A stretch of 39,153 nt of DNA from Gammaproteobacteria bacterium (GCA_022071965.1 JAJVIQ010000028.1:1-39153), one strand, 5' to 3'; counted from the stretch's first letter, positions 1 through 39,153 are shown. Notes: generated from the letters alone by a model not told the origin. Numbers and translations: made by a program.

Positions 1-87
1 ATGGGACCTCTCGGCCATATCCCTCCCGCAGAAGCTGAGGCAAACTACCACAGGCAACTTAACCGTCGGCCTGCGATGGCGGCGTAA
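1..87 (+). pseudogene. C-terminal tail of IS3-family transposase OrfB (cut by window edge)
   Basis: Frame 1 from the first base is open and gives 28 residues ending at TAA (85-87). It contains LGHIPPAEAEANY followed by a short basic and Ala-rich tail. The G-x-I-P-P-A-E-A-E-x-x-Y pattern is the characteristic end of the DDE integrase (OrfB) of many IS3-family elements. The rest of the gene is to the left of the window, so it may be intact there; I label it partial rather than proven broken. The ATG at base 1 is internal, not a start. Confidence 0.65.
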
Positions 88-126
88 CTTAAACCGAACA
101 GCCTCCCCGATACCCGGGGCGATTCA
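1..126 (+). mobile_element. Right end of an IS3-family insertion sequence (partial)
   Basis: The window opens inside an insertion sequence. The first 87 bases encode the carboxy end of an OrfB-type transposase. About 40 bases later comes a GC-rich end whose reverse complement starts TGAATCGCCCCGGG, the kind of terminal inverted repeat seen in IS3-family elements that begin TGAAC/TGAAT and GCCCCGGG. I place the element's outer end near base 126. The left part lies outside the window, so completeness cannot be judged. It borders the nuclease-helicase gene and supports reading the region up to the tRNA gene as acquired DNA. Confidence 0.6.
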
Positions 127-214
127 GTACGTCACGCGCATTGCAGGACCGTGGTCGGCCTAGATCATGCCGCAGTTATCGACTCAAGGAGCCATAGGGG
201 GGTTGGGGGATCAC

Positions 215-3200
215 ATGAATCCAATCGTGAGACACTTTCTTCCGTCATTAACTCGTGGTGTCTATCGCTACGACGATATGCTTGGGAGGGCGCTGACCTC
301 TCCTAGTGAGTATCCAACCTTCATTGAAGGGAAACTCCGATTTCTCCCGCTCTCACTCCTCCCATATTCTAAGAGAGCCTTGGGTATTTCGGACTCGGAT
401 ATCGAGGCGATTCAACCCACGCGACTCGGGCCTATTGTGACCACTGGTCATCAGCAACGTGCCTCTGAATATTTTCGGTCATTTGACTACTTCGCAAATG
501 CCAGAAATGGAGATGACATAGCTGGCAAGAACTATCTTGAGGTGAAGTTTGTATCCCAGATTCTAGCCCCCATCCTAAGTTCGGCTGGCCTGCGACAAGT
601 GATTCCCCAGCGCAAGGTAGGTCCGTACTTTCTTGATTTTGCGATTGAAGGTGAACGCAATTACGCCATTGAGGTAGATGGATTCGGTAAGTTCGAGCAT
701 CCGGGCGCCTTGGACAGATTTCTTGATCGCCAAAACTACATCATCGCGCGAGGGTGGCAGATCCATCGATTTAGCTATAACCAAATCATGGAGTCACCTA
801 GCGTGACCCAAAGACAGATTTATGACATCTTCCGTAAAGACCCAAGACTTGCATCCTGTCTTGAGGCACGACCGACAGAAGATCCTTATGACCTACTCGC
901 GACCGACAGCCACGACATAATTGCATTAGTTAATGATTTTTATCAGGTGCAGGATCATTTTGTCTTTAGGTCCGTTACACAAGAAAAAGAGAATACATAT
1001 GTGATTCGAGACAGCCTTGAATACCCGCTTCCTGTCGTGGCTTATTCATTGAACGCGCTATACATCTACCTCTCCGCGATTGAGAAGGTGGTTGACGTAG
1101 ATTTCGATCTGCCGAGTATCGATGTGTGGGGGGCTAAGGCACCAGTACAGATACCTCTTGATAGTAGGATTACTGTTGCTGCAACCAGGGAGGGTCCACA
1201 CGACACCTACACGCGGGACGCAATCAAGACCTATGCATCACTGGTCCCCACGCCATTTCGCGACGGTAACGTGCCAAGGTTTCGCGAGGGTCTTGGCCCG
1301 GGCGAGATCCATGAGTACATATCTCCAATAACATCTGATCTATTCGGTTACCCGGAAGGCACCACCCAGTTCCAAGACGAGACACTTCGCCGCTTGTGTG
1401 ATCGGCGCGACGTTCTCGGGATAGCGGCAACTGGTAGCGGGAAATCGCTGTGCTTCTGGCTACCGGCTCTAATTCGTCCGGGGCTCGTGTTGGTTGTGAG
1501 TCCTCTTCGGTCATTGATGCGAGATCAACAGCAAACGTTATTCAGTTACGGGATCGCGTCCATGGAATTCATCAACTCGGACGTTGCAAAAGAACAGCAG
1601 CAACGCATTCTGCATGAGGCAAAGCTCGGATACATCCGCATGCTCTATGTCGCCCCAGAACGCATGCGAATGCAGAGTTTTGTCAATCAGCTTTCTGAGC
1701 TTCAGTCATTCGTTCCAATCACAATCTTGGCGATTGATGAGGCTCACTGTATCTCCGAATGGGGACATGACTTCCGACCTTCTTATCTGAAACTCCCTCA
1801 ATGCCGGGACGTCCTTCGAAGAACCTATCCGGCACTGCAGCTCGTCGGTCTTACCGCCACGGCGGGGCAACAGGTTGAGAAAGACATCTTGAGAACGTTG
1901 TCACTTTCCGATGCGGATGTGCATCGTGGGCAAACGTCAGATCGCGAAAGGTTCAGCTATCAGGTCGCAAGAGCGCATGATGGAACATCGAAAGACGAGC
2001 TGTACCGTAGCATCATGACCACATCCGTGCCGCGGGCTTTGCGGCATCCGGATTTGCGCGCCCTGACGTCAAGCTGCAATCGTGAGGGGGAAAAGGCTGT
2101 TGGACTCGTATTCTGTATATATGCCGATCCGCATGGACAGCACTCAATTTGCGACGGCATCTCTCACTACCTGTACCAAACCCGGGAGGTGCTCGCGACG
2201 AGCCGTGAAGGTTTGCTCGACGGCACGGCTCCTTTGGATACCAGGATATATGGCACGGGGCCAGTGCGCGCATTCTCAAGTAAAGAACCTACGGTATGTC
2301 CACGCTGCAAGTCGTACGCGTACACAACAGCACGTGCCTTTCCAAGGGACGGCGCGGACGATGATGAAGAAGATGAGGATGGTGATATTAACGAAGTGCC
2401 CGCACGACAAAGAGGAATGAAGAAATGCCACAGATGTGGTTATGAGTTCTCAGGTGAAGATGCAAAAAAAATTGAAAACTGGAACAGTTTGACCCGGCAA
2501 AACCAGAACGATTTCAAGCACGGGCACTTCGATATCATGGTGTCAACGAAGGGATTCGGAATGGGAATTGACAAGGGAAGTGTGCGTTTCGTGGTTCACA
2601 CATCCATGCCGTCCGGAATTGAATCATGGTATCAAGAGGTTGGGCGTGCGGGCAGGGATAAAGAGAGGGCGCATACGGTACTTCTGGTAGATCCGCCGAC
2701 GGAGCAGTGTGAGAAGGACTTAAGGAGCAGGCAAATCAAAGAGCCACCCTGCAGTTACATACGCGGATGTCCGCATGGTCACAACAACGGCCTGTGCGAC
2801 TATGGGAAGCAACACATGTTCATCAAGCGGAGCTATCCCAGCGTTATCTCTGACGCTCTTGCAGCTGTAAGATTCATGGACCGCTTGTGTGTCCTCCTTG
2901 CCGCAGCCCCCGATAAGCAGATAGTCGTTAAGTCCGCATCGCCGTGGTTATCTCGCCACGAGCTGGCAGCACATCGGCTAGGCATAATTGGACTGATATC
3001 TGATTACGTAATCAGCTACCAACGTGCGATACCTCAACTGGAACTGACTCTCCCGAATCTGCTTCTTAAGGAGTCGGAGCGAAGCCAGAGTCACCTAGAG
3101 CAGTTAATGGGAAAGCGTCTCGAGGTCTATTTTCAGCAGGCGTCCCTAGAGAAGCACCTTACAATCCAGAAAAGGCGTGAACGGTGCAAGCCCTTCGGGC

Positions 3201-4054
3201 GCCTTGAGATGCATTTGGATGACAAAAAGCCGCTCTTGACATACGACACAAACAAAGCACTTCTAAACGCTACTTATGAGCATCTGATCGTGCTTTTAAA
3301 CCACGTCTACACGGAAGTGGTGAAGATGCGTTACGACATGCTTTGGAATCTTATGTCGGTCATCGACGCCGACAAAGACAACAGGTGTCGGCGGACCGTA
3401 TTTGTTCCTCATTTCGATGGGCGCAACAGTCTCGGCAACGATTATCGATGTAAAGCGTGCGACGTATGCTCGCCAGAGCTCGACTTCCCAGATATTAGAG
3501 TTACGCCGGTCACCAAGACGGATGTCGAAAAGGAAAATATACTGGCGCGACTTCTACATGAGGACATGTTTTTGGTATCAGATATCGAGTATCTGCGGGC
3601 CCTTCTTCCTGAGTTCGTTGATTACTCTGTGTCGAAGTACAGACAAGCGAGGGCCGTTCTGGAGGGCGATCCAAATAACCTGACCGCCTTGTTTATAAGT
3701 CGCGAGTTTTCGCCGGAGGACGAGCGAAAGGCGAATTGCCATCGACTTCTTGAGACAGCCAATCTACGGCCAGCACCTTTGGATGTTATTGATGCGATAT
3801 TCGAAAGTTCTCCACGCGAGATGAGGGGTGCTCTATATCTCGCGCTGGATGTCTCCAACTCCGCTGTAGATTGCGATAATGGATGGCGGCTGCTAATTGA
3901 CAAGGCGAAGCAGCCAAGCATTCGTGGGGATGGAGATGCGAGAACAATGGCGGAGTGCCTGAAGTTCTTTCTCTTCGTTGATAAGGAAATGAATGCGTTG
4001 GTTGATCGTCTTAGAACAAAGGCTAACGACATGGAAAGGGCGTTTTATGCCTGA
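215..4054 (+). CDS. DUF559-like nuclease / RecQ-family helicase fusion
   Basis: A 1279-residue protein counted from the ATG at 215, which has a G-rich Shine-Dalgarno-like run just upstream; an ATG at 167 is also possible. Residues about 100-215 match the Vsr/DUF559 PD-(D/E)XK fold: E109, D141, then E153-V-D155-G and the DRQNYIIARGW segment. Residues about 390-830 are a RecQ-type SF2 helicase with Walker A ATGSGKS (K410), DEAH 508-511 and motif VI QEVGRAGRD from 807. The second RecA lobe carries an insert with two zinc knuckles (CPRC 695, CHRC 738) and an acidic run between them. A RecQ zinc subdomain follows (C1058, C1079, C1082, C1085). The tail of about 190 residues is unrecognised. It overlaps the next gene by 8 bp. 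Ordinary RecQ is about 600 residues and lacks a nuclease. DNA unwinding coupled to cleavage, perhaps against phage or plasmid DNA, is inference. Confidence 0.85.
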   Translation: MNPIVRHFLPSLTRGVYRYDDMLGRALTSPSEYPTFIEGKLRFLPLSLLPYSKRALGISDSDIEAIQPTRLGPIVTTGHQQRASEYFRSFDYFANARNGDDIAGKNYLEVKFVSQILAPILSSAGLRQVIPQRKVGPYFLDFAIEGERNYAIEVDGFGKFEHPGALDRFLDRQNYIIARGWQIHRFSYNQIMESPSVTQRQIYDIFRKDPRLASCLEARPTEDPYDLLATDSHDIIALVNDFYQVQDHFVFRSVTQEKENTYVIRDSLEYPLPVVAYSLNALYIYLSAIEKVVDVDFDLPSIDVWGAKAPVQIPLDSRITVAATREGPHDTYTRDAIKTYASLVPTPFRDGNVPRFREGLGPGEIHEYISPITSDLFGYPEGTTQFQDETLRRLCDRRDVLGIAATGSGKSLCFWLPALIRPGLVLVVSPLRSLMRDQQQTLFSYGIASMEFINSDVAKEQQQRILHEAKLGYIRMLYVAPERMRMQSFVNQLSELQSFVPITILAIDEAHCISEWGHDFRPSYLKLPQCRDVLRRTYPALQLVGLTATAGQQVEKDILRTLSLSDADVHRGQTSDRERFSYQVARAHDGTSKDELYRSIMTTSVPRALRHPDLRALTSSCNREGEKAVGLVFCIYADPHGQHSICDGISHYLYQTREVLATSREGLLDGTAPLDTRIYGTGPVRAFSSKEPTVCPRCKSYAYTTARAFPRDGADDDEEDEDGDINEVPARQRGMKKCHRCGYEFSGEDAKKIENWNSLTRQNQNDFKHGHFDIMVSTKGFGMGIDKGSVRFVVHTSMPSGIESWYQEVGRAGRDKERAHTVLLVDPPTEQCEKDLRSRQIKEPPCSYIRGCPHGHNNGLCDYGKQHMFIKRSYPSVISDALAAVRFMDRLCVLLAAAPDKQIVVKSASPWLSRHELAAHRLGIIGLISDYVISYQRAIPQLELTLPNLLLKESERSQSHLEQLMGKRLEVYFQQASLEKHLTIQKRRERCKPFGRLEMHLDDKKPLLTYDTNKALLNATYEHLIVLLNHVYTEVVKMRYDMLWNLMSVIDADKDNRCRRTVFVPHFDGRNSLGNDYRCKACDVCSPELDFPDIRVTPVTKTDVEKENILARLLHEDMFLVSDIEYLRALLPEFVDYSVSKYRQARAVLEGDPNNLTALFISREFSPEDERKANCHRLLETANLRPAPLDVIDAIFESSPREMRGALYLALDVSNSAVDCDNGWRLLIDKAKQPSIRGDGDARTMAECLKFFLFVDKEMNALVDRLRTKANDMERAFYA

Positions 4055-5201
4055 ACGTGATTCCGCAAGAATTACAAGCATAGAAGCCATTCAAAAGCGC
4101 ATACAGATCTTCGATGAACAACTAAGCGAGGCAACAGAGGCGGCAAGGACGCTAGCAAGGATTCGGGGCGATGCATCGGAGCTGATGGAGCGCGCGGCGG
4201 AGCTGCACGAGATGCTGCGTCGCTCGTTGGCAGAGTCGGAGGGTCACCGGGAGGCGTTAGAGAGCATAAGGGACGAGTGGAGTGGACTAAAGGCTGACTA
4301 CAAGGCCGCAGAGGAGCGGTTGATCCAGGCGCATAAGAGCCTACTAGCGTCTTATGGGGAAAAGTTTCAGCAGATTGAACAGACGGCAAGCAAGACTGAA
4401 AAGCGGGTGCTCGAAGCGAGGGACAGCGTCATTGCTGAGACGAAGGCGCTTAAGGAGTTTGTCGTGGCTACCAAAATGGAGCTGACGAGCGAAATTCGCA
4501 AGGACTTCAGGATTGAGCTGGAATCACTCAAGTCCAACGTGCAGCAAGTGATGAATGGAGTTCAACAGACACTGAACGAAGGGGTATCACAGCGTAAGGA
4601 GGCGTACGAAGGTGCGATCAAGGATTTGAATGTGCGGCTAGTGAATGCTAACGAAAGCATGCGGGAGAAGGTGTCGGCCGCAGTGAAGAAGGTGGAGGAG
4701 CTCGCGAGAGAGTCGGCAGCTCGAAATGCTCAGGCGATTGTGAGGAGTGAAGCAAAGGTGCAGGAGGTTGTTACGTCAACTAAGAAAGCGTTGACGCGCG
4801 ATGTAGGTGAACATAAGGCCGCATTCGATAGGCAAGTTACTGAGTTTCTGGGAAGGCAAAATGTACTGGTGCAAAATCTAACACAGCAGGTTGACTCATT
4901 TCAGCATGGCGTCGCCACGTTGAAGGAGGACGTCGCCGTTATGAAACGCGACTTGGGCACAATTAAGCAGGATATTGTTTCAGTTCAAAGCGAAGGCGGC
5001 CTTGTGAAGGCAGATATCGCGAGGATTCGGGCAAATGAGATGCCCGCGCTGCTGCAGCGCGTTGACCGCATGGAAGGTAAAGTTGGTGCTGAGATGAAGA
5101 AGCTGGAGACGCGCCTCGTGGCGGTAACTAATAAGGTTAATGAAGTTGTTGGCAAGCTCGGAAAGGGCCTAAAGGGAATTATTTTCGGCATCAAGGAATA
5201 G
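4047..5201 (+). CDS. Long coiled-coil protein, partner of the nuclease-helicase
   Basis: A 384-residue protein, unrecognised by family. The ATG at 4047 lies inside the end of the helicase gene (8-bp overlap) and follows a GGAAAGGG ribosome site, so translation is probably coupled. Nearly the whole chain is charged heptad-like helix rich in Glu, Lys, Ala, Gln and Val, with no Cys cluster, no nucleotide-binding loop and no clear membrane span. Segments such as TLKEDVAVMKRDLGTIKQDIVSVQSE recur with a seven-residue rhythm typical of trimeric or tetrameric coiled coils. The carboxy end turns glycine-rich and hydrophobic (GKLGKGLKGIIFGIKE), perhaps a short membrane- or partner-binding tail. Coil-rich proteins coupled to helicases occur in anti-phage and SMC-like systems, but no specific function can be assigned. 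Confidence 0.8.
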   Translation: MPERDSARITSIEAIQKRIQIFDEQLSEATEAARTLARIRGDASELMERAAELHEMLRRSLAESEGHREALESIRDEWSGLKADYKAAEERLIQAHKSLLASYGEKFQQIEQTASKTEKRVLEARDSVIAETKALKEFVVATKMELTSEIRKDFRIELESLKSNVQQVMNGVQQTLNEGVSQRKEAYEGAIKDLNVRLVNANESMREKVSAAVKKVEELARESAARNAQAIVRSEAKVQEVVTSTKKALTRDVGEHKAAFDRQVTEFLGRQNVLVQNLTQQVDSFQHGVATLKEDVAVMKRDLGTIKQDIVSVQSEGGLVKADIARIRANEMPALLQRVDRMEGKVGAEMKKLETRLVAVTNKVNEVVGKLGKGLKGIIFGIKE

Positions 5202-5365
5202 TGGCACGAGAGCCGAGGAGGTGAAGCCGGGGCGGACGAATATCGGCAATGGTCTTGTGAGACGTTGTCAACGCCAAGGTGCGGTTTGCGCTTGAGACGC
5301 TACGATGTTTGCAATGGCGACTGGTAACGACTTCTCATAACGGTATCGCCCCCATTGCGCGGAAA

Positions 5366-5381
5366 CTGTATATGAGTACAG
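5366..5381. promoter_or_regulatory. LexA (SOS) operator
   Basis: The palindrome CTGTATATGAGTACAG has the CTG-N10-CAG form of the gammaproteobacterial SOS box, with an AT-rich core and TA following. It ends 9 bases before the ATG of the small ORF at 5391. In that position bound LexA would block the promoter or early transcription. The match is seen directly; regulation is inference. Confidence 0.7.
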
Positions 5382-5390
5382 TAGGCCGCC

Positions 5391-5714
5391 ATGCGCGTTC
5401 TGGTTCGGGTGTTTCGGAAGCGAGGAAGGCAATTGCCGTGGGGAGAGGTGGCGGTTGTCCCGCCCATCGAGGGTGATCTAGGGACCCACTACCAGCTATA
5501 CAGGGATCGGCCCTATCAGGTTGCAACGCTTCAGCTCACAAACACGGCCACGGCCGAGGCTGCACTTCCTCCACTTTATGAGCCCGTGCTGGTGGCTATA
5601 GGTGCGGGAGGTCTCCGACTTCGTGGTTTCGAGCGTCTGGCCGATGGGCATGCGGTCGTTCAGGAGTGGCTGTGCGAGGTGGTGCACTTCGTCGTCGCGT
5701 CGCCGAACAGATAG
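5391..5714 (+). CDS. Small hypothetical protein behind a LexA box
   Basis: A 107-residue ORF starting at the ATG at 5391, with a weak AGG five bases upstream; a stop codon at 5382 rules out a longer form. The chain has a basic start, then alternating beta-like stretches (YQVATLQLTN, PVLVAIGAGGLRLRGFERL) and a VVQEWLCEV segment. This pattern resembles short uncharacterised proteins I associate with genomic islands of proteobacteria, but I cannot name a family. It looks more protein-like than the overlapping antisense ORFs. The SOS box just upstream suggests DNA-damage induction, linking it to excision, transfer or stress functions of the region. Confidence 0.5.
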   Translation: MRVLVRVFRKRGRQLPWGEVAVVPPIEGDLGTHYQLYRDRPYQVATLQLTNTATAEAALPPLYEPVLVAIGAGGLRLRGFERLADGHAVVQEWLCEVVHFVVASPNR

Positions 5715-5846
5715 GCTGTTCGTGGGGCGCGACATCTTGGTCCGTGCGCAGGATAACTTAATCGCTCACTGAGGACTTAAATCGGACTTACGCTGATAAC
5801 GCACGGGGAGGACAAGCCGAGAAAATACGGTAATGCCTTGATATTA

Positions 5847-5922
<76 letters not shown>

Positions 5923-5938
5923 ACGTGAGGAGGCGCGT

Positions 5939-5967
5939 AGTTTACCCGCCCGGGGCGGCCGCGCCAA
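5939..5967 (-). promoter_or_regulatory. Sigma-70 promoter of tRNA-Ala
   Basis: On the minus strand TTGGCG (-35) is followed by exactly 17 bases and TAAACT (-10). The -10 box ends about 16 bases before the tRNA 5' end. The discriminator is GC-rich (ACGCGCC), which is typical of stringently controlled stable-RNA promoters. Confidence 0.6.
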
Positions 5968-6050
5968 TATGGACTGCCCGCAACCGTGGCCCGAACCGCC
6001 GCCTGGTTCGCAGTGTGCGCGAACCGTGACGCAGGATTCTAGCGCGTGGC

Positions 6051-6830
6051 TCAGGCCAGCCGCTTGCGCTTCATCTCGCGATCCAACTGGGCGATGAACT
6101 GCTCGAGGGCGTGCTGGTCGCTGCGGTCGACGTGCGCGAAGCGCACGCCGCAGCGCGAGATGCGCGAGGCCTGCACCACGTCGGCATAGCAGATCAGCCC
6201 GCTGCCGTGGATGCGCGCGCCGGAGGGCAGGGTGATGACGAGGTGCTGGATCTCGTTGCCCGTGGCGAATTCCGAAGGCGTCGCGCCGCGCAGTCGGGCG
6301 CTCAATCCGCCCATCGAGATATCCCGCAATTCGGCCGTGTACAACGTGCCGCTCGGCATCGCCAACTGCACGGGTATCTGCTTCTCCATCGGGACGCCCG
6401 CGCGGTAGTGTTCGCGGCGCTGTATGTAGTCGAGCACCGGCGGGAACCGCAGCTGGTAGTAGGGCAGGCCCGCCTCCTCGCCCACGGCACTCACCTCGGT
6501 CTCGAAACGGATGGTCACGTTGTTCATGCGGGCGCGCACGACAAGCCTGCGCTGGGGCTGGATGAACTTGTTGACGGCGCGCGGCGTGAGCTCGTCGATG
6601 ACGAGGTAGCTCTGGTTGCGAACCACCTCGATGACTGCGCTGGAGTAGTAGTCGTCGGTGCCGTCCACGCTCACGCCGAGCAGGCAGCGCTGTTCGTAGA
6701 GCTGCTCGAGGACGCGGGCGATCTGCTCCGGACGGGTGATCGCGTCCGGGTTGCTCAGGTCGACGAGGGGTTCGCGCTCTTCGCGCCGGGCAGGCGCCGC
6801 CTGGGACTTCGAGAATGGCCACAACGCCAC
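6051..6830 (-). CDS. ycgR: Flagellar brake protein YcgR (PilZ domain, c-di-GMP receptor)
   Basis: A 259-residue cytoplasmic protein. Residues about 30-130 match the YcgR N-terminal domain. The second half is a PilZ domain with the c-di-GMP-binding RxxxR in RREHYR and the D-x-S-x-x-G motif in DISMGG, so ligand binding should be intact. YcgR proteins bind the flagellar motor when c-di-GMP is high and slow swimming. The gene follows flgN by 34 bp and is last in the flgM-flgN-ycgR operon, an order common in gammaproteobacteria, so it is probably driven by the sigma-28 promoter ahead of flgM. The carboxy end is basic (MKRKRLA). Confidence 0.92.
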   Translation of the reverse strand: MALWPFSKSQAAPARREEREPLVDLSNPDAITRPEQIARVLEQLYEQRCLLGVSVDGTDDYYSSAVIEVVRNQSYLVIDELTPRAVNKFIQPQRRLVVRARMNNVTIRFETEVSAVGEEAGLPYYQLRFPPVLDYIQRREHYRAGVPMEKQIPVQLAMPSGTLYTAELRDISMGGLSARLRGATPSEFATGNEIQHLVITLPSGARIHGSGLICYADVVQASRISRCGVRFAHVDRSDQHALEQFIAQLDREMKRKRLA

Positions 6831-6864
6831 GGTGACATTCCTCTGTCGCGCAGCGCTCGGTGTA

Positions 6865-7329
6865 TCAGGCGCTGCCCAGTGCCTTGGCCTGGCCGTCCCG
6901 ATACACGTTGCCGGTGCGCCCGTAGATCTTCGCCCGCCCTTGGCCGCCCTGCAGCAGGGCCAGGAGGTTTTCGGCGAAGTTGCGGCTGGCGTTGATGGTC
7001 ACGCCGTTGATGCGATTGCGTTCCTCGCAGCGTTCCAGCAGCCGACACATGCGCGACCACGCATCGGCCATGACCGAGGTGACCTCGGCGCCGAAGAGTC
7101 CTTCGCGGTTCGGTTGAACGCCGGCCTCCTCGCAGAGGCGGGTGAATTCCTTGCCCATGCCTTCAAGCTGTCCCAGCAGATCGTTCTTGCGATCCGTCGC
7201 CGCCTGCAGACTGTTGAGATTGCGGCTGCCCAGCGCCTCGGTCTCTCCCTGCAGGACCTGATCGAGCTCGGTCAGAAGGCGGATGTGGGCGGCGGTGATC
7301 TCGAGCAGGCGCTGCTGGGCCGGATTCAT
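6865..7329 (-). CDS. flgN: Flagellar export chaperone FlgN
   Basis: A 154-residue, mostly helical, Gln/Glu/Leu-rich protein matching FlgN in size and in the LLxGETEALxSRNLxxLQAATDRKNDLL-type start. FlgN binds the hook-associated proteins FlgK and FlgL in the cytoplasm and delivers them to the flagellar type III export gate. Its ATG overlaps the flgM stop (ATGA), which implies translational coupling, and ycgR follows. Sequence identity across this family is low; assignment rests on length, composition and the flgM neighbour. Confidence 0.88.
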   Translation of the reverse strand: MNPAQQRLLEITAAHIRLLTELDQVLQGETEALGSRNLNSLQAATDRKNDLLGQLEGMGKEFTRLCEEAGVQPNREGLFGAEVTSVMADAWSRMCRLLERCEERNRINGVTINASRNFAENLLALLQGGQGRAKIYGRTGNVYRDGQAKALGSA

Positions 7330-7652
7330 TTCTTGCCCACCTCGCCACCGGAGATCATCATCATCTCGTGGCGCAGGAGGTTCTGCGCGAGCTTCTCGTC
7401 GTCGACCTGATAGGTGCCCTCGGCAATCGCCTGGCGCAGCCGGTTGACGCGCTCGATGTCGACGTCGGGAGCGCCGTGCACGGCCTGTTCGAGGTCGCGC
7501 ATCTCGGCGGCGGTCCTGGTCAGCGAGACGTTCTCGCCGCTGACAGCCCCCGGATTGCCGGGTGCGACGACACCGGCGACCTCCGCCGTGGCGGGACGCT
7601 GGGTGGTCGGGCTGACTGCTCCGCTCGCTGTACCTTTGACCTCTGCAACCAT
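7326..7652 (-). CDS. flgM: Anti-sigma-28 factor FlgM
   Basis: A 108-residue protein with a disordered, Ala/Thr/Pro-rich first half and the conserved C-terminal sigma-binding region (VNRLRQAIAEGTYQVDDEKLAQNLL). It holds FliA (sigma-28) inactive until the hook-basal body is complete and is then exported. It is the first gene of flgM-flgN-ycgR. A near-consensus sigma-28 promoter lies 31 bases upstream, so FlgM would be made by the factor it inhibits, the usual feedback. Confidence 0.93.
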   Translation of the reverse strand: MVAEVKGTASGAVSPTTQRPATAEVAGVVAPGNPGAVSGENVSLTRTAAEMRDLEQAVHGAPDVDIERVNRLRQAIAEGTYQVDDEKLAQNLLRHEMMMISGGEVGKK

Positions 7653-7682
7653 GGTCTCTTACTCCAGTTTCTACTCATCCGG

Positions 7683-7709
7683 GTAGCGGCAGGCCCATCT
7701 CGGACTTTA
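7683..7709 (-). promoter_or_regulatory. Sigma-28 (FliA) promoter for flgM-flgN-ycgR
   Basis: On the minus strand TAAAGTCC, an 11-base spacer and GCCGCTAC match the FliA consensus TAAAGTTT-N11-GCCGATAA in most positions with exact spacing. The -10 end lies about 30 bases before the flgM ATG. Confidence 0.75.
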
Positions 7710-7736
7710 GGCCACCCGTGGGGAACGATCGTTCAA

Positions 7737-8474
7737 TCACAACCCGATGTCCACGGAGCCGTCCGGGAGCACCGTGCCCTCGACCACGCGTGCGGAGGAA
7801 TTGTTCTTGACTTTCAAGCGGTCACCGATGCCGCCGTCGGCCAGGGCGGTGCCTTCCATGCGCACCAGGATGCCGCCGCTGTTGGCCGTCAGCGTCACGT
7901 GCTGACCGCGCTGCACGGCAACTGCCCCCGTGACCAGGGTCGGCACCACGACCTGGCCGGGTGACCCGGGGCGGGTGAGCACCTTGCCCAGCACGGCGGC
8001 CGGATCCTCGAAGTACCCGGAGCCGAGCCCTCCCGTCTCGCGCAGTTCGACGTCGATGTCCAGGGCCGTCAGGGTCGCGCCGCGTGGCACCGGCCTGGTC
8101 AGTACGACGACCGGCCGCGGCGCCGAGACGCGGACCGGAACGTAGACCGTCCAGGGCGTGGTCCCGGTGCAGCGCACGCCGACGGTCACGTTGGTGCGGC
8201 CCTGCATGCTGTCGGGCACGAATCCCTCCAGTGGCGCGGGGCAGGCCGGCAGCCGCAGTCGCGGGTCGAGTTGTCCGACGACCAGCGACGCGGCGCTCGC
8301 GGCGTCGTTCCCCGCCAGCAGCGACTGCTCGACGGTCTCCTGCGCCGCTGCCCTGATCGACTCGAGCGGCTGCACCGCCTGCTGCTGTTGGGCCAGGGCC
8401 GGGATCGGCAGGAAAGCTGCAAGCCACAGCAGAGCGTCCGGGCCGATGCGAAGCGGGGAGCGGTGGACCTTCAT
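7737..8474 (-). CDS. flgA: Flagellar P-ring assembly chaperone FlgA
   Basis: A 245-residue periplasmic protein. The ATG at 8474 is chosen because GGGAGG sits just upstream and the product then begins with a normal signal peptide (MKVHRSPLR, hydrophobic core, cleavage after ALA about residue 28). A longer reading to 8621 only adds unlikely residues. The second half is an SAF-like and beta-clip region (RPVPRGATLTALDIDVELRE, then PGQVVVPTLV) typical of FlgA, which helps FlgI form the P ring. It ends 84 bp before flgM and is divergent from cheV, as in Pseudomonas-type flagellar loci. Confidence 0.9.
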   Translation of the reverse strand: MKVHRSPLRIGPDALLWLAAFLPIPALAQQQQAVQPLESIRAAAQETVEQSLLAGNDAASAASLVVGQLDPRLRLPACPAPLEGFVPDSMQGRTNVTVGVRCTGTTPWTVYVPVRVSAPRPVVVLTRPVPRGATLTALDIDVELRETGGLGSGYFEDPAAVLGKVLTRPGSPGQVVVPTLVTGAVAVQRGQHVTLTANSGGILVRMEGTALADGGIGDRLKVKNNSSARVVEGTVLPDGSVDIGL

Positions 8475-8485
8475 GCCTCCCGAAA

Positions 8486-8501
8486 AGCAAGTTGCGTGCC
8501 T
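8486..8501 (-). promoter_or_regulatory. Sigma-54-like -24/-12 element near flgA (doubtful)
   Basis: On the minus strand AGGCACG-CAAC-TTGCT fits the RpoN consensus TGGCACG-N4-TTGCW at every key base. The predicted transcript would start about base 8475, directly against the flgA ATG and past its ribosome site. Either the flgA message is leaderless from here or the match is fortuitous. Confidence 0.3.
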
Positions 8502-8525
8502 TGGCTGGCCGGAAGGCCCGGCGCC

Positions 8526-8553
8526 TAAAGCTTTGCGCGCGGCCCGTCGATAA
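8526..8553 (+). promoter_or_regulatory. Sigma-28-like promoter for cheV
   Basis: TAAAGCTT, a 12-base spacer and GTCGATAA agree with the FliA consensus in 6 of 8 and 7 of 8 bases; the spacer is one base longer than the usual 11. It lies about 60 bases before the cheV ATG, placing chemotaxis genes in the late flagellar class. Confidence 0.6.
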
Positions 8554-8614
8554 AGTCCGAGGCAGTCGCGATCCGCGCTTAGCGCGCGGCGCGCAACGAA
8601 GGGGGAATTCCCGC

Positions 8615-9565
8615 ATGGCAAGCGTGATGGACGGCGTCAATCGTCTGACGCAACTGGTCGGCCGTAACAAGTTCGAGTTGTTGCTCTTCAAGCTGGGCAG
8701 CAAGCAGCGATTCGGGATCAACGTCTTCAAGGTGCGCGAGGTGATCAAGTGCCCGCCGCTGACCCGCATGCCGCATTCCAGCCCCGTGGTGACCGGGATC
8801 GCCAACATGCGCGGACAGACCATCACCGTGATGGATCTGAGCGCTGCGATTGGCCGCCGCCCGCTGCATAACGCACAGGACAATTTCGTCGTGGTCGCCG
8901 AGTACAACCGGCAGATCCTGGGCTTCCTGGTCGGCAGCGTCGATCGCATCGTCAACAAGAACTGGGAGGACGTGAAGCCGCCGCCGACCGGGATCGGTCA
9001 CGGAAACTATCTCACTGCGGTCACCCAGGTCGACAACGAGCTGGTCGAGATCATCGACGTGGAAAAGGTGTTGAGCGAGGTCATCGGGTTGAAGGTCGAG
9101 ATTTCGCGCGAGATCTCCGAGGCGGTGGCGGGCGCGTCGGTGGGCGAGGCCGCCATGCGGATCTTCGTCGCCGACGATTCGGCGATGGCCCGCAAGCAGA
9201 TCACCCGCGTGCTGGACCAGACCGGCGTCCCCTACACGGTGGCCGAGAATGGCCGCATCGCCTGGGAGATGCTCCTGGAGGAGTGTGCCAAGGACGACCG
9301 CCCGATCGATCAGAAGATCGCGATGGTGATCTCCGACGTGGAGATGCCCGAGATGGACGGCTATACCCTCGCCACCAGCATCAAGAGTCACCCGCAACTG
9401 CAGAACCTCTACGTCTGCCTGCACACCTCGCTGAGCGGCACGTTCAACGAGTCGATGGCCAAGCGCGTGAAGGCCGATCGCCTGTGCGCGAAGTTCGATC
9501 CGGACGATCTGGCCAGGATGGTGCTGGAGCGGCTCGACGCACTCGGGGCGAGACGCGCGGCATGA
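8615..9565 (+). CDS. cheV: Chemotaxis coupling protein CheV (CheW-REC)
   Basis: A 316-residue protein. The ATG at 8615 follows a GAAGGGGGAA ribosome site; the open frame continues upstream but without protein-like sequence. Residues about 15-160 form a CheW domain (FGINVFKVREVIK, VTGIANMRGQTITVMDL). Residues about 178-305 form a receiver with the acidic pair in FVADDSA, the phospho-acceptor Asp in MVISDVEMPEMDG and the conserved Lys in LCAKFDPDD. CheV couples receptors to CheA and its receiver is thought to act as a phosphate sink or adaptation element. It is transcribed with cheR downstream and is divergent from flgA. Confidence 0.95.
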   Translation: MASVMDGVNRLTQLVGRNKFELLLFKLGSKQRFGINVFKVREVIKCPPLTRMPHSSPVVTGIANMRGQTITVMDLSAAIGRRPLHNAQDNFVVVAEYNRQILGFLVGSVDRIVNKNWEDVKPPPTGIGHGNYLTAVTQVDNELVEIIDVEKVLSEVIGLKVEISREISEAVAGASVGEAAMRIFVADDSAMARKQITRVLDQTGVPYTVAENGRIAWEMLLEECAKDDRPIDQKIAMVISDVEMPEMDGYTLATSIKSHPQLQNLYVCLHTSLSGTFNESMAKRVKADRLCAKFDPDDLARMVLERLDALGARRAA

Positions 9566-9650
9566 CCCGCTGAGGGAGCGCTGGCCCCGGCTGGTGCGGG
9601 CGAGGCCCACGAACGAGCTCCAGCGGGCTGACAGGCGGAAGGGGAAGAGC

Positions 9651-10517
9651 TTGGCGATACAGACAACCGCGAGCGCGATCGGCAGCACCCGACTGGACAT
9701 CTCCACCGAGGACTACGATCGCTTCTGCAGGTACCTCGAGTCCGCCAGCGGCATCACGCTGGGCGCCAACAAGGGCTATCTGATCCGCAGCCGCCTGAGC
9801 CGCATCATGGAGGAGGTCGGCGCGCCCACGCTCGGCACGCTGCTGAATCTGCTCGACCGCGGCTCCTCGGCCAGCCTCAAGGTGCGGGTCATCGACGCCA
9901 TGACCACGAACGAGACGCTGTGGTTTCGGGACGAGTATCCCTTCGAGATCCTGAAGGACACGATCTTCCCCGAGATCGGTGGCCCGCGCGGGCTGCCCAT
10001 ACGTATCTGGTCCGCAGCCTCCTCATCGGGTCAGGAGGCCTACTCCATCAGCATGATGGTGAGCGAATACCAGCAGGCGCGCCCTGGCACGCTGACCGCC
10101 GGGGTTCAGATACTCGGCACGGATATCGCCCCCAGCGTGCTGAGGCAGGCGCGCGAGGGCGTCTACGACGAGCTGGAGATCAACCGTGGTCTGTCCGTCG
10201 AGCGTCGGAGTCGTTTTTTCACCAGGGAGGGCGCCAAACTGCGTGTCCGTGACGAGCTGAAGGCCCGGGTGGAGTTTCGCGATTGCAATCTGTTGCAGGG
10301 CTTCTCGATGCTGGGGCCGTTCGACGTCGTCTTCTGCCGCAACGTCCTCATCTATTTCTCCAACGACAACAAGCGCGACATCCTCGCCCGCATTGCCAAG
10401 ACCCTGAAACCTAAAGGGTATTTATTCCTGGGCGGCTCCGAGCCTTTGGCCAGCTATTCCCAGGAGTTCGACATGGTCCGCTGTCCCCGCGGCGTGGTGT
10501 ACCGCCTGCGGGGCTGA
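9651..10517 (+). CDS. cheR: Chemotaxis protein methyltransferase CheR
   Basis: A 288-residue SAM-dependent methyltransferase that adds methyl groups to receptor glutamates. The start is taken as TTG 9651, which has a GAAGGGGAAG ribosome site four bases ahead; the in-frame ATG at 9594 lacks one. Visible family features are the helical N-terminal domain with MTTNETLWFRDEYPF, the SAM-binding WSAASSSGQEAYSISM, LGTDIAPSVLRQAREGVY, and FDVVFCRNVLIYF with the GGSEPL end. It lies 85 bp after cheV. It is the only CheR in the window and may also serve the chemosensory cluster at 18-28 kb, which has none. Confidence 0.94.
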   Translation: MAIQTTASAIGSTRLDISTEDYDRFCRYLESASGITLGANKGYLIRSRLSRIMEEVGAPTLGTLLNLLDRGSSASLKVRVIDAMTTNETLWFRDEYPFEILKDTIFPEIGGPRGLPIRIWSAASSSGQEAYSISMMVSEYQQARPGTLTAGVQILGTDIAPSVLRQAREGVYDELEINRGLSVERRSRFFTREGAKLRVRDELKARVEFRDCNLLQGFSMLGPFDVVFCRNVLIYFSNDNKRDILARIAKTLKPKGYLFLGGSEPLASYSQEFDMVRCPRGVVYRLRG

Positions 10518-10594
10518 GCGGTCCTGGTACTTTCCAGAGCTACCCCGGCGCCCGCCGCGCGGGAAATTGACCCGCATCCATTTACGGAATTAGT

Positions 10595-10613
10595 GGGAAT
10601 CATTATCATTCTT
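10595..10613. promoter_or_regulatory. Fur box upstream of feoA
   Basis: The reverse complement reads AAGAATGATAATGATTCCC, matching the 19-bp Fur consensus GATAATGATAATCATTATC over the central AATGATAAT-ATT. It lies 53 bases before feoA, the expected place for iron-dependent repression of a ferrous uptake operon. Confidence 0.75.
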
Positions 10614-10665
10614 GCTGTCGGATAGGCAATCATCCGGAAGGCAGATCCCAACGCGCCGAGCCGCC

Positions 10666-10971
10666 ATGAGTTTTGACGTGATCAGTCTGCGGGCATTGAA
10701 GACCGGCCAGTGCGCAATCATCACCGCACTCAGCCATCGCGTACCCGCTGTCCGCCAGAAGTACCTGTCGCGCGGCATCGTGCCCGGTGCGCATCTGCTA
10801 TTGCTGCACCATGGTGACCCGGTCGTCGTGGCGCTGGAGGAGAGCCGCTGGGCCATCGATGGCGACGAGGCGGAGTACATCGAGGTCGCCCCGCTGGCGG
10901 GCGTCAGTGCACATACCACCTGGTGGCGGCGCCTGAGGCACGGACTCCGCGACAGGTTGCGGCGCGCTTGA
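10666..10971 (+). CDS. feoA: FeoA-domain protein (first copy)
   Basis: A 101-residue SH3-like FeoA-domain protein. The ATG at 10666 is preferred over one at 10612 because the latter would place the Fur box inside the transcript start. The domain runs from residue 5 (ISLRALKTGQCAIITAL) through YLSRGIVPGAHLLLLHHGDPVVVAL to the conserved DGDEAEYIEV. A basic, Trp-containing tail (WWRRLRHGLRDRLRRA) extends past the usual domain and may be amphipathic. FeoA is a small cytoplasmic partner of the FeoB ferrous transporter. It is the first of two tandem FeoA genes, and its stop overlaps the next start. Confidence 0.88.
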   Translation: MSFDVISLRALKTGQCAIITALSHRVPAVRQKYLSRGIVPGAHLLLLHHGDPVVVALEESRWAIDGDEAEYIEVAPLAGVSAHTTWWRRLRHGLRDRLRRA

Positions 10972-11195
10972 CCCTCGATCAGCTCCAGCCCAATCACCGC
11001 GGGCGAGTGACGGCACTGACCGCGCCCGCCGGTCTGCTGCAGCGCCTGATGCAGTTCGGTCTGCTCGAGGGCACCGAGATCGAGTGTGTGCGCCGTGCGC
11101 CGGCAGGCGATCCGATCGAATTCCGGTTGCTCGGGTACGCCCTGTCCTTGCGGCGGGACGAGGCGCGCTTCGTGCAAGTGGAGGCGCAGCCATGA
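10968..11195 (+). CDS. feoA: FeoA-domain protein (second copy)
   Basis: A 75-residue protein, the size of a standard FeoA. The start is taken as TTG 10968, which overlaps the previous stop (TTGA), so translation is likely coupled; an ATG at 10923 would read through the tail of the first copy. Domain signs are LDQLQPNHRGRVTALTA, LLQRLMQFGLLEGTEIECVRRAP and GYALSLRRDEARFVQV. Its own stop overlaps the feoB ATG. Two FeoA genes before FeoB is a common arrangement in proteobacteria, and both copies may bind the transporter. Confidence 0.86.
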   Translation: MTLDQLQPNHRGRVTALTAPAGLLQRLMQFGLLEGTEIECVRRAPAGDPIEFRLLGYALSLRRDEARFVQVEAQP

Positions 11196-13378
11196 GCGCG
11201 GCCCGCGTCGAACTCGGGCTCGACGACGATCGTCTGCCGCTCATCGCCACCATCGGCAATCCCAACACCGGCAAGAGTACGCTGTTCAATCTGCTGACCG
11301 GGCTGCGCCAGAAGGTTGGCAACTATCCGGGCGTCACGGTCGAGCGTCACGTCGGCGAGACGACGCTGGGCGGGCGGCGAGCGCAGCTCGTGGATCTCCC
11401 GGGCGCCTACTCGTTGAGCGCGCACTCGCCCGATGAGATGGTCGCGGTGGACGTCCTGCTCGGCCGCATCGCCGATCTCGGCCGGCCCGACGCCGTCGTG
11501 GTGGTGGTCGACGCCTCCAACCTGCGGCGCAACCTCTACATCGCCAGCCAGGTACTGGAGCTCGGCATCCCGGTCGTGGTGGCACTGAACATGGTCGATC
11601 TGGCCGAATCGCGTGGCATACGGATCTCCGCGGAGATGCTCGCGCAACGCCTGGCCTGCCCGGTGGTGCCGCTGGTGGCGTCCAAGGGGGTGGGGATCGA
11701 TGCGCTGAAGTCCACGCTTGCCGAGACCTTGACGAGCAATCCGGTCCCGTTCGTCTCCTTCTCCACCACCATTCGCATGGCGGCCGCGGCGCTGGTGCGG
11801 GAACTGGCGCCGGCCGGGGAGCCGCTGGAACCCTACGAGGTCGAGCGTGCACTGATCGACGAGGGCGGGTACGCGGAGACACGGCTGCAGCAGCGCTTCG
11901 GGGCCGCGGCGAAGTCGGCGCTGGCGCGCGTCCGCGTCGAACTCGGCACCGCCGGATCGCTGGCCGCTCTCGATGCACGGGCGCGCTACGCGTGGATCAA
12001 CCAGGCGGTCGATGCCGTGGAGACCCGCGGCGCGGCGCGCACGACGGCCTCGGATCGCATCGACCGGTCCGTCGGCCACCCGGTGCTGGGGTCGCTCCTT
12101 TTCCTGCTGCTGATGGCTGCGGTCTTCCAGTCGGTGTTCGCGTGGGCCGCGCCGCTGATGGATCTGATCGACGGGGCCGCCGGGGCGACGAGCGACTGGA
12201 TCAAGACGACGCTGCCGCCCGGGGCCATCGCCAGCCTGCTGGCCGACGGCGTGGTGGCAGGCGTGGGGAGCGTGGTCGTGTTCCTGCCGCAGATCCTCAT
12301 CCTGTTCGCCTTCATCATCTTCCTCGAGGACAGCGGCTACATGGCGCGCGCGGCCTTCCTCATGGATCGCCTGATGCGATGGTGCGGTCTTTCGGGGCAG
12401 TCGTTCATCCCCATGCTGTCGAGCTTCGCCTGCGCGGTCCCGGGCATCATGGGCACACGCGTCATCGCCGATCCGCGCGATCGGCTGGCGACCATCCTGG
12501 CGGCACCGTTCATGACCTGTTCGGCGCGCCTGCCCGTCTACGCGCTGCTCATCTCCGCTTTCGTGCCCACCCGCAGCTATCTCGGGGGGCTGGTGAATCT
12601 GCAGGGCCTGGTCCTGCTGGGGCTGTACCTGCTGGGCATTGCCGGCGGCGTCCTGACGGCGTTCCTGCTGAAGCGCTCGTTGTTGCGGGGACCGACGCCG
12701 CCGTTCCTCATGGAATTGCCGCCTTACAGGGTTCCGAACCTGAAGGCCGTGCTGTATCGGATGTGGGAGCGTGCGCGCATGTTCCTGGTGCGGGCGGGCA
12801 CGATCATCTTTACCGTCGCAATCGTGGTCTGGGCGCTGGCGTACTTTCCGCACTGGGGATCGACCACGGAGCGGTTCGCCGCGGAGCGGGCGCAGGCGGC
12901 GCAGACACTGAGCGGCGGGGAACTGGACGCCGCGTCAGCCGACATCGATCATCGCGAGGCGGCCACGCATCTGGAGGAGAGCCTGCTCGGACACATCGGC
13001 CGCGCGGTCGCCCCGGTGTTCCACCCCCTGGGCTGGGATTGGAAGATTTCCGCGGCGGTGCTGGCATCCTTCCCCGCCCGCGAGGTGGTCATCGCGGTGC
13101 TCGGTACCATCTATGCCGTCGGCGCCGATGTGGATGCCGAAAACCCTGGCCTGGTCGCGCGCATCCGTGCATCGCAGTGGCCCGACGGGAGCAGGGTGTT
13201 CTCGCTGGCCGTCGCCCTGGGATTGATGGTGTTCTACGCCTTCTGCCTGCAGTGCGCCGCCACCGTCGCGACCATACGCCGCGAGACCAATTCGTGGCGA
13301 TGGCCCGCGTTCGCGTGGGTGTACATGACCCTTCTGGGTTACCTGAGCGCGTTCATCGTCTATCGCCTGGCGTCATGA
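11192..13378 (+). CDS. feoB: Ferrous iron transporter FeoB
   Basis: A 728-residue inner-membrane Fe2+ transporter. The cytosolic G domain (residues about 15-180) shows G1 GNPNTGKST, G3 DLPGAYSL and G4 NMVD. A helical spacer follows. The membrane region has two Gate motifs: one around SGYMARAAFLMDRLM with a nearby SFACAVPGIMGTR segment, and a second near AREVVIAVLG. The ATG overlaps feoA (ATGA). Operon position and the Fur box indicate expression under iron limitation, probably in low oxygen where Fe2+ is available. Length is typical of the family. Confidence 0.97.
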   Translation: MSAARVELGLDDDRLPLIATIGNPNTGKSTLFNLLTGLRQKVGNYPGVTVERHVGETTLGGRRAQLVDLPGAYSLSAHSPDEMVAVDVLLGRIADLGRPDAVVVVVDASNLRRNLYIASQVLELGIPVVVALNMVDLAESRGIRISAEMLAQRLACPVVPLVASKGVGIDALKSTLAETLTSNPVPFVSFSTTIRMAAAALVRELAPAGEPLEPYEVERALIDEGGYAETRLQQRFGAAAKSALARVRVELGTAGSLAALDARARYAWINQAVDAVETRGAARTTASDRIDRSVGHPVLGSLLFLLLMAAVFQSVFAWAAPLMDLIDGAAGATSDWIKTTLPPGAIASLLADGVVAGVGSVVVFLPQILILFAFIIFLEDSGYMARAAFLMDRLMRWCGLSGQSFIPMLSSFACAVPGIMGTRVIADPRDRLATILAAPFMTCSARLPVYALLISAFVPTRSYLGGLVNLQGLVLLGLYLLGIAGGVLTAFLLKRSLLRGPTPPFLMELPPYRVPNLKAVLYRMWERARMFLVRAGTIIFTVAIVVWALAYFPHWGSTTERFAAERAQAAQTLSGGELDAASADIDHREAATHLEESLLGHIGRAVAPVFHPLGWDWKISAAVLASFPAREVVIAVLGTIYAVGADVDAENPGLVARIRASQWPDGSRVFSLAVALGLMVFYAFCLQCAATVATIRRETNSWRWPAFAWVYMTLLGYLSAFIVYRLAS

Positions 13379-13391
13379 AACGGGGGACCAC

Positions 13392-13589
13392 ATGAATCTC
13401 GATCGGGTGCAGGACCTGCTCGCCATTGCCGTGGTCGTCGCCGTCGCCGCCTGGTATGTGCGCTCCGCGCTGCGTGCGCGCCGCAACGCCGCGGCCGGCG
13501 GATGCCGGAGCGCCTGCGGCGGATGCGCGGCCCGCTCGAGTACTTGTCCGGATCCGGAATCGGGGCCGGCGGGCCACTCCCCGCGTTAG
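13392..13589 (+). CDS. FeoB-associated Cys-rich membrane protein
   Basis: A 65-residue protein starting 13 bases after feoB. It has one N-terminal membrane span (LLAIAVVVAVAAWYV) followed by a basic turn (RSALRARR) and a Cys cluster (GGCRSACGGCAARSSTC). This matches the small FeoB-associated Cys-rich membrane proteins that occupy the FeoC position in many feo operons. The cysteines may bind iron or sense redox state; the function is not established. The carboxy end is Pro/Ser-rich and less conserved-looking. Confidence 0.75.
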   Translation: MNLDRVQDLLAIAVVVAVAAWYVRSALRARRNAAAGGCRSACGGCAARSSTCPDPESGPAGHSPR

Positions 13590-13675
13590 TGAGGGCCTCC
13601 CGCAGTTGCCGCCGGCTAGGCGCCCCGGCGGCCGCGGGGTTACACTTGGACGGTCAGCCACGTCCCCAAGGCTGC

Positions 13676-14407
13676 ATGATCCCACTGCACGACGACAATC
13701 CCACCCGCATCCAGCCGGTGGTCACGATGATGACCATAGCGCTGTGCGCGCTGGTGTTTCTCTGGCAGATGTCCCTCGGCGGCGAGGGCGGCCAGCGGGT
13801 CGTCTACAGTCTCGGCGTGATCCCGGCCGTGCTGTTCGACCGCGCCGAGTTGCCGGTGGAACTCGCGCTGGTGCCGGCCGAGGCGACGGTCTTCACCTCG
13901 ATGTTTCTGCACGGCGGCTTCATGCATCTGGCCGGCAACATGCTCTATCTGTGGATCTTCGGCAACAACGTCGAGGATTCCATGGGTCATGTGCGGTTCG
14001 CCGTCTTCTACCTGCTCTGCGGCGTGGTCGCAGCCGTCGGCCAGGCATGGATGCACCCGGACTCGCAGATCCCGATGATCGGGGCGAGCGGCGCGATCTC
14101 GGGGGTACTCGGGGCCTATCTGCTGCTGTATCCGCACGCGCGGGTGCTCACCGTGGTGCCGCTGGGCTTCTATGCGCAGATGATCCGGCTCCCGGCACTG
14201 ATCGTGCTGGGGTTCTGGTTCGTCATGCAGATATTCTCCTCAGCGATGGCCGGTGGCGGGGAGAAGGGTGGCGTGGCCTGGTTTGCACACGTAGGGGGAT
14301 TCATCGCCGGCATGATGCTCATACCTGTTTTCAAGCATCGCGACGTGCCGTTGTTCCACCCCGCACAACCCGCGCCGGCGCTGCCGGATGGCCGCCGCCG
14401 CTGGTGA
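13676..14407 (+). CDS. Rhomboid-family intramembrane serine protease
   Basis: A 243-residue polytopic membrane protein with about six or seven spans. The catalytic Ser is in GASGAISGVLGAY and the catalytic His in the last spans at FAHVGGFIAGM. The conserved L1 loop region HGGFMHLAGNMLYLWIFGNNVED is also present. The ATG at 13676 is used because upstream in-frame sequence to 13502 is Arg/Gly-rich and not protein-like, and an AAGG lies just before it. It cleaves transmembrane substrates, here unknown. It overlaps the next cupin gene by 20 bp, suggesting co-expression. Confidence 0.9.
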   Translation: MIPLHDDNPTRIQPVVTMMTIALCALVFLWQMSLGGEGGQRVVYSLGVIPAVLFDRAELPVELALVPAEATVFTSMFLHGGFMHLAGNMLYLWIFGNNVEDSMGHVRFAVFYLLCGVVAAVGQAWMHPDSQIPMIGASGAISGVLGAYLLLYPHARVLTVVPLGFYAQMIRLPALIVLGFWFVMQIFSSAMAGGGEKGGVAWFAHVGGFIAGMMLIPVFKHRDVPLFHPAQPAPALPDGRRRW

Positions 14408-14726
14408 ATCCGGGTTGACCACCGGCCACTGGGACGAGGGGCTCGACGGTCCGCTGTCCGAGGCCTCCCTCGGCAGGAAGCTCGCGGCGATGGGGTACCG
14501 CGCGACCATGTACGCCTATCCGCCGGGGACCCGGTTCCCGCCGCACAGCCATGCCGTGGACAAGATCGACGCCGTGCTGAGCGGGCGATTCCGGATCACC
14601 CTGCGGGAGGGCGCGGTGGAACTCGGGGCGGGCGACTGGGTGATGGTGCCCGCGGGGGCGGTGCACTCCGCCGAGGTCGTGGGGGAGGACCCCGTGGTCA
14701 GCCTGGACGCGGTCCGGGGGGCCTGA
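14388..14726 (+). CDS. Small single-domain cupin
   Basis: A 112-residue protein with one cupin fold. Motif 1 lies around PPGTRFPPHSHAVDKIDAVLSGRF, where His residues and an acidic residue can bind a metal. Motif 2 is GAGDWVMVPAGAVHSAEV with a His. The first 35 residues are a less regular lead. It overlaps the rhomboid gene by 20 bp and has no assigned substrate. A second cupin occurs as the C-terminal domain of the next gene, so the two may share a ligand or ancestry, but sequence similarity by eye is only at motif level. Confidence 0.8.
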   Translation: MAAAAGESGLTTGHWDEGLDGPLSEASLGRKLAAMGYRATMYAYPPGTRFPPHSHAVDKIDAVLSGRFRITLREGAVELGAGDWVMVPAGAVHSAEVVGEDPVVSLDAVRGA

Positions 14727-14802
14727 AGAGGTATGGCACGCTCCATGCTGCGGCAGGCGTGCATATATACTAGAAACAACAACATTCGGGGGTAACAGGC
14801 GG

Positions 14803-16392
14803 ATGGACAAGCAAGAAGGTGCCGCTCCGGAATTCGCCGGTCTGCTTTATCGTCAGACACGGAACGAGGCACCGGGTCTGGCCGTGGCGGGTCTGGTCTT
14901 CGCCTTCCTTTGTCACGACCACGTGGACAGGCGCCTGCTCGTCGGCTGGGTGGTCGCGGTCGCGCTCATCATCGGGGTGCGGCTGTGGCTGGCCGGGCTG
15001 TATCGCTCCCGTGGGCGGCGCCACAAGCGGCCGCGCAACCCCGCCTGGTACCACGGATTCATCGCCGGCGCCGGCCTGCTGGGCCTGGCCTTCGGCGGGC
15101 TCGGGTTCCTGGCCGTGCGTCACGCCGACATCGAGGCCGCCAGCGTCCTGCTGTTCTGGCTGGCCTTCGCCACCATCTGCACGGTGCCCATCTATGGCGG
15201 CATCCGGGCGCCGGTGCTGGCCTTCGCGGTGCCCGCCCTGCTGCCGGCGAGCCTGAGCATGCTCGCCAGAGGCAACGCCCAGGCCTCGGCGATTGGGGTC
15301 ATCATGCTGGTCGCCCTCGGACTGACAATCTTCGCCTCGCGTGCCCTTTTTCGCGTCAACAACCGGATGCTGGTGCTGGAGGACGACGTCCAGCAGATGC
15401 GCGGCGTCCTGGAGGCCCGTCGCACCGAGATCGACAAGCTCAACCAGAGCGTGCGCGTCAACAACGAGCGCCGGCAGGTGGCGGAGAATGAGGCGAAGCG
15501 CGCCGGGGCGGACCTCGGCCTGATGAAGAGCAAGGCGCAGGCGCTCTCGGAGACACTGAGCCGGGTCTCACCATTGTGCCCGGTCACCGGCATCGCCAAC
15601 CGCCGCACGTTCGAGGAGCACCTGGACGCGGAGTGGCGCCGGCAGATGCGCGCGAAGCGGCCGCTCTCGCTGCTGATGTGCGAGATCGACGAATTCGATC
15701 ATTATCGCGAGGCGCATGGTGCACAGGCCGCCGATGCAATGCTGCACCGGATCGCGCGCCTGGCTGCCGCGATCGGGCGCCGCCCCGGCGATCTGGCGGC
15801 GCGCTACGACGGCGCGGGGCTTGCCATTCTGCTGCCGGACTGCGACGGCCGCAACGCGGTCCGCATCGCCGATGCGCTGCGCAAGCGCATCGAGCAGCAG
15901 AAGATCCCGCACGAGGTCGTGCACGCGGGGCAGACGCTCACGGCCCACGTCGGCGTCGCCACGCTGATCCCCATCAAGGAATATGAGCCGGCAGAGCTGG
16001 TCAAGCGCATCGACACCGCCCTCTACGAGGCCCGCTTCCAGGGCGGCAACTGCGTGGTGTCCTTCCGCACCATGGACAAGCTCAAGGTCGAGCATTGGGA
16101 TCCGAAGACCGACGACCTGCTCAGCAAGCAGTCGATGCTGCAGAAGATCATGATCCGGGGCTACAAGTGCCAGCCGGTGGGGTATCCGCCGAGCAGTGTG
16201 TTGCCCGACAAGAATGCCGACGTCGAGACCGTGTGCGCGCTCTACCAGGGTGAGATGAAGCTCATCATCGAGGGCGAATCGATGCTCCTGCGTGCCGGCG
16301 ACTGCATCTACATCCCGCCGGCCACCACCTGGGGTGCCGAGGTCGTCAGCGCCCGCGACGTGCTCGGCTTCGAGGGCGTGCGCGCCAACTGA
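14803..16392 (+). CDS. Membrane protein with degenerate GGDEF (I-site kept) and C-terminal cupin
   Basis: A 529-residue protein. Residues about 25-185 hold roughly six membrane spans. Residues about 190-260 are a coiled coil. Residues about 265-425 are a GGDEF domain whose signature is DGAGL (336-340) instead of GGDEF, so cyclase activity is very unlikely. The allosteric site RPGD (327-330), at the correct spacing, is intact, which suggests c-di-GMP binding. Residues about 450-525 form a cupin (LIIEGESMLLRAGDCIYIPPATTWGAEV). The likely role is a membrane c-di-GMP receptor with a small-molecule or metal module. A TATACT -10-like box lies at 14766. Pairing with ycgR in the window points to c-di-GMP control of motility or surface behaviour, as inference. 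Confidence 0.85.
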   Translation: MDKQEGAAPEFAGLLYRQTRNEAPGLAVAGLVFAFLCHDHVDRRLLVGWVVAVALIIGVRLWLAGLYRSRGRRHKRPRNPAWYHGFIAGAGLLGLAFGGLGFLAVRHADIEAASVLLFWLAFATICTVPIYGGIRAPVLAFAVPALLPASLSMLARGNAQASAIGVIMLVALGLTIFASRALFRVNNRMLVLEDDVQQMRGVLEARRTEIDKLNQSVRVNNERRQVAENEAKRAGADLGLMKSKAQALSETLSRVSPLCPVTGIANRRTFEEHLDAEWRRQMRAKRPLSLLMCEIDEFDHYREAHGAQAADAMLHRIARLAAAIGRRPGDLAARYDGAGLAILLPDCDGRNAVRIADALRKRIEQQKIPHEVVHAGQTLTAHVGVATLIPIKEYEPAELVKRIDTALYEARFQGGNCVVSFRTMDKLKVEHWDPKTDDLLSKQSMLQKIMIRGYKCQPVGYPPSSVLPDKNADVETVCALYQGEMKLIIEGESMLLRAGDCIYIPPATTWGAEVVSARDVLGFEGVRAN

Positions 16393-16406
16393 CGGCGCCA
16401 GGCGCG

Positions 16407-17708
16407 CTATGGGCCGCGCTGCTCCATGTTCTGGAAGTCCTCGAGGCTGACCGCCGCGAGGTCTATCTTGTTGGCGAAGATCGAATAGCACAGATAGGCG
16501 GCGAGGCAGCTGCGCTGCTGCAGCCACGGCGGTTCGTATGACGGCGGGGCGATGATCCCGCTCTCGAAATAAGGCTCCAGCGCGATGACGTCTCCGAGCG
16601 TCATGCGTCCCGCGAACAGGTGTTCCGCGTAGTGAAACTTGTTGGACTGCACCGACTTGCGCAGGAAGGTGTGCGTGCGCAGCAGCCCCTGCAGATACAC
16701 GACGTCCTTCGTGAACACGACCCCGCCGCGCGGATCACCGCCACGGAAGATGCGGGCCGCCGACTGAAAGCTCTCGTACTCGTCCTGGCCCGAGTCGAGG
16801 AAGAAGCGGAAGATGTCGATGAAATCCGCGCCATCCAACCCCATCTGCACCGCATGAGTGCGCAGTGCTATGCGGCGCATTCGGTGCAGATCGACCGAGG
16901 CGCTGATCAGCTCTGAAAACGTCGCCAGTCCCTCCTGCGTCCACGTCGTGCGCGGGGCGGCCAGGCCCAGGCTGGCAAGCCGTGGCTGCTCCCGGCCGTT
17001 CAACGCAGTGAGCATGTGGACATAGCCCTCGTGATGTATCAGTTGAGCGACGTCCATCGCGGTGAAGCGCGTGGCCGATCGCAGGCGTATGCGCAACGCG
17101 CCGGCGGCGGCCTTGGATGCCATCGCCGGATCGATGACGATCTTGACGGGGTGACGCCGGAAGAACGGGATCAGGCGATGACGCAAGGCCTCGGCGACAT
17201 CCTCGGAGCCGAGCGAGAACTCCGCGTCCGGTATCGACCCCGCGTTGGCGAACTCGCCGGTCATCTCGGTGAAGAAGTCGGCGGCGTGCAGATGGGTCAG
17301 GCTACCGGTTGCAATGACGTCCTTCGGCTGGCCGTAGAGAGTCACCGACAGCTCCCGGAACTCCGGTCGACCGATACACTGCAGCATGCGGGCCGCCAGC
17401 ATGTAGCTTTCCGCCGTCAGGTAGATGTAGTTGCCGAGGGGATGGCCGCGATCGCAGGCCGCCATGATCGACTGCAGCGAGGGGATGCGGCTGGCGTGGT
17501 CGTTGCGGGGATACTCGACCTGCGGCAGCCGCGCCTCGCCCCGCCGCCATCCTTGCCGGAACTCCTCGTAAACGGACTCCGGCCATGCCAGCGCGGTGAG
17601 CAGCTTGATGGACTGGGCGGTCTCAACAAGCCGCTGGTCGAGTGCGATATGATGCGATATGGGGTCCCTCATTCCCGTCGGCACCCGCGTGACGCTTGGA
17701 ACGGCCAT
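16407..17708 (-). CDS. DUF1704 / MATCAP-like zinc metallopeptidase
   Basis: A 433-residue protein of the family annotated as flavohemoglobin expression-modulating QEGLA motif protein (DUF1704, KIAA0895). It has the HEXXXH zinc motif at HEGYVH (226-231) and the QEGLA segment about 30 residues later, which supplies the third ligand Glu. Eukaryotic relatives (MATCAP) are tyrosine carboxypeptidases acting on tubulin; bacterial substrates are unknown. I use the ATG at 17708, with GAAAGCGGA upstream; an ATG at 17672 is also plausible. The open frame continues to 18110 but overlaps carbonic anhydrase and is spurious there. It diverges from the carbonic anhydrase gene and converges with the GGDEF-cupin gene. 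Confidence 0.85.
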   Translation of the reverse strand: MAVPSVTRVPTGMRDPISHHIALDQRLVETAQSIKLLTALAWPESVYEEFRQGWRRGEARLPQVEYPRNDHASRIPSLQSIMAACDRGHPLGNYIYLTAESYMLAARMLQCIGRPEFRELSVTLYGQPKDVIATGSLTHLHAADFFTEMTGEFANAGSIPDAEFSLGSEDVAEALRHRLIPFFRRHPVKIVIDPAMASKAAAGALRIRLRSATRFTAMDVAQLIHHEGYVHMLTALNGREQPRLASLGLAAPRTTWTQEGLATFSELISASVDLHRMRRIALRTHAVQMGLDGADFIDIFRFFLDSGQDEYESFQSAARIFRGGDPRGGVVFTKDVVYLQGLLRTHTFLRKSVQSNKFHYAEHLFAGRMTLGDVIALEPYFESGIIAPPSYEPPWLQQRSCLAAYLCYSIFANKIDLAAVSLEDFQNMEQRGP

Positions 17709-17759
17709 TCCGCTTTCATCACCCACCGCGCGACCCGTGATTGCAGGGAGGTTGAATAC

Positions 17760-18413
17760 ATGAGCATCGAAGGCCTGCTCTCCGGTTACCGGCGATTTCG
17801 TCGTACCAGGTTCCTGGCGGCCCACAAACTGTTCAGGGATCTCGAGGCGCGAGGGCAATCCCCGCAGATCATGTTCATCGCCTGCTGCGACAGCCGGGTC
17901 GACCCCGCCACCATATTTGACACCAGCCCGGGCGAGGTGTTCGTTCTGCGCAACGTCGCCAACCTCGTGCCGCCGAACTCGCCGATCGCGCGGCACCAGG
18001 CGACGGGTGCGGCGCTGGAATTCGCCGTTCTGCACCTGAACGTGTCGCACATCGTGGTGATGGGGCACGCACACTGCGGTGGCGCGGCGGCATTGCTGGA
18101 AGGCTATCACAATCAGATACCCAACGCCGAATTCATCGGCACCTGGATGAACATCGCGATGACCGCGCGCGATCGCATGATGCGCCTGCCGCTGCCGCCG
18201 CAGGAGCGCCTGCTACACATGGAGTACCAGATCGTGAGGCTGAGCTTGGAGAACCTGCTCACCTATCCGTGGATCGGCGAGCGCGTGGAAGACGGCCGGA
18301 TCGCGCTGCACGGCATGCACTTCGGGATCGCTGACGGCCATCTGTCCATGTTCGATCCCGTCACCGGCCAGTTTCAGACCGTGCTGACGGATGGAACGGC
18401 CGTCGACGTGTGA
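17760..18413 (+). CDS. Beta-class carbonic anhydrase
   Basis: A 217-residue zinc enzyme interconverting CO2 and bicarbonate. Zinc ligands are C42 in CCDSR, with the D44/R46 dyad, and H103 and C106 in HAHC. The ATG at 17760 follows a strong GGGAGG ribosome site. Length and order match bacterial Can/CynT-type enzymes. No signal peptide is visible, so it is cytoplasmic. It is transcribed alone, divergent from the DUF1704 gene with about 50 bases between, and its stop faces the kinase gene across a hairpin. It may supply bicarbonate for carboxylation or pH balance. Confidence 0.95.
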   Translation: MSIEGLLSGYRRFRRTRFLAAHKLFRDLEARGQSPQIMFIACCDSRVDPATIFDTSPGEVFVLRNVANLVPPNSPIARHQATGAALEFAVLHLNVSHIVVMGHAHCGGAAALLEGYHNQIPNAEFIGTWMNIAMTARDRMMRLPLPPQERLLHMEYQIVRLSLENLLTYPWIGERVEDGRIALHGMHFGIADGHLSMFDPVTGQFQTVLTDGTAVDV

Positions 18414-18416
18414 CCC

Positions 18417-18434
18417 GCGGCGGGGGCGCGCCGC
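18417..18434. terminator. Hairpin between convergent genes
   Basis: GCGGCG and CGCCGC form a perfect 6-bp stem with a six-base loop, filling the gap between the carbonic anhydrase stop and the kinase stop. There is no T-run on either side, so it is at best a weak bidirectional terminator. Confidence 0.35.
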
Positions 18435-18435
18435 A

Positions 18436-19770
18436 TCAGCTCTGGCAGGTCCACTCCAGTCCGGCGATGAACTCCCCGGCGCTCTGAAACCGCTCGGCGG
18501 GATCCTTCGCCAGCAGGCCGTCTATGAGTGGTTGATACTGTCGCAGTTCGTCGGGAAGACGCGGCACGGGGGCGCGTATGTGGGCATCGATGATCTCCGG
18601 GATGCTGCGCCCCGTGTACGGTTTGCCCCCCGTCAGCATTTCGAACATGACCACCCCGAGGCTGTACAGATCGCTGCGCGGGTCCACCGGGCGACGTTTG
18701 CACTGCTCCGGGCTCATGTAGGAAGGGCTGCCGATCAGCACCTGCGTCTCGTCGATGCCGCTCATGCCGGCGGCGAAATGTGCCACGCCGAAGTCCGTGA
18801 TCGCCACGGTGTCGTTCTGGCGGAACAGTATGTTCGACGGCTTCAGATCCCGGTGCACGATGCTCAGGTTGTGTACTGCCCCCAGCGCCTCGGCGATCTG
18901 GCGTATGTACTGCAGCGCCTTGTCCGGCATCAGGCCCTTGCGGATGCGCGCAACCAGGTTGCCGGCGGGCAGATACTCCATGGCGATGTAGGCGAAGTCC
19001 TTCGCGAACGCCCGCTCGAAGATCTTGATGATGTAGGGGTGGTTCAGCTTGGAGATGAGCGCGTATTCCTGCATGAAATAGCGCAACAGCGGCGTGTCGG
19101 GCTGATCGCGCGTGAACATCAGCTTCAGGACGATCTCCAGGTCGTCCTCGACCCTCTGGGCGAGGAATATCGTGGTCATGCCGCCCTGCGCGATCGGGGC
19201 GATGATGCGGTAGCCCGGGATATGTACGCGTATCGCTTCCTGCGGCGCGCCGTTGCGGCGCGTACCGGCGGATTCCGAGCGCTGCGAGACCGGGGCGCTC
19301 TGTTCATGTCCCTGGGTCCGCTCGGTGGCTGCGGTGGATACCTCCAGGGCCGGGATCTCGTTGAGGGTGCTGGCCTCGGCTTCCTCGCCCTCGATCCCGA
19401 GCGCGCGGTAGATGATGTTGGCCAGGTCCGCGTTTTTGAGGTCCCGTTTCAGGACGTAGTCCTTGGCGCCCGCCTTGATTGCCTTGACGATGACGCTGAC
19501 GCGCTCCTCGTCGGTCAACATGATGACCGGCGGCATGTCGGCGAAATTCTGGAACTTGCGCATCCAGGTGAGGCCGTCCTCACCGGCCAATCCGAGGTTG
19601 TAATCGAGGAACACGATGTCGTAATACGACCATCCGAATTCCGAGCCCGGGAATCCCTGGATGCACGGATCGTATTCGTCGACGGCGGCGCCCGAGAATT
19701 CGGCGCGCAGGGACTCCACCATCATCTTGCGCACGACGCGCGAGTCGTCAATGACCAGAACCTTGAGCAC
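18436..19770 (-). CDS. Receiver domain-Ser/Thr protein kinase fusion
   Basis: A 444-residue cytoplasmic protein. Residues 1-125 are a receiver with acidic residues in VLVIDDSR, phospho-acceptor Asp in DIVFLDYNLG and Lys in VLKRD. A linker of about 60 residues, rich in Ser, Glu and Thr, follows. Residues about 188-440 are a Hanks-type kinase: Gly loop AQGGMTTIF, K216 in VLKLMF, HRDLKPSN with D308, DFG at 326 and SPEQC for the APE site, all intact. No membrane span or PASTA domain is present. Lying last in the chemosensory operon, directly after the CheA gene, it is the likely output: CheA phosphorylates the receiver, which controls Ser/Thr phosphorylation of unknown targets. Direction of control is inference. 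Confidence 0.92.
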   Translation of the reverse strand: MLKVLVIDDSRVVRKMMVESLRAEFSGAAVDEYDPCIQGFPGSEFGWSYYDIVFLDYNLGLAGEDGLTWMRKFQNFADMPPVIMLTDEERVSVIVKAIKAGAKDYVLKRDLKNADLANIIYRALGIEGEEAEASTLNEIPALEVSTAATERTQGHEQSAPVSQRSESAGTRRNGAPQEAIRVHIPGYRIIAPIAQGGMTTIFLAQRVEDDLEIVLKLMFTRDQPDTPLLRYFMQEYALISKLNHPYIIKIFERAFAKDFAYIAMEYLPAGNLVARIRKGLMPDKALQYIRQIAEALGAVHNLSIVHRDLKPSNILFRQNDTVAITDFGVAHFAAGMSGIDETQVLIGSPSYMSPEQCKRRPVDPRSDLYSLGVVMFEMLTGGKPYTGRSIPEIIDAHIRAPVPRLPDELRQYQPLIDGLLAKDPAERFQSAGEFIAGLEWTCQS

Positions 19771-19856
19771 AGCAGGCGCCTTCTCGAGCTGAAGCTAGCG
19801 GCAGATTATCGGCGGAATGAGATGCCAGATAAACAAGGTCGGCTGTACCCCCCGGA

Positions 19857-22631
19857 TCAGGCCGGCACCGAGGAGTCGTCATGCTTGCCGGCTCCGGTTC
19901 CGGTGGGAACCAGGATCCGCTGCAGGACCTCCTCGAGCAGCGGTCGTAATCCGGTCTTGGGCAGCAGCCACGTGGCGCCCGCCTGTTGGGCGCGGGCACG
20001 GTAGGCGTCCGCATTGGCACTGATCATGATGACCGGCACGGGGCGCAGGCGATCATCGGTGCGGATCCTGGAACACAGCTCCGCGCCGCTCATGCCCGGC
20101 ATGTTGGCGTCGACGATGACCAGGTCGGGGGTAACCGATTGCAGATATTCCCAGGCGCGCGCGCCATCCTGCAGGCTATGTGTCCGTAGCCCGCGAGCAT
20201 TCAGGGTCTGGCTCAGCTCGCGCAGGATGCTGATCGAATCGTCCACGGCCAGGGCCAGAGGGCGGCTGTCCTTCAGCGGCGCGTCTTCCGGCTCGCTCGG
20301 CGCGTTCGGCGTCCACCCGGCGGGGTGCGCGAGCAGCTCGGTGAGATCCAGAACGGGCACGATTATCCCGTCGGCCATGGTCGTGGTGCCCAGCAGGCCC
20401 GGCATCGTGCGCAGGTAGAGCCCCGGACCCGTCAGGCTTATCGTGCGCGTTCCGAGAATGCTCTCCACGATGACGAGGCAGCGCGTCTCGCCCGCACGCA
20501 TGAGCAGCGCAGGCAACTGCGTGTGCGGCATCGCGGCCAGCGGGGGGGCATTGGCGAACAGCAGCGAGTTCAACGTCCGTACCGGCAGGCGGTCGCCGTC
20601 CAGCTCAGCGTAAGCGTCCTCGCCCTCCGCGCGGATCCTGTCCGCCTCGATCATGCTGACCCGCAGCAGGCCTCTGTTGGAGATTGCCACGGTGTGGCTG
20701 TCGACGGCCACCAGTACGGCGCCGACCGACAGCATCGATTCCGGAACGCGGATCTCGAGCGTGCAACCCTTTCCTGGTTGTGAACGGATATCCACCGAAC
20801 CCTTCAGGCGCGCTATCTGCGCGGCGATGGCGGACATGCCGATGCCTCGACCGGAGGTCTGCGAGGCGCGTTCGCGCGTGGAAAAACCGGGCCGGAAGAC
20901 CAGCCGGACCAGTTGTTCCTCGCCGAGTTCCTCGCCGGGAGTGATGATCCCGCGTGCGATGGCACGCTGCCTTATGAGCGCGGTATCGAGCCCGCGCCCG
21001 TCGTCCTGGCAGCGGATCAGGATCTCGTTGCCCTCGTGCTGGAAGGTCAGGTTCACGCGGCCGATCCCGGGTTTCCCCTGGCGCAGCCTTTCGGCGCCTG
21101 GCTCGATGCCGTGGTCGACCGCGTTGCGCAGGGCATGCATGAGCGGTTCCACCGCAGCGTTGAGTATGTAGGTATCGATCAGGGTATGGCCGCCCGCGAC
21201 GGCGAGCTCGGTTTCCTTGCCCGCCAGGCTTGCGGCCTGCGCAACCGCCCGCTTGAGCCGCGGGACGATCTCTCCGGCCGGCATCATGCGGCATTGGCGC
21301 ACGCGTCCGCGCAGTTCCTCGTTCAGCCGCTCGTGAGCATTGAGCTGCTCCTCGATGAGTCGGATCTGCGATTGCAGGTCTTCGCCGAGGATCAGCGCAT
21401 CGGCGATGGCTTCGTGCAGGTCCTGCTGTTTGACCGGCCCCAGCGCACCGGCCGCTGCACCGCGTTCCGGCCCGCCGGGCGTGCGCATCGCCAGCAGGAT
21501 CCGCGCCGGCTCCCGCGCCGCCATCACGCGCCGTGCGAGTTCCTGGACGAGCTGGCGGGTGCGCTGGAGTTCCTCGCGCATGTGATTCACGGAAACCGTG
21601 CACTCACCGGCGATCCGGAAGACCTCGTCGATGAGCGTGGGGTTGATCCGGATGCCGGCCGGCGGCAGGGCCGAGACGGCAGCGGGGCCGTCATCGACGC
21701 CGGCGATGGCCCCCGCGCCGCTGTCGGCAGGACTCCTGGCAAGGGCCACCTCTGCCGCCTGGCCGTCAGCAGTCAACCCGTCGAGATGCGCCTGCAGGGC
21801 CGCAAGTATTGCGGCCGCATCACCCGGCGCGGAGCCCAGACCCAGCAGGGCATCGCTCATCTGGTGCAGGCACGCGACGGCGCGCGCAACCAGGGAACGC
21901 AGGGGCCGGGATAGTGTCGGCGAGTGATTCTCGTGGGCAAGCACGTCCTCCAGTACGTGCGTGAATCGCGCGATGCCGCTGATGCCGACCGCGTTGGCCG
22001 CGCCCTTGATCGCGTGCGCCACGCGCTGCGCCTCCATCAGGCTGTGAGCGGCCTTGCCGTCCTCGCTCCATGCATCGATCAGGAGGGCCAGCCGTTCGGT
22101 GAGGTCCGGGACCTCCTGCAGCAGCTCGACCACCATCGCGGGGGAGACGTCTTCGGGGATCTTCAGCGACAGCGGCTCTTCGGCACTCGGCGGTGGCGGC
22201 ACCGGAGTCTCGGCGCCATGATCCGTAGCGAGGGCCTCGTACTCCTCGGGCGGCAGCGGCCGCAGCCAGTCCCTGCTGCCGAGAAAATTGCAGAGTGCGG
22301 CGATTGAATCCGGCGAATCGATCCGATCGAGGTAGCGATTGACCTCCAGAGGCCATTCCACCACCAGCCGCCACAATTGCGGTTGCACCGCGTTCGGGTG
22401 CTGGCTCAGCCAGGCCCGCAAGTTGACCTGCGCATGCTCGATCGCGCGTTGCAGACCGGCCAGGCCGAGGGCACGTGCCATCCCGGCGAGGCGGTGCAGA
22501 CGCCGGGACAGATCGCGCAGCGCCTGCGCCGGCGTATCCCCGGGCCCGAGCGGCGAGGACAGGAGGCTGGCTGAGACGTCCTGCAGTTCCTCCTGCAGCA
22601 TGCGCACGACGTCGCGGCTGGGATTGTTCAT
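19857..22631 (-). CDS. CheA-type hybrid histidine kinase (Hpt-Hpt-HATPase-CheW-REC), ChpA-like
   Basis: A 924-residue protein. Residues 1-110 resemble an Hpt domain with H46 in LHRLAGMARALGL. Residues about 165-270 are a clearer Hpt with H206 in AHAIKGAANAVG. Dimerisation helices follow. The ATPase domain has N box HALRNAVDHGIEPG, G1 DDGRGLD and G2 SGRGIGMSA. A CheW domain and a C-terminal receiver (VDDSISILREL, DLVIVDANMPGMSG) end the chain. The layout is that of ChpA/PilL kinases of twitching systems but far shorter than the roughly 2500-residue Pseudomonas ChpA. It phosphorylates response regulators according to receptor state. The gene lies between the receptor gene and the REC-kinase gene in one transcription unit. 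Confidence 0.93.
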   Translation of the reverse strand: MNNPSRDVVRMLQEELQDVSASLLSSPLGPGDTPAQALRDLSRRLHRLAGMARALGLAGLQRAIEHAQVNLRAWLSQHPNAVQPQLWRLVVEWPLEVNRYLDRIDSPDSIAALCNFLGSRDWLRPLPPEEYEALATDHGAETPVPPPPSAEEPLSLKIPEDVSPAMVVELLQEVPDLTERLALLIDAWSEDGKAAHSLMEAQRVAHAIKGAANAVGISGIARFTHVLEDVLAHENHSPTLSRPLRSLVARAVACLHQMSDALLGLGSAPGDAAAILAALQAHLDGLTADGQAAEVALARSPADSGAGAIAGVDDGPAAVSALPPAGIRINPTLIDEVFRIAGECTVSVNHMREELQRTRQLVQELARRVMAAREPARILLAMRTPGGPERGAAAGALGPVKQQDLHEAIADALILGEDLQSQIRLIEEQLNAHERLNEELRGRVRQCRMMPAGEIVPRLKRAVAQAASLAGKETELAVAGGHTLIDTYILNAAVEPLMHALRNAVDHGIEPGAERLRQGKPGIGRVNLTFQHEGNEILIRCQDDGRGLDTALIRQRAIARGIITPGEELGEEQLVRLVFRPGFSTRERASQTSGRGIGMSAIAAQIARLKGSVDIRSQPGKGCTLEIRVPESMLSVGAVLVAVDSHTVAISNRGLLRVSMIEADRIRAEGEDAYAELDGDRLPVRTLNSLLFANAPPLAAMPHTQLPALLMRAGETRCLVIVESILGTRTISLTGPGLYLRTMPGLLGTTTMADGIIVPVLDLTELLAHPAGWTPNAPSEPEDAPLKDSRPLALAVDDSISILRELSQTLNARGLRTHSLQDGARAWEYLQSVTPDLVIVDANMPGMSGAELCSRIRTDDRLRPVPVIMISANADAYRARAQQAGATWLLPKTGLRPLLEEVLQRILVPTGTGAGKHDDSSVPA

Positions 22632-22700
22632 ACGTCCTGAGATGCGGACCGTCGCGGCGTGGGCAGGCAGTTCATCCTGATCGCGCTTCCGGTGCGCGGC

Positions 22701-24095
22701 TCATGCCTGTGGAGACGGTTCATCGTCCTCCTCCGGCAGGCGATAGGCACTCACCGATCCCACCAGTGCCATCGCCTGCTCGGCGAGGTTGTCGGTGTGC
22801 TCGGCCTGCCCGAGCAGATATGCGCCGGTGCGGCTCACGTTCTCGATGATCGCCGTCGTGCGCTGGCGTACGGTGGCGCTGATCTGTCGCTGTGTGGCAG
22901 CGGCAGCCGCGATCTTCTGGATCAGGTCGACGAGGCTGCCGGCCGCCTCCTCGGTGACCTGCATGTCGCGGCCGCTGCGATCGACCAGTTCGATCCCGCT
23001 CTGCACGTGCGCGCTCAGCATCTGCAGTGAATGCATCGTGTCGGCGGTGTCCGCCTGCACGGACTGCACGACAGCGCTCACCTGGGCGGCCATTTCGCGG
23101 GTGTTCTCGGCCAGTCGCTGTACCTCGTCGGCCACCGCGCTGAAGCTGCGTCCGGCGTCGCCCGCGGCCGAGGCGTGCATGCTTGCGTTCAGGGCGAGTA
23201 TGTGGGTGCGCTCGGTGAGATGGCTGATGAGGTTGACCGCTCCGGATATCTCCTGGCATCGGTCCAGCAGCAGTCGCACGCGCCGTTCGGTGTCGGCCAG
23301 CGTGAGGCGTATGGATTGAAATCCTGACACGTTGTTCTGCACCGACACGCGCGCGATACGCGTGGCCATCAGGGCCTTTTCTCCCGCCTCCGCGCAGGCG
23401 GCGGCCATGCGCGCGATGTGGCTGTGGGCGTCCGCCGCGACCTCGAGATCGTTGACGCACTCCTCGAGGTTCTCGCGTTCGGCGCGGGCCAGCATGACGA
23501 TGTGATCGGACTGAGATTTGATGAGGTTGGTGGTCTCGGCAACGTTGGTGGCGACCTCCGTCACGTTGCGAAGCACGGACGCCGTGTCGCCGATCATGGT
23601 GTTCAACGCCTCGGCGATCGGTCCCGTGGCATCGTTGCGCACCGGAGCATGGGCGCTGAGATCGCGCCCGGCCATGCGCGTGATCGCCTGCATCATTGCA
23701 CCGACGGACTGGTGGAGACGATCGCTCTCACCCTCCATCTGCAGCGTGCTGCAGCGTTGCGCGACGACGTTGTCGATACCTGTCCCGAGGGCCTCGAACT
23801 CGTCACCGGTGCGAACCGCGGCGCGGGCGTCGATATCGCCCTCGTTTACGCGTTGCAGGGTGATGCGCAGGCGGTCCAGCGGCGCGAGCCATCTGCGGAT
23901 TGCGAGCACCGCCACGACGCAGACCGAAAAGGCGCCCAGCGCAATGACGGCGATCAGAGGCAGAGCGTCGGCAAGGCGAGCGTGCGCGGAGCCCGTGCGG
24001 TGCGTCAGCGCGGCTCCGAGGAGCAGGCCGACGACGTGCGCTGTCAGCGCCAGGGCGATGAGGCGGGCGCGGACGGACCATCTTGCGGACTTCAT
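22701..24095 (-). CDS. PilJ-like methyl-accepting chemotaxis protein without a ligand domain
   Basis: A 464-residue receptor. Two membrane spans (residues about 10-28 and 45-66) are separated by only some 15 residues, so there is no periplasmic sensing domain. A HAMP-like segment (WLAPLDRLRITLQRVNEGDI) follows, then helical repeats and the signalling tip TERTHILALNASMHASAAGDAGR. The tip's SMHASAAG form is that of PilJ-type receptors, not the EAARAGE form of Tar/Tsr. The cytoplasmic tail ends without a CheR-docking pentapeptide of the NWETF kind. The signal may be sensed within the membrane, by HAMP, or through neighbours such as the FIST-like protein. It lies between cheW and cheA. Confidence 0.92.
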   Translation of the reverse strand: MKSARWSVRARLIALALTAHVVGLLLGAALTHRTGSAHARLADALPLIAVIALGAFSVCVVAVLAIRRWLAPLDRLRITLQRVNEGDIDARAAVRTGDEFEALGTGIDNVVAQRCSTLQMEGESDRLHQSVGAMMQAITRMAGRDLSAHAPVRNDATGPIAEALNTMIGDTASVLRNVTEVATNVAETTNLIKSQSDHIVMLARAERENLEECVNDLEVAADAHSHIARMAAACAEAGEKALMATRIARVSVQNNVSGFQSIRLTLADTERRVRLLLDRCQEISGAVNLISHLTERTHILALNASMHASAAGDAGRSFSAVADEVQRLAENTREMAAQVSAVVQSVQADTADTMHSLQMLSAHVQSGIELVDRSGRDMQVTEEAAGSLVDLIQKIAAAAATQRQISATVRQRTTAIIENVSRTGAYLLGQAEHTDNLAEQAMALVGSVSAYRLPEEDDEPSPQA

Positions 24096-24157
24096 TGCTG
24101 TTGCAGCCTCTCGCGGTTTCCTGCCGTGCCGAACGCAGCGGGTTCCTGATCCCGGTC

Positions 24158-24646
24158 TCAGGCCTCTTGCATGCGGGCGAGCGCAGAGAACAACGCCATG
24201 TGATCCAGGTCGAACCAGCGCTCGCCTGCGGCGACGCGGGTGCCCTGCATGGTATCGGACAGCGGTGAAGGCAGGTCGCTGAAATCGGGATGCTCGTCGG
24301 CCTCGCAGACCAGCATGGTCGGCAAGGTGTCGACGAAGACTCCGCCCGCCCGCTCGCCGCAGTCGAGTATCAGGAGGTAGGCGCCGGGTTCACTGCGCAC
24401 CACGGTGTGAAACAGAGCGGACAGGTCGAACACCGGCACCACGTTGCCGCGGTGACTGACGAGTCCCCGCATTTGCGGCGCCCGCCAGGGCATGCGATGG
24501 ATGACGGGATTCTGCACGATTTCGCTCGCCACGCCGGCCGGCACGAGAAATCCCGTGCCTCCGATGCGAAAGCCGAACCGGCGTTCCCTGCGTGCGGGGC
24601 CCTGTACCTCCGCCGCCAGGAGCAATCCGGCATCGGCGGCGCTCAT
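24158..24646 (-). CDS. CheW-like coupling protein (PilI type)
   Basis: A 162-residue CheW-domain protein linking receptor to CheA. Recognisable elements are RFGFRIGGTGFLVPAGVASEIVQNP, MRGLVSHRGNVVPVFDLSALF and the LLILDCGERAGGVFVDTLP strand pair. Its start (ATG 24646) lacks a strong ribosome site, and about 100 bp separate it from the response regulator gene; no better upstream start is in frame. Composition and order fit PilI of Pil-Chp systems. Confidence 0.88.
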   Translation of the reverse strand: MSAADAGLLLAAEVQGPARRERRFGFRIGGTGFLVPAGVASEIVQNPVIHRMPWRAPQMRGLVSHRGNVVPVFDLSALFHTVVRSEPGAYLLILDCGERAGGVFVDTLPTMLVCEADEHPDFSDLPSPLSDTMQGTRVAAGERWFDLDHMALFSALARMQEA

Positions 24647-24745
24647 GCGAAGATCCCGGATGCGGCGACGGCTGCGCAGGGGTCCGGGCCGCGGAGATGA
24701 TGCGCGAGCTTCACGATGCGCCCTGCCGCCATCGCGCCGGTTCGC

Positions 24746-25687
24746 CTAGCGCACCGAGAGATACTGCTCCAGCAGCTGGCGCAGGACCTGCGGAGTGACG
24801 GGCTTGATCAGGTAGGTGTCGCATCCAGCGAGCTTCCCCCGGACCCGATCAGCCGGGCTGGAGACGCTGGTCAGCATCACCACGGGCACCTCCTTCGCGC
24901 GCCCCGCCTTCGCGTAACGGCAGACTTCGTAACCGTCCATGTTGGGCATGATCGTGTCCACGAAGATGATGTTGTAGTCGTTGTTGTCCAGGAATGGCAG
25001 CGCCTTCTCGCCGCTCTCGGCGAAGTCCACCTGCCAGCCCAGCGGGTGCAGCGCCTGCTTCATCTGGATGCGAACCGGCAGGCTATCGTCGATGACCAGG
25101 GCGCGCACCGCCGCTACGTTCAGATCGACGTCGGGCGCGACCATGTCGTTGGCGGCCGAGACAAGCGGCAGGGATTCGTCGGCCGAGGGGTTCATGTCGA
25201 GCAGACGCGGCGGCAGCGCGGTTTCCTCGAGCGGCGGCGAGTAGACCACCGACAGCGGCGGACGCTGTGGGGCCTCGATCTCCTTCACCGTCAGGCGTTC
25301 GCTGACGATTCGATTGAAGAGCCGCAGCGCGGCGCGGCCGTCGAGCGGACTGGTGAGTTGATAATGTGCCGTGTCGAACGTTCGATCGCCGGAGATGACG
25401 ACGCTCGGCGGTTCCGCGCCCAGCTGGCGGGCATAGTTGCGGTAGCGCACCCAGGTGGCCAGAGAGCGGGCGTCATCGGCGTTGACGAGCAGAATATCGG
25501 GGCGCTGATGCAGCGCGACCGGCCGGTAGAGGATGCGGTCGTCAGGGATCTCCTCGAACGCATCGAGGAGCTGGCGCCGGTCATCGGCACTGACGCCGAT
25601 CATCGACAGGGATATGGGTCGGGGCGGGAGCGGACCGGCATCAAAAGGGGGCGAGCCTACGTTCTCGGGGCTGGCGCTCACGCTCAC
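24746..25687 (-). CDS. Response regulator with degenerate N-terminal and active C-terminal receiver
   Basis: A 313-residue protein starting at GTG 25687, which overlaps the previous stop (GTGA) behind a GAGGA ribosome site; a longer open frame to 26563 is a shadow of the FIST-like gene. The C-terminal part (residues about 190-313) is a complete receiver: LVIDDSLPVR, phospho-acceptor in IIFVDTIMPNMDG, and LIKPVTP with the Lys. Residues about 20-135 have receiver-like alternation (LSMIGVSADDRRQLLDAF, PDILLVNADD) but lack a clear acceptor Asp and Lys, so this looks like a pseudo-receiver. There is no output domain. It is comparable to PilG/PilH and is a probable CheA target. Confidence 0.87.
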   Translation of the reverse strand: MSVSASPENVGSPPFDAGPLPPRPISLSMIGVSADDRRQLLDAFEEIPDDRILYRPVALHQRPDILLVNADDARSLATWVRYRNYARQLGAEPPSVVISGDRTFDTAHYQLTSPLDGRAALRLFNRIVSERLTVKEIEAPQRPPLSVVYSPPLEETALPPRLLDMNPSADESLPLVSAANDMVAPDVDLNVAAVRALVIDDSLPVRIQMKQALHPLGWQVDFAESGEKALPFLDNNDYNIIFVDTIMPNMDGYEVCRYAKAGRAKEVPVVMLTSVSSPADRVRGKLAGCDTYLIKPVTPQVLRQLLEQYLSVR

Positions 25688-26721
25688 GCATCCTCGACGG
25701 TCAGGTAGACCATCGTCTGGTTCAGAAGCTGGTAGGCAATCTCGCCGAAGGTCATCGGACCGGTCATGTGCGCAGTGTGCTTGCCTTCCAGTTCCGAGTA
25801 CAGGTAGTTCAGGACACAGTTGCAGCTGAACACAACCGGCTGATCCAGCTTCGGAATCGCCGACTGAAATGCCTCGACGTAATTCTCCACCGGCGAGGCA
25901 AACCGGTAGCGGATACCCTTGAAGACCGGTGCGTAGAACGACACCTCGTCGCCGCGCTCGTCGACGCGCTGCAATCCGACGTTGATCATCGTGCCCGAGT
26001 AGTCCGCCACCAGCGGCAGGCGCTGGTCGATCTTCTGTTCGCGCACATACTCGGCGAAATTGCGTTCCACGCCGTTGACCTCGCAGCGGTGGGCGGCGAA
26101 GGCGGTCTCGGGAAAGACCAGCGTGTCGCCGCTGCCCTGCCTGAAGGTGTTCACGATGCCGACCTGGGCGATCTTCTCCGGACGCAGCGCGACGTGCATG
26201 GCCAGTCCGCGTTCGCGCGAGGCCTCGCCGGTCCTGCCGTTGTATACGACGGGATGCGACCGGCCGAGGTCGTCGAGATGCACACCCGTGACCCAGCCGG
26301 CGATCGGCTTCAGGAACATCTCCTCGTAGCCGGGCGCATTCTGTGCGTAGCTCAGATGCAGGGCGCTGGTGGCCGGAATCAGAAGGATGGTGAAGCCGTT
26401 CTCCGGCGCCTCGACGGCGATGCGGCCGATGGTGTCCAGATCGTAGAAGCGTATGTCCATGCCCGTGGCGATGCTGGGCGGCAGTTCCGAGCAGAACACC
26501 TGCTCGCGCGTTGTTTCCCCGCCGTTCTGTGCGACGAAGTAGGGGATCGAGCCGCCTATCCACTGGCCGGTGGGAAGCTGACGCAACAGCGTCTCGTCGC
26601 CGCCGATCCAGAGCACCCGTCCCTGACGGATGGCGGCCGCGGCTTCCGCGACCGTGACGAGGCGGCCGCTGACGCTGGCAAGGGGTGTGTTCGCGGACTG
26701 CGGGCTGGTGATCCCGAACAT
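25684..26721 (-). CDS. FIST-like putative sensor protein
   Basis: A 345-residue soluble protein. I do not recognise it with certainty. The pattern resembles FIST_N/FIST_C proteins: GGSIPYFVAQNGG in the first third, and near the end FSCNCVLNYLYSELEG followed by MTFGEIAYQLLNQTMVYL, like the Cys-containing and Y-x-F/Y-G-E-I motifs of FIST_C. FIST domains are predicted small-ligand (perhaps amino acid) sensors placed beside chemotaxis and GGDEF genes. The gene is second in the chemosensory operon, 14 bp after the repeat protein, and overlaps the response regulator by 4 bp. It could supply the ligand sensing that the receptor lacks; that is inference. Confidence 0.7.
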   Translation of the reverse strand: MFGITSPQSANTPLASVSGRLVTVAEAAAAIRQGRVLWIGGDETLLRQLPTGQWIGGSIPYFVAQNGGETTREQVFCSELPPSIATGMDIRFYDLDTIGRIAVEAPENGFTILLIPATSALHLSYAQNAPGYEEMFLKPIAGWVTGVHLDDLGRSHPVVYNGRTGEASRERGLAMHVALRPEKIAQVGIVNTFRQGSGDTLVFPETAFAAHRCEVNGVERNFAEYVREQKIDQRLPLVADYSGTMINVGLQRVDERGDEVSFYAPVFKGIRYRFASPVENYVEAFQSAIPKLDQPVVFSCNCVLNYLYSELEGKHTAHMTGPMTFGEIAYQLLNQTMVYLTVEDA

Positions 26722-26735
26722 GAGGCCTCCTTTCC

Positions 26736-28397
26736 CTAGGCCGCCTTGAGCTGCTCGAGTTCGGCGCGGTGGCGGCTGCGATGCTTGATGAAATACTGCC
26801 GCAGCACGCGCGCGGCGGCGAGTCGCAGTGCGTCCGTGGGTTCCGAACCCAGCGACAGGCGCACCCGCTCCAGCAGCATCTTCAGACCCAGCGCCTCGGT
26901 GCGGATCTGCAGTTCGCCGCGTATCAGCTTGTCCCAGCTCGGATGGTTCTCCGGCGGCACCTCGACGAACTCCACCACCTGGCCGCCCGCCTCCGGACGG
27001 TAGAGCACGTCCTCGGCGACCAGGAGCCTCAGCTCCGCCTCGTGGCGGCTACGGTACTTCTCGAAATACTGGCGCAATACCCGGGCCGCGGCGAGCCGTG
27101 CGGCGGGGGACGGCACGCGACCTATCGTCAGCCGGATGCGCTCCAGCAGCATGGTCAGTCCCACGGCGGAACTCTGGATCTCCAGCTGACCGTCGATCAA
27201 CAGTTGCCAGCAGCGTGCCGCCTCGGGCGGCACACCTACGGCGGCCGCGGTCTGCGGGCGTGCCGCCGGCGCCGTGCGCTGCATGTGCGCCTTGCCAGCC
27301 GCGATCACCTGTGCCAGCTCACTCTGATGACGGGCGCGATGCTTGACGAAGAACTCGCGCAGGATGCGGGCACCGGCGATGCGGCTTTCGGGGGCAGGGC
27401 GCGAGCCCAGCGTCAGTCGCAGGCGCTCGATCAGCATCTTCAGTCCTATGGTATCGGCGTGAACCGGTATGCGACCCTCGATGAGATACTGCCAGCCCGG
27501 GTCCGACTCCGGCGGCGGCTCGATGAGCGGCCTGGCCGGCGCCTGGGCCGGCTGCGCGCCCGGTTTCGCGCGCGCCTCGCTCAGCAGCGACGCGAGCTCC
27601 GCCTGGCTGCGGCGCCAGTGCTTGACGAAGTACTGCCGCAGGATACGGGCGGCCGCCAGGCGTGCGGTCTCGGAGGGATTGCCGGTGACGCTGAGCCGGA
27701 TCTGCTCGAGCAGCATCTTCAGGCCCAACGACTGCAGGCCGGCGTGCGCGGAATGATCGATGAGATGCTGCCATGCCGGATCGGATTCCGGCGGCACGGC
27801 GTCGTGGTTTTCCCTGGGAGGCGCGGGTCTCGGGGCGGCGGGCTCGGTGTGGTATTCCTCCTCATCGATGTAGGCCACCTCCAGTCCGCCGTCATTGAAG
27901 TGCGCCTGGGCGTAGGCGACGGCGTGAGTGGGCGCGGGTTTGTCGAAATCGATGATGCGGTGCTGTGCATTGATCTCGCGGACGTCGGCCGCGTTGACCA
28001 GGAAGAGCTTGGCGACGGCATCGATCGAGCGCAGCAGATGCAGGCCATCGACGACCTGGCGTTCCATCTCCTGGGTGAAGCGCGACCCCGGATTGTTCCA
28101 CGCCCGCCGGCATCCGCAGTCGTTCGCGCCTCCCTCCGCCGCTGCGGCCGGCACGGTCAGGTAGGTGCGCATCTCACCGATGTTGAGGTGCCTGAGGACG
28201 CGCTGACCGCCATCCGTCTTGGGGAGGGCGCGATGGCAGCGCGGACAGGTTGCCTGGCGAGCGAAGAGGGAGCGCTTGGGCCTGGGCATGCCGATCCGGA
28301 CGTCGATGCGGTTGGAGGGCTTGTCCACGCGCACGTCCTCGACCACCCATGGTTCCGGCAGCTTGAGGATCTGCCGGCAAAACTCTGTATCCAACAT
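26736..28397 (-). CDS. ISL3-transposase-like DNA-binding head fused to four tandem repeats
   Basis: A 553-residue protein, start ATG 28397 with TAGGAG upstream (a GTG at 28406 is too close to that site). Residues 1-165 follow the N-terminus of ISL3-family transposases: a PWVVEDVRVDKPSNRIDVRI strand pair, CPRC zinc knuckle, RHLNIGEMRTYLTVP, CGC, then PGSRFTQEMERQVVDGL and an HTH-like LFLVNAADVREIN. The DDE catalytic domain is absent. From residue 202 come four repeats of about 75 residues starting at 202, 295, 390 and 481, each with W-x-x-L-I, GLKMLLE, R-L-A-A-A-R and LRQYF-x-K. It heads the chemosensory operon. It could be a domesticated transposase fragment acting as a DNA- or protein-binding scaffold; function unknown. 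Confidence 0.82.
   Translation of the reverse strand: MLDTEFCRQILKLPEPWVVEDVRVDKPSNRIDVRIGMPRPKRSLFARQATCPRCHRALPKTDGGQRVLRHLNIGEMRTYLTVPAAAAEGGANDCGCRRAWNNPGSRFTQEMERQVVDGLHLLRSIDAVAKLFLVNAADVREINAQHRIIDFDKPAPTHAVAYAQAHFNDGGLEVAYIDEEEYHTEPAAPRPAPPRENHDAVPPESDPAWQHLIDHSAHAGLQSLGLKMLLEQIRLSVTGNPSETARLAAARILRQYFVKHWRRSQAELASLLSEARAKPGAQPAQAPARPLIEPPPESDPGWQYLIEGRIPVHADTIGLKMLIERLRLTLGSRPAPESRIAGARILREFFVKHRARHQSELAQVIAAGKAHMQRTAPAARPQTAAAVGVPPEAARCWQLLIDGQLEIQSSAVGLTMLLERIRLTIGRVPSPAARLAAARVLRQYFEKYRSRHEAELRLLVAEDVLYRPEAGGQVVEFVEVPPENHPSWDKLIRGELQIRTEALGLKMLLERVRLSLGSEPTDALRLAAARVLRQYFIKHRSRHRAELEQLKAA
26739..27794 (-). repeat. Four protein-level tandem repeats (about 75 residues plus linker)
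   Basis: Units begin at about 27794, 27515, 27230 and 26957 (minus strand), a period of 91-95 codons. Each starts PPE, has W about five residues on, then GL(K/T)ML(L/I)ER, a GSxP turn, (L/I)A(A/G)AR(I/V)LR and a basic KH-rich helix ending in AEL or SEL. Linkers between units differ in length and are Ala/Pro-rich. Units are diverged, so the duplication is old. Confidence 0.8.
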
Positions 28398-29028
28398 CCT
28401 GCGCACTCCTACATTCCAGTCCCGATCTCCCTATCGTGAACAAGCTGGAGTCGGACTATCCGGCCGACCAAGCCCACCCGGGGGCATATCCTCCCGCGGC
28501 GCGGCCGGCCCGGGGCCGTCGCGACGGGCACGGATGCATGAGGAGGACGCGGGTCGTCGAGACACCCTGCGTCCGACCGCATCCTGCTGCCGGTAACATG
28601 CACTCAGTCCCCGACTAACTTGGTCGATGTCTCCGCCGGCGTTCGCCGCGGTGATCATCTTCCGGTCGCCCAATATCTAAGTTATTGTTTCGTCGGGGTC
28701 TCGTTGGGATTTGTACGCTTACGCGCGCCTCTGCCTACAGGCCATCGCTGGTGTTGGACGATCCGGTTCGCGGTATCGGATAACCGCGTGGTTACTACGA
28801 TAACATGAAGTGAAAGGTCTTGTTTACTATCCCGGCGCCACGCGTACTGTGACACAGGCGACGCTTCACTCTGATTGCCGTGGCGATTCTGGCATCATGT
28901 TCAGCACCTGCGTGCGAACGCGGCGCTTGGGCGGCGGTCGCGCACTGAGCGGGGCGCACAGGCCGCGGCTACCGGGTGCCGGTCACGACCGCCTCGCGGC
29001 AGCATGCAGGCAAACGGAGACCGATGAC
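28398..29028. other. Divergent intergenic region of 631 bp
   Basis: This lies between the head of the chemosensory operon (minus) and ybeD (plus), so it should hold two promoters. Short ORFs here (for example 28436-28618 and 28620-28808) lack ribosome sites and protein-like sequence. The stretch 28665-28730 is AT-richer and could hold the minus-strand promoter. An inverted repeat CGCGGT/ACCGCG lies at 28769-28788. I see no clear RNA gene, repeat array or sigma-54/28 match. Confidence 0.5.
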
Positions 29029-29298
29029 ATGAATGAGCGCCGCGAATCGGCCATGGTCTTTCCCTGCCGGTTTCCCATCAAGGTGATGGGCTACTGGGCC
29101 GAGGACTTCGATGCCTTCGTCGCCCAGATCGTGCGCCGCCACGTTGGCGACCTTGGCGAGGGCGCCCTGCGCTCGCGCGAGAGCCGCGCCGGACGCTTCA
29201 TATCCGTCACCGTGACCATCGAGGCCAAGAGCCGCAGCCAGCTCGACGCCATTTATCGCGATCTGACCAGCGAGGCGCGTATCGTGATGGTGCTATGA
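29029..29298 (+). CDS. ybeD: YbeD-family DUF493 protein
   Basis: An 89-residue small alpha/beta protein of the DUF493 family. The start is ATG 29029 with GGAG about ten bases upstream; the open frame continues to 28810 but without conserved-looking sequence. Family marks are FPCRFPIKVMGYWAEDF near the start and SVTVTIEAKSRSQLDAIYRDL near the end. YbeD is almost always next to lipB in gammaproteobacteria and is linked to lipoate metabolism by context only. Its stop overlaps the lipB ATG. Confidence 0.9.
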   Translation: MNERRESAMVFPCRFPIKVMGYWAEDFDAFVAQIVRRHVGDLGEGALRSRESRAGRFISVTVTIEAKSRSQLDAIYRDLTSEARIVMVL

Positions 29299-29960
29299 AG
29301 ACCATCGTGCGACGGCTCGGCCTGCAGGACTACGAACCGGTCTGGCGGGCGATGCATGCATATACGGACGCCCGAGGCGCGGAACACGAGGACGAGGTCT
29401 GGCTGCTGGAGCATCCGCCGGTGTATACGCTGGGGCTGGCGGGGCGCCCGGAGCACATCCTGGACGCGCGCGGAATTCCCGTCGTGCGCAGCGATCGCGG
29501 CGGCCAGGTGACATACCACGGGCCGGGCCAGATGGTGGCCTATCTGCTGCTCGATCTGAAGCGTCATGGACTTGGGGTGAAGGACCTCGTCCGGCGCACC
29601 GAGCAGGCCGCGATCGATGCGCTCGCGGGGCTCGGCGTGGCGGCCTCGAGGCGTCAGGGCGCCCCGGGCGTGTATGCGCGGGACGCCAAGATTGCGGCTC
29701 TGGGCTTTCGTGTGCGCCGCGGATGCTGCTATCACGGGCTTGCCGTCAACGTGGATATGGATCTCGAGCCCTTCACGCGCATCAATCCATGCGGTTACGC
29801 GGGCCTGCGGGTGGGCAGCCTGGGCGATCAGGGGGTGCGGATCGGCGTGCCGGAATTCGGCGAACGCCTGCTGCGAGCGCTCGACCGGAGCCTTGGTCTG
29901 GGCGTGATGGAATCGGCCGGTCCGGAGGTTGCATCCGTCATAATGAGCGGGGCCGCATAG
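29295..29960 (+). CDS. lipB: Octanoyltransferase LipB
   Basis: A 221-residue cytoplasmic enzyme that moves the octanoyl group from acyl carrier protein to lipoyl domains. Signature segments are RGGQVTYHGPGQMVAYLLLDLK, the catalytic Lys in DAKIAALGFRV and the catalytic Cys in NPCGYAGL. It overlaps ybeD by 4 bp and is followed by lipA after 9 bases, giving the operon order ybeD-lipB-lipA for making lipoyl cofactors of pyruvate and 2-oxoglutarate dehydrogenases and the glycine cleavage system. Confidence 0.96.
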   Translation: MKTIVRRLGLQDYEPVWRAMHAYTDARGAEHEDEVWLLEHPPVYTLGLAGRPEHILDARGIPVVRSDRGGQVTYHGPGQMVAYLLLDLKRHGLGVKDLVRRTEQAAIDALAGLGVAASRRQGAPGVYARDAKIAALGFRVRRGCCYHGLAVNVDMDLEPFTRINPCGYAGLRVGSLGDQGVRIGVPEFGERLLRALDRSLGLGVMESAGPEVASVIMSGAA

Positions 29961-29969
29961 GGGGAGCGC

Positions 29970-30932
29970 ATGACCGAGAGGACAGCGACGGGTAGAGAAC
30001 CGGGGCGCGCGATGCGCGGCGCGGAGAAGGTCGCCCGCATCCCCGTCAAGGTGGTCGCCACGAGCGGACCACTGCCGCGCAAACCGGATTGGATCCGCGC
30101 GCGGGCTCCCACCGACCCCAGGGTGATCGCCCTCAAGCAGCTGCTGCGCGCCCAGAACCTGCACACGGTATGCGAAGAGGCCGCCTGCCCGAATCTCGGG
30201 GAATGCTTCGCGCACGGGACCGCCACCTTCATGATCATGGGTGACATCTGCACCCGCCGTTGTCCCTTTTGCGACGTGGCGCACGGCAGGCCGCTGCCGC
30301 TCGACGCGGAGGAGCCCGCGCGACTCGCCGAGACCGTGGCGAAGATGGCTCTGCGTTATGTCGTCATCACCTCCGTCGACCGCGACGATCTTCGCGACGG
30401 CGGCGGCGGTCACTTCGCCGCCTGCATCGCGGCCGTGCGCGCCGCCAGCCCGGGCATCCGCATCGAGATCCTGACCCCCGATTTCCGCGGTCGCATGGAT
30501 GCCGCGCTGGCGGCGCTGCGCGGCGCGCCTCCGGATGTCTTCAATCACAACCTCGAGACCGTGCCGCGGCTGTATCGGCAGGCGCGCCCGGGGGCCGATT
30601 ACGCCTGGTCCCTGAGGCTCCTGCAGCGCGTCAAGGAAGAGCAGGTCCCGATACCGACCAAATCCGGATTGATGCTGGGGCTGGGCGAGGAGATCGCTGA
30701 AGTGAAGGAGACCCTGCGGGACCTGCGCGCGCACGGCTGCGACATGTTGACCCTGGGACAGTACCTTCAACCCAGCCGGGCGCACCTGCCGGTCGTTCGC
30801 TACGTTCACCCGGAGGAGTTCGCCGGGCTCGGCGAGTACGCGCGCACACTGGGTTTCGCCAATGTCGCCAGCGCACCCATGGTTCGCTCCTCGTATCACG
30901 CCGACCTTCAGGCCGGAGGCATCGTCGGCTGA
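29970..30932 (+). CDS. lipA: Lipoyl synthase LipA (radical SAM)
   Basis: A 320-residue radical-SAM enzyme inserting two sulfurs into protein-bound octanoyl groups. The auxiliary cluster motif [12 protein letters not shown] and the radical-SAM motif CTRRCPFC are both complete, and the conserved Ser ligand lies in RSSYHA near the end. The N-terminal 30 residues are basic and variable as usual. It is last in ybeD-lipB-lipA and is followed by a hairpin. Confidence 0.97.
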
Positions 30933-30939
30933 CCGTCTT

Positions 30940-30959
30940 CCCCGGTGGCGGTACCGGGG
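30940..30959. terminator. Hairpin after lipA, between convergent genes
   Basis: CCCCGGT-ggcggt-ACCGGGG is a perfect 7-bp GC-rich stem with a six-base loop, starting 8 bases after the lipA stop. Only a short TCT follows on the plus strand. It may end lipA transcription and also face the M23 peptidase gene from the other side. Confidence 0.45.
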
Positions 30960-30998
30960 TCTCGCCGCGGTGCCCGCGTCCGGCGGGCCGGCAGCCCT

Positions 30999-31895
30999 CT
31001 ATCTCGCCTCGGCCTTCGGCGGCGCGGATGCCAACGGCAGGAAGAGTACCGGATCGACCATGGTGCCGTTGAGGACGACGGAGAGGTGCAGGTGCGGACC
31101 GGTGGCACGGCCGGTCATGCCCGACAGGGCGATGCGCTCACCGCGGGCGACCCGGTCGCCGGTGTGCACGCGGATCTTGCTCAAGTGGCAGTACATGGTC
31201 AGGAATCCCTGGCCGTGATCGATGAATACCGTCCTGCCGTTGAAGAAGTAATCTCCCGTATCGATCACCGTACCGGCGGCCGCGGCGAGCACCGGCGTGC
31301 CCGCGCCGATGGCGATGTCGAGACCGGAATGCGGGTTGCGTTCCTGATCGTTGAAGAACCGGCGCAGGCCGAAGGGGCTGCTGAAGCGCCCCCGCACCGG
31401 CAGATCCAGCCACAGCGAATCGGGCTCCTCCTCGCCCCAGTGCGCCTTCACCGCGGCGATGCGCTTTGTCTCCCGGGCAATGCGCACCTGGTCCACGGAG
31501 TCGGGGTTGACCTTGCGCGTATCGGTGATCGTGAGGCGCTGCTCGGCATATCGTTTCGGCTCGACCCGGAAGGAGTAGCTTTTCCGCGTGGCGCCGCGCG
31601 CAGCGATACGCTGTTCCCCGGGCGTGGCCCTGAGTGGTATCCCGACGATTGCCGCGTAGCGCTCGCTGTCGGAGATCACGAGCACGCGGCGGCCGTTGAA
31701 GGTGGCGGTCGGGCGATCCGCCCCGACCGCCTCCAGCGGCACGACCACGAAGCCGCCCGGCACATTCGACCCGGGCGGCAGTGGGGACGCTGCGCTGCCG
31801 GCCTGCTGCGGCGGATCCGTCGCGCCTGCTGAGACCGAAAACACGGTCGCCAGCGCGAGCGTGGCGAGTGAACCGGTCCCGACTCGGCTACGCAT
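30999..31895 (-). CDS. M23 (LytM-type) peptidoglycan endopeptidase
   Basis: A 298-residue exported protein. Residues 1-26 are a signal peptide (MRSRVGTGSLATLALATVFSVSAGA). A beta-rich middle domain precedes the peptidase M23 domain (residues about 165-290) with the zinc motifs HSGLDIA (H-x-x-x-D) and HLHL, so it should be active rather than an EnvC-type degenerate LytM. It cuts peptide cross-links in the wall. It follows xseA on the same strand with an 8-bp overlap and ends facing lipA. The second gene of an xseA-M23 pair is common in gammaproteobacteria. Confidence 0.92.
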   Translation of the reverse strand: MRSRVGTGSLATLALATVFSVSAGATDPPQQAGSAASPLPPGSNVPGGFVVVPLEAVGADRPTATFNGRRVLVISDSERYAAIVGIPLRATPGEQRIAARGATRKSYSFRVEPKRYAEQRLTITDTRKVNPDSVDQVRIARETKRIAAVKAHWGEEEPDSLWLDLPVRGRFSSPFGLRRFFNDQERNPHSGLDIAIGAGTPVLAAAAGTVIDTGDYFFNGRTVFIDHGQGFLTMYCHLSKIRVHTGDRVARGERIALSGMTGRATGPHLHLSVVLNGTMVDPVLFLPLASAPPKAEAR

Positions 31896-33288
31896 CGGGT
31901 TTCGGTGTAACGTCGGCCGGCCGCTCCCCGGGAAAGATCTCCTCCACCGTGCATTTCAGGCGACCGTGCGCGAGGCGGGCCGTGACCCGATCGCCGATCC
32001 GCGCCGCGCCGGCATCGCGCAGGATACGCGCCCGTGCATCGGCGACGATGGCGTAGCCGCGCTCGAGCGTGGCGAGCGGACTCACTGCATGCAAGGCCCT
32101 GATCGCCGGCTGCAGGCGCGCCGCCTCCTGCTGCAGGCGATTGCGCATCGTCTGCACGAGGCGCAGGCGCCATTGCGCGAGCTGCCCGCGCAGGTATATG
32201 AGTCGCTGCGCGGGGCTCAGCGCCGCCAGGCGCGAGGAGAGCCGTGCCAGCTCGACATGGCGTCGATGCATCAGCGACTGCGCCGCGCTGCCCATGCGCG
32301 CGTACACATCGTCGAGCCGCTGCGCCAGCTCCTGCAGACGTCGTCCCGGATGTACCACTCGCCGCGACAGCCACGCCATACGCTCATGCTGGCGGGCGAG
32401 CAGTGCGCCGGTGAGCTGGATGAGCCGCGATTCCAGCCCGCGGAGCCGCGCCAGCAGCTCGCGCCGGTCGGGGCTGACGAGCTCGGCGCTCGCCGAGGGT
32501 GTCGGAGCGCGCACGTCGGCCACGAAGTCGGCGATGGTGAAATCGATCTCGTGTCCGACGCCGCTGACGATCGGCGTGCGGCAGGCATGGATGGCGCGCG
32601 CGACGACCTCCTCGTTGAACGGCCAGAGGTCCTCGAGCGAGCCGCCGCCGCGCGCCAGCAGGAACACGTCGCATTCCTGGCGCGCATCGGCGGTGTCGAT
32701 CATGGCGGCAATCTGCGGCGCAGCCGCCGCGCCCTGCACCGGCACCGGGTAGACGATGACACCGAGGTGCGGCGCCCGCCGTCGCAGTACGCTCAGGATG
32801 TCGCGGATGGCCGCCCCGGTGGGCGAGGTGATGACGCCGACCGTGCGGGGATGCAGGGGCAGCGGCTGCTTGTGCGCGTCCTCGAACAGGCCCTCGGCGG
32901 CGAGCTTCCTCTTCAGCGCCTCGAACTGCATCCGCAGCAGGCCTTCGCCGGCCGGCTCGGCGTGCTCGACGACGAGCTGAAATTCCCCGCGGCCCTCGTA
33001 GAGGCTCACCCGCGCGCGAGCGAGGATGTGCATGCCGTCCTGAGGAAGGAACTTCAGACGCATGTTGTTCTGCCGGAACATCGCGCAGCGGACCTGCGCC
33101 TGTGGGTCCTTCAGCGTGAAATACCAGTGCCCGGATCCGGGGCGGGCGAAGTTCGACACCTCCCCCTCTATCCAGATGAGCGGGAACCGCCCCTCCAGCA
33201 GCGCGCGGGCCTCGCGATTCAGGCGCGAGATGGTGTAGACGTCGCGCCGCGGAGCGAGATCCATGGGCAACTGGTTCGTCGTCTTCAT
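31888..33288 (-). CDS. xseA: Exodeoxyribonuclease VII large subunit
   Basis: A 466-residue protein. The ATG at 33288 is chosen because the family begins with a short lead before the OB fold ([30 protein letters not shown]); the open frame to 33786 would run through the guaB promoter. The catalytic core includes [34 protein letters not shown] and [27 protein letters not shown]-like sequence. Long helices and a basic C-terminal domain follow. With XseB it degrades single-stranded DNA from both ends. It is divergent from guaB, 100 bp apart. Confidence 0.96.
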   Translation of the reverse strand: [466 protein letters not shown]

Positions 33289-33348
33289 GGCGGAATGATA
33301 CGGGAATCCGGCCCGTGCAGGCGCATACCGCGGTGCGTTGGATGCATA

Positions 33349-33354
33349 TATAAT
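33349..33354 (+). promoter_or_regulatory. Probable -10 box of the guaB promoter
   Basis: A perfect TATAAT lies 34 bases before the guaB ATG in an AT-rich patch. No good -35 is visible at 16-18 bases upstream (TACCGC at best), so an activator or UP-like help may be needed. Confidence 0.5.
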
Positions 33355-33388
33355 TGCCCGCCTCCCGTTGCGAGAGCGAAAGACTGCC

Positions 33389-34852
33389 ATGCGCCTGGCC
33401 GGTGAAGCCTTAACCTTCGACGACGTACTGCTGCTGCCCGCGTATTCCAGGGTCCTGCCGCGCGAGGCGGATCTGGGCACGCAGCTCACCCGCGCCATCC
33501 GGCTGAACATCCCGTTGATGTCCGCAGCCATGGACACGGTCACCGAATCGCGCCTGGCGATCGCGCTCGCCCAGGAGGGCGGCATCGGCATCGTCCACAA
33601 GAACCTGAGCGCCGAGGAGCAGGCGCGCGAGGTCCGGCGGGTGAAGAAATACGAGAGCGGCATCATCCAGAATCCGATCAGCGTTCCGCCGACGATGAGC
33701 ATCGGCGAGGTGCTGCAACTCACCCACGCGCGCAAGATCTCCGGTGTACCCGTCGTCGACGGCGAGGATCTCGTCGGGATCGTCACCGCGCGCGATCTGC
33801 GCTTCGAAACGCATTACGACCATCCGGTCGCCAGCATCATGACGCCGAAGCAGAAGCTGGTGACGGTCAGGGAGGGCGCCAGCCGCGAGGAGGTCATCGG
33901 GCTGCTGCACAAGCATCGCATCGAGAAGGTGCTCGTGGTCAACGACAGGTTCCAGCTGCGCGGCCTGGTGACCGTCAAGGACATGCAGAAGGCCAAGGAG
34001 TATCCGAACGCCTGCAAGGACGACCAGGAGCGCCTGCGCGTGGGCGCCGCGGTCGGAACGGGCAAGGGCACGCACGAGCGCGTGGAGATGCTGGTGAAGT
34101 CCAACGTCGACGTCATCGTCGTCGACACCGCCCACGGCCATTCCCAGGGCGTGCTCGACACGGTGCGCTGGGTGAAGCAGAAGTTTCCCGACACGCAGGT
34201 CATCGGCGGCAACATCGCCACCGGCGAGGCGGCCAGGGCGCTGGCCGAGGCCGGCGCCGACGCGGTGAAGGTTGGCATCGGGCCGGGATCGATCTGCACG
34301 ACGCGCATCGTGACCGGCGTCGGCGTCCCGCAGATCACGGCGGTGGCCGCGGTGGCCGAGGCGCTGAAGGGCACCGACGTGCCCCTCATCGCCGATGGCG
34401 GCATCCGCTATTCCGGCGACATCGCCAAGGCCCTGGTCGCCGGCGCCCATGCAGTGATGATCGGCGGACTGTTCGCCGGCACGGAGGAGGCGCCGGGCGA
34501 GGTCGAGCTCTTCCAGGGCCGCACCTACAAGGCCTATCGCGGCATGGGATCGCTCGGCGCGATGACGCAGCAGCACGGCTCGGCGGATCGCTATTTCCAG
34601 GAGGCCGGCGAGATCGAGAAGCTGGTGCCGGAGGGCATCGAGGGCCGTGTACCCTACAAGGGACCGATGACCGCCATCGTGCACCAGATGATGGGCGGCA
34701 TCCGCGCCGCCATGGGCTACACGGGCTGCGCCAACATGGAGGAGTTCCGCAACCGGCCGGAGTTCATGCGCGTATCGCTCGCCGGCATGCGCGAGTCGCA
34801 CGTGCACGACGTGCAGATCACCAAGGAAGCACCCAACTACCGGATGGAGTGA
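33389..34852 (+). CDS. guaB: Inosine-5'-monophosphate dehydrogenase
   Basis: A 487-residue enzyme converting IMP to XMP with NAD+, the committed step to GMP. The start is ATG 33389, matching family ends ([13 protein letters not shown]). Two CBS domains lie about residues 95-205 ([23 protein letters not shown]). The catalytic Cys is in GPGSICTTR, the Asp-Gly-Gly phosphate site in [10 protein letters not shown], and the flap in [10 protein letters not shown]. Length equals the usual bacterial enzyme. guaA follows after 153 bp on the same strand, the usual guaBA order. Confidence 0.98.
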
Positions 34853-35005
34853 GTGGCACCCCTCGAATCATGATGCCGTCTGGTGACCGGTGGGCGACTG
34901 GCGGCCGCCAATGATCGCGTGTCGGCGCGCGCCGGCGGCCGCGGACCCGGCCCCGTCACGCATCACCGATCGCCGCCCGGGAACACCGGATCACGGGTCA
35001 TCGAC

Positions 35006-36580
35006 ATGACCGACATCCACGCCGATCGCATCCTCATACTCGATTTCGGGTCGCAGTACACGCAGCTCATCGCGCGCCGGGTCCGCGAGGCCGGAGTCTA
35101 TTGCGAGCTGCACGCCTTCGACATGGACGAGGCGGCGATCCGTGAATTCCGGCCGAAGGGGATCATCCTTTCCGGCGGCCCGGAGTCGGTGACCGTGGCG
35201 AACGAGGTGCGCGCGCCGCGCGTCGTTTTCGATCTGGGCGTGCCGGTGCTCGGCATCTGCTACGGCATGCAGACCATGGCCGCACAGCTCGGCGGGCGCG
35301 TGCAATCGGTCGAGCAGCGCGAGTTCGGTTACGCGGAGGTGCGCGCGCGCGGGCATTCGCGCCTGCTCACCAGCATCGAGGACCGCACCAACGACGAGGG
35401 GCACGGCCTGCTCGACGTGTGGATGAGCCACGGCGATCAGGTCGTCGATATGCCGCCCGGATTCAAGGTGATCGCCTCCACCGGCACCTGTCCCATCGCC
35501 GGGATGGCCGACGAGGACCGCAGTTTCTACGCGTTGCAGTTTCACTCCGAGGTCACGCACACCCGCCAGGGCATGCGCATACTTTCCCGCTTCGTGCACG
35601 ACCTGTGCGGCTGCGGGTCCACGTGGACGACCGCGAACATCATCGACGACAGCATCGCCCGCGTGCGTGCGCAGGTTGGTCCGGGCAAGGTGCTGCTGGG
35701 GCTGTCCGGCGGTGTCGATTCCTCGGTGGTCGCCGCGCTCCTGCACAGGGCGGTGGGTGATCAGCTCACCTGCGTGTTCGTCGACACCGGCCTGCTCAGG
35801 CTGCACGAGGGCGACCAGGTGATGGCGACCTTCGGCCAGCACATGGGGGTGCGCGTGATCCGCGTGGATGCCGAGCAGCGTTTCCTCGGCGCTCTCCAAG
35901 GGGTGGAAGACCCGGAGGCCAAGCGCAAGGCCATCGGCGGCCTTTTCATCGAGGTCTTCGAAGAGCAGGCGGCGAGGCTCACCGACGTGCAGTACCTCGC
36001 GCAGGGCACGATCTACCCGGATGTCATCGAATCCGCCGGCAGCAGGACCGGCAAGGCGCACGTCATCAAGTCGCATCACAACGTCGCCGGCCTGCCCTCG
36101 CAGATGCGCATGCAGCTGGTCGAGCCCCTGCGCGAGCTGTTCAAGGACGAGGTGCGCAGGCTGGGCCTGGAGCTCGGCCTGCCCTACGAGATGGTCTACC
36201 GCCACCCGTTCCCCGGACCCGGCCTGGGCGTGCGCATCCTCGGCGAGGTGCGGAAGGAATACGCCGAGATGCTGCGCCGCGCCGACGCCATCTTCATCGA
36301 GGAGCTGCGCAGGCAGGATCTCTACGACAAGGTGAGCCAGGCCTTCGCCGTGTTCCTCCCGGTGAAGTCGGTCGGGGTGACCGGCGACCAGCGCAACTAC
36401 GCCCACGTGATCGCCCTGCGCGCCGTGGAGACCGTCGACTTCATGACCGCCCGCTGGGCGCACCTGCCCTACGAGCTGCTCGATCACCTCTCCCGGCGCA
36501 TCATCAACGAGGTCGCCGGCATCTCGCGCGTGGTCTACGACATCTCCGGCAAGCCGCCCGCGACCATCGAGTGGGAGTAG
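35006..36580 (+). CDS. guaA: GMP synthase (glutamine-hydrolysing)
   Basis: A 524-residue enzyme aminating XMP to GMP. The class I amidotransferase domain has the nucleophile Cys in [10 protein letters not shown] and the His-Glu pair in LQFHSEVTH. The ATP-pyrophosphatase domain has the P loop LSGGVDSSV, and the C-terminal dimer domain ends in [13 protein letters not shown], as it should. The ATG at 35006 fits the family start ([17 protein letters not shown]). The gene is complete even though ICE remnants follow directly; the 3' end of guaA is a known island integration site and is regenerated on insertion. Confidence 0.98.
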
Positions 36581-36746
36581 CGCTCTTCCGGGCGAGCCGT
36601 GTCTATCGAGATCGATCGGGAGAATCGGCTGCCACTCGGGTCTGTTTCTTGGGGTACGGATTTCCGCTGAAGAGTGTCGGGTCACATGGAGGGCCAACCT
36701 TCAGATCGACCTGAACACTCAGCCGTGGCCGGTCCTTCTTCTGACC

Positions 36747-38072
36747 ATGCAACGGCGAGAGGGCGCCGCAGAAGGGGCGTCTTCATGCCCACCGGGCCAA
36801 TGGCGTCTTGAGGAGGTCGCCACCCGCATCGCCGGCCAGCTGCCCTCGGAGGGACAGTCGGCGGCGTTCAAGGAGTTCGTCTGGCGCTTCGTGAACGTGA
36901 TGGCCCGCGCGCTCGTGGCGCTCGGTCGCAAGCCCGACTACCAGGAGATCAACCGCTACGCGTCCGACGTCGAGCCGCTGCTGATCGACTACTTCGAGTA
37001 CTGGCTCGACCGCGAGCCCGCCGCTTCAGGCTGGCGCGAGGAGCTGCGGTCGCTCGCCATCGACAAGAAGAACCTCGACAAGGGCCTGCAGTCGCGCGGC
37101 GCGCGGGCGGTCAGCCTGGTGGAGTACGCGCGGCGCAAGATGCTCTACGACCCAATCGCCCACGCGCTCGCCTCGACGCTCAACTACGAGAAGAGTCACT
37201 TCGACAAGCTGGTGGCGTCGCTGCTGCCGCTGATGGAGAAGCTCACCACCGGACGCACGGCCTCGCTGCTCTCGCCCGAGCTCGACGATCCGACCGACTG
37301 GCGCCCGGTGTTCGACTGGACCTCGGTGATCCACCTGGGTGGCATCGTCTACGTCGGGCTCGACGCGCTGTCCGACTACGAAGTGGCCGCGGCGGTGGGC
37401 AACTCGATGTTCGCCGACCTCACCAGCGTGGCCGGCAGCCTCTACAAGTTCGGCACCGGTCGCGGACTGCCCGGCGAGGTCAAGCCGCGGCGGATCGCGA
37501 TCCACGCCGACGAGTTCAACGAGCTGATCGGCGACGAGTTCATCCCGCTGCTCAACAAGGCGGGCGGGGCGGGGTTTCAGGTGACGGCCTACACACAGAC
37601 CTGGTCGGACGTGGAGGCGCGCATCGGCTCGCCCGCCAAGGCCGGGCAGATCGCCGGCAACTTCAACACGCTGATCATGCTGCGGGTGAAGGAGGTGGCC
37701 ACGGCCGAGCTGCTGACCAGCCAGCTGCCCGAGGTACACGTCGTCTCGACCGTCGTGTCGTCGTCGGTCTCCGACACCAACGATCCGATCGACTTTGCGG
37801 ACTTCGCCAGCCGCAACGAGGAGCGCATCGCGCCGGAGACGGTCCGAATGCTCGAACCGACCGACCTGGTGCAGCTGCCGAAAGGCGAGGCCTTCGCGCT
37901 CATTCACGGCGGCCAGCTGCACAAGATCCGCATGCCGCTGCCCTCGGCCGCAAGCGATCCGCTGATGCCGGCGAGCCTGGCGGCGATCGGGACGACGCTG
38001 AGAGCGCGGCTCGACGGACCGTGGAATTGCCTGGACGAAAGAGCCGAGGCGGAGGAGCGGCGTGTCGTCTAG
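36747..38072 (+). pseudogene. traD: 5'-truncated ICE conjugative coupling protein TraD
   Basis: A 441-residue open frame whose homology begins only at about base 36810 (VATRIAGQLPSEGQSAAFKEF), inside the ATPase of SXT/TOL-type TraD coupling factors, which are normally about 620-700 residues. The N-terminal membrane spans and Walker A loop are missing. Walker B-like IAIHADEFNEL and the following FQVTAYTQTWSDVEARIG remain, and the C-terminus looks complete. The 60 residues before the break do not resemble TraD. Full TraD is the hexameric ATPase that feeds DNA to a type IV secretion channel; this copy should be inactive. The next gene starts inside its end. Confidence 0.85.
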
Positions 38073-38775
38073 GAACGCGGCGTTTCACGACGGGGCCCTG
38101 GCGGGCGTGCTGCTGAGCCCGCTGAAGCTGGCCTTGTCGCTGGCGCTGGGGCTGGCCGCGCTCCTGCTGTGCGCCTGGATTCTCGACTGGACGTTCGTGT
38201 TCAAGGTCTGGCCGCAGGGGATCGAGCGCCTGCGCGAACTGCTCGCGCACGACCTCGAGCAGGGCGTGGCGCTTGCCGCCTGGCAGGGTGCCGGCGCCGG
38301 CGCCATCACCGCGCCGGCCAACGCGCTGTACTCGATCGTGTTCGAAGCCACTGGCATCCACGACATGGGCGTGCAGTTCGCCAACGGGGCGGCCCTGTCG
38401 ATCCCGGACACGGTCATGCGGCGCAGCTACGTGTCGCACCGGGAGAGCATCGAGGCGGCGATGGTCGGCACCCAACTGCTCGGCGTGCGCGCGGCGACCC
38501 TGGCGCGGTTCGCGCCGCTGCTCCTGCTTCTCTACGCCGTCGGCGCCGCCGACGGCTTCACCCAGCGTGCGATCCGCCGGGCCTGCGGCGGACGCGAGTC
38601 GGCCGGCCTGTACCACCGGGCCAAGTACCTGCAGGTGGCCGTGCTGGGGCTGGGCGGTGTCGGCGCGTTGCTCTGGCCGGGGCCGGTGCGGTGGGAGCTG
38701 TGCGTGGCGCTGGGCGCGCTGCTGACCGGCGTCCTGGCGAGTGTGCAGTGGGCGTACTACAAGAAGCACATGTAG
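38062..38775 (+). CDS. ICE membrane protein, PFL_4697 family (DUF4400)
   Basis: A 237-residue membrane protein starting at GTG 38062 behind a strong GGAGGAG ribosome site and overlapping traD by 11 bp. It has an N-terminal span (ALSLALGLAALLLCAWILDW), a middle segment, then spans at LARFAPLLLLLYAVGAADG and in the last 60 residues, ending WAYYKKHM. In PFGI-1/SXT-like integrative elements this gene regularly follows traD. It looks intact but its system is not present in the window up to the edge. Confidence 0.82.
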   Translation: MSSRNAAFHDGALAGVLLSPLKLALSLALGLAALLLCAWILDWTFVFKVWPQGIERLRELLAHDLEQGVALAAWQGAGAGAITAPANALYSIVFEATGIHDMGVQFANGAALSIPDTVMRRSYVSHRESIEAAMVGTQLLGVRAATLARFAPLLLLLYAVGAADGFTQRAIRRACGGRESAGLYHRAKYLQVAVLGLGGVGALLWPGPVRWELCVALGALLTGVLASVQWAYYKKHM

Positions 38776-38781
38776 ACGCGG

Positions 38782-38804
38782 CGACGCCAGAGCGTGTGGC
38801 GTTG
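38782..38804. terminator. Hairpin after the ICE membrane protein gene
   Basis: An 8-pair stem (CGACGCCA with TGGCGTTG, one G-T pair) and a seven-base loop begin 6 bases after the stop. No T-run follows, so terminator function is uncertain. Confidence 0.3.
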
Positions 38805-38896
38805 CCCAAATTCGTATGGCGACTTCATTCCGTTGTTCGCCCCCAAGCCTGACCGCCGACAACGGCTCCGGCACGGACACAGCAGATGCGTGCAGG

Positions 38897-39153
38897 TCAG
38901 CTGGGAGACTTCAACCAGGCAATGAGCTTCGCCCACAGGCCACGCCCGTCACGATTACGGAAATCGGCCCCTGTTGGCGGTGGCCTATCGGAAGGACGCG
39001 TTGGACCGGAGTTCGGCGCCGACGGCGTCGGGGCACCGTAGTACCGAGCTTTTGCCGCGCGATCGTGGGCCCGGCCTGCCTCGATCCGATCCCGGGACAT
39101 CTGCCCGGCCCAGTGAACCCTGTTACGTCTGATCCAGTAGTGCGATCGACAGG
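38897..39153 (-). CDS. C-terminal part of an unrecognised protein, cut by window edge
   Basis: On the minus strand the frame that ends with a stop at 38897 stays open to the edge of the window, beyond the internal ATG at 39100. About 85 residues are visible. The first 40 are basic and aromatic (WIRRNRVHWAGQMSRDRIEAG, then RAHDRAAKARYYG); the rest is Pro/Ser/Thr-rich and ends LIAWLKSPS. The RAHDRAAKARYYG segment vaguely recalls the last helix of AP2-like DNA-binding domains, which is too weak to name it. It converges on the ICE remnant. Confidence 0.4.
   Translation of the reverse strand, partial: CRSHYWIRRNRVHWAGQMSRDRIEAGRAHDRAAKARYYGAPTPSAPNSGPTRPSDRPPPTGADFRNRDGRGLWAKLIAWLKSPS

What the first reader, a model, noticed from the sequence alone, without database searches (positions are those of the whole stretch)
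215..5201. Candidate two-gene system: nuclease-RecQ helicase plus coiled-coil partner
Seen: a 1279-residue protein with intact DUF559-type nuclease residues (E109, D141, E153, D155) and a full set of RecQ helicase motifs, overlapping by 8 bp with a 384-residue coiled-coil protein. The DNA is lower in G+C than its surroundings and lies between an IS3 end and a tRNA. Established: DUF559 and RecQ-like helicases occur in defence systems such as the many helicase-nuclease pairs of defence islands. Inferred: the pair is a self-contained anti-mobile-element or DNA-repair module. I do not recognise it as a named system.
Basis: partly seen in the sequence, partly recalled or inferred. Interest (0 to 1): 0.8.

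Follow-up and report, generated by a model that had tools for sequence, protein, structure and literature searches.

The report
Nuclease-RecQ helicase with coiled-coil partner
A two-gene unit on a mobile island encodes a DNA-cutting, DNA-unwinding enzyme and a long coiled-coil protein that in most relatives carries a membrane tail; the same pair recurs in unrelated bacteria, often beside anti-virus genes, so it is probably an undescribed defence system against foreign DNA.

Summary
In detail: a 1279-aa protein (Vsr/DUF559-type nuclease plus complete RecQ motor) overlaps by 8 bp a 384-aa coiled-coil gene, on low-G+C DNA between an IS end and tRNA-Ala. The right island edge is exactly the tRNA 3' end; a sister genome lacks everything to the left. 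Across the IS (3-bp duplication GTA) the island continues without further genes of the system.

The pair is real and recurrent. Relatives occur in Competibacteraceae, Thermus, Thermomicrobium, Deinococcus, Salinibacter, Haliscomenobacter, E. coli/Klebsiella/Raoultella and another gammaproteobacterium. In 10 of 10 loci with a readable downstream gene, that gene is a coiled coil; in 8 of 10 it ends in a membrane helix. The helicases form two supported groups outside canonical RecQ; the window's group has a zinc ribbon inserted in RecA2. In Competibacteraceae the two genes alone split TPR-lolB; elsewhere they sit beside DISARM, MZA and R-M genes. No named system fits: PADLOC hits (DpdF, PsyrT) cover only the motor.

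Most likely: a mobile, unnamed defence module in which a helicase-nuclease is tethered or assembled by a coiled-coil partner. Defence is inferred, not tested. The nuclease is optional; two members lack it.

The parts
1..126 (.). right end of an IS3-family insertion sequence (ends ...GATTCA), directly followed by target-site copy GTA
   Evidence: same 126-127 bp at two other contig ends; left end with matching inverted repeat on contig C32 preceded by GTA
215..4054 (+). gene A: nuclease-RecQ helicase, 1279 aa
   Evidence: open frame, Pfam DEAD/Helicase_C/DUF559/MTES_1575, relatives aligned
530..874 (+). Vsr/DUF559-type PD-(D/E)XK nuclease domain (E109, D141, E153, D155)
   Evidence: Pfam, conserved residues, AF2 model pLDDT 78.7, best plausible fold match I-Bth0305I catalytic domain 3r3p, probability 1.00, E 0.018
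875..1324 (+). middle domain shared with relatives of both groups, not a Pfam family
   Evidence: alignments; weakly conserved
1364..1879 (+). RecQ motor RecA1 (Walker A, DEAH)
   Evidence: Pfam DEAD 1.2e-23
2297..2437 (+). zinc-ribbon insertion in RecA2 (CPRC...CHRC), mark of this group
   Evidence: in 7 of 7 group A members, in none of group B or 11 canonical RecQs
2498..2659 (+). RecQ motor RecA2, motifs V and VI
   Evidence: Pfam Helicase_C 1.2e-10
2945..3469 (+). winged-helix-like segment and displaced RecQ-type zinc motif (YRCKACDVC)
   Evidence: alignments; the winged-helix reading is inference
4047..4054 (+). 8-bp overlap of the two genes (coupling)
   Evidence: overlaps of 4-29 bp or gaps of 3-16 bp in eight of nine relatives, 102 bp in Salinibacter
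4047..5201 (+). gene B: coiled-coil partner, 384 aa
   Evidence: heptad periodicity reached in 1 of 500 shuffles; coiled-coil gene at the same place in 10 of 10 readable loci
5136..5192 (+). hydrophobic/amphipathic C-terminal tail of gene B, at the place of the membrane helix of relatives
   Evidence: most hydrophobic 18-mers of the protein, but mean KD only 0.83: not a membrane helix
5847..5922 (-). tRNA-Ala(cgc), whose 3' end (5847) is the right edge of the island
   Evidence: ARAGORN; sister genome G001 aligns only from 5847 rightwards

Best explanation
A mobile two-gene defence module. Gene A is a RecQ-type DNA motor (3'-5' by family knowledge) with an N-terminal Vsr/DUF559 nuclease and an extra zinc ribbon; gene B is a long coiled coil that binds gene A's product and gathers it into an assembly, in most family members at the inner membrane through a C-terminal membrane helix, here perhaps through an amphipathic tail. 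On entry or replication of foreign DNA (phage, plasmid, transforming DNA) the helicase is thought to load on it, unwind it and let the nuclease cut it. Shown: both genes, intact motifs, recurrence of the pair, island position, frequent defence-island context. Inferred: physical interaction, membrane placement, foreign-DNA target, cutting as the outcome. Probabilities: defence/anti-mobile-DNA function about 0.65; direct attack on the invading DNA, given defence, about 0.6; membrane or scaffold role of the coiled coil about 0.6.
For: Partner conserved: directly downstream coiled coil in 10 of 10 loci with readable downstream DNA, 8 with a C-terminal membrane helix 1-6 residues from the end. Sporadic distribution: no group A member in 368 other gammaproteobacteria or 397 other Pseudomonadota, yet present in Pseudomonadota, Deinococcota and Thermomicrobiota, mostly on plasmids, with group B in Rhodothermota, Bacteroidota and Enterobacteriaceae. 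Mobile: island edge exactly at the tRNA-Ala 3' end; two genes alone between TPR and lolB in Competibacteraceae. Defence neighbourhoods: DISARM DrmA/DUF1998 in Haliscomenobacter, type I R-M and MZA in E. coli, methylase plus PLD-SNF2 helicase in T. altitudinis, DrmD/DpdE-like helicase and DrmMI-like methylase in T. thermophilus. Catalytic residues of motor and nuclease kept; nuclease fold supported.
Against: No functional data. The window, Competibacteraceae, Thermomicrobium and G105 loci have no recognisable defence neighbours. Nuclease absent in Thermomicrobium and Deinococcus and altered in G105 (EPGD instead of E-x-D-G), so cutting cannot be essential to the family. The window's own partner lacks a membrane helix. 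In Raoultella/E. coli and Deinococcus the module is combined with HAD, phosphoribosyltransferase and DprA parts, which points to a toxin-antitoxin or abortive mode at least there.
Confidence: 0.6

Rival explanations
1. Abortive-infection or toxin-antitoxin type module: the helicase-nuclease is genotoxic and held in check by the coiled coil (or by DprA where present), as RqlI restrains RqlH; infection releases it and the host dies or stalls.
For: RecQ-PRTase RqlH is genotoxic without DprA-like RqlI (PMC4670107); DprA-PRTase pairs give phage protection (PMC9122126); relatives in Raoultella/E. coli and Deinococcus carry PRTase, HAD and DprA parts in the same operon.
Against: The window module has no PRTase, HAD or DprA, and the island across the IS shows none. 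RqlH toxicity was traced to the PRTase domain, which is absent here. I know of no coiled coil that acts as antitoxin of a RecQ enzyme.
Confidence: 0.2
2. DNA-repair or replication accessory of mobile elements: a RecQ variant that helps plasmids and islands to replicate, segregate or recombine, the coiled coil serving as a structural partner.
For: Many copies are on plasmids and in Thermus next to ParA/ParB genes; RecQ enzymes are repair helicases.
Against: Thermus ParAB looks like plasmid context, not a constant neighbour; the copies in the window, Competibacteraceae, E. coli chromosome and G105 lie in chromosomes without partition genes nearby; a conserved nuclease and neighbouring restriction systems fit defence better. 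The host keeps its own RecQ (G000:C17).
Confidence: 0.12
3. Degenerate or passenger DNA: a horizontally acquired pair without present function in this genome, disturbed by the upstream IS.
For: An IS3-family element sits about 90 bp upstream of gene A, and the window protein is a long branch.
Against: Both frames are fully open over 5 kb with all catalytic motifs intact; the IS lies outside the coding sequence.
Confidence: 0.08

Closest known systems
RqlH/RqlI and PsyrTA (RecQ-like helicase + DprA-like protein)
   Same: RecQ-type motor in a small mobile operon; a relative of the present family (Raoultella/E. coli) even carries HAD + PRTase + DUF559 + RecQ with a DprA gene upstream
   Different: RqlH/PsyrT have a phosphoribosyltransferase domain and a DprA partner; the window has neither, and has a nuclease, a zinc ribbon and a coiled-coil partner. 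The PADLOC PsyrT hit (222 bits) covers the motor only
DpdF of the 7-deazapurine (Dpd) system
   Same: RecQ-like helicase; best PADLOC name by score (280 bits)
   Different: match restricted to the motor; NCBIfam DpdF 149.5 bits against a cut-off of 550; no other Dpd gene among the window's proteins examined
Canonical RecQ
   Same: motor motifs, RecQ-type CxxCDxC zinc motif
   Different: TIGR01389 287 bits against cut-off 640; nuclease, middle domain, zinc ribbon, displaced zinc motif and coiled-coil partner; separate clade
MTES_1575/DUF559 (Vsr-like) nucleases and I-Bth0305I catalytic domain
   Same: nuclease fold and E/D/ExD residues
   Different: here fused to a RecQ motor
Zorya (membrane ZorAB with helicase/nuclease), from general knowledge
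   Same: works-like idea: membrane-linked coiled coil combined with a DNA-degrading helicase
   Different: no MotA/MotB-type channel; the weak ZorA hits of gene B reflect coiled-coil composition

Membership tests
Canonical RecQ (TIGR01389) | full-length score above the curated cut-off | tested here: not met
   286.9 bits, cut-off 640.2
RecQ superfamily motor (TIGR00614, Pfam DEAD + Helicase_C) | score above cut-off and intact motifs | tested here: met
   TIGR00614 272.7 bits, cut-off 219.8; Pfam; motifs
DpdF / Dpd system | DpdF equivalog score (NF041063) | tested here: not met
   149.5 bits, cut-off 550
DpdF / Dpd system | companion dpdA and other dpd genes | tested here: inconclusive
   none among the window and island proteins scanned, but not every gene of the 39-kb window was scanned
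PsyrTA / RqlHI | phosphoribosyltransferase domain on the RecQ protein | tested here: not met
   no Pribosyltran match in the window protein
PsyrTA / RqlHI | adjacent DprA-like gene | tested here: not met
   none in 5202-6100 or in the 4.4-kb island part across the IS
DUF559/Vsr-type PD-(D/E)XK nuclease | fold and catalytic acidic residues | tested here: met
   DUF559 23.5 bits over cut-off 20.6, MTES_1575 34.4 below 38.2; residues; fold, although no Foldseek hit has E below 0.001
Present family (nuclease-RecQ + coiled coil) | coiled-coil gene directly downstream, same strand | tested here: met
   10 of 10 readable loci
Present family (nuclease-RecQ + coiled coil) | C-terminal membrane helix on the partner (common, not universal) | tested here: not met
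   present in 8 of 10 partners, absent in the window and Deinococcus
Anti-phage defence system | protects a host against phage | not testable with these tools
   needs a plaque assay

The most novel reading that the evidence does not exclude
A new class of defence system in which a RecQ helicase-nuclease is held at the cell membrane by a tail-anchored coiled coil and meets foreign DNA as it enters; a core module (RecQ + coiled coil) that different lineages equip with a nuclease, a PRTase/HAD/DprA unit or a second helicase.
Probability: 0.3. Interest if true: 0.8.

Novelty: new variant of a known kind. Interest (0 to 1): 0.62.

Why it matters
Helicase-nuclease modules are a main source of new defence systems. 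This one couples a repair-type helicase to a mostly tail-anchored coiled coil, recurs in several phyla with exchangeable effector parts, and is hidden under the names 'DEAD/DEAH helicase' and 'hypothetical protein' (or the motor-level label DpdF in PADLOC). The E. coli/Klebsiella relatives make it directly testable in laboratory E. coli.

Tried and rejected
Full-length AF2 model: mean pLDDT 42.7, not used except to choose the nuclease part. Degenerate-pattern scan of viral contigs with A1: no relative; with A8: no stretch conserved enough. Phage records: no match to the C-terminal part. Partner protein by tblastn in plasmids: no match, so the partner is recognised by place and type, not by sequence. 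Topoisomerase III-RecQ fusions in G059/G195 matched weakly and were rejected. Profile A8 over 398 Pseudomonadota mostly caught single DUF559/Vsr nucleases; ten regions with long frames were read and none is a family member. A duplicated tRNA 3' end (attachment repeat) was looked for and not found. A first IS pattern was mistyped by one base, and a first motor tree held too few canonical RecQs. Literature searches for RecQ + DUF559, DpdF + RecQ, DUF559 + antiphage and related terms found no description of this pair; the library lacks most subscription journals, so absence is weak evidence.

Full report
OBSERVATION. Gene A (215-4054, +, 1279 aa) and gene B (4047-5201, +, 384 aa) overlap by 8 bp. 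Gene A has Pfam matches to DEAD (1.2e-23), Helicase_C (1.2e-10), REase_MTES_1575 (2.4e-8, below its cut-off) and DUF559 (5.3e-5, above its cut-off). TIGR00614 (RecQ family) is met with 272.7 bits against 219.8; the RecQ equivalog TIGR01389 is not met (286.9 against 640.2). G+C is 0.50-0.53 over 1-5000 and 0.63-0.72 from 6 kb on.

ISLAND. The window begins at a contig end of its genome (C21). Bases 1-126 are the end of an IS3-family element; the same bases end contigs C28 and C36. In a sister genome of the same genus (G001) the alignment starts exactly at window base 5847, the 3' end of tRNA-Ala, and runs rightwards at 91% identity. On the other side of that tRNA, G001 has genes that in the window's genome lie on contig C32. 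The end of C32 carries the opposite IS end, with a matching inverted repeat, and the base triplet before it is GTA, the same as after the IS in the window, whereas the other two IS copies are flanked by other triplets. The simplest reading, inferred because the contigs are not physically joined, is one island between tRNA-Ala and the neighbouring core genes, into which an IS jumped about 90 bp before gene A. Across the IS the island holds a 167-aa unknown protein, a resolvase and a transposase resembling IstA of IS21 (the IstA name is by eye). No DprA, HAD, phosphoribosyltransferase or extra helicase was seen there. No second copy of the tRNA 3' end was found.

RELATIVES, GROUP A (with zinc ribbon). 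tblastn against plasmids gave Thermus thermophilus, Thermomicrobium roseum and Deinococcus wulumuqiensis; a scan of 84,980 species genomes with a profile of the C-terminal part added Thermus altitudinis, T. composti, a Competibacteraceae MAG and a contig of MAG J014. All seven compared members have a zinc ribbon (CPxC...CxxC) between the helicase motifs of RecA2, and the RecQ-type CxxCDxC motif moved far downstream; eleven canonical RecQs lack the ribbon. The motor tree puts group A, group B and canonical RecQ each on one side of a branch with at least 98/95 support. The window's own branch is long, so its place inside group A is unsure.

RELATIVES, GROUP B (no ribbon). Salinibacter ruber plasmid pSR56, Haliscomenobacter hydrossis plasmid pHALHY02, Raoultella/Klebsiella/E. 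coli plasmids and three E. coli chromosomes, and two gammaproteobacterial genomes (G105; G317 cut by a contig end) encode proteins with the same order: nuclease, middle domain, RecQ motor, C-terminal helical part. The Raoultella/E. coli form adds HAD and phosphoribosyltransferase parts at its N-terminus and a DprA gene upstream (the PRTase part rests on the ShosT match and reading by eye).

PARTNER. In all ten loci where the DNA downstream is readable (window, L021, L022, L024, L025, L027, L028, L080, L083, L086) the next gene on the same strand is a coiled coil of 87-391 aa, beginning 29 bp before to 16 bp after the helicase stop in nine cases and 102 bp after it in Salinibacter. T. thermophilus AA1-1 has a transposase there and a shortened helicase; L026 and L087 are cut by contig ends. 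Hydrophobic residues follow the coiled-coil period better than nearly all shuffles in nine of the ten (0-4 of 500 shuffles; G105, 87 aa, 16 of 500). Eight of ten end in a membrane-helix-like segment 1-6 residues from the C-terminus (mean KD 1.98-2.73). The window's partner has its most hydrophobic stretch at the same place, but it is weak (0.83) and amphipathic; the Deinococcus partner has none. The partner sequences are too divergent to find each other by BLAST.

NUCLEASE. E109, D141 and E153 are invariant in the four group A members aligned, with D or E at 155. An AF2 model of the isolated domain has mean pLDDT 78.7. Foldseek puts the I-Bth0305I catalytic domain (probability 1.00, TM 0.72-0.73 by target length, rmsd 3.2) and TnsA among the top hits, though no hit has E below 0.001 and some ribosomal chains rank alongside. 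Thermomicrobium and Deinococcus lack the domain, and G105 has an altered site. The nuclease is therefore an equipment of the module, not its core.

CONTEXT. In Competibacteraceae the two genes lie precisely between the TPR gene (ends 7505) and lolB (starts 12026) downstream of hemA (gene names hemA and lolB by eye): the unit is two genes. Defence genes are neighbours in T. altitudinis (Eco57I-type methylase, PLD-SNF2 helicase), T. thermophilus (DrmD/DpdE-like helicase, DrmMI-like methylase), Haliscomenobacter (DrmA 602 bits and a DUF1998 gene), E. coli ET846 (type I R-M, MZA), Raoultella (type I R) and Salinibacter (methyltransferase, GIY-YIG nuclease). In Deinococcus the operon adds a DruE/MrfA-like helicase fused to HAD and phosphoribosyltransferase and a HAD-DprA fusion. 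No enrichment statistic against matched controls was computed. Group A was found in no other of 369 gammaproteobacterial and 398 Pseudomonadota genomes (in such searches only the best few candidates per genome are scored), group B in two of 369.

MECHANISM. Shown: a conserved operon of a RecQ-type motor, usually with a nuclease, and a coiled coil that is mostly tail-anchored, on mobile DNA. Inferred: the two proteins bind each other; the coiled coil gathers or tethers the enzyme; the target is foreign DNA; the helicase unwinds and the nuclease cuts. The main rival is a toxin-antitoxin or abortive mode, suggested by the PRTase/DprA parts of cousins and by RqlH/RqlI (PMC4670107; PMC9122126), but those parts are missing here.

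COMPARISON AND NOVELTY. PADLOC's best names (DpdF 280 bits, PsyrT 222 bits) come from the motor; the NCBIfam DpdF cut-off is missed by far. PADLOC model PDLC02868 (called DpdF) does cover the nuclease-RecQ part of the Raoultella protein almost fully (17-1002 of 1078, 375 bits), so a close cousin has been swept into that library under the DpdF name, but not the pair as a system. No paper in the searched library describes the pair. I file it as a new variant of a known kind (helicase-nuclease defence modules), with defence inferred.

Noticed in passing
L064:3141-8327 (G317:C114): 1728-aa fusion that looks like an exonuclease domain, a RecQ motor and a UvrD-type helicase, near a DNA methyltransferase and a putative restriction gene.
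   Followed up: no
L062:5962-9318 and L063:3595-7452 (G059, G195): Topoisomerase III-like protein fused to a RecQ helicase in a chromosomal locus of two species of one genus (two frames in G059).
   Followed up: partly
L022:4731-8975 and 13674-15092 (Deinococcus wulumuqiensis plasmid pDrdI): 1414-aa DruE/MrfA-like helicase fused to HAD and phosphoribosyltransferase parts, and a HAD-DprA fusion, on either side of the RecQ-coiled-coil pair.
   Followed up: partly
L026 (MAG 'Acidobacteria bacterium J014'): The contig is so close to Thermus plasmids (ParB plus nuclease-RecQ) that it may be mis-binned Thermus DNA.
   Followed up: no
PADLOC models named DpdF and PsyrT: Several of them give about 200 bits or more to every RecQ motor of this family, so DpdF or PsyrT calls without partner genes should be treated with caution.
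   Followed up: partly
window 1-126, G000:C28 and G000:C36 ends: At least three copies of one IS3-family element in this genome; the other two lie at the edge of polysaccharide-type gene clusters.
   Followed up: partly
window 5391-5714: 107-aa open frame between gene B and tRNA-Ala without any Pfam, PADLOC or NCBIfam match; gene status unclear.
   Followed up: no
L080:1294-4305 (Salinibacter pSR56): 1003-aa protein with an NTPase-like P-loop (GPPGSGKS) directly upstream of the nuclease-RecQ gene, without a PADLOC match; looks like a STAND-type ATPase.
   Followed up: no
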